A DNA stretch of 47,972 nt, from assembly GCA_022360955.1 (NCBI GenBank), contig JAKSBV010000465.1, positions 1 through 47,972 on the forward strand. Reading direction: 5' to 3'. The DNA is from Bacillota bacterium. Lineage in GTDB: Bacteria > Bacillota > Clostridia > SK-Y3. The notes beneath the pieces were generated by a model. It saw only the letters and a program-made list of their open reading frames with translations, did not search any database and had not been told where the DNA came from. The position numbers and the translations under genes are program-made. The stretch's first letter is position 1, and every line of letters starts with the position of its first letter. Shown one piece after another: positions 1-47,972 of the stretch.

Positions 1-455
1 CCGATGTTATAGCATGATATCTTGTACGTCCAGTATCCCCAAGTTTTACGTAAACTGTGAGTACCGAAATTTTCAATGCCAATGATGTTTGCAGCTTCCT
101 TTAAGATTCGATAAGCCTGTCTGCGTCCGATATGCCTGCCTTTTTGACTGTTAAAAAGATAGCATGATAGAGAAAGTCCTTGGTGCTTTACGTAATTTTC
201 AATGGTTTTACGCAAGGCATTATTTAATTTAATTTTTTTTTCTTTTCCCGTTTTCTTTTCTTTGAGCACCAAATAGTTGCGGAATTCGCCATCTTTTTTA
301 TAAATATCTTCAACTTTTAAAGGGAGAATATCGCTGATTCTCAATCCCGTATTAATGCCGAATTTAAAAAGAAGTCCATATTTAGGATTTTTACCGTATA
401 AATAATGGTATATCTGCTTGATTTCGGATTTGTTTCTAATAGGTTCAACTGTCAT
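1..455 (-). CDS. Tyrosine recombinase (phage-type integrase), 3' end outside window
   Basis: About 151 codons are visible; the C-terminus runs off the left edge. The frame reads as the catalytic domain of a tyrosine recombinase: the first catalytic Arg lies in a TGLRISD block near residue 38, and the HxxR box appears as HSLRKT near residue 136. The active-site Tyr would lie beyond the edge. The start is the ATG at 455, preceded by AAAGGAG seven bases upstream. With no N-terminal SAM-like core-binding domain in front, it resembles the short single-domain integrases of Firmicutes. These cut and rejoin DNA at specific sites. It lies just past the nif operon terminator on the same strand, with its own promoter. 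Whether it mobilises anything nearby is unknown; no att sites were seen. Confidence 0.85.
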   Translation of the reverse strand, partial: MTVEPIRNKSEIKQIYHYLYGKNPKYGLLFKFGINTGLRISDILPLKVEDIYKKDGEFRNYLVLKEKKTGKEKKIKLNNALRKTIENYVKHQGLSLSCYLFNSQKGRHIGRRQAYRILKEAANIIGIENFGTHSLRKTWGYWTYKISCYNI

Positions 456-490
456 AATAGTACTCCTTTAATACGTTTATTTATCAAAAT

Positions 491-519
491 ATTATATAAA
501 ATGTTACATTTAAAATCAA
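491..519 (-). promoter_or_regulatory. Sigma-A-type promoter of the recombinase gene
   Basis: On the minus strand TTGATT (514-519) and TATAAT (491-496) are 17 bases apart, about 35 bases upstream of the recombinase ATG. The -10 is perfect and the -35 matches four of six. The rest of 541-702 is AT-rich and shows no gene. Confidence 0.6.
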
Positions 520-520
520 A

Positions 521-540
521 CAAAATATTATAATATTTTG
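521..540. promoter_or_regulatory. 20-bp perfect palindrome next to the recombinase promoter
   Basis: A perfect 20-base palindrome begins one base upstream of the -35 element of the recombinase promoter. Its first 12 bases (CAAAATATTATA) recur at 485-496, across the -10 element. A dimeric regulator could bind both, but this is inferred from position and symmetry only, and AT-rich palindromes also arise by chance. Confidence 0.4.
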
Positions 541-702
541 TAATAATATTGTCCGAATCCGCATTTAAAGGTAAATTGAATATATTGAAAAATGCAACAT
601 TATAAGTATAGTGTTACATTTCAATTAGAAATTTATTCACTTCCGGCCTTTTTTATTCTCCTTCCTAATTATTTGCAAATGGTCCCTACGGTAAAAAAGA
701 AC

Positions 703-725
703 AAAAAAAAACGGCCCCTTGCCGT
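703..725 (-). terminator. Rho-independent terminator of the nif operon
   Basis: On the minus strand ACGGC, a five-base loop, then GCCGT is followed by eight T. It starts 13 bases after the TAG at 739-741, the end of nifVα in its downstream frame. A small TACAA/TTGTA hairpin lies between. The position supports 739, not 807, as the true gene end. Confidence 0.75.
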
Positions 726-738
726 ACAATCTCTTGTA

Positions 739-1556
739 CTAGGTAAGCCGATCTTTAGGATTGCCAATAATGCCCATAATCTCTTTTTCCGCATCTTCCA
801 AAGCTTTTATATCAACATCATACACCTGTCGGAAATCCCGCTCCATGCCCTGATAAATTGAATATAGTTGCAGTTTCCCGCCCTCTCACCGATACCGCCA
901 AAGGTACAGTCAACGTATTTTGCTCCGCCTTTTACTGCGGCGACGGAATTTGCAACGGCCATTCCGAAATCATTGTGGGCGTGCATTTCTATCTCTATCT
1001 TTGTTTGGCTTCGTATGCTGCGGACCTCTTTCAATATTCTTCCGGGATAAAGTATCCCTACCGTGTCGGCATACCTGATCCTTCGGACACCTGCCGCAAA
1101 TGCGATGCTGCATAGGTGCAGCAAAAAGTCGAAATCACTCCTCGAAGCATCTTCAAATCCTATAGTCACTTCATAATCCCTGTCTTTCGTAAAGGCAATG
1201 CATCGTTTCATACGGTCCACAACCCACTCTCTATCTTTGCCCAATTTATCCTTGATTTGAATATCCGATGACGGCACGGATATATGTATCATATCCGCAC
1301 CACATTCCATCGACTTCCGGATATCGTCTACATGCATCCTATTCCATGCAGATATTTTACTATTCAAATCAAGCGCTGCCATCCTTGTGATGCTTTCCTT
1401 TTCATCTCCTCCCATCGCCGGAATACCCGCTTCAATCTGAAATACACCCAGGCTGTCAAGGATCTGGGCAATCCTGACTTTATCCCGTACACCCAGTGCT
1501 ATCCCCGCCTTTTGCTCACCGTCACGCAGCGTCGTATCTACAATATCAACATCCAT
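739..1556 (-). CDS. nifV-alpha: NifV-alpha, catalytic (N-terminal) part of homocitrate synthase, apparent frameshift near 837-842
   Basis: Homocitrate synthase condenses acetyl-CoA with 2-oxoglutarate; homocitrate is the organic ligand of FeMo-co. This product has the TIM-barrel signatures of the family: DTTLRDGEQ near residue 6 and the metal-binding HAHNDFG near residue 192. It matches the NifVα half of the split enzyme known from C. pasteurianum. The uninterrupted frame stops at 807, giving 249 residues with an ending unlike the family (SDRCMMLI). In the neighbouring frame the sequence continues as a plausible helix (DFRQVYDVDIKALEDAEKE) to TAG at 739-741, just before the operon terminator. 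One missing G in the G run at 837-839 would join the frames to about 272 residues. This may be an assembly error or a real mutation. Last gene of the nif operon. Confidence 0.85.
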
Positions 1557-1576
1557 TCTCTTTCACCGCCTTTTTA

Positions 1577-2623
1577 TCACAATTCGTTGCACAAGGCTAT
1601 AAACTCGCTGTCGGGCACATTCCTCTTAAGCCGTATGCTTTTTGCCCTCATTCTTTTTAAAATGTCTGTCACATTCTTTCCTTCGCAATCTATACAGAGT
1701 TCCTTCAACTTCATGATGACAGCATTTGAGCCGGAATGCTTGCCTAAGATCAATTGTCTCCGCTGCCCCACTTCGTCCGGCCCGTAGGGCTCGTACGTTG
1801 CGGGATTTTTCCGTATGCCGTCGGCGTGGATACCCGATTCGTATTTAAAAATATCGTCCCCGACCACCGGCTTTATCCCCTTGACGTTTTCTCCTGTCAT
1901 TTTTTCGTAAAGCCTTCGCAGTTCCGGCAGCAAGGTCATATCTCCTCTCACCCGCAGTCCTCCGATTACTTTTGCTGCCAATAATACCTCCTCAAGCGCT
2001 GCAAAACCGTACAATCCGCCGCTGCCCCCAAACGTCGCCGTCACAAAATCCGCACCGTTCATCAGACCCTCCACACCTGTTGCTGTCGCCATATGATATT
2101 TGTCTTCGGGACAGAGATCCACCTTGACACTCAAATATTCCTTGATCATACCGATTATGTCATGCCAGTCGATCAGCATACTTTGACTCAAGCCTTTCAT
2201 CCTGATGCCGTATATTCCTTGGAAATCAATAAAACCCTTTAAGCGGATTAAATGTTCCGTTTTTTGGGCGTTATACACATCAACCTCAAGTATGGTCTTT
2301 ATTTTCTCTAACTTCCGCTTATATTGCATTTGTGCCCACATCAGGGATCTGCTTCCCATCACGCAATACTTAAAACCATGCTCGAAGCACATCCTCATAT
2401 CCTCTTCCTTTTCAACTCTAAAAATATACCGGACTCCCTCCGTCAAGGCACCCAACGCCTCAAAGGTTTTTCGATCCACCTCTATGAAATCGACCCCTAC
2501 TCTGCCCAGCATCACGCAAAAATCCCGCAAATCTTTCCGAGGGATATCTTTTTTCTTGTCCGGCATCTGCAAAATCGTTCTGTCGGTAATATACCTATTC
2601 TTTCCTTGCAACATAGCAGCCAT
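1577..2623 (-). CDS. nifV-omega: NifV-omega, C-terminal part of split homocitrate synthase
   Basis: 348 residues. The C-terminal part carries the communication-domain signature of homocitrate/isopropylmalate synthases (YESGIHADGI, then LGKHSG, residues about 262-300). The N-terminal half keeps a degraded TIM barrel: ITDRTIL near residue 12 stands where active enzymes have DTTLRDG, and no HxHND motif is seen. It therefore needs NifVα as partner. In C. pasteurianum both halves are required for homocitrate formation, and the ω gene precedes the α gene, as here. Start ATG 2623 follows a GGAGCAGGGG stretch. It begins 4 bases after the modB stop and is followed 20 bases later by nifVα, so the two are probably translated in step. 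Confidence 0.88.
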   Translation of the reverse strand: MAAMLQGKNRYITDRTILQMPDKKKDIPRKDLRDFCVMLGRVGVDFIEVDRKTFEALGALTEGVRYIFRVEKEEDMRMCFEHGFKYCVMGSRSLMWAQMQYKRKLEKIKTILEVDVYNAQKTEHLIRLKGFIDFQGIYGIRMKGLSQSMLIDWHDIIGMIKEYLSVKVDLCPEDKYHMATATGVEGLMNGADFVTATFGGSGGLYGFAALEEVLLAAKVIGGLRVRGDMTLLPELRRLYEKMTGENVKGIKPVVGDDIFKYESGIHADGIRKNPATYEPYGPDEVGQRRQLILGKHSGSNAVIMKLKELCIDCEGKNVTDILKRMRAKSIRLKRNVPDSEFIALCNEL

Positions 2624-2627
2624 ATGA

Positions 2628-3503
2628 TCACCCCTGCTCCTTTAACCATATTTTAACAACCATCAACAGCACAAACGTCATTACAAACAGCATCGCGGCC
2701 ATTGCCGACGCCATTGCCATATCCGTCTGCATCAAGGTATAGATTTGTAAAGGGATTGTTCTTGTCCTATTTAACATATTGCCTGCAAACATGATGGTGG
2801 CTCCGAATTCTCCCAATGCTCTAATCCAGGACAGCACAAGTCCCAAAAGGACCGGCTTGCTTAACATGGGTAGAATGACCTTCACAACGGTTTCTATTTT
2901 TCCTGCCCCCAATACGTATGAAACTTCGAACAGTTCCCCGGGAACCGTTTCTACAGCCGTTCTCAGGACTTGAATATATAGCGCTGAAGAAACGAAAAAC
3001 TGTGCAATCACCACGGCCGCAGGCGTAAAAACCACCTCAACATGATAGCGGGATAACACGGAACCCACCAACCCGTTTCTTCCAAAGGCCAGTAATAAAC
3101 CGATACCTGCCACCGCCGGCGGAAGTACGATCGGTAATTGCACAATGCTGTCAAGTACTTTGGTCCATCGCCTGTTCCTGCGATGAAATAAATAAAAAAC
3201 CGTAGGTGTGCCCAATAAAAATGTAAACATAACCGATATCAGTGATGTTTTGGCACTTAACCGGATTGCCCCGATACAATTCGGATCTGTCAGCGTTCCC
3301 ATAATGTTGGTGAGACCGGCATGTTTTGCAATTGCAATGATCGGGACGCATAAGATGCATAGGTACAAAATGACTACCAGCAGTGAAATCGGTAAAAAAA
3401 TTCGATCTGCGTCAACACGCTTTTTTTTATACTTCGGGGTCGTTTCCCCCTTTATCAGCCTTTGGGCGGCTGTATTTTCCAAATAACCGGCCATTCTCTC
3501 CAT
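2628..3503 (-). CDS. modB: Molybdate ABC transporter permease ModB
   Basis: 291 residues from ATG 3503, chosen because AAGGAGGG lies seven bases upstream; a longer in-frame start at 3536 would overlap modA. The protein is hydrophobic with five to six predicted membrane helices and has the permease EAA-like loop (VSYVLGAGKIETVVKVILP, residues about 194-212), which docks on the ATPase. It would form the channel for molybdate captured by ModA. It starts 1 base after the modA stop, so the pair is translationally coupled. No modC ATPase gene follows anywhere in the window; the ATPase must come from elsewhere. Placement within the nif operon ties molybdenum uptake to nitrogenase demand. Confidence 0.9.
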   Translation of the reverse strand: MERMAGYLENTAAQRLIKGETTPKYKKKRVDADRIFLPISLLVVILYLCILCVPIIAIAKHAGLTNIMGTLTDPNCIGAIRLSAKTSLISVMFTFLLGTPTVFYLFHRRNRRWTKVLDSIVQLPIVLPPAVAGIGLLLAFGRNGLVGSVLSRYHVEVVFTPAAVVIAQFFVSSALYIQVLRTAVETVPGELFEVSYVLGAGKIETVVKVILPMLSKPVLLGLVLSWIRALGEFGATIMFAGNMLNRTRTIPLQIYTLMQTDMAMASAMAAMLFVMTFVLLMVVKIWLKEQG

Positions 3504-3504
3504 C

Positions 3505-4320
3505 TTATCTCCCTCCTTCGGCCAGCTCAAAACCATGCTTTTTCAAAATCCTTCGACCGGCATCGGAAAGAACAAACTCCACAAACAACCGGGCTTCGTT
3601 TTTAAGCACACCGGTTCGAACAACCCCAATGGGGTATTCCGCAGCCACCTCTTCCAGGATTTCAATTTCCACCGTTTCAAGCCTATCCCGGTTATTTCCA
3701 TGGATATCCGTCCCGTAAACCACTCCTGCATCGGCTTCTCCAAGGATGACCTTGCCGACAATATCTTTTACATTGACTTCTTCGCTTCGAATATTGGCAA
3801 AGATTTTCTGTCTGACTGCTTCATCAATGCGTTTATCTTTGACGGCCTTGTCAACAGCCGCATAAAAATATCTCCCTACCGGGACCGCCTGATCCCCGGT
3901 AATCAATCTGAGATCATCCTTCGCCAGGTCTTCAAGGTCTTTGATCTCTCTTTCACTCCCTTTATTTCTGCACACTACCAGTCTGTTTTTCGCAAAAACA
4001 GCACTTTCTTCAATGATCTCCGCTTCGATCAAATCCTCCATATATTTCATATTCGCCGATGCATATACATCGGCTTTTGTCCCCTGCCTGACAGATGTGG
4101 CAAGGGCCTGGCTTCCGGCAAAATTGAGCATCACCTCTATATCTTCTTTCTGCTCAAAGGCATCGGCCATTTCCGTAAAGCTCTCCGTCAGGCTTGCGGC
4201 AGCAAAGACAATAATCTCCGCAGGCCTTGAAGCGGGTTCGACGGTACATCCCCCGCATAATACGAGCATCAAGACACTTACCAACAATGCCCGCAATCCT
4301 TTTATACAACGACTGCTCAT
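3505..4320 (-). CDS. modA: Molybdate-binding lipoprotein ModA
   Basis: 271 residues with a lipoprotein-type signal peptide (hydrophobic stretch to LCGGC, Cys25). The mature part opens with the ModA hallmark VFAAASLTESF, followed by FAGSQALATSVRQG and ADVYASAN, motifs that line the oxyanion pocket, and later ADAGVVYGTD. It binds molybdate (or tungstate) outside the membrane and delivers it to ModB. The start overlaps the end of the ferredoxin gene by 4 bases (ATGA), and modB follows 1 base after its stop. The same ferredoxin-modA-modB-nifVω-nifVα order is known from C. pasteurianum. A tungstate or sulfate specificity cannot be excluded from sequence alone, but nif context favours molybdate. 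Confidence 0.93.
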   Translation of the reverse strand: MSSRCIKGLRALLVSVLMLVLCGGCTVEPASRPAEIIVFAAASLTESFTEMADAFEQKEDIEVMLNFAGSQALATSVRQGTKADVYASANMKYMEDLIEAEIIEESAVFAKNRLVVCRNKGSEREIKDLEDLAKDDLRLITGDQAVPVGRYFYAAVDKAVKDKRIDEAVRQKIFANIRSEEVNVKDIVGKVILGEADAGVVYGTDIHGNNRDRLETVEIEILEEVAAEYPIGVVRTGVLKNEARLFVEFVLSDAGRRILKKHGFELAEGGR

Positions 4321-4628
4321 TTTATTTGCAGTCTTTCTACAATCTGCCCGTTTTCAAGATGGGATGCTACAATTTCTTCTACATCGTCCGGTGTGACATT
4401 GCCGTACCATACCGCTTCGGGATACACCACCAGGATCGGCCCCTTATCACATATGCCGAAACAACCGGTATTGGTAATCATTACCTCTCCGCTCAGTTCA
4501 TATTCTTCGATACATTCCATCAATCTGCCTGCAATCTCTACCCCTTGTTTGGAATGGCAGAATCCCTGCTGCCGCCCGTTGATCCTTGAACTTGTACAGG
4601 CAAAAACATGGTGCTTCGGTTTTACCAT
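4317..4628 (-). CDS. Thioredoxin-like [2Fe-2S] ferredoxin of the nif cluster
   Basis: 103 residues from ATG 4628; a second ATG at 4631 is equally usable behind GGGAGG. The sequence closely resembles the 2Fe ferredoxin of C. pasteurianum. The four cluster ligands fall at the same numbers: Cys11, Cys24, Cys56 and Cys60. Position 14, a non-ligand Cys in the C. pasteurianum protein, is Ser here. The fold is the thioredoxin-like ferredoxin family, related to NuoE and to the N-terminus of HydB. Interaction with the nitrogenase MoFe protein has been proposed for the family; its exact electron-transfer role is not settled. It lies between nifN-B and modA and overlaps modA by 4 bases. Confidence 0.9.
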   Translation of the reverse strand: MVKPKHHVFACTSSRINGRQQGFCHSKQGVEIAGRLMECIEEYELSGEVMITNTGCFGICDKGPILVVYPEAVWYGNVTPDDVEEIVASHLENGQIVERLQIK

Positions 4629-4740
4629 CATCAATTCCTCCCTTTTCCTATTGCACGTGCCCATCCCTCAACGCTCGGCTATCAAACTCTTTTCAACCTC
4701 GGCAGGTGCATTTAGCTGCGTTGAAAGAATATTATGAAAA

Positions 4741-4793
4741 AGCTTAGGGCCTGTTAGTGCAGCATTCTCAACGCTCAACACTCAGCTATTCTT
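4741..4793. repeat. Dispersed seven-base-periodic repeat, copy A
   Basis: The 174-base gap between nifN-B and the ferredoxin gene holds GCTTAGGGCCTGTTAG, then GCATTCTCAAC, then heptamers of the YTCAACN type. The same modules occur in reverse orientation at 16645-16720. It sits inside the nif operon yet shows no gene. Confidence 0.6.
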
Positions 4794-4802
4794 CCTCTTG
4801 TC

Positions 4803-7163
4803 CTATCGGTTCACGGCACAACCCGTACAGGCCTTCTCCCTTTCCGATAGTTTCGCCGGTTTTTGACGGTCATTCACCCGTTCGGCAACGTGACAACCGG
4901 TATTTCTAAAATCGCCGGAGCGGTCATTGTCCAGTGTGCCGATTGCATCGGCCCTGCACTGCCGGCAGTGATACATTTGTTTAATATCCTTCTCACATTG
5001 CTTTCTCATCTCATGCAAGGCCTTGTCACCGATTGCCGGCAGCCCCTCAAATACACTGCCCGGTGCGGGAATCATCCCCATGATATTGGTCATAAAAGCC
5101 CCGCATTTTTTGACCGTCTTGACCACCTCAGGAACATGGCTGTCATTCACCCCTTGTATCATCACAATGTTTACCTTGCAAACAACACCTGCGGAAGATA
5201 GGTATCGAAGCCCCGCCAATTGATTATCTCTCAGAACCTTGGCAGCCGCTTCTCCTTCCAGCCTATTGCCCAGATAACGGACATTTTTATATATTTTTGC
5301 CCCTATTGCCGTATCAATGGCGTTGACGGTAACAGTCACATGGGACACCCCCGCACGGATTAAATCATTGGCATAAAACGGCAGCATCAGGCCGTTGGTG
5401 GAAAGACAAAAGGTGACTTCCGGGTCTTCGCCCCTGATCAGCGCCAACGTCTTCCTGGTATTTTCAAAATCGGCCAGGGCATCACCGGGTCCCGCGATCC
5501 CCACGACCGTTAAATGCTCTACCTTGCTTTTCACTTCAATATATTTTTCAAGGGCCTGCCCCGGCGTTAGGACTTCACTCGTTACACCCGGCCTGCTTTC
5601 ATTGGGACAATCATACTTCCTGCTGCAATAATTGCAGCTGATATTACATTTGGGTGCCACCGGAAGATGCATTCTGGCACACTCCCCGGCCCCCGGGTGA
5701 TAACAGGGATGCGCCGCCGTCTTTTCTTCATTGCTTTTTCTGCCGGCAACCGGGTTTAATGCCTTTAACGTTGTCTTCACGGTCATTTTCTCCGTTTTTT
5801 TGTCTCCTTTATAATACTTTCGGTACATGGTTTTCCTGTATGCTTTCTCTTTATTTTCCAGGATTGTATTGGTGATTGCATCCATAAATCCCATAGAACC
5901 TTCGTAGCCCGTACTGACCTTTCGCTGTGCACCTATGCGGTCATGCACCGGAAAACCGATTCTCACCAGCGGAATGCCTTCTTTCTCTTCAATCCACTTG
6001 CCGTCGGAATTCCCGATCAACAGATTGGCCCGAAGATCCTTGGCGTACTTTTGAATGGTCTCAAAATCCGTGTCATCCAACAGCACACATTTTTCTTCCA
6101 TATTGTCAAGCCCTGCTTTCAGCAATTCCTTCAACCTATTATTTTTGGCCCCCGTAGCAATAACCACGGGCTTAACGCCATTCTCAAGACACAAGTCCGT
6201 GATACCATATACCAGCTCCGGTTCGCCGAATATCACCGCTCTGCCTTGCCCATTATGCTTATGAGAATCAATCATGGCATCAATATACCTTCCCCGCCGC
6301 TCCTTAAGCCGGGCCGGAACCAGCTTGCCCGTCACCCGGGAAATTAGATTCACAAAGGCATCGGTATTTGCAAGCCCTATGGGAACCGCACATTGGTGCA
6401 GCGGCACCCCGAACCTTTCCTCCAAATATCTGCCGGGGGAATATTTCTGATCTACCGTGAGCCCCATTTCAACGGTCGCCGCCGCCCCGGCCATACACCG
6501 AATATCTTCTATTGTTGTGCCGCCCGCCGATATTCTCCGGTATTTTTCTGCATAAGGCCCATCCAATGTCCGTGAAATATCGGGGAGCAGTATATATTCT
6601 ATCTTGAAGAGATCCAATATCCCCTTGATATGCCTGATATCACCGGGGTTTAAATGGGACGCAATTACGTTTATTTTACGATGCTTTGCCCTGTCCCGGG
6701 CAAGCACCTGCACGGCTTTCCTCAATACCGCGTAATATCCTTCAAATTGCGTACCGCCGTATCCCGGTGTCGGAACGGGAATGATCGGCAGGTGCCTCAA
6801 GTCTTCCTGGGCTTTGAATTCATCCGTAATGTGTGCAATGTCTTCCCCTATCGTTTCTGCAAGACAGGTGGTGGCAACGCCGATGACTTCCGGATTGTAC
6901 AGCTTTATCACGTTTTTGATCGCTTTTTTCAGGTTCTCCGCACCTCCGTATACCGTACCCTGTTCCGTCAGCGATGAGGAGCCGATATCCACCGGTTCGT
7001 TAAAATGTGTTGCCATGTGCCTTCTGATATATGTGCTGCAGCCCTGGGAACCATGGAGCAGCATCATGCTGTTTTCAATTCCCTTAAAGGCCAATGCGGC
7101 ACCCATGGGCATACACATCTTACATGGATTAACACTTAAATTGACAAAATTCCTGTTTTTCAT
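4803..7163 (-). CDS. nifN-B: NifN-NifB fusion: FeMo-cofactor scaffold subunit plus radical-SAM NifB
   Basis: 786 residues from ATG 7163, which overlaps the nifE stop (ATGA) and has GGGAGG upstream. Residues 1 to about 445 are NifN: NPCKMCMPMG near Cys13, GSQGCSTY, TTCLAETIGED. After a linker, residues from about 485 are NifB, with the radical-SAM motif Cys506-x3-Cys510-x2-Cys513 (CNISCNYC) and a preceding CARMHLPVAP. NifB fuses 4Fe-4S clusters with SAM-derived carbon to make NifB-co (the 8Fe core); NifN with NifE matures it. The protein ends shortly after the SAM barrel with a Cys-rich tail (YHCRQCRADAIG), without a NifX-like domain. The same fusion is known in C. pasteurianum. Confidence 0.95.
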   Translation of the reverse strand: MKNRNFVNLSVNPCKMCMPMGAALAFKGIENSMMLLHGSQGCSTYIRRHMATHFNEPVDIGSSSLTEQGTVYGGAENLKKAIKNVIKLYNPEVIGVATTCLAETIGEDIAHITDEFKAQEDLRHLPIIPVPTPGYGGTQFEGYYAVLRKAVQVLARDRAKHRKINVIASHLNPGDIRHIKGILDLFKIEYILLPDISRTLDGPYAEKYRRISAGGTTIEDIRCMAGAAATVEMGLTVDQKYSPGRYLEERFGVPLHQCAVPIGLANTDAFVNLISRVTGKLVPARLKERRGRYIDAMIDSHKHNGQGRAVIFGEPELVYGITDLCLENGVKPVVIATGAKNNRLKELLKAGLDNMEEKCVLLDDTDFETIQKYAKDLRANLLIGNSDGKWIEEKEGIPLVRIGFPVHDRIGAQRKVSTGYEGSMGFMDAITNTILENKEKAYRKTMYRKYYKGDKKTEKMTVKTTLKALNPVAGRKSNEEKTAAHPCYHPGAGECARMHLPVAPKCNISCNYCSRKYDCPNESRPGVTSEVLTPGQALEKYIEVKSKVEHLTVVGIAGPGDALADFENTRKTLALIRGEDPEVTFCLSTNGLMLPFYANDLIRAGVSHVTVTVNAIDTAIGAKIYKNVRYLGNRLEGEAAAKVLRDNQLAGLRYLSSAGVVCKVNIVMIQGVNDSHVPEVVKTVKKCGAFMTNIMGMIPAPGSVFEGLPAIGDKALHEMRKQCEKDIKQMYHCRQCRADAIGTLDNDRSGDFRNTGCHVAERVNDRQKPAKLSEREKACTGCAVNR

Positions 7164-8527
7164 CCTGCTCCCTCCCCTCTTACAAATTTCCATACGGGAC
7201 TGTTCACCGTCAAGTGTATCTCCTGGGCAAAGTGAACCGCGCCTTCAAATCCGGCCAACGGATGCTTTCTTTCATGATTATGGTCACAAAATGCAATCCC
7301 CAGTTTATAGGCAAGCGGCCTTTCCTTGACACCGCCCACAAGGATATCCGCACCCTTTTCCAGCATGAATTTTTCCAGTTCATAGGGGTTGCTGTCATCT
7401 AGAATAACGGTTCCTTCATCGGATATACTCCTGATGATTTCATAGTCTTCCGCTTTTCCTGTCTGGGTACCGACCATGACGGTCTTCATACCCAGATCAT
7501 TGAATTGTTTGATCAGTGAAATCGCTTTAAATCCGCCCCCAACATAAATCGCAACCTTTTTCCCCCGCAGCCGTTCCCGATAATAGGCCAATTGCGGCCC
7601 CACTTCCTTTTCCCGCTCAACCGTCAATTGTTCTGCCTTTTCCATCACGCTTTGATCACCCATCGCTTCGGCAATGCGCTTTAATGAAAGCTTAATATCC
7701 TCCATGCCGAAAAAACTGATCTTTATATAGGGAATGCCATATTTCTGTTCCATTTGCTTTGCCAGATAAGTCATGGAACCGGCACATTGGACAATATTAA
7801 GCGTTGCCTGCGGCGCCTGCATCAGTTCTTCACACCGGGCATCTCCCGTAAACTTCGATACCACGTTTACTCCGATTTGTCTCAGATAATCGGTTAAGAT
7901 CCACATCTCTCCCGCCAGGTTAAAGTCTCCCAAAAAGTTAATGCCTCGTATCTTTTTTCCCCTTTTGTTTTCACCCATCAAACGCAAAAGGGCATGACAT
8001 GCGGCCTTGTATCCCACAGATTTGTTACCGGCAAATCCCGGGGATTTGACGGGAATGACCCGGATGTCGTATTGCCGCTCCGCCGCCTTGCATACCGCAT
8101 CTATGTCATCTCCGATCACACCGATAATACAGGTGGCATAAACAAAAATAACTTTCGGAGGGTTGGCGCTATACTGCCGGACAATTTCATCAATGGCGGC
8201 AGATAATTTCTTTTCTCCGCCGAAAATCACCTCATGCTCTCTTATATCCGTCGAAAAACTGTTTCGATAGATTTCGGGACCGCTTGAAAGACTGCCCCGG
8301 ATGTCCCAGGTATAGCTCGCACATCCTATAGGCCCGTGGACAATATGGAAAGCATCGGTAACAGGATTCAAAACCACCCTTGCACCGCAATAGACACAGG
8401 CTCTCTGGCTTACCGTACCCGCTATACTATCTTTGTCACACTTTAAGCTTTCGTCCTTATCTTTGGCATTCACGCAAATAAATTCTTCTCTCTCTTGTAT
8501 GATATCTGCTGCGTTCAGATCCGCCAT
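7160..8527 (-). CDS. nifE: NifE, FeMo-cofactor scaffold subunit
   Basis: 455 residues from ATG 8527, behind an AAAGGGGGG ribosome site; an earlier in-frame Met at 8593 has none and would intrude on nifK. It is a NifD homologue that pairs with NifN to hold and finish the FeMo-co precursor before transfer to NifDK. Cluster-binding positions are visible: QRACVYCGAR (Cys44, Cys47), GPIGCASYTW (Cys69) and YATCIIGVIGDD. A Cys in the QCAGS block matches the cofactor-binding position, whereas NifD has QCHRS. It starts 83 bases after the nifK stop and overlaps the next gene by four bases, which favours stoichiometric NifE and NifN. Confidence 0.95.
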   Translation of the reverse strand: MADLNAADIIQEREEFICVNAKDKDESLKCDKDSIAGTVSQRACVYCGARVVLNPVTDAFHIVHGPIGCASYTWDIRGSLSSGPEIYRNSFSTDIREHEVIFGGEKKLSAAIDEIVRQYSANPPKVIFVYATCIIGVIGDDIDAVCKAAERQYDIRVIPVKSPGFAGNKSVGYKAACHALLRLMGENKRGKKIRGINFLGDFNLAGEMWILTDYLRQIGVNVVSKFTGDARCEELMQAPQATLNIVQCAGSMTYLAKQMEQKYGIPYIKISFFGMEDIKLSLKRIAEAMGDQSVMEKAEQLTVEREKEVGPQLAYYRERLRGKKVAIYVGGGFKAISLIKQFNDLGMKTVMVGTQTGKAEDYEIIRSISDEGTVILDDSNPYELEKFMLEKGADILVGGVKERPLAYKLGIAFCDHNHERKHPLAGFEGAVHFAQEIHLTVNSPVWKFVRGEGAG

Positions 8528-8609
8528 ATTGCCGCCCCCCCTTTCAAAAATATAGGTGCGGAAAACGGGAAGGAAACACGTTCCCCGCATCATTCATCTT
8601 CCGGCACTT

Positions 8610-9974
8610 TTACATCACCAATTCCAGGTCTTCATCGGCACAGTCCCGGTCCTGCCGTTCCAATAGTGCATTGGTCATCATTTCGATCAATCTCATGGCC
8701 CCTCTGTAGCCTGCCGTGGGCAAATAGTGATGCACATATCTATCCAGTATGGGAAATCCCACCCTTACAAGGGGAATGTCTTCCGCCCTCGCGATGTACT
8801 TTGCATGGCTGTTTCCCAGGAGCAGGTCCACCGGTTCGTTTTTAATCCACTGGTGAAGTTCGAACAGGTCTCCGCTGCTTTTCACCACGCAGCCTTCCAT
8901 ACCGGCCCCTTCCAGCATCCTATTGATGCGCTTTTCAAAGGCCTTTCCCGGTGTACCTGTCAATACATATTGAGGTATCATCCCCAGACTCATGACAAAT
9001 TCCGTCAATCCGGTCACCATATCCGGATCACCGGATATGGCCACTTTTTTACCGTAGAAATAGGAGTGGCTGTCCAACATGATGTCCACCAGCTGTCCCC
9101 TTTCTTCTTCCAGCACACCGGGAACTTCCCTGTGCACGGCTTTTGCCAATGCCGATATCAACCGGTCCGTTGCTTCTATCCCGATAGGTATCTCTAACGT
9201 TTTAAACGGCACCTTACATTTTTTCTCCAGTTCCACCGCCCCGTCTTCCGAGGCAAAGCTTCCCAGGGCAACCGTCAGATCGGAATTTCCCGTATCAATG
9301 ATGTCCTCTACCCTTGTCCCGCCTTCCGGATACATGTCGTGCTCCCCTGTCATAGGCGCATCAACTACACCGCTGGTATCGGGAAACATAATATACTCAA
9401 TCCCCATCAACGTCAGGATTCTTTTGATTTCCCGCATTTCCGCCGGGCTCACAAAGCCGGGAATAACATTTATTTTTCCGTTTGCCAAACCGCTGTTTTC
9501 CGCTAAGTATTGTACCATCCCTTTGACCATATTGGAAAAGCCGGTGATATGGGACCCTACATAACTGGGTGTGCTTGCATGAATCACCCTTTTCCCTTCC
9601 GGTACATCCGCTTGTGCAATAATGGTTCCGAGGTCGTCTCCGATGGTTTCGGACAAGCAGGTTGTATGCACGGCCATAATATCAGGGTTATAAATGGTAA
9701 AAACATTCTTAATCGCTGTTTTGAGATTGGCTCCGCCGCCGAAAACGGAAGCACCTTCCGTAAAGGAGCTCGTGGACGCCATGACCGGGTCTTTAAAATG
9801 CCTGGTCAGCTGCATCCTGTGATAGGAACAGCAGCCTTGAGAACCGTGGCTGTGCGGCAGGCATTTATAAATACCGAGTGCCGCATACATTGCGCCAATA
9901 GGCTGACAGGTCTTGGCAGGATTGATTCTCAGACCCTTTCTGCTTGTTATTTTTTTGGGTGTCAAATCCAACAT
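8610..9974 (-). CDS. nifK: Nitrogenase MoFe protein beta subunit NifK
   Basis: 454 residues, shorter at the N-terminus than the Azotobacter protein (about 523), as is usual for clostridial NifK. The three P-cluster cysteines are present at Cys23 (KTCQPIGA), Cys48 (GSQGCCSY) and Cys106 (HTTCLSETIGDD). The P-cluster passes electrons from NifH to FeMo-co in NifD. Start ATG 9974 shares one base with the nifD stop (TAATG) and has GGAGGTG upstream, so translation is coupled to NifD as expected for an α2β2 enzyme. Confidence 0.97.
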   Translation of the reverse strand: MLDLTPKKITSRKGLRINPAKTCQPIGAMYAALGIYKCLPHSHGSQGCCSYHRMQLTRHFKDPVMASTSSFTEGASVFGGGANLKTAIKNVFTIYNPDIMAVHTTCLSETIGDDLGTIIAQADVPEGKRVIHASTPSYVGSHITGFSNMVKGMVQYLAENSGLANGKINVIPGFVSPAEMREIKRILTLMGIEYIMFPDTSGVVDAPMTGEHDMYPEGGTRVEDIIDTGNSDLTVALGSFASEDGAVELEKKCKVPFKTLEIPIGIEATDRLISALAKAVHREVPGVLEEERGQLVDIMLDSHSYFYGKKVAISGDPDMVTGLTEFVMSLGMIPQYVLTGTPGKAFEKRINRMLEGAGMEGCVVKSSGDLFELHQWIKNEPVDLLLGNSHAKYIARAEDIPLVRVGFPILDRYVHHYLPTAGYRGAMRLIEMMTNALLERQDRDCADEDLELVM

Positions 9975-11575
9975 TAATTCTCACCTCCGATCAGCATTCC
10001 TTCTAACATCGGCTCCGTCTTCCAAGGAGCGGTTACGTATTTCCATCCCGGGGTATATACGCCCATGTCCAGATCCTTTGCAAAATTCAGTGCCCCTTTA
10101 AAGGCCGCGTACGGTCCCGAATAATCGTAGGAATGCAGCTGCTTCGAGTAAACGCCCATCTTTTGGATGACGTATTTATCCTTAATCCCGGAGAAAAACA
10201 TATCCGGTTTCAAAATCTTTACAAATGCCTCCGTTTCATGGTGGTTCAGGTCGTCTACCAATATACTGTTGTCTCTCATTTCTTTAATCATTCCGCCGTA
10301 ATAGCTTAACGGAATTTCCTTTTTCAACTGTTCATATTTCTCCGGCGAAAGATGTACACGGTAGTTTTTTTCATCCTTTTCTACCTTTAACTCTTCAATA
10401 TTTTTGCTATCGGCATCCACCTTAATGTCAGGAATGACTTCCCGCCCTTCATAGTCGTCCCTGTGGGCAAATTCATATCCTGCCATCACCGTTTCAACAC
10501 CCAGATCCTTTAACAATACCTGATAGTGATGCGCCCTTGAACCCCCTACGAACAGGAAGGCCGTTCTCCCTTCCAGCTTTTCTTTATAATATCGCATTAC
10601 ACCCTCCAGCTCAACCATTTCCTCTGCGATCACTTCTTCCGTTCGCCGGGTCAGTGCCGGATCATCAAAATACTTTGCCATGTCGCGGAGCGTTTCGATA
10701 GTACTGCTCAATCCGAGAAAATTCACTTTAAGCCAGGGCGTACCATATTTTTCCTCAATCATTTCCGCAATATAATTAATGGATCTATGACATTGGACAA
10801 GATTCAAATCCGCTTTATGGGCATTTTTTAGTGTTTCATAGCTGCCGTCCCCGGTCATGATGGTCACAATGTGATACCCTATCTTTTCCAAGACCCTGGA
10901 AATTTCCCAGCCGTCTCCGCCGATATTGTATTCTCCCAAAATATTGACGGCGTATTGGGCCGGTTGAACCTGTCCCATCCCGATCACATGCTTCATCAAG
11001 GCATTGTTTGCAATATGGTGTCCTGCCGACTGGCTCACCCCTTTGTAACCCTCACAATTGAATGCCATTACTTTGATGCCGTAAAGCTTCTCCGCCTCTG
11101 CTGCGACGGCATTGATATCATCCCCGATCAGTCCCACGGGACATGTGGCACTAATGCTGATCGCCTGCGGATTGAAGATTTCAACGGCTTCTTGAATGGC
11201 CTGTTTTAACTTCTTTTCGCCGCCAAAAACAATATCACTCTCCTGCATATCCGTAGAAAAACAATAATTCAGAAAGTTCTTCTCGTCACCCACCTGCTTT
11301 GCTTTATTTCTGCGGGTTCCCCAGGTATAATAGGCACATCCTATCGGACCGTGGACAATGTGCACCATATCTTTTAACGGTCCCAGCACAACCCCTTTAC
11401 AGCCCGCATAACAACATCCTCTATTGGTGATAATGCCCGGTACCGTTCGCGTATTTGCCTGAATCTTTTGATTTTCCCCGGTATTTTCTTTCACGAGCAT
11501 ATGGGCTTTACGATTTTTATAAACACGGGCCGGATATTTCTCCAATACTTTTTCCACAATTTGATTTCTCTCCAA
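9974..11575 (-). CDS. nifD: Nitrogenase MoFe protein alpha subunit NifD, clostridial type with insertion
   Basis: 533 residues. P-cluster ligands are Cys54 (RGCCYAGCKG), Cys80 (GPIGCAYYTW) and Cys145 (ATCPVGLIGDD). The FeMo-co ligands are Cys262 (QCHRSINYI) and His481 (HSYDYSGPYAAF), so the catalytic set is complete. An extra stretch of about 50 residues at about 380-430, rich in Lys/Asp/Glu, is the insertion typical of clostridial NifD. Presence of QCHRS and of the HSYDYSGPY block supports a molybdenum enzyme rather than VnfD or AnfD. It begins 50 bases after nifI2 and overlaps nifK by one base. Confidence 0.97.
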   Translation of the reverse strand: MERNQIVEKVLEKYPARVYKNRKAHMLVKENTGENQKIQANTRTVPGIITNRGCCYAGCKGVVLGPLKDMVHIVHGPIGCAYYTWGTRRNKAKQVGDEKNFLNYCFSTDMQESDIVFGGEKKLKQAIQEAVEIFNPQAISISATCPVGLIGDDINAVAAEAEKLYGIKVMAFNCEGYKGVSQSAGHHIANNALMKHVIGMGQVQPAQYAVNILGEYNIGGDGWEISRVLEKIGYHIVTIMTGDGSYETLKNAHKADLNLVQCHRSINYIAEMIEEKYGTPWLKVNFLGLSSTIETLRDMAKYFDDPALTRRTEEVIAEEMVELEGVMRYYKEKLEGRTAFLFVGGSRAHHYQVLLKDLGVETVMAGYEFAHRDDYEGREVIPDIKVDADSKNIEELKVEKDEKNYRVHLSPEKYEQLKKEIPLSYYGGMIKEMRDNSILVDDLNHHETEAFVKILKPDMFFSGIKDKYVIQKMGVYSKQLHSYDYSGPYAAFKGALNFAKDLDMGVYTPGWKYVTAPWKTEPMLEGMLIGGEN

Positions 11576-11625
11576 ATCCCTTCACCTCACTTCAATGATG
11601 GTTGCTCTTTGACTGCACACCGTTT

Positions 11626-12009
11626 TCAGATGGCTTCTTCCCCGGTTTCACCTGTCCTCACCCGGATCACATCCAGTAGGGGCAGTACAAATATCTTGCC
11701 GTCCCCCGGATTGCCCGTGCTGTTTACACTCATAATCACTTCTGCTGCTTTTCCCGCCTCTTCATCCTTGACAACCATTGTAAACAGCCTTTTGGGAATT
11801 AAGCGATGCCCTTCGGAAAGCTGTTCCGCCACTTGGTTATCCTGCAGTTCCACTCCATTTAACACCTCTTGTATCAAGGCGTAGTCAATTTTCTTTTTTC
11901 CTCTTCCCAATACTTTTCTGCAAGTAATAGAAGGGAATCCCGCTTTCAGCAGGGCTTGCTTCGTTTGATTCACCTTATTCATGCGAATCACGGCCATAAC
12001 CTCTTTCAT
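11626..12009 (-). CDS. nifI2: NifI2, PII-like regulator of nitrogenase activity
   Basis: 127 residues of the PII (GlnB) superfamily, longer than NifI1. GRGKKKIDYA opens the T-loop region (residues about 35-50) and TGNPGDGKIFVLPL (about 97-110) is the nucleotide-binding C-loop. In methanogens and other nif clusters with this arrangement, NifI1 and NifI2 form a complex that binds dinitrogenase and blocks it when ammonium rises; 2-oxoglutarate relieves the block. The gene starts at ATG 12009 behind GGAGGGGGAG, 15 bases after nifI1, and lies directly before nifD. Fast post-translational switch-off by this pair is expected here, an inference from the family. Confidence 0.93.
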   Translation of the reverse strand: MKEVMAVIRMNKVNQTKQALLKAGFPSITCRKVLGRGKKKIDYALIQEVLNGVELQDNQVAEQLSEGHRLIPKRLFTMVVKDEEAGKAAEVIMSVNSTGNPGDGKIFVLPLLDVIRVRTGETGEEAI

Positions 12010-12024
12010 TGCCTCTCCCCCTCC

Positions 12025-12351
12025 TTATAACCCTTTGCTTTGCGTACTAATCGTATAGGCTTCCTCCACAGGGCTTATGAAAATCTTTCCGTCCCCAAAA
12101 GCACCCTTTTCTCCCGTTTTCGCACTCCTCATAATAATCCTGACCACGTCATCCTTGTATTCATCTTTGACGATAAGCAGCAGCATTTCCTTGGGAATCT
12201 CATCGTAATGGATATCGCCCACTTTTACCCCTCTTTGCTTCCCACGTCCTACCACATCAATCTTAGTAACCGCCGGAAATCCCGCATCACACAATTCGGA
12301 CAGTACGATCCCCACTTTTTCGGGTCTTACGATTGCTCTTACCATAATCAT
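12025..12351 (-). CDS. nifI1: NifI1, PII-like regulator of nitrogenase activity
   Basis: 108 residues, PII superfamily. VVGRGKQRGVKVG marks the start of the T-loop, and the C-terminal part carries GAFGDGKIFISPVEEAY, the ATP/2-oxoglutarate-binding region. There is no Tyr at the canonical uridylylation position in the visible T-loop, in keeping with NifI proteins not being uridylylated. Start ATG 12351 has GAGGAGG eight bases upstream. The partner nifI2 follows 15 bases later. Order nifH-nifI1-nifI2-nifD is the signature of archaeal and clostridial clusters. Confidence 0.93.
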   Translation of the reverse strand: MIMVRAIVRPEKVGIVLSELCDAGFPAVTKIDVVGRGKQRGVKVGDIHYDEIPKEMLLLIVKDEYKDDVVRIIMRSAKTGEKGAFGDGKIFISPVEEAYTISTQSKGL

Positions 12352-12399
12352 AGTTATATCCTCCTCACATTTTCAAACGGCTCTATTAATGCTTTTTGT

Positions 12400-13251
<852 letters not shown>

Positions 13252-13280
13252 TTATTCAATAATTTTGAATTTATATGAAC

Positions 13281-13349
13281 AAAAAAAGCCTTTTAAATTA
13301 GCAATCGTATTACACATCTTAGTGTAATCGATATGTCCTTTAAAAGACT
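13281..13349 (-). terminator. Long terminator-like hairpin in the nifH leader (possible attenuator)
   Basis: On the minus strand AGTCTTTTAAA at one end pairs with TTTAAAAGGCT at the other, and the centre closes with ATTACAC/GTGTAAT around the hexaloop TAAGAT, giving roughly 25 pairs with a few bulges. Seven T follow. It lies 60-130 bases before the nifH ATG. It could end read-through from the upstream aminotransferase gene, or act as an attenuator if the nif promoter is the one at 13469-13497. Confidence 0.6.
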
Positions 13350-13357
13350 TCACTGCC

Positions 13358-13389
13358 ACACTGAAAAACCGACAAATGGCTTTCAGTGT
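13358..13389 (-). ncRNA. Second leader hairpin upstream of nifH
   Basis: ACACTGAAAGCC and GGTTTTTCAGTGT can pair over about eleven base pairs around a small loop. It lies just before the terminator-like hairpin, so the leader would fold as two consecutive stem-loops. No known riboswitch consensus was recognised. Confidence 0.4.
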
Positions 13390-13433
13390 TTACTATTCGA
13401 TTGTAGGCTGCTGTGTCACAACAATTTAGCTTG

Positions 13434-13497
13434 ATCCTATAGGATATAAAGTTATATAACTTATACCTACTTTAACACATTTCAATTTGATTTGCAA
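13434..13497 (-). promoter_or_regulatory. Candidate nif promoter with two adjacent perfect palindromes
   Basis: TTGCAA (13492-13497) and TAAAGT (13469-13474) are 17 bases apart on the minus strand and make a weak sigma-A-type promoter about 250 bases before nifH. Directly downstream, where transcription would begin, are two perfect palindromes three bases apart: AAGTTATATAACTT (13449-13462) and ATCCTATAGGAT (13434-13445). Such positions suit a repressor operator. No sigma-54 (TGGCAC-N5-TTGC) site was found. The rest of 13225-13605 has no gene. Confidence 0.4.
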
Positions 13498-13605
13498 GAA
13501 CAATTTTGTGTCCATTCATATTTTTACTGTTTTTCACAGCAAACAAGGATTTACAGGCCTTTTCTTTGGTGGTTTTGCAAAAAAGACCGTTGTTGCATTC
13601 ATTGC

Positions 13606-14820
13606 TTACTGTCTATACCCGTCTAAAAACTCTTCCAATTTATGAATAGCCGACGTCAATTCTTGTACCGTGGGCAGAAAAACAATTCTAAAATGGTCGG
13701 GATGCGGCCAGTTAAAGCCCGATCCCTGTACAAGCAAAATCTTCTTTTGCAATAGAAGATCCAATACGAACTTCCGGTCATCGGTGATGTTGAATTTTTT
13801 TACATCGATTTTCGGAAATAGGTAGAAGGCCCCTTTCGGTTTTGTACAGGATATACCGGGAATATCGTTGAGCAGTTTATAGCAGCAATTCCTTTGTTCT
13901 CTTAAGCGTCCTCCCGGTACAATCAATTCGTTAATGCTTTGATATCCGCCCAAGGACGTCTGAATCGCATATTGGGCAGGTACGTTGCTGCATAATCGCA
14001 TGCCTGCCATCATATTTAACCCTTCGATATACCCTTCGGCGCCCTCCTTATTACCGCTTATAATCAGCCATCCCGCTCTGAACCCCGCAATACGGTGAGA
14101 TTTGGACAAACCGTTAAACGTTAGAAACAGCACATCATCGGATAATGAAGCGGTAGATACATGCTGTTCTCCATCATACAAAATTTTATCGTATATCTCG
14201 TCGGAGAATACAATCAAATGATGCTCACGGGCAAGCTCTACGATTTTTTCCAGCACCTCTTTGGGATATACGGCACCGGTAGGATTATTGGGGTTGATTA
14301 CAACAATCCCCTTGGTATTCGGTGTAATCTTGGCCTCCAGATCTTTAAGGTCGGGATACCAGTCCGACTCTTCGTCGCAAAGGTAATGTACCGCTTTCCC
14401 CCCGGAAAGATTGACTGCGGCCGTCCACAACGGATAATCCGGCGCCGGCACCAGTATTTCATCTCCATCATCCAGCAAGGCCTGCATGGCCATCACAATC
14501 AGTTCACTCACACCATTTCCCGTAAAGATATCTTCTATCTCAACATTTCTTATTTGTTTTTGCTGACAATACTGCATAACGGCCTTCCGTGCGGCAAAAA
14601 CGCCCTTCGACTCGCAATACCCCTGGGCATTGCTTAGATTGATAATCACGTCATGTATGACTTCATCCGGTGCGTCAAATCCGAAAGGCGCCGGGTTGCC
14701 TATATTCAATTTTGTAATTTTATACCCCTCTTCTTCCAGACGCTTCGCTTCTTGCACTACCGGTCCTCTAATGTCATAGCAGACATTATCCAATTTACTT
14801 GATTTTTTCAATATACGCAT
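13606..14820 (-). CDS. alaA: AlaA-type aminotransferase (glutamate-pyruvate class I/II)
   Basis: 404 residues from ATG 14820, chosen for GGAGGG upstream; the in-frame extension to 14889 has no ribosome site. It is a PLP fold-type I aminotransferase: NNPTG (about 178-182), SDEIYDKILYDG with the PLP-ring Asp, and the Schiff-base Lys240 in GLSKSHRIAGFRAGW. The N-terminal motif (DIRGPVVQEAKRLEEEG), GNPAPFGF and the overall length resemble E. coli AlaA, which makes alanine from pyruvate and glutamate. It stands alone between nif and MATE genes. Substrate is inferred from similarity; aspartate or other amino acids remain possible. Confidence 0.75.
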   Translation of the reverse strand: MRILKKSSKLDNVCYDIRGPVVQEAKRLEEEGYKITKLNIGNPAPFGFDAPDEVIHDVIINLSNAQGYCESKGVFAARKAVMQYCQQKQIRNVEIEDIFTGNGVSELIVMAMQALLDDGDEILVPAPDYPLWTAAVNLSGGKAVHYLCDEESDWYPDLKDLEAKITPNTKGIVVINPNNPTGAVYPKEVLEKIVELAREHHLIVFSDEIYDKILYDGEQHVSTASLSDDVLFLTFNGLSKSHRIAGFRAGWLIISGNKEGAEGYIEGLNMMAGMRLCSNVPAQYAIQTSLGGYQSINELIVPGGRLREQRNCCYKLLNDIPGISCTKPKGAFYLFPKIDVKKFNITDDRKFVLDLLLQKKILLVQGSGFNWPHPDHFRIVFLPTVQELTSAIHKLEEFLDGYRQ

Positions 14821-14981
14821 TGATCTTACCCTCCATCTATATCTTTCGCAATAAAATTTGTGATTCATACGGATAACAAACACCGGCATTAAGTGTAATA
14901 TCTATATTTTCGCATAACACATACAAAAGATAAAGAACCACAGCATCAGGATTTTTAAACTTCCGTGGTGCCAAACAAGCA

Positions 14982-16352
14982 TTACCTTCCCACTATTTCC
15001 CCTTCTCCATCTTCCGTTAGCGTTTTAACCTCTTTTAAGAACCATATTGAGGTCAGAGTGGTTGCCAGTAAATCTGCAATCGGAAAAGTGATCCATATGC
15101 CTGTCAACCCTAAAAACAACGGCAATACCAGCACTAAGGGAATCAAAAACAATATCTGGCGCGACATGGATAAAATGGCGGCAGGCAGTGCTTTGCCGAC
15201 AGCTTGAAAGTAAGTTGCCCCTACAATTTGTATGCCTATGACGGGCAGGACGGCAATCAGTATTCTCATAATCGGTATCCCCGTCTCTATCAATACGTTA
15301 TCCCTGCTGAAAATACCCATGACAAACCCGGGAAAAAGCATTAGTATCAACCAAGACCCTGTCATAAAAGCAGTTATAACAATAAAGGATAACTGCAGCG
15401 ACTTTTTGACACGGGTTAACTTTTTGGCGCCGTAATTAAAACTTACGATCGGCTGCAGTCCCTGTACAATCCCAAATAACGGCATCAGCATAAACATCAG
15501 TATCCTGTTGATAACACCGAATATGGCAATGTACAAGTCGCCTCCGTAAAACCCTAACAAATTATTGAGAATAACGCTTACAAGGCTGCCCGCAGCCTGT
15601 CGTGCAAAAGACGCAAACCCTACGGCAAAGGTTTCCCGCAGCAGTTTCAAATCCAAATATAAATGATGCAGTTTAAGATGCAGCGCGCTTTTACCACGGA
15701 CAAAATAAATAGCCAAAAAAGCAAAACTCGCAAATTGGGAAATAATTGTTGCCAGCGCAACCCCTCGGATTCCCATCCCCAAACCCCAGTCAAACACAAA
15801 AATAGGGTCTAGAATGATGTTTAATATGGCTCCCACCATCATGCCGATCATTGCTATAAAAGGGCTGCCTTCGGCTCGTGCAATATTATTGGCTGTCACC
15901 GCAAATGTAAAAAAAGGCGTTCCAATAAAAATAATGCTCATATATTGTTTGGCATAGGGCAAAATAGTTTCCGTTGCGCCAAAGAGCTTCAGCAACGGAT
16001 CAATAAAGGTTAATCCCAATACGCTCATGACGGTTCCTAACAAAAATGAAACAACAAAAGCATTCCCCGCAGCCTTATAGGCTTTTTCATGATTGCCTGC
16101 TCCTAAATTACGTGACACAATGGATGCCGTTCCTACTCCTATTGTCATACCGACTGCCATATTTAACATCATAATGGGAAACGCGATGGTCAATGCCGCG
16201 ATTGCAAGTGTGCCGACGCCTTGCCCTACAACAATCGTATCTACAAGGTTATAAAGGGCATTGGTAACCATGCCTATAATAGCCGGGGTGGAAAATTTAA
16301 TCAATAATCGGCCTATACTCGCATTTCCCAGTTCGTAATTCCTCTTTTCCAT
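14982..16352 (-). CDS. MATE-family multidrug/cation antiporter
   Basis: 456 residues with about twelve membrane helices in two related halves, as in MATE pumps. The opening MEKRNYELGNASIGRLLIKFSTPAIIGMV and the NALYNLVDTIVVGQ block are typical of the MepA/NorM-like branch, which exports drugs or dyes in exchange for Na+ or H+. Start ATG 16352 has AGGAGTAAGGTG upstream. It is monocistronic, with its own strong promoter at 16458-16486 and an inverted repeat in its leader. The substrate cannot be told from sequence. Confidence 0.85.
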   Translation of the reverse strand: MEKRNYELGNASIGRLLIKFSTPAIIGMVTNALYNLVDTIVVGQGVGTLAIAALTIAFPIMMLNMAVGMTIGVGTASIVSRNLGAGNHEKAYKAAGNAFVVSFLLGTVMSVLGLTFIDPLLKLFGATETILPYAKQYMSIIFIGTPFFTFAVTANNIARAEGSPFIAMIGMMVGAILNIILDPIFVFDWGLGMGIRGVALATIISQFASFAFLAIYFVRGKSALHLKLHHLYLDLKLLRETFAVGFASFARQAAGSLVSVILNNLLGFYGGDLYIAIFGVINRILMFMLMPLFGIVQGLQPIVSFNYGAKKLTRVKKSLQLSFIVITAFMTGSWLILMLFPGFVMGIFSRDNVLIETGIPIMRILIAVLPVIGIQIVGATYFQAVGKALPAAILSMSRQILFLIPLVLVLPLFLGLTGIWITFPIADLLATTLTSIWFLKEVKTLTEDGEGEIVGR

Positions 16353-16426
16353 CTATATCACCTTACTCCTATATCGTTTTGCATTCGATGTTTCGTTCAC
16401 CCTACACATAAAGTTCACTTTACATA

Positions 16427-16486
16427 TCATTAACTTCCTTAATGATTTAGCTATCTAATTATATATTATAATAACCGTCTCGTCAA
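16427..16486 (-). promoter_or_regulatory. Promoter of the MATE gene with inverted repeat
   Basis: TTGACG (16481-16486) and TATAAT (16458-16463) are 17 bases apart on the minus strand. Downstream, TCATTAA and TTAATGA form an inverted repeat with a 5-base spacer (16427-16445). The -35 region shares TTATCAATTGAC with the promoter of the marR gene near 23933, and the TTAATGA half-site also recurs there. A shared MarR-type operator is inferred. Confidence 0.55.
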
Positions 16487-16565
16487 TTGATAACTTTGTC
16501 ATGTGTAAAATCTGGTTAAGGAAAATTACCCCAACAAAGATAATGAACTTTAAACCTTAAACTAC

Positions 16566-16606
16566 ATTTGGACAAACAATGATGGTTCTAAATTGTTTGT
16601 CCAAAT
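16566..16606. repeat. 14-bp perfect inverted repeat
   Basis: ATTTGGACAAACAA (16566-16579) and TTGTTTGTCCAAAT (16593-16606) are separated by 13 bases. No T run follows on either strand, so it is not a clear intrinsic terminator; a protein site or an RNA hairpin at the end of the RND operon is possible. Confidence 0.6.
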
Positions 16607-16644
16607 ATAAATCCGATTTTAAAGTTCAATATCCAACAGCCGGT

Positions 16645-16801
16645 ATGCCAAGACAAAAAAGTAGCTGAGGGCTGAGAGCTAAGGGTTAAGAATGCGGCGA
16701 TAACAGCCCCTAAAGCAACCTATGATTTATTGTCTATTTTAGAATCATTCACGCATAACCAATCATCTAATTCTTCATTCTTAATTCTTCATTAACACCC
16801 C
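16645..16801 (-). repeat. Dispersed seven-base-periodic repeat, copy B
   Basis: Read on the minus strand: TTTAGGGGCTGTTA, then GCATTCTTAACCC, then heptamers (CTCTCAG, CCCTCAG), then CTACTTTTTTGTCTTGG and CATACC. Copies at 25704-25758 and 4741-4793 share these modules. On the plus strand 16765-16800 is a second heptamer type (AATTCTT, CATTCTT) ending in CATTAACACCCCTC, also found near 39434 and 39591. The 16353-16831 gap has no gene. Confidence 0.65.
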
Positions 16802-16831
16802 TCTGGGCATACTTTTTCCCATTCACTCTAT

Positions 16832-19800
16832 TTAAGAAATACGTATATGGGTTTGATTGGGTTGAGCGGTTTTCTTTGCTTTCGCTTTTGCTGCAATATC
16901 ATCAAATAAGGTATAGATAACGGGTATGACCACCAACGTCAACACGGTTGAACTCAAAAGTCCTCCTATTACAACCGTTGCCATCGGCGCCTGCGTTTCC
17001 GCACCTTCTCCAATCCCTAATGCCATCGGCACCAGTCCCAGCACCGTTGTTAATGTTGTCATCAAGATCGGTTTCAGTCTTGTGGGACCTGCTTTTAAAA
17101 TCGCTTCCAAACGCTCCATGCCGTCTTTCCGCAGCGTATTAATATAGTCCACCAGCACAATGGCATTATTGACAACAATACCGGCCAGCATAATCACCCC
17201 TATAAAGCCCGGCACACTTAAAGCCCTGTTGGTGATCACAAGACCGATAACCGAACCCACAAATGCCAAGGGCACAGAGAACATAATGGTAAACGGATGA
17301 AGCAGTGATTCAAATTGTGCAGCCATAATCATATATACCAATATTACCGCTAATATCAATGCAAATGCTAAGCTTTGGAACGATTCGGTCATATCTTGGG
17401 CCTCTCCTCCGAATGTAAAGGCATACCCGTCGGGAAGGCTTACATACTTCAATTCGTCTTGAATATCATTGTTCACGCTTCCTATATCACGTCCGAAGAC
17501 ATCGGCAGTTACGCTCACAACTCTTTGCTGTGCGTCCCGGCTAATCGCAACCGGCCCCTTCTCAATATCAATACGGGCGATCTCGGTTAAGGCGACTTCA
17601 CTCCCTGTCTGGGTCATGATTTTGACGTTTTTTAACTGCTCAAAAGTCTTTGTATCCTGTTCCGGATACTGTATCCTAACGTCAATTTCATCCCCTTCGA
17701 TTTTATATCTTGTTGCTATCTGTCCGTCCATCGCCGTTCGAATATATGAACCGACTTGGGCGGTACTCAATCCGTAATAGGACGCTTTATCACGATCAAT
17801 ATAAATCTGCGCTTCCGGACTTCCGTCCGCTATGCTTGACTCTACCTGTCTTGTCCCCTCAACATTTTTAACAACCTCTTTCACTTCCTGAGAGAGCTGC
17901 TCCAATCTTTCCAAGCTATCCCCTTTGATATTGATGGATACCGCCGAACCGCTCGAACCTCCCATGCCCTGACTGACCGCATTAACTTTGATATCGGCGC
18001 CCGGAATATTTTCCACTTCCGTTCTGATACTGTCCGCTACGGCGTCCGCACTTCTGTTCCTTTCGGCCAAAGGTTTTAATGTGATATCAATATTAGATGT
18101 ATTAAGGCTGGCGGCATTCAAAAATCCACCGCTTCCACCGACAGTCACAAAGATTTTATCTACTTCCGGAATCTTCGTCACTATCTGTTCTACCTTATTT
18201 GTAATGTCATCCGTTTCTTCCAGCACCGTCCCTTGAGGCAGTTCAATACTAACGGATAATTGACCCTGGTCCATTTTAGGCATGAATTCAAATCCCATGA
18301 TCGGAAAACACGCCAGCGCTAAAATCAATGCGCCCACAGCCGTAAATACTATGGTCTTCCTATGCCCCAGCGCCCATCTCAATAAGCGTCCGTAAACACC
18401 TGCAAGGGCATTAAACAGATCATCCCATTTGTTCAGAACAGCGTTTAAGAATTTATTCTTATTGGCTTCGTGGGGCTTAACCATTCTTAAAAATTTGGAA
18501 CTTAACATAGGAATCAGCGTTAAGGCCACCACCAACGAAGCTAATAGGGAAAACATAACCGTCAGTGACAACTCTTTAAAAAGCTGTCCGATCATGCCTT
18601 CGGTGAAAAGAATGGGTAAAAATACCCCGATCGTTGTTAACGTAGACGCAACAACCGCACCGCCTACCTCCTGGGTACCCAGCCGTGCAGCTTCCATTCT
18701 GCCGTGCCCTTCCCGCCTGTACCTGTAAATATTCTCGATAACCACAATGGCATTGTCTACCAGCATTCCTATCCCAAGGGCCAATCCGCCTAAGGAAATC
18801 ATATTTAAGGTCAAATTCCCAAAGTACATCAATGAAAAGGTAGCAATAATAGAAACGGGTATGGCCGTGCCTACAATAAATGTGGTTCTTATATTTTTCA
18901 AAAATACAAATAGTACGATGATCGCCAATATCCCACCTATAACGGCATTTCTTACAACCGTATCGATGGTGTCAGTGATAAACTCAGCTTGGTCATAGGC
19001 CAGAACGATATCAACCTCCGGGTACTCGGCTGTTATGCTGTTGATTTCTTTTTTGACCGATTCTACAACCGTGACCGTATTGGCCGTTGCCTGCTTTTGT
19101 ATCGAAATCCCGATACTTCTTTCCCCGTTCATACGGGTATATGAATGGACGGTTTTAAAATCATCTATGACCTCCGCCACATCGCGCAAATAAATATTGC
19201 CTTTGCCCGGAACAGGGATGGCGATGTTTTCGATCTGCTCTAAGGTTTCAAATTCTCCCCTGCTTCGCACAATTAAGTTTTTGTCCCCATACTCCACAGA
19301 ACCGCCGGGAAGATTTAAATTCTCGCTTCTAAGCACATTGGCGATATGTTCGAAGGATATACCATAACCCGACATTTTATCCGGATCTACTTCTATTTTG
19401 ACTTCCCTCGTTTTCCCTCCGCTTACGTTAACAGAAGCAACACCCTCCAGTTTTTCCAATCTGGGTTTGACCCGATCTTCCACAAAGGTTTTTAATTTTA
19501 CTTCATCTCCGCTGCCTGTAATCCCAAAACCTGCAACAGCCATCATACTAGGGTCTACTTTCATAATCGTGGGCATATCCGCATCACTCGGCAAATATTT
19601 TTTGATCAAATCAACTTTTTCCCGGACTTCCAGTGCGGCAAAATCCATATCCGTACCGTCTACAAATTCGACGACCACTAAGGAATTTCCCTGGGATGAC
19701 GTAGAAGTTACCGAATCCACATTTCCTACGGTTGCTACTACATTTTCAATAGGTATGGTGACCAGATTTTCCACTTCTTTCGGTCCTACGCCCTCATAAG

Positions 19801-19948
19801 TAGTAGATACAACAACAATAGGAATATTCATTTCAGGAAATAAATCAACCGCCAAGTTCATTAACGATACTACACCAAACAGTATAATAATGCATACACA
19901 CATCAAAACCGCTACAGGTCTTTTAATTGAAATATCATGTAATTTCAT
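16832..19948 (-). CDS. RND-family efflux pump, AcrB/SwrC-like inner-membrane transporter
   Basis: 1038 residues, the normal length for hydrophobe/amphiphile RND pumps. It shows the duplicated layout: a membrane helix near residue 10-30, a large outer loop (about 40-330), six helices, a second outer loop (about 560-850) and six more helices. GMLVDNAIVVIENI near residue 400 lies in helix 4 and carries the acidic proton-relay residue; VNNAIVLVDYINTLRKDGMERLEAI is the matching block in the second half. RND pumps use the proton gradient to expel lipophilic compounds. In Firmicutes, which lack an outer membrane, they work with a membrane-fusion lipoprotein, here the gene just upstream. Last gene of the marR operon. 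Confidence 0.92.
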   Translation of the reverse strand: MKLHDISIKRPVAVLMCVCIIILFGVVSLMNLAVDLFPEMNIPIVVVSTTYEGVGPKEVENLVTIPIENVVATVGNVDSVTSTSSQGNSLVVVEFVDGTDMDFAALEVREKVDLIKKYLPSDADMPTIMKVDPSMMAVAGFGITGSGDEVKLKTFVEDRVKPRLEKLEGVASVNVSGGKTREVKIEVDPDKMSGYGISFEHIANVLRSENLNLPGGSVEYGDKNLIVRSRGEFETLEQIENIAIPVPGKGNIYLRDVAEVIDDFKTVHSYTRMNGERSIGISIQKQATANTVTVVESVKKEINSITAEYPEVDIVLAYDQAEFITDTIDTVVRNAVIGGILAIIVLFVFLKNIRTTFIVGTAIPVSIIATFSLMYFGNLTLNMISLGGLALGIGMLVDNAIVVIENIYRYRREGHGRMEAARLGTQEVGGAVVASTLTTIGVFLPILFTEGMIGQLFKELSLTVMFSLLASLVVALTLIPMLSSKFLRMVKPHEANKNKFLNAVLNKWDDLFNALAGVYGRLLRWALGHRKTIVFTAVGALILALACFPIMGFEFMPKMDQGQLSVSIELPQGTVLEETDDITNKVEQIVTKIPEVDKIFVTVGGSGGFLNAASLNTSNIDITLKPLAERNRSADAVADSIRTEVENIPGADIKVNAVSQGMGGSSGSAVSINIKGDSLERLEQLSQEVKEVVKNVEGTRQVESSIADGSPEAQIYIDRDKASYYGLSTAQVGSYIRTAMDGQIATRYKIEGDEIDVRIQYPEQDTKTFEQLKNVKIMTQTGSEVALTEIARIDIEKGPVAISRDAQQRVVSVTADVFGRDIGSVNNDIQDELKYVSLPDGYAFTFGGEAQDMTESFQSLAFALILAVILVYMIMAAQFESLLHPFTIMFSVPLAFVGSVIGLVITNRALSVPGFIGVIMLAGIVVNNAIVLVDYINTLRKDGMERLEAILKAGPTRLKPILMTTLTTVLGLVPMALGIGEGAETQAPMATVVIGGLLSSTVLTLVVIPVIYTLFDDIAAKAKAKKTAQPNQTHIRIS

Positions 19949-19993
19949 ATGTTAACACCTCATGCTCTCCCTTTGCAAAATTAAAGACTACCT

Positions 19994-21241
19994 TCATTGA
20001 TTGACTATTACAACTTTTGAGCCGTCCTGAACATAGTGCTGGCCTTTGATAATCACCGTCTCATCTTCTGCCAGTCCGCTAATAACCTGGGCATATTGCT
20101 CATCCACAAACCCCAATTCACATTCTCTCTTTTCCGCTTTATCTCCGTTTACCACATATACAATATGCTTGCCGTCTTCGTTTATAACTGCTTTCAAAGG
20201 TACTGCAACCGCATCTTCCGCTTTGTCAGCATTTAATTTGACTTCTGCAAACATACCGCCTTTTAGCAGACCTTTTTCATTGACCATCTCTATTTTTACC
20301 GGGTAACTCTGTGTCTTGGCATCCGCGCTGGGACTAACGGTTATAATTTTGCCTTCCAGAGATTGGCCTTCTGCCGCACTAATGTGCACGTTCACCTTGT
20401 CGTTTAAACGGATTTTATTAATCATATTTTCCGGTACATCCACATCAACGGTAACCGAAGAAATATCTATAACACTCATCGCAACACCGGAACTGCCCAC
20501 GAGTTCACCCACATCGACGTTATTTGCCGCAACAATGCCCGTAATAGGAGATGTAATCACCGTATGGTCCAGTTTGGACTTGGCAACATTGTAAGCCGCC
20601 TGGGCTTGTTGCACCTGCGCTTGGGCTGCCGCTGCATTTTCAGGATTGATCTTATTCTCCGTAAGTTCCAGCGCTGTCTTGGCCGAACGATGCTGTTCCT
20701 CTGCAATCTTGAGCTGAGAGCCTGCCCCTTCAAACGCTTGCTGCGCAACTGCCCCTGTCTCAAATAATTGCTTCATTCTGTCATAGTTTAGTTTTGCATC
20801 GTTATAGTTGGTTTCAGCCGTCAGCACCGAAGCTCTCAACTGGCTCAGATGTTGTTCGGTCGCTCCGCCCTCTGCCTTTGCCAGACCGGCCTTTGCAACC
20901 TTCAATGCCGCTTCCGCCTGCTCAACCTGCAAACGCATATCTTCATCATCCAATACAAAAAGAACATCCTGTTCGTTAACCTGCTGCCCTACGTCGAAAT
21001 GAACAGCACTTACTTTTCCACCCATTTTGGGAATGATATTAATCTCCTGTATGGGCTTCACCTTACCGTTTAAGGTAACAACCGATTCAACGGTTGTTTT
21101 TGCAACTTTTGCAGTATTGACCGCTACCACCTTTTCAATATTTTGTTCCGCCATCGTAGTCGTATCCCGTGAGCCACATCCCGAAGCGACTAAAGCAAAA
21201 ATTGACAAAACAATAAAGAAGCTAGTATATTTGACTTTCAT
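19994..21241 (-). CDS. RND membrane-fusion protein (HlyD/AcrA-like lipoprotein)
   Basis: 415 residues from ATG 21241 with GGAGGG upstream; longer in-frame starts lack a ribosome site. A lipoprotein signal peptide ends at VASGC (Cys22). The mature protein follows the adaptor plan: barrel-sandwich halves around VKPIQEINIIPKMGGKVSAVHFDVGQ-type sequence (residues about 62-90; shown in part) and TSPITGIVAANNVDVGE (about 235), a long α-hairpin coiled coil between them (about 95-220, Ala/Gln/Glu-rich), then β-barrel and membrane-proximal parts. It would link the RND pump to the cell wall side. It lies 132 bases after the kinase gene and 45 bases before the pump gene. Confidence 0.9.
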   Translation of the reverse strand: MKVKYTSFFIVLSIFALVASGCGSRDTTTMAEQNIEKVVAVNTAKVAKTTVESVVTLNGKVKPIQEINIIPKMGGKVSAVHFDVGQQVNEQDVLFVLDDEDMRLQVEQAEAALKVAKAGLAKAEGGATEQHLSQLRASVLTAETNYNDAKLNYDRMKQLFETGAVAQQAFEGAGSQLKIAEEQHRSAKTALELTENKINPENAAAAQAQVQQAQAAYNVAKSKLDHTVITSPITGIVAANNVDVGELVGSSGVAMSVIDISSVTVDVDVPENMINKIRLNDKVNVHISAAEGQSLEGKIITVSPSADAKTQSYPVKIEMVNEKGLLKGGMFAEVKLNADKAEDAVAVPLKAVINEDGKHIVYVVNGDKAEKRECELGFVDEQYAQVISGLAEDETVIIKGQHYVQDGSKVVIVNQ

Positions 21242-21272
21242 CACAATCCCTCCAAATCTTTCCAAATATGCA

Positions 21273-21311
21273 GATAACCAACTTTAAAAAGGCATTTTGC
21301 AGTTGGTTATC
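21273..21311. repeat. 11-bp inverted repeat between kinase and fusion-protein genes
   Basis: GATAACCAACT (21273-21283) and AGTTGGTTATC (21301-21311) with a 17-base spacer lie upstream of the fusion-protein gene. There is no T run on the minus strand. It could be a binding site for the encoded response regulator or an intercistronic mRNA hairpin. Confidence 0.5.
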
Positions 21312-21372
21312 TTTACTAGCTTCATTCTAATATTCATTTATTAAATAAAAATAGTGAAAAAATTAAGATTTA

Positions 21373-22689
21373 TTAATTTTTGTTAAACTTCTTGATCGGT
21401 AAGTTAAACACAATTTTAAGTCCGCCCCATTCTCCGTGCTCGGCCCATATCTCTCCTTGATGACTTTCGATAATGCTGCTGCAAATTGAAAGCCCCAATC
21501 CGATCCCGCCTTGATTTCTCGATCTCGACTTTTCAACACGGTAAAATTTATGAAAAATATTGTCCAATTCTTCCTCAGGCAGTCCCTGTCCATTGTCCTC
21601 AACCGAGACATACAAATGATTCTTTTCCCTCCAAAAACGAATTTGTATATGCATATGATGTCCGCCATATTTTAAGGCGTTTCCAATCAGGTTTGAAAAA
21701 ACCCGTTTTATTTTATTCTTGTCTATTTCAGCCGTCACATCTTCTTCCAGATCACAGCTATATTGAAAAGTAACGTCCATACTTTGCAGTTCGGTCCGAT
21801 ACTGTTCACACAACATCATCATAAATACTTTCATATTGATCGGCTCTTTTGCCTCATTCAATTCAATTTCATTCTTTGTATAGGCAGAAAGCTGCTGAAC
21901 AAGTTTTTCGATGTCCTGGGCTTTCCTGTATACAATGTCCAAGTATTCTTTTTGCTTTGCATCGGAAAGCTTCTTATCCGTCATTCTTTCTATATACCCC
22001 ATCACGGAAGTAAGGGGGGTGCGTATATCATGGGAGATAGCTGCAACCATTTCATTTTGTTGTATATATGAATCTCTAATCCTCGCCGCCATATTTTCAA
22101 ATTGCCGGCACAACTGTCCGATCTCATTCTTTTTATGATAATCGATTTTCATCTCCGTATTTGCATAATTGACTCGATCTACACCTTCCCCAAGCTTTTT
22201 GATAGGGCTTAAAATATTTCTGTGTACAATCACTATAATCGCCAACAATACCACAACCAGTCCCGTAACGGCAAAAAGCTGCAGCTTCTGCATGGGTTTG
22301 GCTTGAAAAACATTTAGTCTCTCGTGGCTTACGCGCACACGAAACAAATCTCCGTCATTATAGATATACACAAATTCATAATGTCCGTGTACATTTTTAT
22401 TCAACCGATAGTCTACTTTGTAGAGTTCTTCGCCCTGCATGTTGTATATGCCGATTCCCAGTTGTTTTTGCTCGGCAAAACGATTCATAAAAGCTAACAT
22501 TTCTTCCCTTTCATGATAATTTTGCAAGATGCCTTTTGCAATTTGGCTATAACTTTTATTTACATCCTCAAACTCTTTCGTCATATTGTCTACAACAACC
22601 AATCGCATATATCCCGTAACACTCATGAGAAACAGCAAAAAAATGCCCAAAATGCCCAGAGGTATCTTCAATCTCAGACTAAATTTCAT
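21373..22689 (-). CDS. Sensor histidine kinase (two-component)
   Basis: 438 residues. Membrane helices at about 8-28 and 136-157 enclose a roughly 105-residue extracytoplasmic sensor; a HAMP linker (about 158-210) follows. The HisKA box SHDIRTPLTSVMGYIERM holds the phosphorylated His220, and the ATPase domain has the N box (NLIGNALKYGG), the G1 box (VEDNGQGLP) and the G2 box (GGIGLGLSI). It phosphorylates the regulator encoded just upstream, whose stop overlaps this start by ATGA. Position inside an efflux operon suggests that it senses a pump substrate or envelope stress; the signal is unknown. Confidence 0.92.
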   Translation of the reverse strand: MKFSLRLKIPLGILGIFLLFLMSVTGYMRLVVVDNMTKEFEDVNKSYSQIAKGILQNYHEREEMLAFMNRFAEQKQLGIGIYNMQGEELYKVDYRLNKNVHGHYEFVYIYNDGDLFRVRVSHERLNVFQAKPMQKLQLFAVTGLVVVLLAIIVIVHRNILSPIKKLGEGVDRVNYANTEMKIDYHKKNEIGQLCRQFENMAARIRDSYIQQNEMVAAISHDIRTPLTSVMGYIERMTDKKLSDAKQKEYLDIVYRKAQDIEKLVQQLSAYTKNEIELNEAKEPINMKVFMMMLCEQYRTELQSMDVTFQYSCDLEEDVTAEIDKNKIKRVFSNLIGNALKYGGHHMHIQIRFWREKNHLYVSVEDNGQGLPEEELDNIFHKFYRVEKSRSRNQGGIGLGLSICSSIIESHQGEIWAEHGEWGGLKIVFNLPIKKFNKN

Positions 22690-23381
22690 GATACCCCTCC
22701 AATTAATTTATACCCGGCACCCCAAACAGTTTTAATATATTTGTTTTCAGGATCAAACTTTTTTCTCAAATTTGTAATATGCACTGTCACGGTACTGATA
22801 TCTCCGAATTCATTTCCTCCCCAAATCGCCTGATAGATTTGTTCTCTGCTCAACACAATGTTTTTATTTTGTATAAAATAGAGTAAAATTTGAAACTCCT
22901 TTGTGGATAATTCAATCTTTTTGCTGCCTTTATACACTTCATAGCAGTCGGTATGAATACTAAGATCGCCCAATGCAATCACCGGTTGCTGATTGACGTT
23001 ATTGGATTTATTTCTCTTTTCTCTGCGGATATGTGCCTTTACCCTCGCCACCAATTCATGGATACTAAAAGGTTTGGCAATATAGTCATCCGCCCCTACC
23101 TCCAAGCCGATGATTTTATCCAGTTCTCTGCTTTTGGCACTCAGCAAAATAATAGGCGTCGCAATTTTCTCCCTGATTTTACGGCATACTTCCAGACCGT
23201 CCATTCCGGGCATCATGATATCCAATATAATCAACGAAAATTCCTGGTTCTCAACGTATTCCACGGCCTCCACGCCATTATGAGCCTTGTATACTTCGAA
23301 CCCTTCATCTTCCAAACTATCTGCAATCAGATTGACGATTTCCAGATCATCATCTGCAATCAATACTTTTAATTGATACAT
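22686..23381 (-). CDS. OmpR/PhoB-family response regulator
   Basis: 231 residues. The receiver domain has the acidic pocket at Asp10-Asp12, the phospho-acceptor Asp54 (LILDIMMPGMDG), a conserved LLSAKS switch residue and DDYIAKPFS with the conserved Lys. The C-terminal winged helix (about 130-230) ends with VTVHITNLRKKFDPENKYI, the DNA-recognition part of this family. It pairs with the kinase encoded directly downstream (4-base overlap) and presumably controls the efflux genes of the same operon. The start ATG 23381 has GGAGGGG upstream; the marR gene ends 33 bases before it. Confidence 0.93.
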   Translation of the reverse strand: MYQLKVLIADDDLEIVNLIADSLEDEGFEVYKAHNGVEAVEYVENQEFSLIILDIMMPGMDGLEVCRKIREKIATPIILLSAKSRELDKIIGLEVGADDYIAKPFSIHELVARVKAHIRREKRNKSNNVNQQPVIALGDLSIHTDCYEVYKGSKKIELSTKEFQILLYFIQNKNIVLSREQIYQAIWGGNEFGDISTVTVHITNLRKKFDPENKYIKTVWGAGYKLIGGVS

Positions 23382-23414
23382 CCAACCCCTCCTTCACTTA
23401 TGGGTGCGAAATGC

Positions 23415-23861
23415 CTACGTCGTCGGCTCATCATGGTCCGAAATATTAGAAATAACTTTATTTAAAGTGTCAAAAAAACCTTCAACCTCTTCATGACTTA
23501 AATTGGAAAAACCTTTCTCAAATAACTTTAATCTGTTTGCATCGGCTTTCTCTAACACCCTTTTTCCCTCGTCGGTCAATTTGATCACGACAATTCTTCT
23601 ATCCTCCTCGCTCCGTTCTCTTGTAACCAGTTCCATTTTCACCAATTTATCCACCGAACCGGTCACAGCACTTAAGGTAATACTGAAATAGTGCGCAATA
23701 TCCGTTACAATGCACTTCTCTTTTTGTTGAATAAATTTCAGCAAATGAATATGCACCGGGTTAATTGCATCGTCCAGCCCCTCACATATTTTGTGTTTCA
23801 CTTGTCTCCCACGGAAAAAAAACAGCTGATCTATCTGGGTTAAATATTTTTTCACATCCAT
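23415..23861 (-). CDS. MarR-family transcriptional regulator
   Basis: 148 residues from ATG 23861, behind GGGGAG; the open frame extends to 23891 without a ribosome site. The winged helix-turn-helix reads CIVTDIAHYFSITLSAVTGSVDKLVKMELVTRERSEEDRR in outline, including the wing residues SEEDRR typical of MarR proteins. These act as dimers that release DNA on binding phenolic or drug-like ligands. It is the first gene of the marR-regulator-kinase-fusion protein-pump operon and probably represses it. The TTAATGA/TTAATGG pair between its promoter and start is a candidate operator, shared with the MATE gene leader. Confidence 0.88.
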   Translation of the reverse strand: MDVKKYLTQIDQLFFFRGRQVKHKICEGLDDAINPVHIHLLKFIQQKEKCIVTDIAHYFSITLSAVTGSVDKLVKMELVTRERSEEDRRIVVIKLTDEGKRVLEKADANRLKLFEKGFSNLSHEEVEGFFDTLNKVISNISDHDEPTT

Positions 23862-23909
23862 AAACTTCACTCCCCATACCATTAACCTCATTAACTATTT
23901 GTTGCACTA

Positions 23910-23938
23910 ATTATATACCAGTAAAATCATTTGGTCAA
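23910..23938 (-). promoter_or_regulatory. Promoter of the marR-efflux operon
   Basis: TTGACC (23933-23938) and TATAAT (23910-23915) with a 17-base spacer on the minus strand. TTATCAATTGAC around the -35 is shared with the MATE promoter at 16481. TTAATGA-GG-TTAATGG follows at about 23880-23896, a candidate autoregulatory site. Confidence 0.65.
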
Positions 23939-24002
23939 TTGATAAGCTTATGGATTTATGGATGGATACACACAGTTTCGCTAATGACTAGAATAGAAAT
24001 AT

Positions 24003-25175
24003 CTAACTCTCCCATATGCTCACCCTTCTTAAAAAGTAAAGGGCCACAAACTGCATACTGCCTATAAAAAGCAAAAAGTAATTCAATGCTTTATCGTCCT
24101 TGATAAACATCAGCAGCAAGATCAATATGCTCGTACTCACTGCCCTGCCAAGATTAAGCGCGATTTCTTTATTGATAATGTATTCTACCCGCAGGCCCTC
24201 TTCATGATTGCTGTTAATAACGTTGAAGCTGGCAGACATTACAGGCACAAGGAAAAACGGTATGAATATCCCTTCTAAGATAATATAAATGAGCAAGGTT
24301 GTGTAACTGATCTCTACAACCAAGCCTATCACGGGAATAAATATAAGGATTGCCCCCATATACATGGAAAACATCCTGCTTTTGGGTTTAATGAATTTTT
24401 GTTCGAGGGCATAAGACAAGGCCGAAAGCAAGTACCAAAAGAAGGACAGCTTGCCCAGCGTCCATTCGCTGCCCGTGGTTTTAAAAATTAGAATAGTAAT
24501 TAAAAACAGCATTACAACATCCCTCATACCCCACGCTGTGATACTTTTCCTCAACTCTTCCCAGTCCTTGCAATAACTATTTAGTAATTTGCCGAATTCC
24601 AGCTTCTTTCCGTAATTTTCCGATCGAAGCAGCAAACTTACCAGTATTAAAATGACAAATAGCCCTAAGGAAATCGCAAACACAATGGTATAGCCGGTGA
24701 TATCTTCATTTCTCTTAATAATGTATGCGGCAATTAAAGGCGCAATCGCACCGCACACCCCTACAATACAACCGTTGAAACCATTGAAAGTATCCCTGTT
24801 GTTGGTCGCCGTAAAGTCAAAACTCAATGTATGGAATGCAAGCCAATAGAATCCTGCCGCAATCCCGTATAATATGCCAATCAGGTAAATATATCCGAGC
24901 ATATTCTCTCTGAGCAGCAAAATAGTCACAAAAAATATAACAAAGAAACCTATTCCCAACCGCAAAGACCATATGCCATTTTTTTTCTTTGAAAGCCATC
25001 CGGCCAGAATAAAGGTAATGGGTATAAAAATATAGTGCATTAAATTGTATTGGGCAATGGTTATAAAATTCCCGGATTTTTTCCATAGGAATACATTTAC
25101 AAAAACATTGGACAAGCCTATTGCAAGGGTAAAAAGTCCGCTGACACACAGCAGGATTTTTGCTTTTTTCGACAT
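24003..25175 (-). CDS. MFS-type transporter, substrate unknown
   Basis: 390 residues from ATG 25175 behind ACGGAGG; longer in-frame sequence to 25244 lacks a ribosome site. About twelve hydrophobic helices are visible with a charged loop in the middle (near residue 185-215, [20 protein letters not shown] in part). The loop between helices 2 and 3 contains [16 protein letters not shown], a loose form of the MFS signature. No motif tells the substrate. It is monocistronic, next to the efflux operon but with its own upstream region, so it need not be part of that system. Confidence 0.75.
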
Positions 25176-25192
25176 TATTACCTCCGTATGAT

Positions 25193-25369
25193 TCAGTCCC
25201 GCTTCTCTTTTGCCGTTAAATGCTGTTTCAGCGAATCCGGCCATTTTATCAATTCATTTTTCTCCAAGTTTCGGAGACTTTCATTGATGATGCCCCGTAA
25301 CCCTATGATTCGCTTTGTCGTCATTATACTATGCAGGTGCATTATATTAAGTTGAAGAAATTTATACAT
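25193..25369 (-). CDS. Doubtful small ORF upstream of the MFS gene (58 residues)
   Basis: From ATG 25369 an open frame of 58 codons ends at TGA 25193-25195, 17 bases before the MFS start. An internal ATG at 25324 would give 43 residues. The C-terminal half ([20 protein letters not shown] in part) looks protein-like and charged, but neither ATG has a good ribosome site. It might be a small regulatory or leader peptide, the remnant of a broken gene, or chance. Confidence 0.25.
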
Positions 25370-25486
25370 CCATACTATGTTTTCCTCTTTACAAACTATA
25401 TATGAGTGAACCCTATTGTTTTATATAAATTATTTTGTCGCATCAAAAAAACGTACCTTGACTATCATATCGTTCAAGGGACGCCT

Positions 25487-25531
25487 TATTCTCACCCTTC
25501 AGCGCTCAACTATATTTTAGTCTTGGAGATC
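25487..25531 (+). repeat. Dispersed seven-base-periodic repeat, copy D
   Basis: ATTCTCACCCTTCAGCGCTC followed by AACTATATTTTAGTCTTGGA. The CTCAACTA-TTTTAGTCTTGG end is shared with copies B and C. The 25370-25866 gap shows these repeats and no gene. Confidence 0.6.
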
Positions 25532-25703
25532 ATTTTCTTCTACTAAAATAAATTGATACACCATTTATATAGATACCGCACACTAGGATTGTAAATATAA
25601 TAGTAGGGATAAACCGGATGTCGGAGGGCAGAGGGCAGATGTCGGAAAATGACTAAACAGGGACGGAGAGTAAAATAACAACGAGGTGTGGTACAATACC
25701 GGG

Positions 25704-25758
25704 GACATTCTCAACCCTCATCTCTCAGCCCTCAACTACTTTTTAGTCTTGGGATACC
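25704..25758 (+). repeat. Dispersed seven-base-periodic repeat, copy C
   Basis: ACATTCTCAACCCTCATCTC, then TCAGCCCTCAACTAC, then TTTTTAGTCTTGGGATACC. Aligned with the minus-strand copy B (16645-16700) roughly 45 of 54 positions agree, counted by eye. Upstream, 25618-25650 has another short repeat (GTCGGAGGGCAGAGGGCAGA). Confidence 0.65.
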
Positions 25759-25866
25759 AGTTAACGGAGTACTATTATATTTCAAACTTTGCTGTATGTT
25801 ATCTATAATGTAAAAATCTTATTTTTGTTTATTCAATATAAATTCCATTTTAAAATTCGTTGTCTA

Positions 25867-26913
<1,047 letters not shown>

Positions 26914-26959
26914 TCAATCATTACTGTCCGACACATTAAATTAACCTGTATATCTTATA

Positions 26960-26987
26960 ATTATAGCACGGAATGAAAAAAAATCAA
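26960..26987 (-). promoter_or_regulatory. Promoter of the LacI-family gene
   Basis: TTGATT (26982-26987) and TATAAT (26960-26965) with a 16-base spacer on the minus strand. TTTAGTAAAC at 26991-27000, next to the -35, repeats a half of the operator at 27146-27168 (read on the other strand as TTTAGTAAACAT). Confidence 0.55.
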
Positions 26988-27145
26988 TGTTTTAGTAAAC
27001 ACTTTCTTAATACGCCTAGTATTATTTGGCTATTCCAGCCTATAGAAAAATCAAAACTGGTATTATTTCACAAACAATACCTGTTCTGTCCCGTTTATTT
27101 AATCTACAATCACCAATAATCAGGCAAAGCAAAAAGGGATATTCG

Positions 27146-27207
27146 GTAAACATTTGTTTAATGTTTACTAAATTTTAATTGACTTTTGGGCTTTTTTTTG
27201 TTATTAT
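27146..27207 (+). promoter_or_regulatory. Operator and promoter of the sugar ABC importer
   Basis: GTAAACAT-N7-ATGTTTAC (27146-27168) is a perfect 8+8 inverted repeat; inside it TAAACA-TT-TGTTTA forms a second palindrome. Then TTGACT (27179-27184), 17 bases, TATTAT (27202-27207). The operator sits just upstream of the -35. The 26884-27284 gap has no gene. Confidence 0.65.
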
Positions 27208-27284
27208 TCTATTGACAATAGTAATTTTTGGGTGATAAAGTATGGTGTTACACCCAAAACAAATCACGACAAGGAGGCATTAAC

Positions 27285-28613
27285 ATGAAAAAAACATTAT
27301 CATTATTGGTGGCCGTTTTGTTGGTATTATCATTCGTGGCATGTGGTAATAATACAACCCAACCCCCTGCCGACTCCGAAGGAGCTCAAACCGACAAGGG
27401 GGAAATGTCATCCGAAAACTCAGGTAAACTTACCATTTGGGCATGGGATCCGAACTTTAACATTGCAATAATGGACGAAGCTAAGGAAATATACTTAAAG
27501 GATAATCCCAAAGTGGAATTTGAAATTGTCGACATTGCTAAAGGCAGCCTTGAACAGAAACTACATGTAAACTTAGCATCCGGTGTAACGGACGGATTGC
27601 CCGACATCACGCTTATCGAAGATTACAATGCTCAGAAATATTTACAATCCTATCCGGGGTCTTTTGCAGATTTGACAGGTAAAATAAAGCATGATGATTT
27701 TATTGACTATAAGGTGGCGCTTATGACCTTAGACGGAAAAGTATACGGTGTTCCGTTTGATACGGGCGCAAGCGGGTTTTTCTACAGAACGGATTACCTT
27801 AAACAGGCCGGTTACGAAGCGCAAGACCTTAATGATCTTACTTGGGCGCAATTTATAGAAATCGGTAAAACGGTGAAAGAAAAAACAGGAAAGGCGATGC
27901 TGCCCTTTGGTCTTGACGATGGCGGCTTAATGAGAATAATGCTGCAATCCGCAGGAAAGTGGTATTTTGATGACGACGGCAGCATTAACTTGACAAACAA
28001 TGATGCGGTAAAAGAAGCCGTTGAAACTTACAAAGCGATCGTTGATGCGGATATAATCAAACCTACCAACGGATGGACCGAATGGGTTGCATCTTTTAAT
28101 AACGGTGATTCCGCATCCGTTGTTACCGGTATATGGATCATCGGTTCTATTAAAGCGGAAAACAGTCAAAGCGGTAAGTGGGGCGTCGCTCCTACACCTC
28201 GTTTGAATATCAGCGGGTCCAAGAATGCTTCTAATCTAGGCGGTTCAAGCTGGTACGTGATAGAAAACTCTAAAAACAAAGATGTCGCGATAGACTTCCT
28301 CAATAAGATCTATGCCGGTGATAACGATTTCTATCAGAAGATATTGGGAGATAAAGGTGCAGTCGGATCTTATCAGCCGGCTCAAACCGGAACTGCTTAC
28401 GCCAAAGAAGATGCCTTTTTCGGCAACCAAAAAATTTATGTGGACTTCTCGGCATGGATGAAAGACATACCTTCCGTTAACTACGGGCTGCATACCTATG
28501 AGGCAGATGCTGCAATATTTAACGTAATGCCGGATGTCTATGCGGGCAACCTTTCAATTGAGGACGCATTAAAGAAAGCGGAAGAACATTTAAAGAATCA
28601 GATCGCACAATAA
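27285..28613 (+). CDS. Sugar ABC transporter substrate-binding lipoprotein
   Basis: 442 residues from ATG 27285 with AAGGAGG upstream; the in-frame extension to 27228 is not needed. The signal peptide ends in LSFVACGN (lipidated Cys20), then a Ser/Thr/Gln-rich linker. The mature protein is an extracellular solute-binding protein of the family that serves oligosaccharide importers (ITIWAWDPNF-like opening, GKVYGVPFDTGASGFFYRTDYL, DGLPDITLIEDYNAQKYL). It catches the sugar outside the cell and passes it to the two permeases downstream. Likely ligands are di- or oligosaccharides or pentoses; specificity is not visible. A strong hairpin after the gene should keep its mRNA more abundant than the permease part. 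Confidence 0.88.
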   Translation: MKKTLSLLVAVLLVLSFVACGNNTTQPPADSEGAQTDKGEMSSENSGKLTIWAWDPNFNIAIMDEAKEIYLKDNPKVEFEIVDIAKGSLEQKLHVNLASGVTDGLPDITLIEDYNAQKYLQSYPGSFADLTGKIKHDDFIDYKVALMTLDGKVYGVPFDTGASGFFYRTDYLKQAGYEAQDLNDLTWAQFIEIGKTVKEKTGKAMLPFGLDDGGLMRIMLQSAGKWYFDDDGSINLTNNDAVKEAVETYKAIVDADIIKPTNGWTEWVASFNNGDSASVVTGIWIIGSIKAENSQSGKWGVAPTPRLNISGSKNASNLGGSSWYVIENSKNKDVAIDFLNKIYAGDNDFYQKILGDKGAVGSYQPAQTGTAYAKEDAFFGNQKIYVDFSAWMKDIPSVNYGLHTYEADAAIFNVMPDVYAGNLSIEDALKKAEEHLKNQIAQ

Positions 28614-28644
28614 ACTTCAAGCACAAAGAATGCTAATACGGCAC

Positions 28645-28687
28645 GGAGGAATAATACTTGATTAAAGTTGGTATTATTCCTCCTTTT
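28645..28687 (+). terminator. Intercistronic terminator-like hairpin after the binding-protein gene
   Basis: GGAGGAATAATAC and GTATTATTCCTCC form a perfect 13-bp stem around a 13-base loop, then TTTT. It lies 32 bases after the stop and about 105 before the first permease gene. The short T run suggests partial termination or mRNA protection, common after binding-protein genes. Confidence 0.7.
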
Positions 28688-28792
28688 AAACAGTTTAACA
28701 TGCAGAGCCATTTGATATAAAACCGGTTCTTTCTTAATGCTTCGAGTTAATTTCTTTATCCTGTAGTCAATATAGCAGAGGAGGGATTTGAT

Positions 28793-29707
28793 ATGCTAAA
28801 AAGCAGTACAAAAAAAAATGCAGATAGGACACACAATGCTTATGGCTGGCTGTTTATATCATTAGCACTCATATTAATCAGTGTTTTTATGTTTTACCCC
28901 ATAGGTCATTCTTTCTATTTATCTACTATGAGAACCAAAGGTATTGTTCAGCAGTTTGTCGGCCTTAATAACTATATTAGGCTCCTGCAAGACCCGATGT
29001 TTATACTGGCCTTAAAAAACACCTTTACTTTTTTCCTCATTCAAGTTCCTATCATGCTTCTTTTGGGATTGATATTTGCAACCATTTTAAACGACAATAC
29101 AATAAAATTCAGAGGTGTTTTCAGAACAGCACTCTTTCTCCCGGCCGTGACCTCATTGGTTGCATATACGATTCTATTTAAGATGATGTTCAGTAGTGAA
29201 GGTTTTATAAACAACCTATTAATGAATATGCACATTATTCAAGAACCCATACCTTGGCTGCTTGATCCGTTTTGGTCAAAGGTAACGATCATCATTGCAC
29301 TGACATGGAGATGGACAGGTTACAACATGGTTTTTTATTTATCGGGGTTGCAGAATATTCCGAAAGAAATATACGAAGCAGCCGAAATCGACGGTGCCGG
29401 TAAAGTACAGCAATTTATACGGATTACCGTTCCGATCCTCAAACCCATTATTGTGTTCACCTCGATCATGTCGACAATAGGTACGCTGCAGCTGTTCGAT
29501 GAGCCTATGAACTTATCAATGGGGGGAACCACCTCTTCAACGATAGGTCCGGGAAATTCATTGTTAACTTTATCCGTATACATTTATAATTTATCTTTCA
29601 AGTATGTTCCTAACTTCGGATATGCGGCTACAGTCTCCTATGTAATTGTTTTTATTGTAGCGATACTTTCCTTTATTCAATTCAAAGTGGCAGGTGATAA
29701 AAATTGA
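28793..29707 (+). CDS. Sugar ABC transporter permease 1 (MalF-type)
   Basis: 304 residues, six predicted membrane helices, first at about 22-42. The EAA loop (EAAEIDGAGKVQQFIRITVP, residues about 197-216) contacts the ATPase. The short N-terminus without the extra MalF loop is usual for Firmicute CUT1 importers. AGGAGG lies before the ATG. Its stop overlaps the TTG start of the second permease. No ATPase gene is nearby; in Firmicutes a shared MsmX-type ATPase often serves such importers. Confidence 0.9.
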   Translation: MLKSSTKKNADRTHNAYGWLFISLALILISVFMFYPIGHSFYLSTMRTKGIVQQFVGLNNYIRLLQDPMFILALKNTFTFFLIQVPIMLLLGLIFATILNDNTIKFRGVFRTALFLPAVTSLVAYTILFKMMFSSEGFINNLLMNMHIIQEPIPWLLDPFWSKVTIIIALTWRWTGYNMVFYLSGLQNIPKEIYEAAEIDGAGKVQQFIRITVPILKPIIVFTSIMSTIGTLQLFDEPMNLSMGGTTSSTIGPGNSLLTLSVYIYNLSFKYVPNFGYAATVSYVIVFIVAILSFIQFKVAGDKN

Positions 29708-30522
29708 AAAAACGTTGTAAGATCGGAAGGATTTTGGTTTATGTACTCCTTATCATTGCATTTGTGGTATCGGTCTTCCCCTTCTATTGGATGATCGTAG
29801 GAATGACAAATAGTGCAGTAGATGTTGTGAAGGGTAAAATGACCTTTGGCAATCAGCTGTTTACTAATCTTCACACATTGTTTACTTCGTTTAATATGAC
29901 GGAAATACTTCTAAATTCTTTGAAAATATCCGGATTGACCGTCATCGGCACATTGATCGTTGCCTCTATGGCGGCCTACGGATTTGAAATGTATCCGTCG
30001 GCTTCACGGGAAACGGCATATGGATTGCTGCTGCTTTCTATGATGGTTCCCTTTGCGGCACTCATGATTCCATTGTTTCGTCTCATTGTAAAATTCGGCT
30101 TACTGAATCAGCATATCTCGCTCATATTAATTTGGGTTGGATCGGTTTTTATCATTTTTTTCTTTAGACAGAGTTTGAAAACTTTTCCGAAGGAAATTAT
30201 TCAAGCTGCACGTGTAGACGGGTCGGGAGAATTCAGAACCTTCTTTTTCATTGTCATACCTTCCATCAAATCTACTTATGCGGCAGCTGCGATTTATTCA
30301 TTTATGCTAAGCTGGAATGCCTATTTATGGCCTCTTATTGTCATCCAAACCGATGATAAGCAAACAGTTACATTGTTGATTTCTTCTATGTCATCGGCAT
30401 ATTTCCCGGAATACGGCGTTATTATGACAGCAATCGTCATCGCTACGCTGCCGATGGTATTAATTTTCTTCGGCCTGCAGAAGCACTTTGTACAAGGTAT
30501 GCTAGGATCAATAAAACAGTAG
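29704..30522 (+). CDS. Sugar ABC transporter permease 2 (MalG-type)
   Basis: 272 residues from TTG 29704, overlapping the upstream stop (TTGA) with AGGTG upstream. Six membrane helices; the EAA loop reads QAARVDGSGEFRTFFFIVIP (about 163-182). It completes the importer channel with permease 1. No sugar hydrolase or ATPase gene follows: the operon ends at a hairpin (30542-30566), where it meets the hydrogenase genes end to end. So the metabolic genes for this sugar lie elsewhere. Confidence 0.9.
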   Translation: MKKRCKIGRILVYVLLIIAFVVSVFPFYWMIVGMTNSAVDVVKGKMTFGNQLFTNLHTLFTSFNMTEILLNSLKISGLTVIGTLIVASMAAYGFEMYPSASRETAYGLLLLSMMVPFAALMIPLFRLIVKFGLLNQHISLILIWVGSVFIIFFFRQSLKTFPKEIIQAARVDGSGEFRTFFFIVIPSIKSTYAAAAIYSFMLSWNAYLWPLIVIQTDDKQTVTLLISSMSSAYFPEYGVIMTAIVIATLPMVLIFFGLQKHFVQGMLGSIKQ

Positions 30523-30541
30523 CCGAGACTGGGAGAAAGCA

Positions 30542-30566
30542 AAGAGTGCATATTTCATGCACTCTT
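30542..30566 (+). terminator. Terminator between the sugar importer and hydA (possibly bidirectional)
   Basis: AAGAGTGCAT and ATGCACTCTT form a 10-bp stem around ATTTC; TTATTCATCTTTT follows on the plus strand. On the minus strand it lies 10 bases after the hydA stop. It is nearly identical to the hairpin at 34330-34350. Confidence 0.7.
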
Positions 30567-30575
30567 ATTCATCTT

Positions 30576-32345
30576 TTACTGCACCAAATTAAAATAGGAG
30601 CCTCTTGGCGTATACGTAGTGTGCAGCAGCTTCTTTGCCTTTTCTCCCAGAGGCTGCCCTAGAAATGCTTCATATAAGTTCTTCACGTCGGGATTATCAT
30701 GGGACTGTCGCAGTTGGCTGTGCATATCGATCTTATACAATGCATCCGCCCTGTTATGTCTATAATCCAGTGAAATCCGTTTATGGTCTCGTCCGCCCAG
30801 AATGGGCTGTCCCCCGCCTCCCACGCAGCCGCCGGGACATCCCATAATCTCAATATAATCGTAATGTGCACCGTTTAATATCCTATCGAGGATAATACGG
30901 GCATTCCCCGTACCATGTGCAATCGCTACTTTGATTTCCTGGCTGCCCAGGTCCACCTTCGCTTCCTTTAACCCGCTCTGTCCTCTGAGTTCCTCAAAAT
31001 CGATCAGTCCCATTTCCCAGTTTTTCTTATTCAATATCGCATAAGCACTTCTGATTGCCGCCTCAATCACCCCGCCGGTAGCACCAAAGATGGCACCGGC
31101 ACCGGATGATACGCCAAAGGGCATGTCATAAGGCTCATCGGGAAGATTGCGAAAATGGATTCCTGCCTGCCGAATCATACGTCCCAACTCTCTTGTGGTA
31201 ATGACATGATCTATATCCCTATACCCGTCCCATCCCATTTCGGGCCGTGCCGCTTCGTACTTTTTAGCGGTACAGGGCATAACGGCAACCGATACAATCT
31301 TCGTTGGGTCTAAGCCTTCTTTTTCCGCATAGTACGTCTTAATCATGGCCCCAAACATTTCATGGGGGGATTTGCAGCTAGATAAATTCTCTAAAAATTG
31401 AGGATAAAAATGCTCTGCGAATTTTACCCATGCAGGGCAGCAGGAAGACAATAACGGCAGATTGCTTTGTCTCTGCAATCGTTCAATCAGTTCATGGGCC
31501 TCTTCCATGATGGTAAGATCGGCCGAAAGATCCGTCGGGAACACCCTTTTAAACCCCAGCCTTCTTAGCGCGGCTACCAGCTTGCCCGTTACAATGGTCC
31601 CGGTTTCCATTCCGAACATTTCTCCCAGCGTAACCTGAATAGAGGGCGCCGTCTGGACCACTACATACTTGTCCTTATCTGCCAGTGCGGCCCATACGCC
31701 CTCCGTGGCTTCCCGTTCAACAAGGGAACCGGTGGGACAGGCGATCACACATTGTCCGCAGGTAATACAATTGGTACTGCCCAAATCTCTCATAAAAGCA
31801 GGCGCAATCACAGTGTCTAAACCCCGCCGCTGGGCAGAGTACACATGCACCTCTTGTATTTTGTCACAAATTGCCTGGCATCTTCTGCATGAAATACACT
31901 TGTTGTAGTCACGCATAATAAAAGGATTGTCCATTTGGATGGGATACCTTTTGCTTTCCCCCGTCGCCCTTAAATTTCTAACCCCAAGATTGTCCGCAAC
32001 ATTTTGCAGCTCACAATTGAGATTTCGGATACACATCGTACATTCCCGGTCGTGCTCGGACAGCAATAGCTCGACCACTCTTTTGCGCGCTTTCCTCACT
32101 CTTTCCGTATTGGTATAGACTTGAATAGGCTGCGTGATGGGATAAACGCAGGAAGCCTGCAATGCTTTAACTCCTTCAATTTCTACAACACACACGCGAC
32201 AGGCGCCTATTTCATTAATCTCTTTCAAATAGCAAAGACTGGGGATTTCAATCCCTACTCTTAAAGCTGCTTCCAGTATACTGGTTCCTTTTTCTACTTC
32301 CACTTCCAAATCGTCTATCGTTAATTTTACAATTTCCTCCGGCAT
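30576..32345 (-). CDS. hydA: [FeFe] hydrogenase catalytic subunit HydA (NADH-linked, multimeric type)
   Basis: 589 residues from ATG 32345, 5 bases after the hydB stop, with GAGGGTG upstream. Domains in order: N-terminal 2Fe-2S (CYLKEINEIGACRVC), the His/3Cys 4Fe-4S site (HDRECTMCIRNLNC), two 4Fe-4S ferredoxin motifs (CISCRRCQAIC and CITCGQCVIACP) and the H-cluster domain. The H-cluster motifs are SSCCPAW (L1; usually TSCCPGW), MPCTAKKYE (L2) and MGCPGGCVGGGGQP (L3). It makes or splits H2. With HydB and HydC it would form a cytoplasmic enzyme exchanging electrons with NADH and possibly ferredoxin (electron bifurcation). The mode is inferred from subunit content, not shown. Confidence 0.93.
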   Translation of the reverse strand: MPEEIVKLTIDDLEVEVEKGTSILEAALRVGIEIPSLCYLKEINEIGACRVCVVEIEGVKALQASCVYPITQPIQVYTNTERVRKARKRVVELLLSEHDRECTMCIRNLNCELQNVADNLGVRNLRATGESKRYPIQMDNPFIMRDYNKCISCRRCQAICDKIQEVHVYSAQRRGLDTVIAPAFMRDLGSTNCITCGQCVIACPTGSLVEREATEGVWAALADKDKYVVVQTAPSIQVTLGEMFGMETGTIVTGKLVAALRRLGFKRVFPTDLSADLTIMEEAHELIERLQRQSNLPLLSSCCPAWVKFAEHFYPQFLENLSSCKSPHEMFGAMIKTYYAEKEGLDPTKIVSVAVMPCTAKKYEAARPEMGWDGYRDIDHVITTRELGRMIRQAGIHFRNLPDEPYDMPFGVSSGAGAIFGATGGVIEAAIRSAYAILNKKNWEMGLIDFEELRGQSGLKEAKVDLGSQEIKVAIAHGTGNARIILDRILNGAHYDYIEIMGCPGGCVGGGGQPILGGRDHKRISLDYRHNRADALYKIDMHSQLRQSHDNPDVKNLYEAFLGQPLGEKAKKLLHTTYTPRGSYFNLVQ

Positions 32346-32350
32346 TTTTT

Positions 32351-34225
32351 TCACCCTCTTTCCACCGCACCCACCGGACATTTTTCGAAGCATGCACCGC
32401 AGTTAATACATTTTTCGTCCAAAATTTTATACGGCGGTTTTTTGCGCTCTCCCGCAACGGCTTCCACACCACATGCTTTGGCACACAAACCGCACGCAAT
32501 ACATTTTTCCGGAATCACTCTGTAGCGACGCAGTTTTTCACATGCACCGGCCGGACACCTTTTATCTTTCACATGGGCAATATATTCATTTCTAAAATAT
32601 TTTAAGGTGCTGATCACAGGATTAGGCGCCGTCTGCCCCAAGCCGCATAATGATCCTTCCTTAATATCGTCTCCCAATGCTACCAACTCGTCTAAATCCT
32701 CCATTTCTCCTTCACCGTCGGTTACTCTTCTTAATATCTCCAGCATTCTTCGTGTTCCGATTCTACAAGGCGTGCATTTTCCGCAGGATTCGTCCTGTGA
32801 GAATTCGACATAAAATTTTGCGATGTCTACCATGCAATTGCTTTCATCCATAACAATCATACCGCCGGAACCCATCATCGAACCGATACGGTTTAACGAT
32901 TCATAATCAATAGCCGTGTCCAGATATTGTTCCGGGATACATCCCCCGGAAGGACCGCCGGTCTGTACCGCTTTAAACTTCTTGTCTCCCGGAATACCCC
33001 CTCCGATCTCATAGATAATGGTCCGCAGCGTTGTCCCCATCGGCACTTCGATCAGTCCCGTATTGTTAATCTGACCTGCAAGGGCGAAAACCTTCGTACC
33101 CTTGCTCTTTTCGGTACCCAGTGAAGCATACCATTTTGCACCGTTTAATATAATCTTCGGAACATTTGCAAAAGTTTCTACGTTGTTGACTAGCGTAGGT
33201 TTTTCATACAGCCCCGAAACAGCAGGAAAAGGCGGTCTCGGACGGGGTTCTCCCCTTTTTCCTACCGTAGAGCTGAGCAGCGCCGTCTCTTCCCCACATA
33301 CGAAAGCGCCCGCTCCTAACCGCAGTTCTACATTAAATTCAAACCCTGTTCCCAATATATTCTCTCCTAACAAGCCCTGTTTCCTCGCATCCTCAATAGC
33401 CACTTCCAGTCGATCTACCGCAATGGGGTACTCTGCCCGCACATAAATATATCCCTGCTTTGATCCCACAGCATACCCGGCAATAGCCATAGCCTCAATA
33501 ACGGTGTGAGGATCTCCCTCCAAAATACTTCTATCCATAAAAGCGCCCGGATCTCCTTCATCGGCATTACAGACTATATACTTTGCATCGGATAGAGACT
33601 CATATGTAAATCTCCATTTCTTACCGGTGGGGAACCCTGCGCCGCCCCTTCCCCTTAAACCGGACCCGGAGATACTATCGATAACCTGCTCCTGCGTATA
33701 TTCCGTCAGCACTTTATATAATGCAAAGTAGCCGTTCACCGCTATGTATTCTTCTATATTCTCGGGATCAATGACACCGCAGTTTTGCAGGGCAATCCGT
33801 TTTTGGTGATCGAAAAATGTAATACTGTCTACCGTTTCCTGCACCTCTTGATCTACAGGAGATCTATATAAGATTTCCTGCACCGCCTGTCCATTTTGCA
33901 GATGCTGTGTTACGATTTTGTCTACATCCTGTTCACCGACCTGGCAATAAAACGTTTTATCCGGATAAACAACAACAAGTGGTCCCAATTTGCAAAAACC
34001 GAAACATCCCGTTCTCAATATTCTTGCTTTATGCTCTAATCCGCCATCTTTTATAGCTTGTGCAAGTTTTTCTCTTACTTTTTCACCTTCGGAAGCAACA
34101 CATCCCGTACCGGCACATACTAAAACATCATACCTTTTTTCGTCCTGTTCCATCCCGATCCGCGCACTGATTTTCTTTTTTGCGCTTTCTCTGATCTCTT
34201 TCAAAGCTTGAATATCGGTTATCAA
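32351..34225 (-). CDS. hydB: HydB, NuoF-like NADH/flavin subunit of the [FeFe] hydrogenase
   Basis: 624 residues. Start is TTG 34225, six bases after AAGGAGG. Domains: an N-terminal thioredoxin-like 2Fe-2S part (CAGTGCVASEG, then RTGCFGFCKLGP; residues about 37-78), the NuoF core with the NADH site (GRGGAGFPTGKKW near residue 195) and FMN site (NADEGDPGAFMDR), the NuoF 4Fe-4S motif (ESCGKCTPCRIGTRRM) and a C-terminal pair of 4Fe-4S motifs (CIACGLCAKAC, CINCGACFEKCP). It oxidises or forms NADH and relays electrons to HydA. In known bifurcating enzymes HydC is the third subunit; here hydC is 5.4 kb away, at 39647-40123. Confidence 0.94.
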   Translation of the reverse strand: MITDIQALKEIRESAKKKISARIGMEQDEKRYDVLVCAGTGCVASEGEKVREKLAQAIKDGGLEHKARILRTGCFGFCKLGPLVVVYPDKTFYCQVGEQDVDKIVTQHLQNGQAVQEILYRSPVDQEVQETVDSITFFDHQKRIALQNCGVIDPENIEEYIAVNGYFALYKVLTEYTQEQVIDSISGSGLRGRGGAGFPTGKKWRFTYESLSDAKYIVCNADEGDPGAFMDRSILEGDPHTVIEAMAIAGYAVGSKQGYIYVRAEYPIAVDRLEVAIEDARKQGLLGENILGTGFEFNVELRLGAGAFVCGEETALLSSTVGKRGEPRPRPPFPAVSGLYEKPTLVNNVETFANVPKIILNGAKWYASLGTEKSKGTKVFALAGQINNTGLIEVPMGTTLRTIIYEIGGGIPGDKKFKAVQTGGPSGGCIPEQYLDTAIDYESLNRIGSMMGSGGMIVMDESNCMVDIAKFYVEFSQDESCGKCTPCRIGTRRMLEILRRVTDGEGEMEDLDELVALGDDIKEGSLCGLGQTAPNPVISTLKYFRNEYIAHVKDKRCPAGACEKLRRYRVIPEKCIACGLCAKACGVEAVAGERKKPPYKILDEKCINCGACFEKCPVGAVERG

Positions 34226-34276
34226 AATATCCCTCCTTGGTATAGGTTCGGTGTTTGGAGAATAATAGGCTTGCGT

Positions 34277-34291
34277 TTAGTTTTTGATAAT
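34277..34291 (-). promoter_or_regulatory. 15-base motif upstream of hydB shared with hydC
   Basis: TTAGTTTTTGATAAT (plus-strand reading) occurs about 52 bases upstream of the hydB start and again at 40154-40168, about 31 bases upstream of hydC. A TATTAT at about 34263 might serve as a -10 for a hydB promoter. The motif does not match a Rex site. Shared regulation is inferred. Confidence 0.45.
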
Positions 34292-34322
34292 TAGGTCAGA
34301 TTATGCACGAAGTCTTTCGGGC

Positions 34323-34350
34323 AAAAAAAGAATGCATATTTCATGCATTC
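34323..34350 (-). terminator. Rho-independent terminator of sigI-rsgI
   Basis: On the minus strand GAATGCAT, a five-base loop, ATGCATTC and then seven T. It begins four bases after the rsgI stop. The hairpin core is almost the same as at 30542-30566. Confidence 0.8.
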
Positions 34351-34354
34351 TCTT

Positions 34355-35806
34355 TTAATCCTCATTCTTTCTCTTTCTATTTTCTTTTTTCCTGTCTCTG
34401 TCCTCACCATTGCCGTCTCTGTCTTCTTCCTCGTCGTCCTCTTCCTCTTCTTCATCTTTCTCTTTCTCTTTACGCCGCTCGTCCTGTTTCCGGTCTGCGT
34501 TTCGCCTGAACTTTTCCCATTTATTTCTATCTTGATTTTTTCTCTTATCTTCTTGGGCTTTCTCCGCTCTTTTTATATCGTCTTCGTCGTCTTTATCATC
34601 TTCGTTCTCTCTATCTTTATTATCATCTTTCTCCTTAGCCTTATCGCTATGTCTAGTTATTTTTTCATCTATTTTTTTATCTATTTTTCTCCTTTTATCC
34701 TTAATGTCATCTTTTATTCTTTCTTTGATTTTTTCTCTCATTTCTTCTCTTTCCTTTTGCAGCTCTTCCCATTTTTTATTCCTTTGTTCTGCCCATTGCC
34801 GCTGGTACTCTTTGTATGCATTTGTCTCTTCCCGTTGTTTGCGGTCCCATCCTTTATTCTTCTCTTGGGTTTGTTCTGCTTTTCTATCCAAATTTTGCTC
34901 TCTTCTCTCCACTAGCCGATCTTTAAGCTTCCTTTCAATCAAAGGCCTCTTCTGCTCTTCTATTTTATCGCTATCTTTTTTCCGGGCCTTTTTCCTGCCG
35001 TCCTCATCTTTTTCTTTATCTTTCGTTTCATTCTCTGCTTTATGTCTCTTTCTATCCTCTATTTTTATTTTTGAAACCGCTTGTTCCAACGTTACTTTTC
35101 CACGCTTTAAGATATCTCCTAATTCTTCCTCCTTGACCTGCTCCGTAATCTCTTCTGCTTTTTCCACACTTTTAATGACTTTTAGCTTTGCTGCCGTAAT
35201 CCCTAACACTTCCGCTTCCTCACGTACTTGTTCATCTACAACAACACTAGCTACTTCGGCCTTTTGCTGATTCTCTGTCAGAATTTCCTGCTGCACTATC
35301 TTGAGGTGCTTCAATTGCTCCTGTAAATTTTTTTCATCACTCTTTTCCCTCTCAACCACTGAAATAAGGATATTATTCTCCTTGGTATCGGAGATATACT
35401 GCAAGGCAATCGATGCCTTTGTAAAATCCGAAAGAGCTTTGTCAATTTTCTCACCTTTATACTGCATGTTCGCCAACACTTTTTCGGCATCACCATTCAA
35501 AGCCCGTGCACTAATAACCCTTTCGTCCCGATTGATAGCAAACTCGACACTGGGGTTAATGTCCATCGTTACATAGGCATAGACCTTTTGCTCCGCTACA
35601 AACGCATTGAATATCTGCGAAAGCCCTAATACAATCATCAAACATGCGGCTATTAACCCTATGTATCTATGCTTCCTATGATTATTTCGTATAACAACTT
35701 CTTCTCCTATGGCGCTATCCAGTTTTTGATTGATTCTTTTATACTCCCCGCCGGGTGTAAGAAGAATGCTGTGATTTTCTCCCTTTTCAATGATGATGCC
35801 TCTCAC
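34355..35806 (-). CDS. rsgI: RsgI-type anti-sigma factor with a highly charged extracellular tail
   Basis: 483 residues. Residues 1-45 are the cytoplasmic anti-sigma domain (MRGIIIEKGENHSILLT start); one membrane helix lies at about 48-69. The conserved outer region follows with YVTMDINPSVEF (Asn84-Pro85, the peptide bond where RsgI proteins are known to cleave themselves) and NGDAEKVLANM. From about residue 250 to the end it is almost entirely Lys, Glu, Asp and Arg, closing with an acidic run (positions about 450-465) and a basic tip. Clostridial RsgI proteins often end in carbohydrate-binding or protease domains; none is visible here. The tail may form a long charged helix through the wall. 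It binds SigI from the gene 13 bases upstream. Confidence 0.85.
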   Translation of the reverse strand: MRGIIIEKGENHSILLTPGGEYKRINQKLDSAIGEEVVIRNNHRKHRYIGLIAACLMIVLGLSQIFNAFVAEQKVYAYVTMDINPSVEFAINRDERVISARALNGDAEKVLANMQYKGEKIDKALSDFTKASIALQYISDTKENNILISVVEREKSDEKNLQEQLKHLKIVQQEILTENQQKAEVASVVVDEQVREEAEVLGITAAKLKVIKSVEKAEEITEQVKEEELGDILKRGKVTLEQAVSKIKIEDRKRHKAENETKDKEKDEDGRKKARKKDSDKIEEQKRPLIERKLKDRLVERREQNLDRKAEQTQEKNKGWDRKQREETNAYKEYQRQWAEQRNKKWEELQKEREEMREKIKERIKDDIKDKRRKIDKKIDEKITRHSDKAKEKDDNKDRENEDDKDDEDDIKRAEKAQEDKRKNQDRNKWEKFRRNADRKQDERRKEKEKDEEEEEDDEEEDRDGNGEDRDRKKENRKRKNED

Positions 35807-35819
35807 ATTAAACCATCTC

Positions 35820-36566
35820 CTATAAAATGTCTCTAATATATTCTCTTATATAATACAGATCACTATCTAAAAGCACAAAAGTAGCCATAATATATTTCCT
35901 ATGGCGTTCTAACGTCTTTTTGCTCACATTTGTCATGGAAGATATTCTGGCAATGGGAAGCCGTTTTTTCTTTAGGACTTCACTCTTTAATAATTCGTCG
36001 TGTAAAACCGTCTTAACAATTTTGGTAACTTTTTTTCTGGTTGCTATGTGCTTGGGACAAACCTTTACGAGTTCATCAAAACAGATTGAGAATTCTTCCA
36101 AAAGCACTTTGAATATTGTAATTTCTTGGGCCAAGTTGACTTGATCCGTCTGTTGCTGCAAACTTTGCCGTGCAATATGTTCTTCAACGTTAACCTCTCC
36201 CTTCTCATGATCAACGGCTAATTGACTAAATTGTATTTCTTCATTTCTCTTTATTTTTCTAACATAGTCAATCAAAGCTCTTTTGATTAAAAGAGTCGCA
36301 AAAGGAAAAAAAGCATCATTCTTAGCCGCATCAAAGCTATCGATTGCTTTATTAAAGCCAATGAGTGCAACACTATATTCTTCATCATTTTCAATCTCAA
36401 TATATTTTCCCCTGAATCTACTGGTAACACTTAATATGAAGTTTTTATATTTATCAATAAATTCATTCCTTTTATTTTCGTCTCCTTTTTGAATTTGTAC
36501 AATTTCATCTATAACGGTCGTCTCTTTTTCCGTCGTTACCGCTTTTTGAAATGGAAAAATCCGCAT
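35820..36566 (-). CDS. sigI: RNA polymerase sigma factor SigI
   Basis: 248 residues, the usual size. The region-2-like part reads EIENDEEYSVALIGFNKAID (about 57-76) followed by FFPFATLLIKRALIDYVRK, typical of SigI, and the C-terminus holds a helix-turn-helix (PIARISSMTNVSKKTLERHR, about 204-223). SigI factors respond to heat or, in cellulolytic clostridia, to polysaccharide sensed by RsgI. Start ATG 36566 has GGCGGTGA upstream. It is followed 13 bases later by rsgI. A promoter-like block 25 bases upstream matches that of the SLH gene, indicating self-activation and a local target. Confidence 0.9.
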   Translation of the reverse strand: MRIFPFQKAVTTEKETTVIDEIVQIQKGDENKRNEFIDKYKNFILSVTSRFRGKYIEIENDEEYSVALIGFNKAIDSFDAAKNDAFFPFATLLIKRALIDYVRKIKRNEEIQFSQLAVDHEKGEVNVEEHIARQSLQQQTDQVNLAQEITIFKVLLEEFSICFDELVKVCPKHIATRKKVTKIVKTVLHDELLKSEVLKKKRLPIARISSMTNVSKKTLERHRKYIMATFVLLDSDLYYIREYIRDIL

Positions 36567-36590
36567 GCAAGATCACCGCCTAATAAACAA

Positions 36591-36619
36591 TACGTTTTTC
36601 CTGTTATTTTTATAGGGGT
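36591..36619 (-). promoter_or_regulatory. Predicted SigI-dependent promoter of sigI-rsgI
   Basis: On the minus strand ACCCC (36615-36619), a 20-base spacer beginning TATAAAAATAACAGG, then CGTA (36591-36594). ACCCCC/CGAA-like elements are what is known of B. subtilis SigI promoters. The same block with the same spacing stands before the SLH gene at 39162-39190. Confidence 0.65.
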
Positions 36620-36639
36620 CGATAAAGATAAAATTTCAA

Positions 36640-36950
36640 GGGCATCGAATTCTTTCGATTTCGTTCGGCAGGCACAAAGAAGGAGAGCCGTCTCCACACC
36701 GCACTCCGGCCGGAAAATTATTTTATCCCATTCTCCCGGCGTCTAAATAAAACCCATGTGAAAAGTTCATCGCGAAATATATGGTTTGTATTAATTAGAA
36801 AAACATATTTTGTGATGCGAATATTATATCATAAAACATCATTGCCGTATATTAACAAATATTCCCTATCTCCTTCGGGTATATGTGATTACGTTGAAGA
36901 AAATTATGGAAACAACCAACATTTATTTTCCCCTTCCCCGACGTTTTTTT
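36640..36950. other. Gene-free region with a GC-rich, structured stretch
   Basis: Between sigI and the SLH-gene terminator no gene is seen. 36665-36745 is much richer in GC than its surroundings. On the minus strand GCCGGGAGAA can pair with TTTTCCGGC, GGAGACGGCTCTCC forms a hairpin, CCGGCCGG is palindromic, and ATCGAAAGAATTCGAT lies near 36645-36660. It may be a structured RNA leader; no known riboswitch class was recognised. Confidence 0.35.
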
Positions 36951-36956
36951 AATAAA

Positions 36957-36992
36957 AGAAGATGTGGTAAAGTGCTTCTGCCACATCCTCCT
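36957..36992 (-). terminator. Terminator of the SLH-protein gene
   Basis: On the minus strand GATGTGG, a 13-base loop, CCACATC, then TTCTTTTATT. It lies about 80 bases after the stop of the SLH gene. Confidence 0.6.
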
Positions 36993-37068
36993 CTATAGTG
37001 ATATTCCATTTCAAACTATATCATTTTATAAATGTTTTTAAGTTTAGCGTCCCGTAGCTTTTATAGCA

Positions 37069-39120
37069 TTAATCATCTATCTCCATTTTAATAATGGTCC
37101 GATTAACAACTTCAAACTCTCCCTCTTGACCTACTTTTAAATCAAAAACATCCGCATTCTCTACATCCTCTATATCAATCTCGGCATTGTCGCTAACTTC
37201 ATAGGTAACCTTTTGTTTATCAAATGTTAACGTCAGCTTTGTTGTGCTGCCGATTTGAAGGATAGAGTATATTTCTGCCTCTACTTCAAATTCATGGTCT
37301 TTCGCATTTATGCCGTAAACCAAACCATTTCTTACTTTTAACTTTGCTTCCATGCCTTTTTCCAAATTACTTAACGTATCGTTATACCCTTCTATATCGA
37401 TCACCAGCAAATTGGCAAATTTATATTCCTCGGTTTTATCGTACACTTCAATGCTAATCGACTTTTCATCTACTTCTGTTATGATTCCTTCTACTTCTTT
37501 GAATTGATCGTCAACGTCAATCCGAACCACAACATTATTTACGATTTCAAACTCGCCCACATCTCCCACTGCCAAGTCTTCCAGATCCATATTTTTTTTA
37601 CCGCCGATTTCTATTTCCAAATCTTCTGCAAGGCCATAGGTGACCACATTGCCATTTTCTTTTTTGATGCTTATTTCATCATCGTCAATATCCTTTATCT
37701 CACCTTCAATTTCCAACACGGCGTCTTTTGCATGAACAGATACAATGTAATCATCCCGCAAAATAGCTTCTACCCTCATTCCTTTCGTCAGATCTTTCAA
37801 TGTCTCTTTCTCTCCGTCAATCACCACTTCTGCTTTTTTCGATAAACGATATTTTGTATTATCGATTGTGATATGGTAATTGCCGAACAAATCTAACGAC
37901 GTTATGAACCCTTCAATTTCTTCTCCGTTTTGGCCTTCGCTCTTTCGTTTCACGTATATTCTTCTGGCTCTATTTTTATTATCAACAACAACGGTTATAT
38001 TATCATTGACTTTAAGTTCGTTAAAGCTGCCTTTCCCGTCTTTAAAATGCACCTGCACTTTATCGATGACTTCAAAGATTACCTGCATTTTTTGCATATT
38101 AATTGTGAGGCTTCTCGGATTGCTTTTTTCTATATCTTTGATAGTACCGGTATATTTTGAAATAATCTTATTATTTTGATCATCCTTATCAATAACTTCA
38201 ATATAGACTACTTCATCATCTTCAAGTTCCACTAAAACGGTGCTGCCTCGCTTGATGTCCCAATAACCTATTCTGCTGTTTCTATCATAGACAATGACAT
38301 CGTCTTCTTCCACTTCAAAGGATTTTAATTGGCCATCTACCTTCAGCGTAATGCGATCTCTATAGACTCTATGTACTTCGCCCACATACTCATCTTCGTC
38401 AATATCACTATCGACTTTCCTATCGAGTCTTTGGAACAATACGGCCATTTCCGCCCTCGTTAACGTACCCATCGGGTTAAATCTTTTTAAATCATCTCCC
38501 TGCATCAATCCCATATCATTGACAAGGTATACGTATCCTACCGACCCCTGGGGAACAGCAGCAGCATCTACAAACGGCAATTTTGCATTCATATACTCAT
38601 CGGCCTCATCCTCATATCCCAATGCCCTTATCACATATTTTGCTACTTCATGCCTTGCAGCCGGCGCCTGCGGGTCAAAATACATCAAGTCTACATTGTC
38701 AAGCAGTCCTTTTTGGTAGGCTACTGCAACATAGCCATACGCCCATTGGCCCACTTTTTTTCCTTTGTACTGTTTCGGAAGCTTTCTTATGCTTTTCGCT
38801 TCCTCTTCCCACCCCATAATTCTAAGGGCCATAATAATAGACTCTAATTTTGTAACAGCCTTACGCGGTGCATATCTTCCATCGCCGTACCCTTTGATCA
38901 GTCCTTTTAATTTCATTTTTTCAATTGCCTGTCTAGCCCATGGGATTTCCTCTATGTCAATAAATACATTTTTAATCATTATAGCCGGCTTCCTATTCTT
39001 GCTGTTTGCCCAGCTCAACGGTGTACATCCTCTGTTTTCGTTCCCATATGCAAAAACTGTTGTCATACCTGTTGACAGTAGAAATGTCAAAACTAAAATT
39101 ACAGATATTACTCTTTTCAT
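37069..39120 (-). CDS. S-layer-homology (SLH) surface protein with tandem β-rich repeats
   Basis: 683 residues with a Sec signal peptide (MKRVISVILVLTFLLSTGMT, cleavage near AYG, residue 25). Three SLH domains follow at about 50-105, 118-172 and 185-238, with GLIKGYGDGRYAPRKAVTK and GLMQGDDLKRFNPMGTLTR as clear members; these bind pyruvylated wall polymers. Residues 240-683 are acidic and contain some six related modules of 65-75 residues, each with a pattern like EGxIxxVDxxxISI, a central DL..GM and a final VxxIxxxD. No catalytic motif is seen, so a structural or ligand-binding surface role is likely. The gene lies just upstream of sigI and has a matching SigI-type promoter. The start ATG is 12 bases from GGGAGG, rather far. 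Confidence 0.87.
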   Translation of the reverse strand: MKRVISVILVLTFLLSTGMTTVFAYGNENRGCTPLSWANSKNRKPAIMIKNVFIDIEEIPWARQAIEKMKLKGLIKGYGDGRYAPRKAVTKLESIIMALRIMGWEEEAKSIRKLPKQYKGKKVGQWAYGYVAVAYQKGLLDNVDLMYFDPQAPAARHEVAKYVIRALGYEDEADEYMNAKLPFVDAAAVPQGSVGYVYLVNDMGLMQGDDLKRFNPMGTLTRAEMAVLFQRLDRKVDSDIDEDEYVGEVHRVYRDRITLKVDGQLKSFEVEEDDVIVYDRNSRIGYWDIKRGSTVLVELEDDEVVYIEVIDKDDQNNKIISKYTGTIKDIEKSNPRSLTINMQKMQVIFEVIDKVQVHFKDGKGSFNELKVNDNITVVVDNKNRARRIYVKRKSEGQNGEEIEGFITSLDLFGNYHITIDNTKYRLSKKAEVVIDGEKETLKDLTKGMRVEAILRDDYIVSVHAKDAVLEIEGEIKDIDDDEISIKKENGNVVTYGLAEDLEIEIGGKKNMDLEDLAVGDVGEFEIVNNVVVRIDVDDQFKEVEGIITEVDEKSISIEVYDKTEEYKFANLLVIDIEGYNDTLSNLEKGMEAKLKVRNGLVYGINAKDHEFEVEAEIYSILQIGSTTKLTLTFDKQKVTYEVSDNAEIDIEDVENADVFDLKVGQEGEFEVVNRTIIKMEIDD

Positions 39121-39161
39121 AGTGCCAAAATACCTCCCTTATTCATTATTCGTTATATATA

Positions 39162-39190
39162 TTCGAAACGCCCGTTATTTTTATGGGGGT
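39162..39190 (-). promoter_or_regulatory. Predicted SigI-dependent promoter of the SLH gene
   Basis: On the minus strand ACCCC (39186-39190), a 20-base spacer beginning CATAAAAATAACGGG, then CGAA (39162-39165). ATAAAAATAAC and spacing are identical to the sigI promoter block at 36591-36619. The distance to the ATG is about 42 bases. Confidence 0.65.
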
Positions 39191-39204
39191 ATTTTTTAAA
39201 AAAA

Positions 39205-39645
39205 TAGTTGACAGTTGACAGCTGACAGTGGACAGTGGACAGTTAAAAAGGAGAGAATAGTTGAGGGTTGAGAACGGATGAGTTGCCGTTAGACAACACC
39301 TTGGTTGTCACTCCCTTCCCCAAGCCCCCTTAATTAACATCACTATTCATTCTTAATTCTTAATTAACTTCCCCCTCATCCACTAAAACAACCACGAATT
39401 AGTTCCCAATTTATATAATTCTTCATCCCTAATGAACACCCCTCATTCTTCATTCTTAATTATTCATCCCCACCCATTCCCACCAGCCACTAAAACAACC
39501 TATGAAACGGAAGACGGAGATCTGACTAAAAAATTCTTCGTGCTTTAATGTCAATTCCTTATCGAGATCTATATAATTCTTAATTCTTAATTAACACCCC
39601 TCATTATCCATTATTAATTATTCATTATTCATTATTAATTATCCA
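39205..39645. repeat. Cluster of seven-base-periodic intergenic repeats
   Basis: The whole gap between the SLH gene promoter and hydC is made of short imperfect heptamer arrays: GTTGACA/GCTGACA/GTGGACA (39206-39243), GTTGAGGGTTGAGAA (39260-39275), AATTCTT/CATTCTT blocks and ATTCATT/ATTAATT (39605-39650). CACTAAAACAACC occurs twice and AACACCCCTCATT twice. No gene was found. Confidence 0.75.
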
Positions 39646-39646
39646 T

Positions 39647-40123
39647 TCACCCACTATCTCCATATTTCTCCAATATCCTCGGGATATCATCCGCATTTAT
39701 TCTTCCATGCACATCATCGCCTATCGTAATAACCGGTGCCAATCCGCATGCACCGATGCAGCGGGTGGCACGCAAGGTAAACACGCCATCCTTTGTGGTC
39801 TCATCTTCATTGATTTTCAATTCGCTTTTCAACTTTTTGAGAATATCGTTTGCACCTTTTACATAGCATGCTGTCCCCAAACATACACCAATAATATGCT
39901 TGCCTTTCGGCTTTGTGGAAAACAGGGAATAGAAAGTCACTACTCCGTTTACTTCACTCACAGGAATCTTGAGTTTGTCTGCTATATAAATCTGTACATC
40001 TTCCGATAGGTAACCGTAAATATCCTGTACCTTTTGAAGAATTCTGATAAGATGCTCCGGTTCGGTATATTGGGTCATAATTGCATCAATTTCTTTATAG
40101 TCCGGCTTTTCTTTTAACTGCAT
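39647..40123 (-). CDS. hydC: HydC, NuoE-like 2Fe-2S subunit of the [FeFe] hydrogenase
   Basis: 158 residues, normal for NuoE/HydC. The thioredoxin-like fold has the four 2Fe-2S ligands in the order GVCLGTACYVKGA (about 80-92) and RATRCIGACGLAPV (about 118-131). It starts at ATG 40123 with AAAGGGTG upstream. It would link HydB's flavin to HydA. In most genomes hydC, hydB and hydA are adjacent; here the SLH gene, sigI and rsgI separate it from hydB, all on the same strand. A NuoE-like subunit for another enzyme such as formate dehydrogenase is possible, but no such gene is near and hydB has the matching 15-base upstream motif. Confidence 0.9.
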   Translation of the reverse strand: MQLKEKPDYKEIDAIMTQYTEPEHLIRILQKVQDIYGYLSEDVQIYIADKLKIPVSEVNGVVTFYSLFSTKPKGKHIIGVCLGTACYVKGANDILKKLKSELKINEDETTKDGVFTLRATRCIGACGLAPVITIGDDVHGRINADDIPRILEKYGDSG

Positions 40124-40153
40124 TGCACGTCACCCTTTGTTTTGATTTTGGTG

Positions 40154-40168
40154 TTAGTTTTTGATAAT
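40154..40168 (-). promoter_or_regulatory. 15-base motif upstream of hydC shared with hydB
   Basis: TTAGTTTTTGATAAT (plus-strand reading) is identical to 34277-34291. Its flanks differ, so it is not a long duplication. No good -10 element lies between it and the hydC start. Confidence 0.45.
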
Positions 40169-40261
40169 CATGCAAATATATGCGTAAAACTGCTTGCAGA
40201 ATATATTAAAGCATTGTAAAAAATGAATTTTTTATTGATACAATGTTTCTTGCTATATACC

Positions 40262-40289
40262 TTGACATTCTATATACAAAGAGTATAAT
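40262..40289 (+). promoter_or_regulatory. Promoter of padR-lepB group
   Basis: TTGACA (40262-40267), 16 bases, TATAAT (40284-40289). CTATATAC occurs at 40253-40260 and TCTATATAC at 40269-40277, flanking the -35, a possible autoregulatory PadR site. Confidence 0.65.
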
Positions 40290-40320
40290 AATAAAAAGGA
40301 CAACTATAGGAGTGATTGAT

Positions 40321-40665
40321 TTGTTTTCACACATTGATATTAAAGGCAATATGAACCTAATTATCCTATCCGTTTTATCTAAAAACGATAAATATGGCTA
40401 TGAGATATCAAAAGAAATATACACGCTCACCGAGCAACGTATTCGACTCAAAGAAGGAAGTCTGTATCCTGCTCTGCACAGGCTGGAAAAGCAAGCACTT
40501 ATTGAAGGTTACTGGGTTGAACAGGAACCGGGAAAACCGAATAGGAAATATTATAGGATAACCGAAAAAGGAAGAAGCATGATTGAATTGGAAAAACAGG
40601 AGTGGATCTCATTCATTAAAATTATGGGGAGGATTATCTGTGAAGGAGAAAGTACCGGAATTTGA
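40321..40665 (+). CDS. PadR-family transcriptional regulator
   Basis: 114 residues from TTG 40321, chosen because AGGAGTG lies nine bases upstream and the size then fits the family. The winged helix is clear: SKNDKYGYEISKEI, LKEGSLYPALHRLEKQALIEGYW (in part the recognition helix and wing) and RKYYRITEKGRSMIE. PadR proteins are small dimeric repressors. The next gene overlaps its end by 26 bases; pairs of PadR plus a small membrane protein are common in Firmicutes and often sense envelope stress or drugs. Confidence 0.85.
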   Translation: MFSHIDIKGNMNLIILSVLSKNDKYGYEISKEIYTLTEQRIRLKEGSLYPALHRLEKQALIEGYWVEQEPGKPNRKYYRITEKGRSMIELEKQEWISFIKIMGRIICEGESTGI

Positions 40666-40996
40666 AAAATATATAAATGCTTTATCCCTACAATTACAGA
40701 TGGATAAAAATATAAATTATGACATATGCACGGAAATCCAGCAAAGTATGTATGACAAGTATAATGAATATCTTATCCGTGGATACGGCATAAAAGAAAG
40801 TACGGTCTATACGTTAAATACTTATGAATCGCCGGAAGCATTAGCCCATACGTTCAATAATCTTTATAAGGAAAAACAGCAAAATCATTCTTATAAAAGT
40901 GTTTTCTCTAATAGAAAACTGCTATTTGCACATATCCTAATCATTATTACAGTTACCATGCTGCTGGGTATCGGCGTATGCTTTGCAAAGTGGTAG
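40640..40996 (+). CDS. Small membrane protein partnered with PadR
   Basis: 118 residues from GTG 40640, with GGGGAGG eight bases upstream. The N-terminal 80 residues are soluble and helical (FEKYINALSLQLQ, YDICTEIQQSMYDKYNEYL), resembling the HAAS/permease-prefix domain found beside PadR regulators; one membrane helix follows at about 94-114 (FAHILIIITVTMLLGIGVCF). Such proteins are thought to tie PadR to the membrane. Function not recognised beyond this. The extended frame from 40583 lies inside padR and is not supported. Confidence 0.6.
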   Translation: MKEKVPEFEKYINALSLQLQMDKNINYDICTEIQQSMYDKYNEYLIRGYGIKESTVYTLNTYESPEALAHTFNNLYKEKQQNHSYKSVFSNRKLLFAHILIIITVTMLLGIGVCFAKW

Positions 40997-41052
40997 GCTT
41001 AGAAAAAGAGTGGCATCCGCGAATTATCTAGAATAAAAGGAGAATCAATAAG

Positions 41053-41598
41053 ATGGAAATAACGTCACATATGATATTTAAGAATGCTTTGGATTGGGCT
41101 AAGTCTATCATTATTGCTCTGGTAATAGCCTTACTCATTCGTTACTTTGTATTTTCACCCTTTGTCATTCCTACAGGCTCCATGATACCTACTATTCAAG
41201 TCAATGATAAAATAATTGCTTTAAAGTTCAGCTATTGGTTAGCCCCTGTAAAACGGGATGATATCATCGTATTTCGCGCACCGAATGGCGTGCGTATACC
41301 CACGCCGACAGGCTATAAAGAAAATGCATTATTGGTAAAAAGGGTAATCGGTCTTGGCGGGGAAACCATAGAAATAAAAAACGGTCAATTATATATCAAT
41401 AATGTTCTGCAGTCGAAACCTTATATTTATGAACCGATTAAACAAGACTTCGGACCCTATACAATCCCAGAGGATTGTTATTTTGTAATGGGTGACAACA
41501 CAAATGGTTCTCACGACGCAAGATCTTGGAAGCAAAGATATATCACTAAGGATCTGATTATCGGAAAAGCCGTATACAAATTTGGCGGACTGAAATAG
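41053..41598 (+). CDS. lepB: Signal peptidase I
   Basis: 181 residues. A single N-terminal membrane helix (about 17-35) is followed by the catalytic region outside the membrane: Ser43 in PTGSMIPTI and Lys96 in VKRVIGLGGE make the Ser/Lys dyad; GDNTNGSHDARSW is the conserved box E. It removes signal peptides of secreted proteins. The sequence is of the Gram-positive SipS type. AAGGAG precedes ATG 41053. It lies 57 bases after the small membrane protein gene, so it may be cotranscribed with padR. Confidence 0.93.
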   Translation: MEITSHMIFKNALDWAKSIIIALVIALLIRYFVFSPFVIPTGSMIPTIQVNDKIIALKFSYWLAPVKRDDIIVFRAPNGVRIPTPTGYKENALLVKRVIGLGGETIEIKNGQLYINNVLQSKPYIYEPIKQDFGPYTIPEDCYFVMGDNTNGSHDARSWKQRYITKDLIIGKAVYKFGGLK

Positions 41599-41637
41599 AA
41601 TCTATCGTAATATGGGAATGATTCGAGACTGCTAAAA

Positions 41638-41687
41638 GACTATCGATAATGCCTGCACATTTTCTCCGTCAGCCATTATCGATAGTC
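41638..41687. terminator. Strong hairpin downstream of lepB
   Basis: GACTATCGATAATG and CATTATCGATAGTC form a perfect 14-bp stem around a 22-base loop. There is no T run on either strand. It lies between the convergent lepB and M14 peptidase genes. Confidence 0.5.
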
Positions 41688-41751
41688 CTATAATCTCAAA
41701 TTCTTCTCCTTTGACACACATTTCACTTTCTTTTTTTATTATTTTTATTTC

Positions 41752-43023
41752 TTACACTACTGAGGCCAATAAAAGCAATTCTATATTATCGTTATATATT
41801 TTATCAAATTGTGATATGGGTAACGGGTTCTTACCCTTTCCTGCCTCTATCGTGTACCCCGGCCTTCTATATTCTTGGATAAACCAGTCTTTATAGCCGG
41901 CATAGGAGGCGATGCCATAGATTTCCTGCAAGGGATACCCGCTCACTTGCTCGAATAGCTCCCCGATTGTTCTTGATTCGGGCGGTTGTAAGCCCATAAA
42001 CGTCCAGAATATGACCTCTCCTTGCGTATGATATGCCAGGACCAATGTAAAATTATGACTCCTAGTAAAATCAGCAACTGCTTTACTTTCAGGCTCCGAC
42101 TCCGGATAAGCTCCCGGATATCTTGTAGGGCCCGGCCCGGTAATGCCCAATTGTTCTCCGGCTTCTTTCGATAACTGCCACGCCGCATTATAGTTATGGT
42201 TTAAATCCACGCCTCTGATATTGGCCTGCCAATTTTGCGAGAAATCGGTGCTTCCGTTATTCCATTCAATAAGCCGGTCATAATAGGGATTGTCTCTCTG
42301 CAATCCATTTAATACCAAATCGACGCCATCCGGATTTACCATAGGCATGATATAAATCGTACTTTGATTCCAGATATTTCTGGGACTATACCCTCCGATA
42401 TTATACCTGCCTACATAGGCCTTGGCAAAATTTTCAATAAATTTCATCAGTAACGGTGATGTAATCCATTCAAGGGCATGATGTGCGGCATTATAGAACA
42501 CTTCATTCGGTCCGTTGCCTAGTTTAATGTAATATAAATTCTTTCCCAGCACGCTTTGCCCTGCAACTCCGACCTCCAAAAAGGGGTATCTGGCTTTTAA
42601 TCCCTGTATATCCCTCTCCATAATCTCATAAGTATAATCAATATTCGTATCTACAACATCAATGCCATAGGGTACCGTAATCCTCTGGCCTATTTGGAGA
42701 TTATACGGGGCGATGCCGGGGTTGGCAGCAAATAAACGGGCCAAATTCGTATAATATCTTCGAGCAATATTATACAATGTATCTCCAGGTCTTATGCTAT
42801 ATGTATCATAGCCCGACAAGAATCTTTCCAAAATGCCGTAAGTATTGGGTCCGATAATGCCGTCGGGCGTTAGTCTGTTATTTTGTTGGAATTGAATAAC
42901 GGCTTGCTGCGTCCGGGAGCCAAAGATTCCGTCTATAGGTCCGGGATTATATCCTATTTTTTCCAACAGGGCCTGAATTTCCATGACATCCGTCCCTCTA
43001 TCACCTACTCTCAATGTTCTCAT
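41752..43023 (-). CDS. Cell-wall M14 zinc peptidase with peptidoglycan-binding and LysM domains
   Basis: 423 residues. Residues 5-68 are a PG_binding_1 domain (VMEIQALLEKIGYNPGPIDG, SRTQQAVIQFQQ); 73-118 are a LysM domain (YSIRPGDTLYNIARRYY); from about 128 a zinc carboxypeptidase (M14). Zinc ligands are His182 and Glu185 (HALE) and His332 (YHTQGE); the catalytic Glu393 lies in TIEAGKGKNP. This layout matches γ-D-glutamyl-L-diamino-acid endopeptidases (ENP1/YqgT-like), which cut cross-bridge peptides during growth, sporulation or germination. No signal peptide is visible, so release may be through lysis or another route. Monocistronic. Confidence 0.9.
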   Translation of the reverse strand: MRTLRVGDRGTDVMEIQALLEKIGYNPGPIDGIFGSRTQQAVIQFQQNNRLTPDGIIGPNTYGILERFLSGYDTYSIRPGDTLYNIARRYYTNLARLFAANPGIAPYNLQIGQRITVPYGIDVVDTNIDYTYEIMERDIQGLKARYPFLEVGVAGQSVLGKNLYYIKLGNGPNEVFYNAAHHALEWITSPLLMKFIENFAKAYVGRYNIGGYSPRNIWNQSTIYIMPMVNPDGVDLVLNGLQRDNPYYDRLIEWNNGSTDFSQNWQANIRGVDLNHNYNAAWQLSKEAGEQLGITGPGPTRYPGAYPESEPESKAVADFTRSHNFTLVLAYHTQGEVIFWTFMGLQPPESRTIGELFEQVSGYPLQEIYGIASYAGYKDWFIQEYRRPGYTIEAGKGKNPLPISQFDKIYNDNIELLLLASVV

Positions 43024-43104
43024 CCAATCGCCTCCTATCTTTTTATACCTGCCTTGATACTATTATATTTTGTTGTGAGGCTTTTGTGAGTAATAAAAAA
43101 ATAT

Positions 43105-43162
43105 GGGACGGTTTCTTATGATATACTTTTATAGACGGACAAGTATATCAAAGAACCATCCC
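43105..43162. terminator. Large bidirectional terminator-like hairpin
   Basis: GGGACGGTTTCTT-x-GATATACTT pairs with AAGTATATC-x-AAGAACCATCCC. CTTTTTACTTTTT follows on the plus strand; CATATTTTTTTATT follows on the minus. It lies just before the end of fxsA on its strand? No: it lies downstream of nothing on plus; as read on minus it lies just after the fxsA stop at 43166. Confidence 0.65.
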
Positions 43163-43165
43163 TTT

Positions 43166-43561
43166 TTACTTTTTAAAATATATATTAATATTCCCGGTTC
43201 GAACCATATGATAAAGTTTATTTTTGATCCATGTTTGGATCAGCTTTCTTGTAACAGGTATAATAAGTAAAAATCCTATCGCATCCGTAATGAGTCCCGG
43301 TGTCAACAGCATAATACCTCCCGCCAGTACACAAAACCCATTGATGATTTCTTCTCCCGGTATTCTTCCTTCACTCAGTTCAAACCGTATTCTATTGAGT
43401 ACGCTGAGTCCTTGAGAGCGTGCTAACGACGCTCCTGCAATACCTGTTAGTATCACAATTGTAATAGTATATAAGGTTCCTATATATTCCCCTATTTTAA
43501 TCAACAACATTAATTCTATAATAGGCACAACTGTAAATAATAACAAAAGTTTTCCAAACAT
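43166..43561 (-). CDS. fxsA: FxsA-family membrane protein
   Basis: 131 residues with about four hydrophobic segments. It has the family pattern VPIIELMLLIKIGEYIG near the start and GIAGASLARSQGLSVLNRI, then LLTPGLITDAIGFLLIIP. In E. coli FxsA protects cells from F exclusion by phage T7 when overproduced; the normal role is not known. Start ATG 43561. It follows the nuclease-like gene by 14 bases, so the two are cotranscribed. Confidence 0.9.
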   Translation of the reverse strand: MFGKLLLLFTVVPIIELMLLIKIGEYIGTLYTITIVILTGIAGASLARSQGLSVLNRIRFELSEGRIPGEEIINGFCVLAGGIMLLTPGLITDAIGFLLIIPVTRKLIQTWIKNKLYHMVRTGNINIYFKK

Positions 43562-43575
43562 GCGTATACTCCCTT

Positions 43576-44208
43576 TCAGTTAACATATTTGTTCCAATTC
43601 GTTGTTATATGAAATAGGTTAACTACATCATGGAAATTATAATCTAATATTCTATCTATTTTTTTTGCGTCCATCCGTTTCCCGTATTCGGGTATTCTTA
43701 CAATTTTCCCAAAAGTTTTGGCCAGGTTTGAACCACTGATTAGTGCATCCCTTTCAATTTGAAAAACCTTTTCTAGATTTTTCAGACCAATCATTTCTCC
43801 CGTATCTTTTAAATACTGTTTTTGTAAATCAATCACCGAATAATGGGTATTAAAATTAAATTTGATTTTATATTTTTTAAATAAAAAATTGATAACCAAA
43901 AAATCATTTTCTCCCGCAAAGGTTACAATATATTTATGATGGTTAGCTGCAAATAAGTCTCTGGCGATATATAATATATCGTGTGCATCTTTTTTATTTT
44001 GTATCATATATTGTTCGGTTGTAATCGTATGGTTGCCGGCGTTATAAGAACAAGTACCTAAGACACCCATACATAGAGGTATCTTGTAAATAGCGTGCTC
44101 CAAATCAAGGTATAATGCATTACTAAAAATATGTCTGTCTCCCTTGATCGTAAGACAATTGTTTACTTCAATTTTTCCTGCATCTACTGTCATTTTATTA
44201 ATAATCAT
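43576..44208 (-). CDS. YprB-like ribonuclease-H-fold exonuclease domain protein
   Basis: 210 residues. The order of acidic residues fits a DEDD 3'-5' exonuclease of the YprB type: Asp35 and Glu37 (LYLDLEHA), Asp102 (AGENDF) and Asp194 in a YNFHDVVNL motif, the typical YprB ending; LKNLEKVFQIER resembles the loop between. It probably trims or processes RNA or DNA; the substrate is not known. It lacks the extra C-terminal domain of B. subtilis YprB. The start is ATG 44208, with only a weak ribosome site (GAAAGTGA), so the exact start is uncertain. Confidence 0.65.
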   Translation of the reverse strand: MIINKMTVDAGKIEVNNCLTIKGDRHIFSNALYLDLEHAIYKIPLCMGVLGTCSYNAGNHTITTEQYMIQNKKDAHDILYIARDLFAANHHKYIVTFAGENDFLVINFLFKKYKIKFNFNTHYSVIDLQKQYLKDTGEMIGLKNLEKVFQIERDALISGSNLAKTFGKIVRIPEYGKRMDAKKIDRILDYNFHDVVNLFHITTNWNKYVN

Positions 44209-44368
44209 CTATCATGTCACTTTCTAGTACTTTTCAACATTTTTCAATCCTTAACAGCATAAGTTGGCTATCTTTATTATACCTTTTCTTATTCTATCCA
44301 TCAATAAAGACTTTTATAGATTTTTGTATTTGACTTTTTCGCTTCTACATCTCCTATTACTGCCAACA

Positions 44369-45541
44369 TCAGCCGGATAGAGCACTCACTACATCTTCAT
44401 GGTTGATCACGCCACGAAGGCAGTTCTTGTTATCTACGACAGCCACATCATAATTGCTCTCATCTAATTTTGAGTATGTCTCAGCCAAAAAGGAATTACG
44501 CGTAATACTCTCAAACTCTTTCACAATGAATGAACTTACATCTCCTTGATTCACATCCATTAATGTTTCAAGTTCAACGTAGCCTAACAGCTCCTTCTTA
44601 TCATTTGTAACATAACAGAAATCTCTCTCATTCTCTTTTAGGCGTCGGACCACATCTGTTACATAATCTTTATCGACTGCTTGAACCACCGGTTGACGCA
44701 TAACCGTCTTAACCCGTAATATCCTGGATTTATCAACATCTTCAATAAAGCTTCTTACATAATCATTTGCAGGGTTTTCAAAAAATTCTCCCGGTTTACC
44801 CACTTGCACCAATTCCCCGTCTTTCAATAAGGCAACGCGGTCCCCCAGACGAAATGCTTCATTCATATCATGGGTGATAAATACAATGGTTTTGTCCATA
44901 TAATCTTCAATGCTTAAAAGTTCTGTCTGCATATCGCGTCGAATCAAAGGGTCCAGCGCACTAAAGGGTTCATCCATTAAAAGCAGCTCCGGTTCATTCG
45001 TCAGAGCACGCGCTAATCCGACTCTCTGTTTCATACCGCCGCTTAGCTGTCTGGGAAAATAGCTCTCCCAGCCTTTTAAACCCACCATCTCAATGGCAGC
45101 CAGTGCTTTTTGCCGGCGCTCATCATCTGCCATGCCCTGAACTTCCAATCCGTATTCCACATTCTTCAAGACTGTTCGATGACTTAGAAGACCAAAATGC
45201 TGAAATACCATAGATACCTTATGTCTACGTAATGCACGTAATTGCTTCTTATCGTATTCACAGATATTCTCTCCGTCAATTAATAATTCACCTCTGGTAG
45301 GTACATTCAACATATTCATACAACGAATCAACGAAGATTTTCCGCTGCCTGACAGTCCAACGATAACAAACATTTCCCCTTCTTCAATTTCAAGACTGAC
45401 ATTGTTGACTCCTACTGCCGTTCCCGTTTTTTCCCTTATCTCCTGTATTGATTTACCCTCATCCAACATCTTTAAGGCTCTTTCCCTGTTCTTGCCAAAA
45501 ACGAGGGTTACATTTTTAACTTCAATTTTATTCTTTGGCAA
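44369..45541 (-). CDS. opuAA: Glycine betaine ABC transporter ATPase with CBS domains
   Basis: About 390 residues. Start is probably TTG 45541, eight bases after GGAG; GTG 45550, overlapping the permease stop, is the alternative. Walker A is GLSGSGKS (about 62-69), the signature LSGGMKQRVGLARA, Walker B LLLMDEPFSALD. Residues about 285-390 form a pair of CBS domains, which in OpuA sense ionic strength. The N-terminal segment (LKMLDEGKSIQEIREKTGTAVGVNNVSL in outline) is typical of OpuAA/ProV. It drives uptake of glycine betaine or related compatible solutes. Last gene of the operon. Confidence 0.92.
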   Translation of the reverse strand: MPKNKIEVKNVTLVFGKNRERALKMLDEGKSIQEIREKTGTAVGVNNVSLEIEEGEMFVIVGLSGSGKSSLIRCMNMLNVPTRGELLIDGENICEYDKKQLRALRRHKVSMVFQHFGLLSHRTVLKNVEYGLEVQGMADDERRQKALAAIEMVGLKGWESYFPRQLSGGMKQRVGLARALTNEPELLLMDEPFSALDPLIRRDMQTELLSIEDYMDKTIVFITHDMNEAFRLGDRVALLKDGELVQVGKPGEFFENPANDYVRSFIEDVDKSRILRVKTVMRQPVVQAVDKDYVTDVVRRLKENERDFCYVTNDKKELLGYVELETLMDVNQGDVSSFIVKEFESITRNSFLAETYSKLDESNYDVAVVDNKNCLRGVINHEDVVSALSG

Positions 45542-45546
45542 TCCGA

Positions 45547-46398
45547 TCACTCCGTTTCTTTTAATCTTACAGCAGCGCCCTGTAGTACACGATCCAGCAC
45601 AATGGCCAAGAATACAATGGCTAAACCCGCTTGAAATCCCTGTCCTACTTCCAATCTTCTTATTGAGATCAATACTTGTTCCCCTATACCTTCTGCACCA
45701 ATCATAGATGAAATGACAACCATCGCCATTGCCATCATCGTTGTTTGATTAATACCTGTCATAATCGCTGACAGCGCTTGGGGAAATTCAATTTTGAACA
45801 GCATCTGCGCCGATGTTGAGCCAAAAGACTTACCTGCTTCAATGACTTCTCTATTTACATTCGCTATTCCCAAATAGGTAAGACGAATCAGCGGCGGAAT
45901 GGCATAAGTTGTCGTCGCAAAAACAGCGGGCACTTTACCAAAACCAAAAAACATCACCGCCGGTATTAGATAGACAAAACTCGGCATCGTTTGCATGGCA
46001 TCAAGAATGGGCAGTATGATTTGTTTTGCAAGATTTGACTTGGCCATTAAAATGCCTACCGGCAAACCAAGCACCAAAGATACCATAACAGATATAATGA
46101 CAATCACCAATGTATATATCATCAGGTCCCACAAACCGAACAACCCAATGCAGAATAACATCACCGACAAGACTATACCCGTTTTCAAATTGTATAGTTT
46201 CCACCCCGCATAGAATAAAGCAATAATAACCACCCACCAGGGCAATATATTCAATACCCATTCTACGGCGTTAAAAATACTTAAAATGGTCCTGCTAATA
46301 GCATCAAATAAACCCTCCAGATTAATAAGCAACCAATTCACGCATTGGTCAATGGGTTCACTAATCTCAAACCTCAAACTTTCAGGAAAACCTATCAA
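45547..46398 (-). CDS. opuAB: Glycine betaine ABC transporter permease
   Basis: 283 residues from TTG 46398, behind GGAGGGG. An N-terminal amphipathic part (FEISEPIDQCVNWLLINLEG) precedes about six to seven membrane helices; the permease loop reads EAGKSFGSTSAQMLFKIEFPQA (in part, residues about 185-205), as in OpuAB/ProW. It works with the ATPase encoded next (stop and GTG/TTG start nearly overlap) and with the binding lipoprotein encoded upstream. Confidence 0.92.
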   Translation of the reverse strand: MIGFPESLRFEISEPIDQCVNWLLINLEGLFDAISRTILSIFNAVEWVLNILPWWVVIIALFYAGWKLYNLKTGIVLSVMLFCIGLFGLWDLMIYTLVIVIISVMVSLVLGLPVGILMAKSNLAKQIILPILDAMQTMPSFVYLIPAVMFFGFGKVPAVFATTTYAIPPLIRLTYLGIANVNREVIEAGKSFGSTSAQMLFKIEFPQALSAIMTGINQTTMMAMAMVVISSMIGAEGIGEQVLISIRRLEVGQGFQAGLAIVFLAIVLDRVLQGAAVRLKETE

Positions 46399-46432
46399 TG
46401 AAATTCACCCCTCCGTCATTCTCATCATAACG

Positions 46433-46461
46433 ATGGAACCCATCTATTACATGGGTTCCAT
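46433..46461 (-). terminator. Intercistronic hairpin after the binding-protein gene
   Basis: ATGGAACCCAT and ATGGGTTCCAT form an 11-bp stem around a 7-base loop, with no T run. It lies 26 bases after the opuAC stop, the first gene of the operon. It probably stabilises the opuAC message, giving more binding protein than permease. Confidence 0.55.
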
Positions 46462-46487
46462 AAATACTCATCGTTTATTCTCTCTCT

Positions 46488-47486
46488 TTATTGGATCGCT
46501 TTTTTTATTTTTCCGTAAGCTTCTTCCGTGACCCAAGACTTCCATAAATCTTCGTTTTCCTTCAAGAACCATCGAGCCGCCTCATCAGCTTCTACCTCAT
46601 TGGACTGCATATACGCCAATCCGGCACTTGTTAATGAAGATGATGTCGTATAATTCTTCAAGAACCCGGCTATTTCAGGATGTCTCTCTTCAAAATCATT
46701 TGCACACACAACCATAACATCCACCGACGCAAACGCACCAACACCCTTTGCATAATTTTCAGCCGAGTAAGGCGTATCCTCCAGCAGAGTCAAATCATAT
46801 AGCCCCATAATCCAAGTCGGCTCCCAATTATATCCAACCCACGGTTGTCCCTTTTCATAGGCAGATGCCAATGTCGCAGAGAGGGTTGCACTTGAATCAA
46901 TTGTCTTAAAATTAAAATATTCCTCTAATCCGTAGGCTTTCATTTTTTTGTGTAAAAACTCCGTTGCGCCCCACCCTTCAGGTCCTCCGTAAATAATACC
47001 TTTTTCCGGCTCTTCCGGATCCGGGAAAAGCTCCGCATACTTTTTCAAGTCTTCAACAGTCTTTAAGTCTGGCGCAATGGCATTGTCTCCTTCAACCATA
47101 TAGGTTGGTACATATAACCCTTGCATATTGTCGTCAAAGTTGACGGCTAATTCTACGTATTCACCGTTTTTAATATCATCCTGGTATGTGGGAACATTAT
47201 CGGACCAGAGTTCCAAAACGACATCAATATCTTTTCTCTTAAGCCCGGAAATCATTACTGCAGTATCGGCACTTACTATATCCACTTGGCCCCCATACCC
47301 TTCTTCAATAATGATTTTGACTACCTGATCATGAAAAGCATTGCTGTCCCAATCGCCTTCACCGAACACTATCGGCTTTTCATCCGTTGCACCTTTTCCA
47401 TTCTCTCCATCCGTTGCACAAGAGGTTAAAATAAAAATAAGCATTATGCTTGCTAATAACCCCGCCATCTTTCTGATTGCATTCAT
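46488..47486 (-). CDS. opuAC: Glycine betaine-binding lipoprotein
   Basis: 332 residues from ATG 47486 with AGGAGG upstream. A lipoprotein signal ends in LTSCAT (Cys23). The mature protein is of the OpuAC type: GEGDWDSNAFHDQVVKIIIEE near residue 40 (in part), LELWSDNVP, and a Trp-rich stretch GQPWVGYNWEPTWIMGLYDLTLLED-like near residues 220-240, whose aromatic residues cage the quaternary amine. It captures glycine betaine (or proline betaine, carnitine) outside the membrane. It is the first gene here, whereas in B. subtilis opuA the ATPase comes first. Confidence 0.9.
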   Translation of the reverse strand: MNAIRKMAGLLASIMLIFILTSCATDGENGKGATDEKPIVFGEGDWDSNAFHDQVVKIIIEEGYGGQVDIVSADTAVMISGLKRKDIDVVLELWSDNVPTYQDDIKNGEYVELAVNFDDNMQGLYVPTYMVEGDNAIAPDLKTVEDLKKYAELFPDPEEPEKGIIYGGPEGWGATEFLHKKMKAYGLEEYFNFKTIDSSATLSATLASAYEKGQPWVGYNWEPTWIMGLYDLTLLEDTPYSAENYAKGVGAFASVDVMVVCANDFEERHPEIAGFLKNYTTSSSLTSAGLAYMQSNEVEADEAARWFLKENEDLWKSWVTEEAYGKIKKAIQ

Positions 47487-47538
47487 ATATATACTCCTCC
47501 TTTTGTAGTAAGCAATCGTTTCTGTTAAATTACCTTAA

Positions 47539-47579
47539 TTGACAATCTATATTATACATTAAAGTTGTCACTTAATCAA
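47539..47579 (-). promoter_or_regulatory. Promoter of the betaine importer with flanking inverted repeat
   Basis: TTGATT (47574-47579) and TATAAT (47551-47556), spacer 17, on the minus strand. TGACAA (47540-47545) and TTGTCA (47565-47570) form an inverted repeat around the -10, a likely operator for an osmoprotectant regulator. Confidence 0.6.
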
Positions 47580-47664
47580 GTGCTATAAAAAATTGAAGCT
47601 TTACAAATCCTAGTTTAAAGAAAATAATAACTCCTCTTCCAAGACCAAAACACATTTTGATTCA

Positions 47665-47720
47665 ATTGGAGTTGACAGTATACAGTGGACAGTTAAAACC
47701 CTCTCAACCTCCCTGCTTCC
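47665..47720 (+). repeat. Dispersed seven-base-periodic repeat, copy F
   Basis: GTTGACAGTATACAGTGGAC, then AGTTAAAACCCTCTCAACC. It repeats the ACAGTGGACAGTTAAAA part of 39220-39246. The 47580-47837 gap has no gene. Confidence 0.6.
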
Positions 47721-47837
47721 TATCAACAAAGGTATATACCCTCAAACAAAACAATGTACAACAGGATCTAAAATATAGGGACATCCCTTTTATCTTATAT
47801 ATATTCTTACTTCTATTATAAATACCTACAAAAACAA

Positions 47838-47875
47838 AAATGAGAACAAATCTTGAAGAAATGTTCTCATTTTGG
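47838..47875 (-). terminator. Terminator of the rRNA operon
   Basis: On the minus strand ATGAGAACA, a 13-base loop, TGTTCTCAT, then TTTTGTTTTTG. It begins about 25 bases after the 5S rRNA end and closes an rRNA operon that enters from the right edge. Confidence 0.8.
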
Positions 47876-47893
47876 CATATTTATATAATAGAA

Positions 47894-47972
47894 TCCGGCA
47901 ACGACCTACTTTCCCAGGAGGCCACCCTCCAAGTATCATCGGCACTGTGAAGCTTAACTACCGTGTTCGGGA
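47894..47972 (-). rRNA. rrf: 5S ribosomal RNA, 3' part (5' end outside window)
   Basis: The minus strand reads CCGAACACGGTAGTTAAGC, the loop-C/helix-III block of bacterial 5S rRNA, then GCCGATGATACTTGGAGGG and GGGAAAGTAGGTCGTTGCCG, the helix IV/V and 3' strand. About 79 of some 117 bases are inside the window. It is presumably the end of a 16S-23S-5S operon lying to the right. The exact 3' end is uncertain by a few bases. Confidence 0.93.

Follow-up and report, generated by a model that had tools for sequence, protein, structure and literature searches.

A probable SigI-RsgI envelope switch with a dedicated SLH-domain surface protein as its output in a clostridial genome

To our knowledge, SigI sigma factors in Clostridia are known almost only from the control of cellulosomes. 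The locus described here raises the question of what a SigI factor and its anti-sigma factor RsgI govern when they are encoded beside a gene for a surface protein with S-layer homology (SLH) domains. The window, i.e., the entire stretch of 47,972 nucleotides that was analysed, contains these genes in the minus-strand order hydC, SLH, sigI, rsgI, hydB, hydA, with the following features:

39647-40123, minus strand: hydC
34226-39646: the SLH-sigI-rsgI cassette, between hydC and hydB; in relatives, hydC and hydB are found together without it
39154-39190, minus strand: SigI-type promoter of the SLH gene, ACCCCC-AT-AA-(15 nt)-CGAA-TAT-ATATA, kept in orthologs
39133-39140, minus strand: Shine-Dalgarno sequence of the SLH gene, AAGGGAGG
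37069-39120, minus strand: SLH surface protein, 683 aa, with a signal peptide, three SLH domains (about 47-236) and six tandem OB-like beta-barrel modules (about 242-683)
36950-36995, minus strand: strong hairpin separating the SLH gene from sigI (-19.8 kcal/mol, z -5.4)
36591-36619, minus strand: SigI-type promoter of sigI-rsgI, ACCCCT-AT-AA-(15 nt)-CGTA, with a T five bases past CGTA
35820-36566, minus strand: sigI, RNA polymerase sigma-I factor, 248 aa (TIGR02895, 194 bits against a cut-off of 185)
34355-35806, minus strand: rsgI, anti-sigma-I factor, 483 aa, GTG start (Pfam RsgI_N, 35 bits; RsgI_M, 111 bits)
32351-34225, minus strand: hydB
30576-32393, minus strand: hydA

The three cassette genes are what an earlier, sequence-only reading of this DNA had taken them for, as indicated by the matches to TIGR02895, to Pfam RsgI_N and RsgI_M, and to Pfam SLH. 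By its position between hydC and hydB, the cassette interrupts an operon for an [FeFe]-hydrogenase. The closest relative has contiguous hydC, hydB and hydA genes (83, 79 and 89% identity, respectively), and in the genomes G003, G004, G027 and G059, hydC and hydB lie close together without the SLH, sigI and rsgI genes. Given that hydC and hydB are unsplit in these relatives, the three cassette genes apparently arrived in this genome, or were shifted within it, as a single unit. Both hydB and hydC are preceded by the 15-base direct repeat TTAGTTTTTGATAAT (34277-34291 and 40154-40168, respectively), which may represent a hydrogenase promoter element that was copied. A PadR-type regulator and a signal-peptidase S26-family protein are encoded on the plus strand upstream of these genes (40243-41598), with a 12-of-12 match to a sigma-70-type promoter beside them (40262-40289). 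The A/T-rich intergenic region upstream of the SLH promoter (39200-39660) contains many degenerate short repeats, including GTTGACAG-like and TTAATTATTCATT-like units.

The link between the surface protein and the switch was proposed on the basis of two minus-strand blocks of 29 bases, ACCCCTATAAAAATAACAGGAAAAACGTA upstream of sigI (36591-36619) and ACCCCCATAAAAATAACGGGCGTTTCGAA upstream of the SLH gene (39162-39190), which indeed are identical in 21 of 29 bases with equal spacing. The 20-bp flanks match at just 7/20 and 3/20 positions, so that the blocks are not remnants of a longer duplicated segment. The distance from block end to ATG is 24 bp for sigI (ATG at 36566) and 41 bp for the SLH gene (ATG at 39120), as would be expected of promoters. 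With up to three mismatches allowed, the originally described pattern matches only these two blocks in the window (0 expected from 100 shuffles), and a search of the entire draft genome (4.64 Mb in 522 contigs, 97% complete) with a slightly looser pattern returned the same two blocks only, compared to none in the reversed control. The genome-wide scan suggested earlier thus singles out the extended block but not the bare consensus: the much looser form ACCCC-N3-AA-N13..16-CGWA is no more common than its reverse (11 matches vs 15), and none of the inspected off-target matches resembled a surface-gene promoter, so the uniqueness stems from the extended block. When a profile derived solely from the SLH promoters of orthologs was scanned over the window, the SLH site ranked first, whereas the score of the sigI site was only about 8 bits, against up to 22.8 bits in random 48-kb sequences; accordingly, the case for the sigI site rests on the 29-base match and its position.

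The likeness to the ACCCCC and CGAA elements of Bacillus SigI promoters, noted in the sequence-only reading, extends to the spacing. The Bacillales consensus is ACCCCC--AA-15N-CGAA----T (PMC4711584), and both sites in the window consist of ACCCCY-AT-AA, exactly 15 bases and CGWA, the sigI site deviating from this consensus by ACCCCT and CGTA. Clostridial SigI sites contain CGWA and, three bases later, an AT dyad (PMC6056542); this dyad is present at the SLH site (CGAA-TAT-AT), whereas the sigI site has CGTA-TTG-TT with the T of the Bacillales form. By the -35 element, the A-tract, CGWA and the Bacillales spacing, both sites are putative SigI-dependent promoters. With CGWA numbered -14 to -11 as published (PMC10575876), transcription is predicted to start near 39151 for the SLH gene and near 36580 for sigI, which would leave leaders of about 31 nt and about 14 nt, respectively. 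The hairpin that follows the SLH gene has no long U run, and none of 200 shuffled sequences folds as well; it likely terminates the SLH transcript, suggesting that the SLH gene and sigI are separate transcription units.

Orthologs of the SLH gene show 53-58% identity within the same family and extend far beyond this family (28-51%); their carriers include Petroclostridium sp. X23, Caloranaerobacter azorensis and Lutispora thermophila. Among the 29 genes with some upstream sequence, that of the window included, 20 have, shortly ahead of the start codon, the strict motif, defined as ACNCC-(18-22 nt)-CGWA-(2-4 nt)-TAT; seven have a degraded or variant form, and two have none (L090, and G026, where the contig ends). 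The variants read ACCTAAAA...CGTATTATATAG, or close to it, in four Lutispora-type genomes, ACTAC(C/T)TAAA or ACTACTAAAA...CGAA in two orthologs, and CAGAA instead of CGAA in one; in addition, some orthologs have a weak A-tract (GGATAATGG). The strict pattern was partly learned from the first orthologs and then fixed, and the 11 orthologs fetched thereafter yielded seven strict and four variant sites. Of the 281 gene starts in 61 loci, only those of 11 SLH orthologs and one sigI are preceded by the strict motif (Fisher 9e-16, a descriptive value given that the pattern was partly learned from these sites), and it is found before none of 27 other SLH genes. Position-wise conservation clearly exceeds the background only at the -35 element, the A-tract and the -10 element; this profile includes one row (G134) read at a wrong site, and the positions that the pattern demands are conserved in it by definition. 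The orthologs are related by descent and are not independent events; nonetheless, their flanks have diverged to background level.

The sigI-rsgI pair adjoins the SLH gene in three different orders, namely SLH-sigI-rsgI in the window, sigI-rsgI-SLH in L083, and divergently in the loci of four Lutispora-type genomes (L091, L094, L151 and L159); in the remaining loci, no SigI was found near the SLH gene in the DNA fetched around it. The promoter persists in orthologs where SigI-RsgI is unlinked, and the complete genome of Petroclostridium sp. X23 combines a single SigI with the conserved SLH promoter. Because the orthologs in about 20 other clostridia keep the SigI-type signal even when the switch is encoded elsewhere, the switch very probably governs the surface protein and not a cellulose-digesting machinery, as far as can be judged from sequence. 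In four loci (L054, L083, L090 and, partly, L082), WalR/PhoP-box-like direct repeats (TTACA-N6-TTACA, 11-bp period) lie before the SLH gene, and three of the four loci have them upstream of the SigI-type promoter; such repeats are absent upstream of the SLH promoter in the window. In Bacillus subtilis, SigI targets are co-activated by WalR.

Only one SigI in the window genome exceeds the cut-off, leaving a single candidate reader of both promoters. This protein aligns over its full length, i.e., sigma region 2 and the SigI-specific C-terminal domain, with the open-complex structures of C. thermocellum SigI6 and SigI1 (8i24 and 8i23). It retains R..D..R in the -10 helix and, in the domain that reads the A-tract, PKH, with isoleucine in place of the arginine after PKH; the roles of the residues that read the -10 C/G and the A-tract (K/R, H) are those described in PMC10575876. 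One SigI over the cut-off is encoded in each of G000, G003, G004, G027 and G059, and three are encoded in G001, so that the reader of the SLH promoter in the latter genome is ambiguous. A SigI-type promoter precedes sigI itself in the window, G027, L083, L131 and Lutispora. No such promoter was found before the sigI genes examined in G001, G003 and G004, although the SLH promoter is conserved there; autoregulation is therefore not universal.

In the RsgI protein, RsgI_N is followed by a transmembrane helix (judged from sequence) with an IAA motif, a predicted extracytoplasmic RsgI_M/SEAL domain containing DINPS, and a C-terminal tail that is long and charged; a Pfam domain search detected no carbohydrate-binding module (CBM). 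The structures 8her_B and 8u9o_B align to this protein from Pro85, which corresponds to their first residue, and by analogy the RsgI_M/SEAL domain probably self-cleaves at Asn84-Pro85. The IAA (XAA-type) motif in the helix appears compatible with intramembrane proteolysis.

The remaining cassette gene encodes a protein whose signal peptide was likewise judged from sequence and whose structural model has a mean pLDDT of 78 and a pTM of 0.45. The SLH trimer resembles the SLH domains of B. anthracis Sap (3pyw, TM 0.75) and also folds like 6cwc, whereas the C-terminal modules show sequence and fold matches only to OB-like barrels (S1, cold-shock and EF-P type), from which no function is transferable. 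These modules had been described as repeated and acidic, which holds for five of the six, the second being basic. Domain and fold searches detected no enzyme, cohesin or dockerin domain in the protein. The genome encodes the pyruvyl transferase CsaB and, together with the signal peptide and the three SLH domains, this identifies the product as a predicted SLH-anchored surface protein. About 18 SLH-type matches exist in the genome, this protein being one of them, and to speak of S-layer make-up, as had been proposed, accordingly went too far.

We consider it highly likely that SigI and RsgI form a self-contained envelope switch at this locus and that the SLH surface protein is its dedicated output. 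An autoregulated sigma/anti-sigma unit with an SLH output had been proposed from the window sequence and is now supported by the conservation of the promoter in orthologs, its absence before SLH paralogs and nearly all other genes, and the three adjoining gene orders. In such a switch, RsgI in the membrane would hold SigI. A surface signal would lead to intramembrane cleavage of the self-cleaved RsgI and to ClpXP degradation of its cytoplasmic part, by analogy with characterised RsgI proteins (PMC12203970, PMC7478892). Once freed, SigI would guide RNA polymerase to the two promoters of this type in the genome, so that it would autoregulate its own gene and also switch on the SLH gene. The SLH product would be exported, bound to the pyruvylated secondary cell-wall polymer via the three SLH domains, and display its six OB-like barrels.

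The SLH protein might additionally belong to the sensing loop, as a surface partner or decoy of RsgI that is made in proportion to SigI activity and feeds back on it. Such a role would fit the SLH gene being a dedicated and almost exclusive output in this genome and its repeated adjacency to the switch, the non-enzymatic nature of OB-like barrels, and the combination of an RsgI that has a long charged tail but no CBM with an SLH protein in which five of six modules are acidic. However, the adjacency is lost in most genomes, and surface proteins are commonly put out by envelope regulators anyway, so that we regard feedback as a minor, although real, possibility.

An improbable alternative is that this SigI efficiently reads only one of the two promoters and merely modulates the SLH gene, which would be transcribed mainly by another sigma factor, e.g., by sigma-A via TATATAAC. 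Many SLH and surface genes are constitutive, and in the SLH promoter CGAA is followed by ATATATATAAC. The -10 elements also differ, with CGTA before sigI and CGAA before the SLH gene, which is a caveat for joint reading by one SigI because some SigI paralogues, SigI3 or SigI6 of C. thermocellum, tell these two variants apart (PMC10575876). Against transcription by another factor, no well-placed sigma-A -35 element is listed for the SLH promoter, and ACCCC is fixed at 24-27 nt from CGWA in 20 orthologs with the flanks at background; the pattern itself demands ACNCC, CGWA and TAT, so that what counts independently is the extra C, the A-tract and the T at -2.

Still less probable is a cellulosome or biomass-sensing role of the cassette like that of the SigI units of Acetivibrio (Clostridium) thermocellum, a role in which the SLH protein would act as an anchoring scaffoldin. 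Membership in the SigI family, the presence of RsgI and SLH anchoring are shared with such units, and "SLH" appears in a figure of confirmed C. thermocellum SigI promoters. Nevertheless, RsgI carries no CBM, the SLH protein contains no cohesin, dockerin or catalytic domain, and the genome encodes a single borderline dockerin; none was found in G027 or G059, where the SLH promoter or the linkage is kept. On these features, assignment to the cellulosome-type SigI-RsgI systems was rejected. Finally, although the bare consensus occurs at chance frequency genome-wide and random sequence also yields high profile scores, it is hardly credible that chance or common low-complexity A/T-rich spacers made the blocks similar without any regulon, considering their uniqueness at three mismatches, their position before start codons, the conservation in orthologs, the absence before paralogs and the repeated linkage to sigI.

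The envelope switch with a surface-protein output might have counterparts elsewhere in the class. The exact 37-bp form of the promoter has 12 matches in 291 class genomes, compared to two in the reversed control; six of these precede this SLH gene, one precedes sigI, three precede one DUF5667, one Cu_amine_oxidN1 and one Wzz-type gene, and for two no target is evident. In other clostridia, secreted DUF5667 or Cu_amine_oxidN1 proteins are encoded behind similar promoters located beside sigI. Loci with a SigI-type promoter before a secreted or polysaccharide-related gene are L021, L022 and L132 (DUF5667-type), L018 and L122 (Cu_amine_oxidN1), L016, and L130 (Wzz), several of which directly adjoin sigI-rsgI, a hint that SigI may be paired with a surface protein more generally in Clostridia; in L122 (G003:C19), the Cu_amine_oxidN1 gene appears to be frame-shifted past the signal peptide. 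As a tentative generalisation, to which we give somewhat less than even chances, single CBM-less SigI-RsgI pairs could represent a widespread clostridial envelope switch. Its defining output would be a dedicated surface protein, either adjacent or at a conserved distant locus (SLH with OB-like modules here, DUF5667 or copper-amine-oxidase-N proteins elsewhere), that possibly feeds back on RsgI, and cellulosome regulons would be a specialised offshoot.

The coupling had been called new, and this is so in part: a conserved, non-cellulosomal SLH surface protein as the main SigI output appears to be new, and SigI control of a structural SLH protein was not found in a literature search that covered mainly openly available papers. 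However, SigI control of cell-envelope genes is already established in Bacillus (PMC7478892), and for C. thermocellum the figure showing the confirmed SigI promoters lists "SLH" among its domain abbreviations (PMC6056542). The conserved promoter before one SLH gene in many non-cellulosomal clostridia provides a concrete candidate regulon for an "ordinary" clostridial SigI and links this factor to the envelope role known from Bacillus; the SLH gene might also serve as a reporter for finding the signal sensed by RsgI.

Among known systems, B. anthracis Sap and Paenibacillus SpaA share with the protein described here the three SLH domains (3pyw and 6cwc folds), and csaB is present in this genome; the remainder of the protein differs in comprising six OB-like modules and no known S-layer assembly domain. 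The SigI1-SigI8/RsgI systems of Acetivibrio (Clostridium) thermocellum are similar in the SigI fold, the logic of A-tract and CGWA, the AT three bases past CGWA, and the RsgI proteolysis chain (PMC6056542, PMC10575876, PMC12203970). In contrast to their many SigIs and cellulosome regulons, the present genome combines one SigI and a CBM-less RsgI with a Bacillus-type ACCCC specificity region and a putative surface-protein output, without a cellulosome. In Bacillus subtilis, WalR acts as a co-activator; WalR/PhoP-like TTACA repeats precede the promoter in a few SLH orthologs but are absent there in the window. The B. subtilis SigI-RsgI system (envelope and heat stress; lytE, mreBH) is alike in its CBM-less RsgI, ACCCCC / CGAA promoter, RsgI_M/SEAL domain and envelope output (PMC4711584, PMC7478892), but its targets are autolysin and MreB genes, whereas here the predicted target is an SLH-anchored surface protein encoded next to the switch itself.
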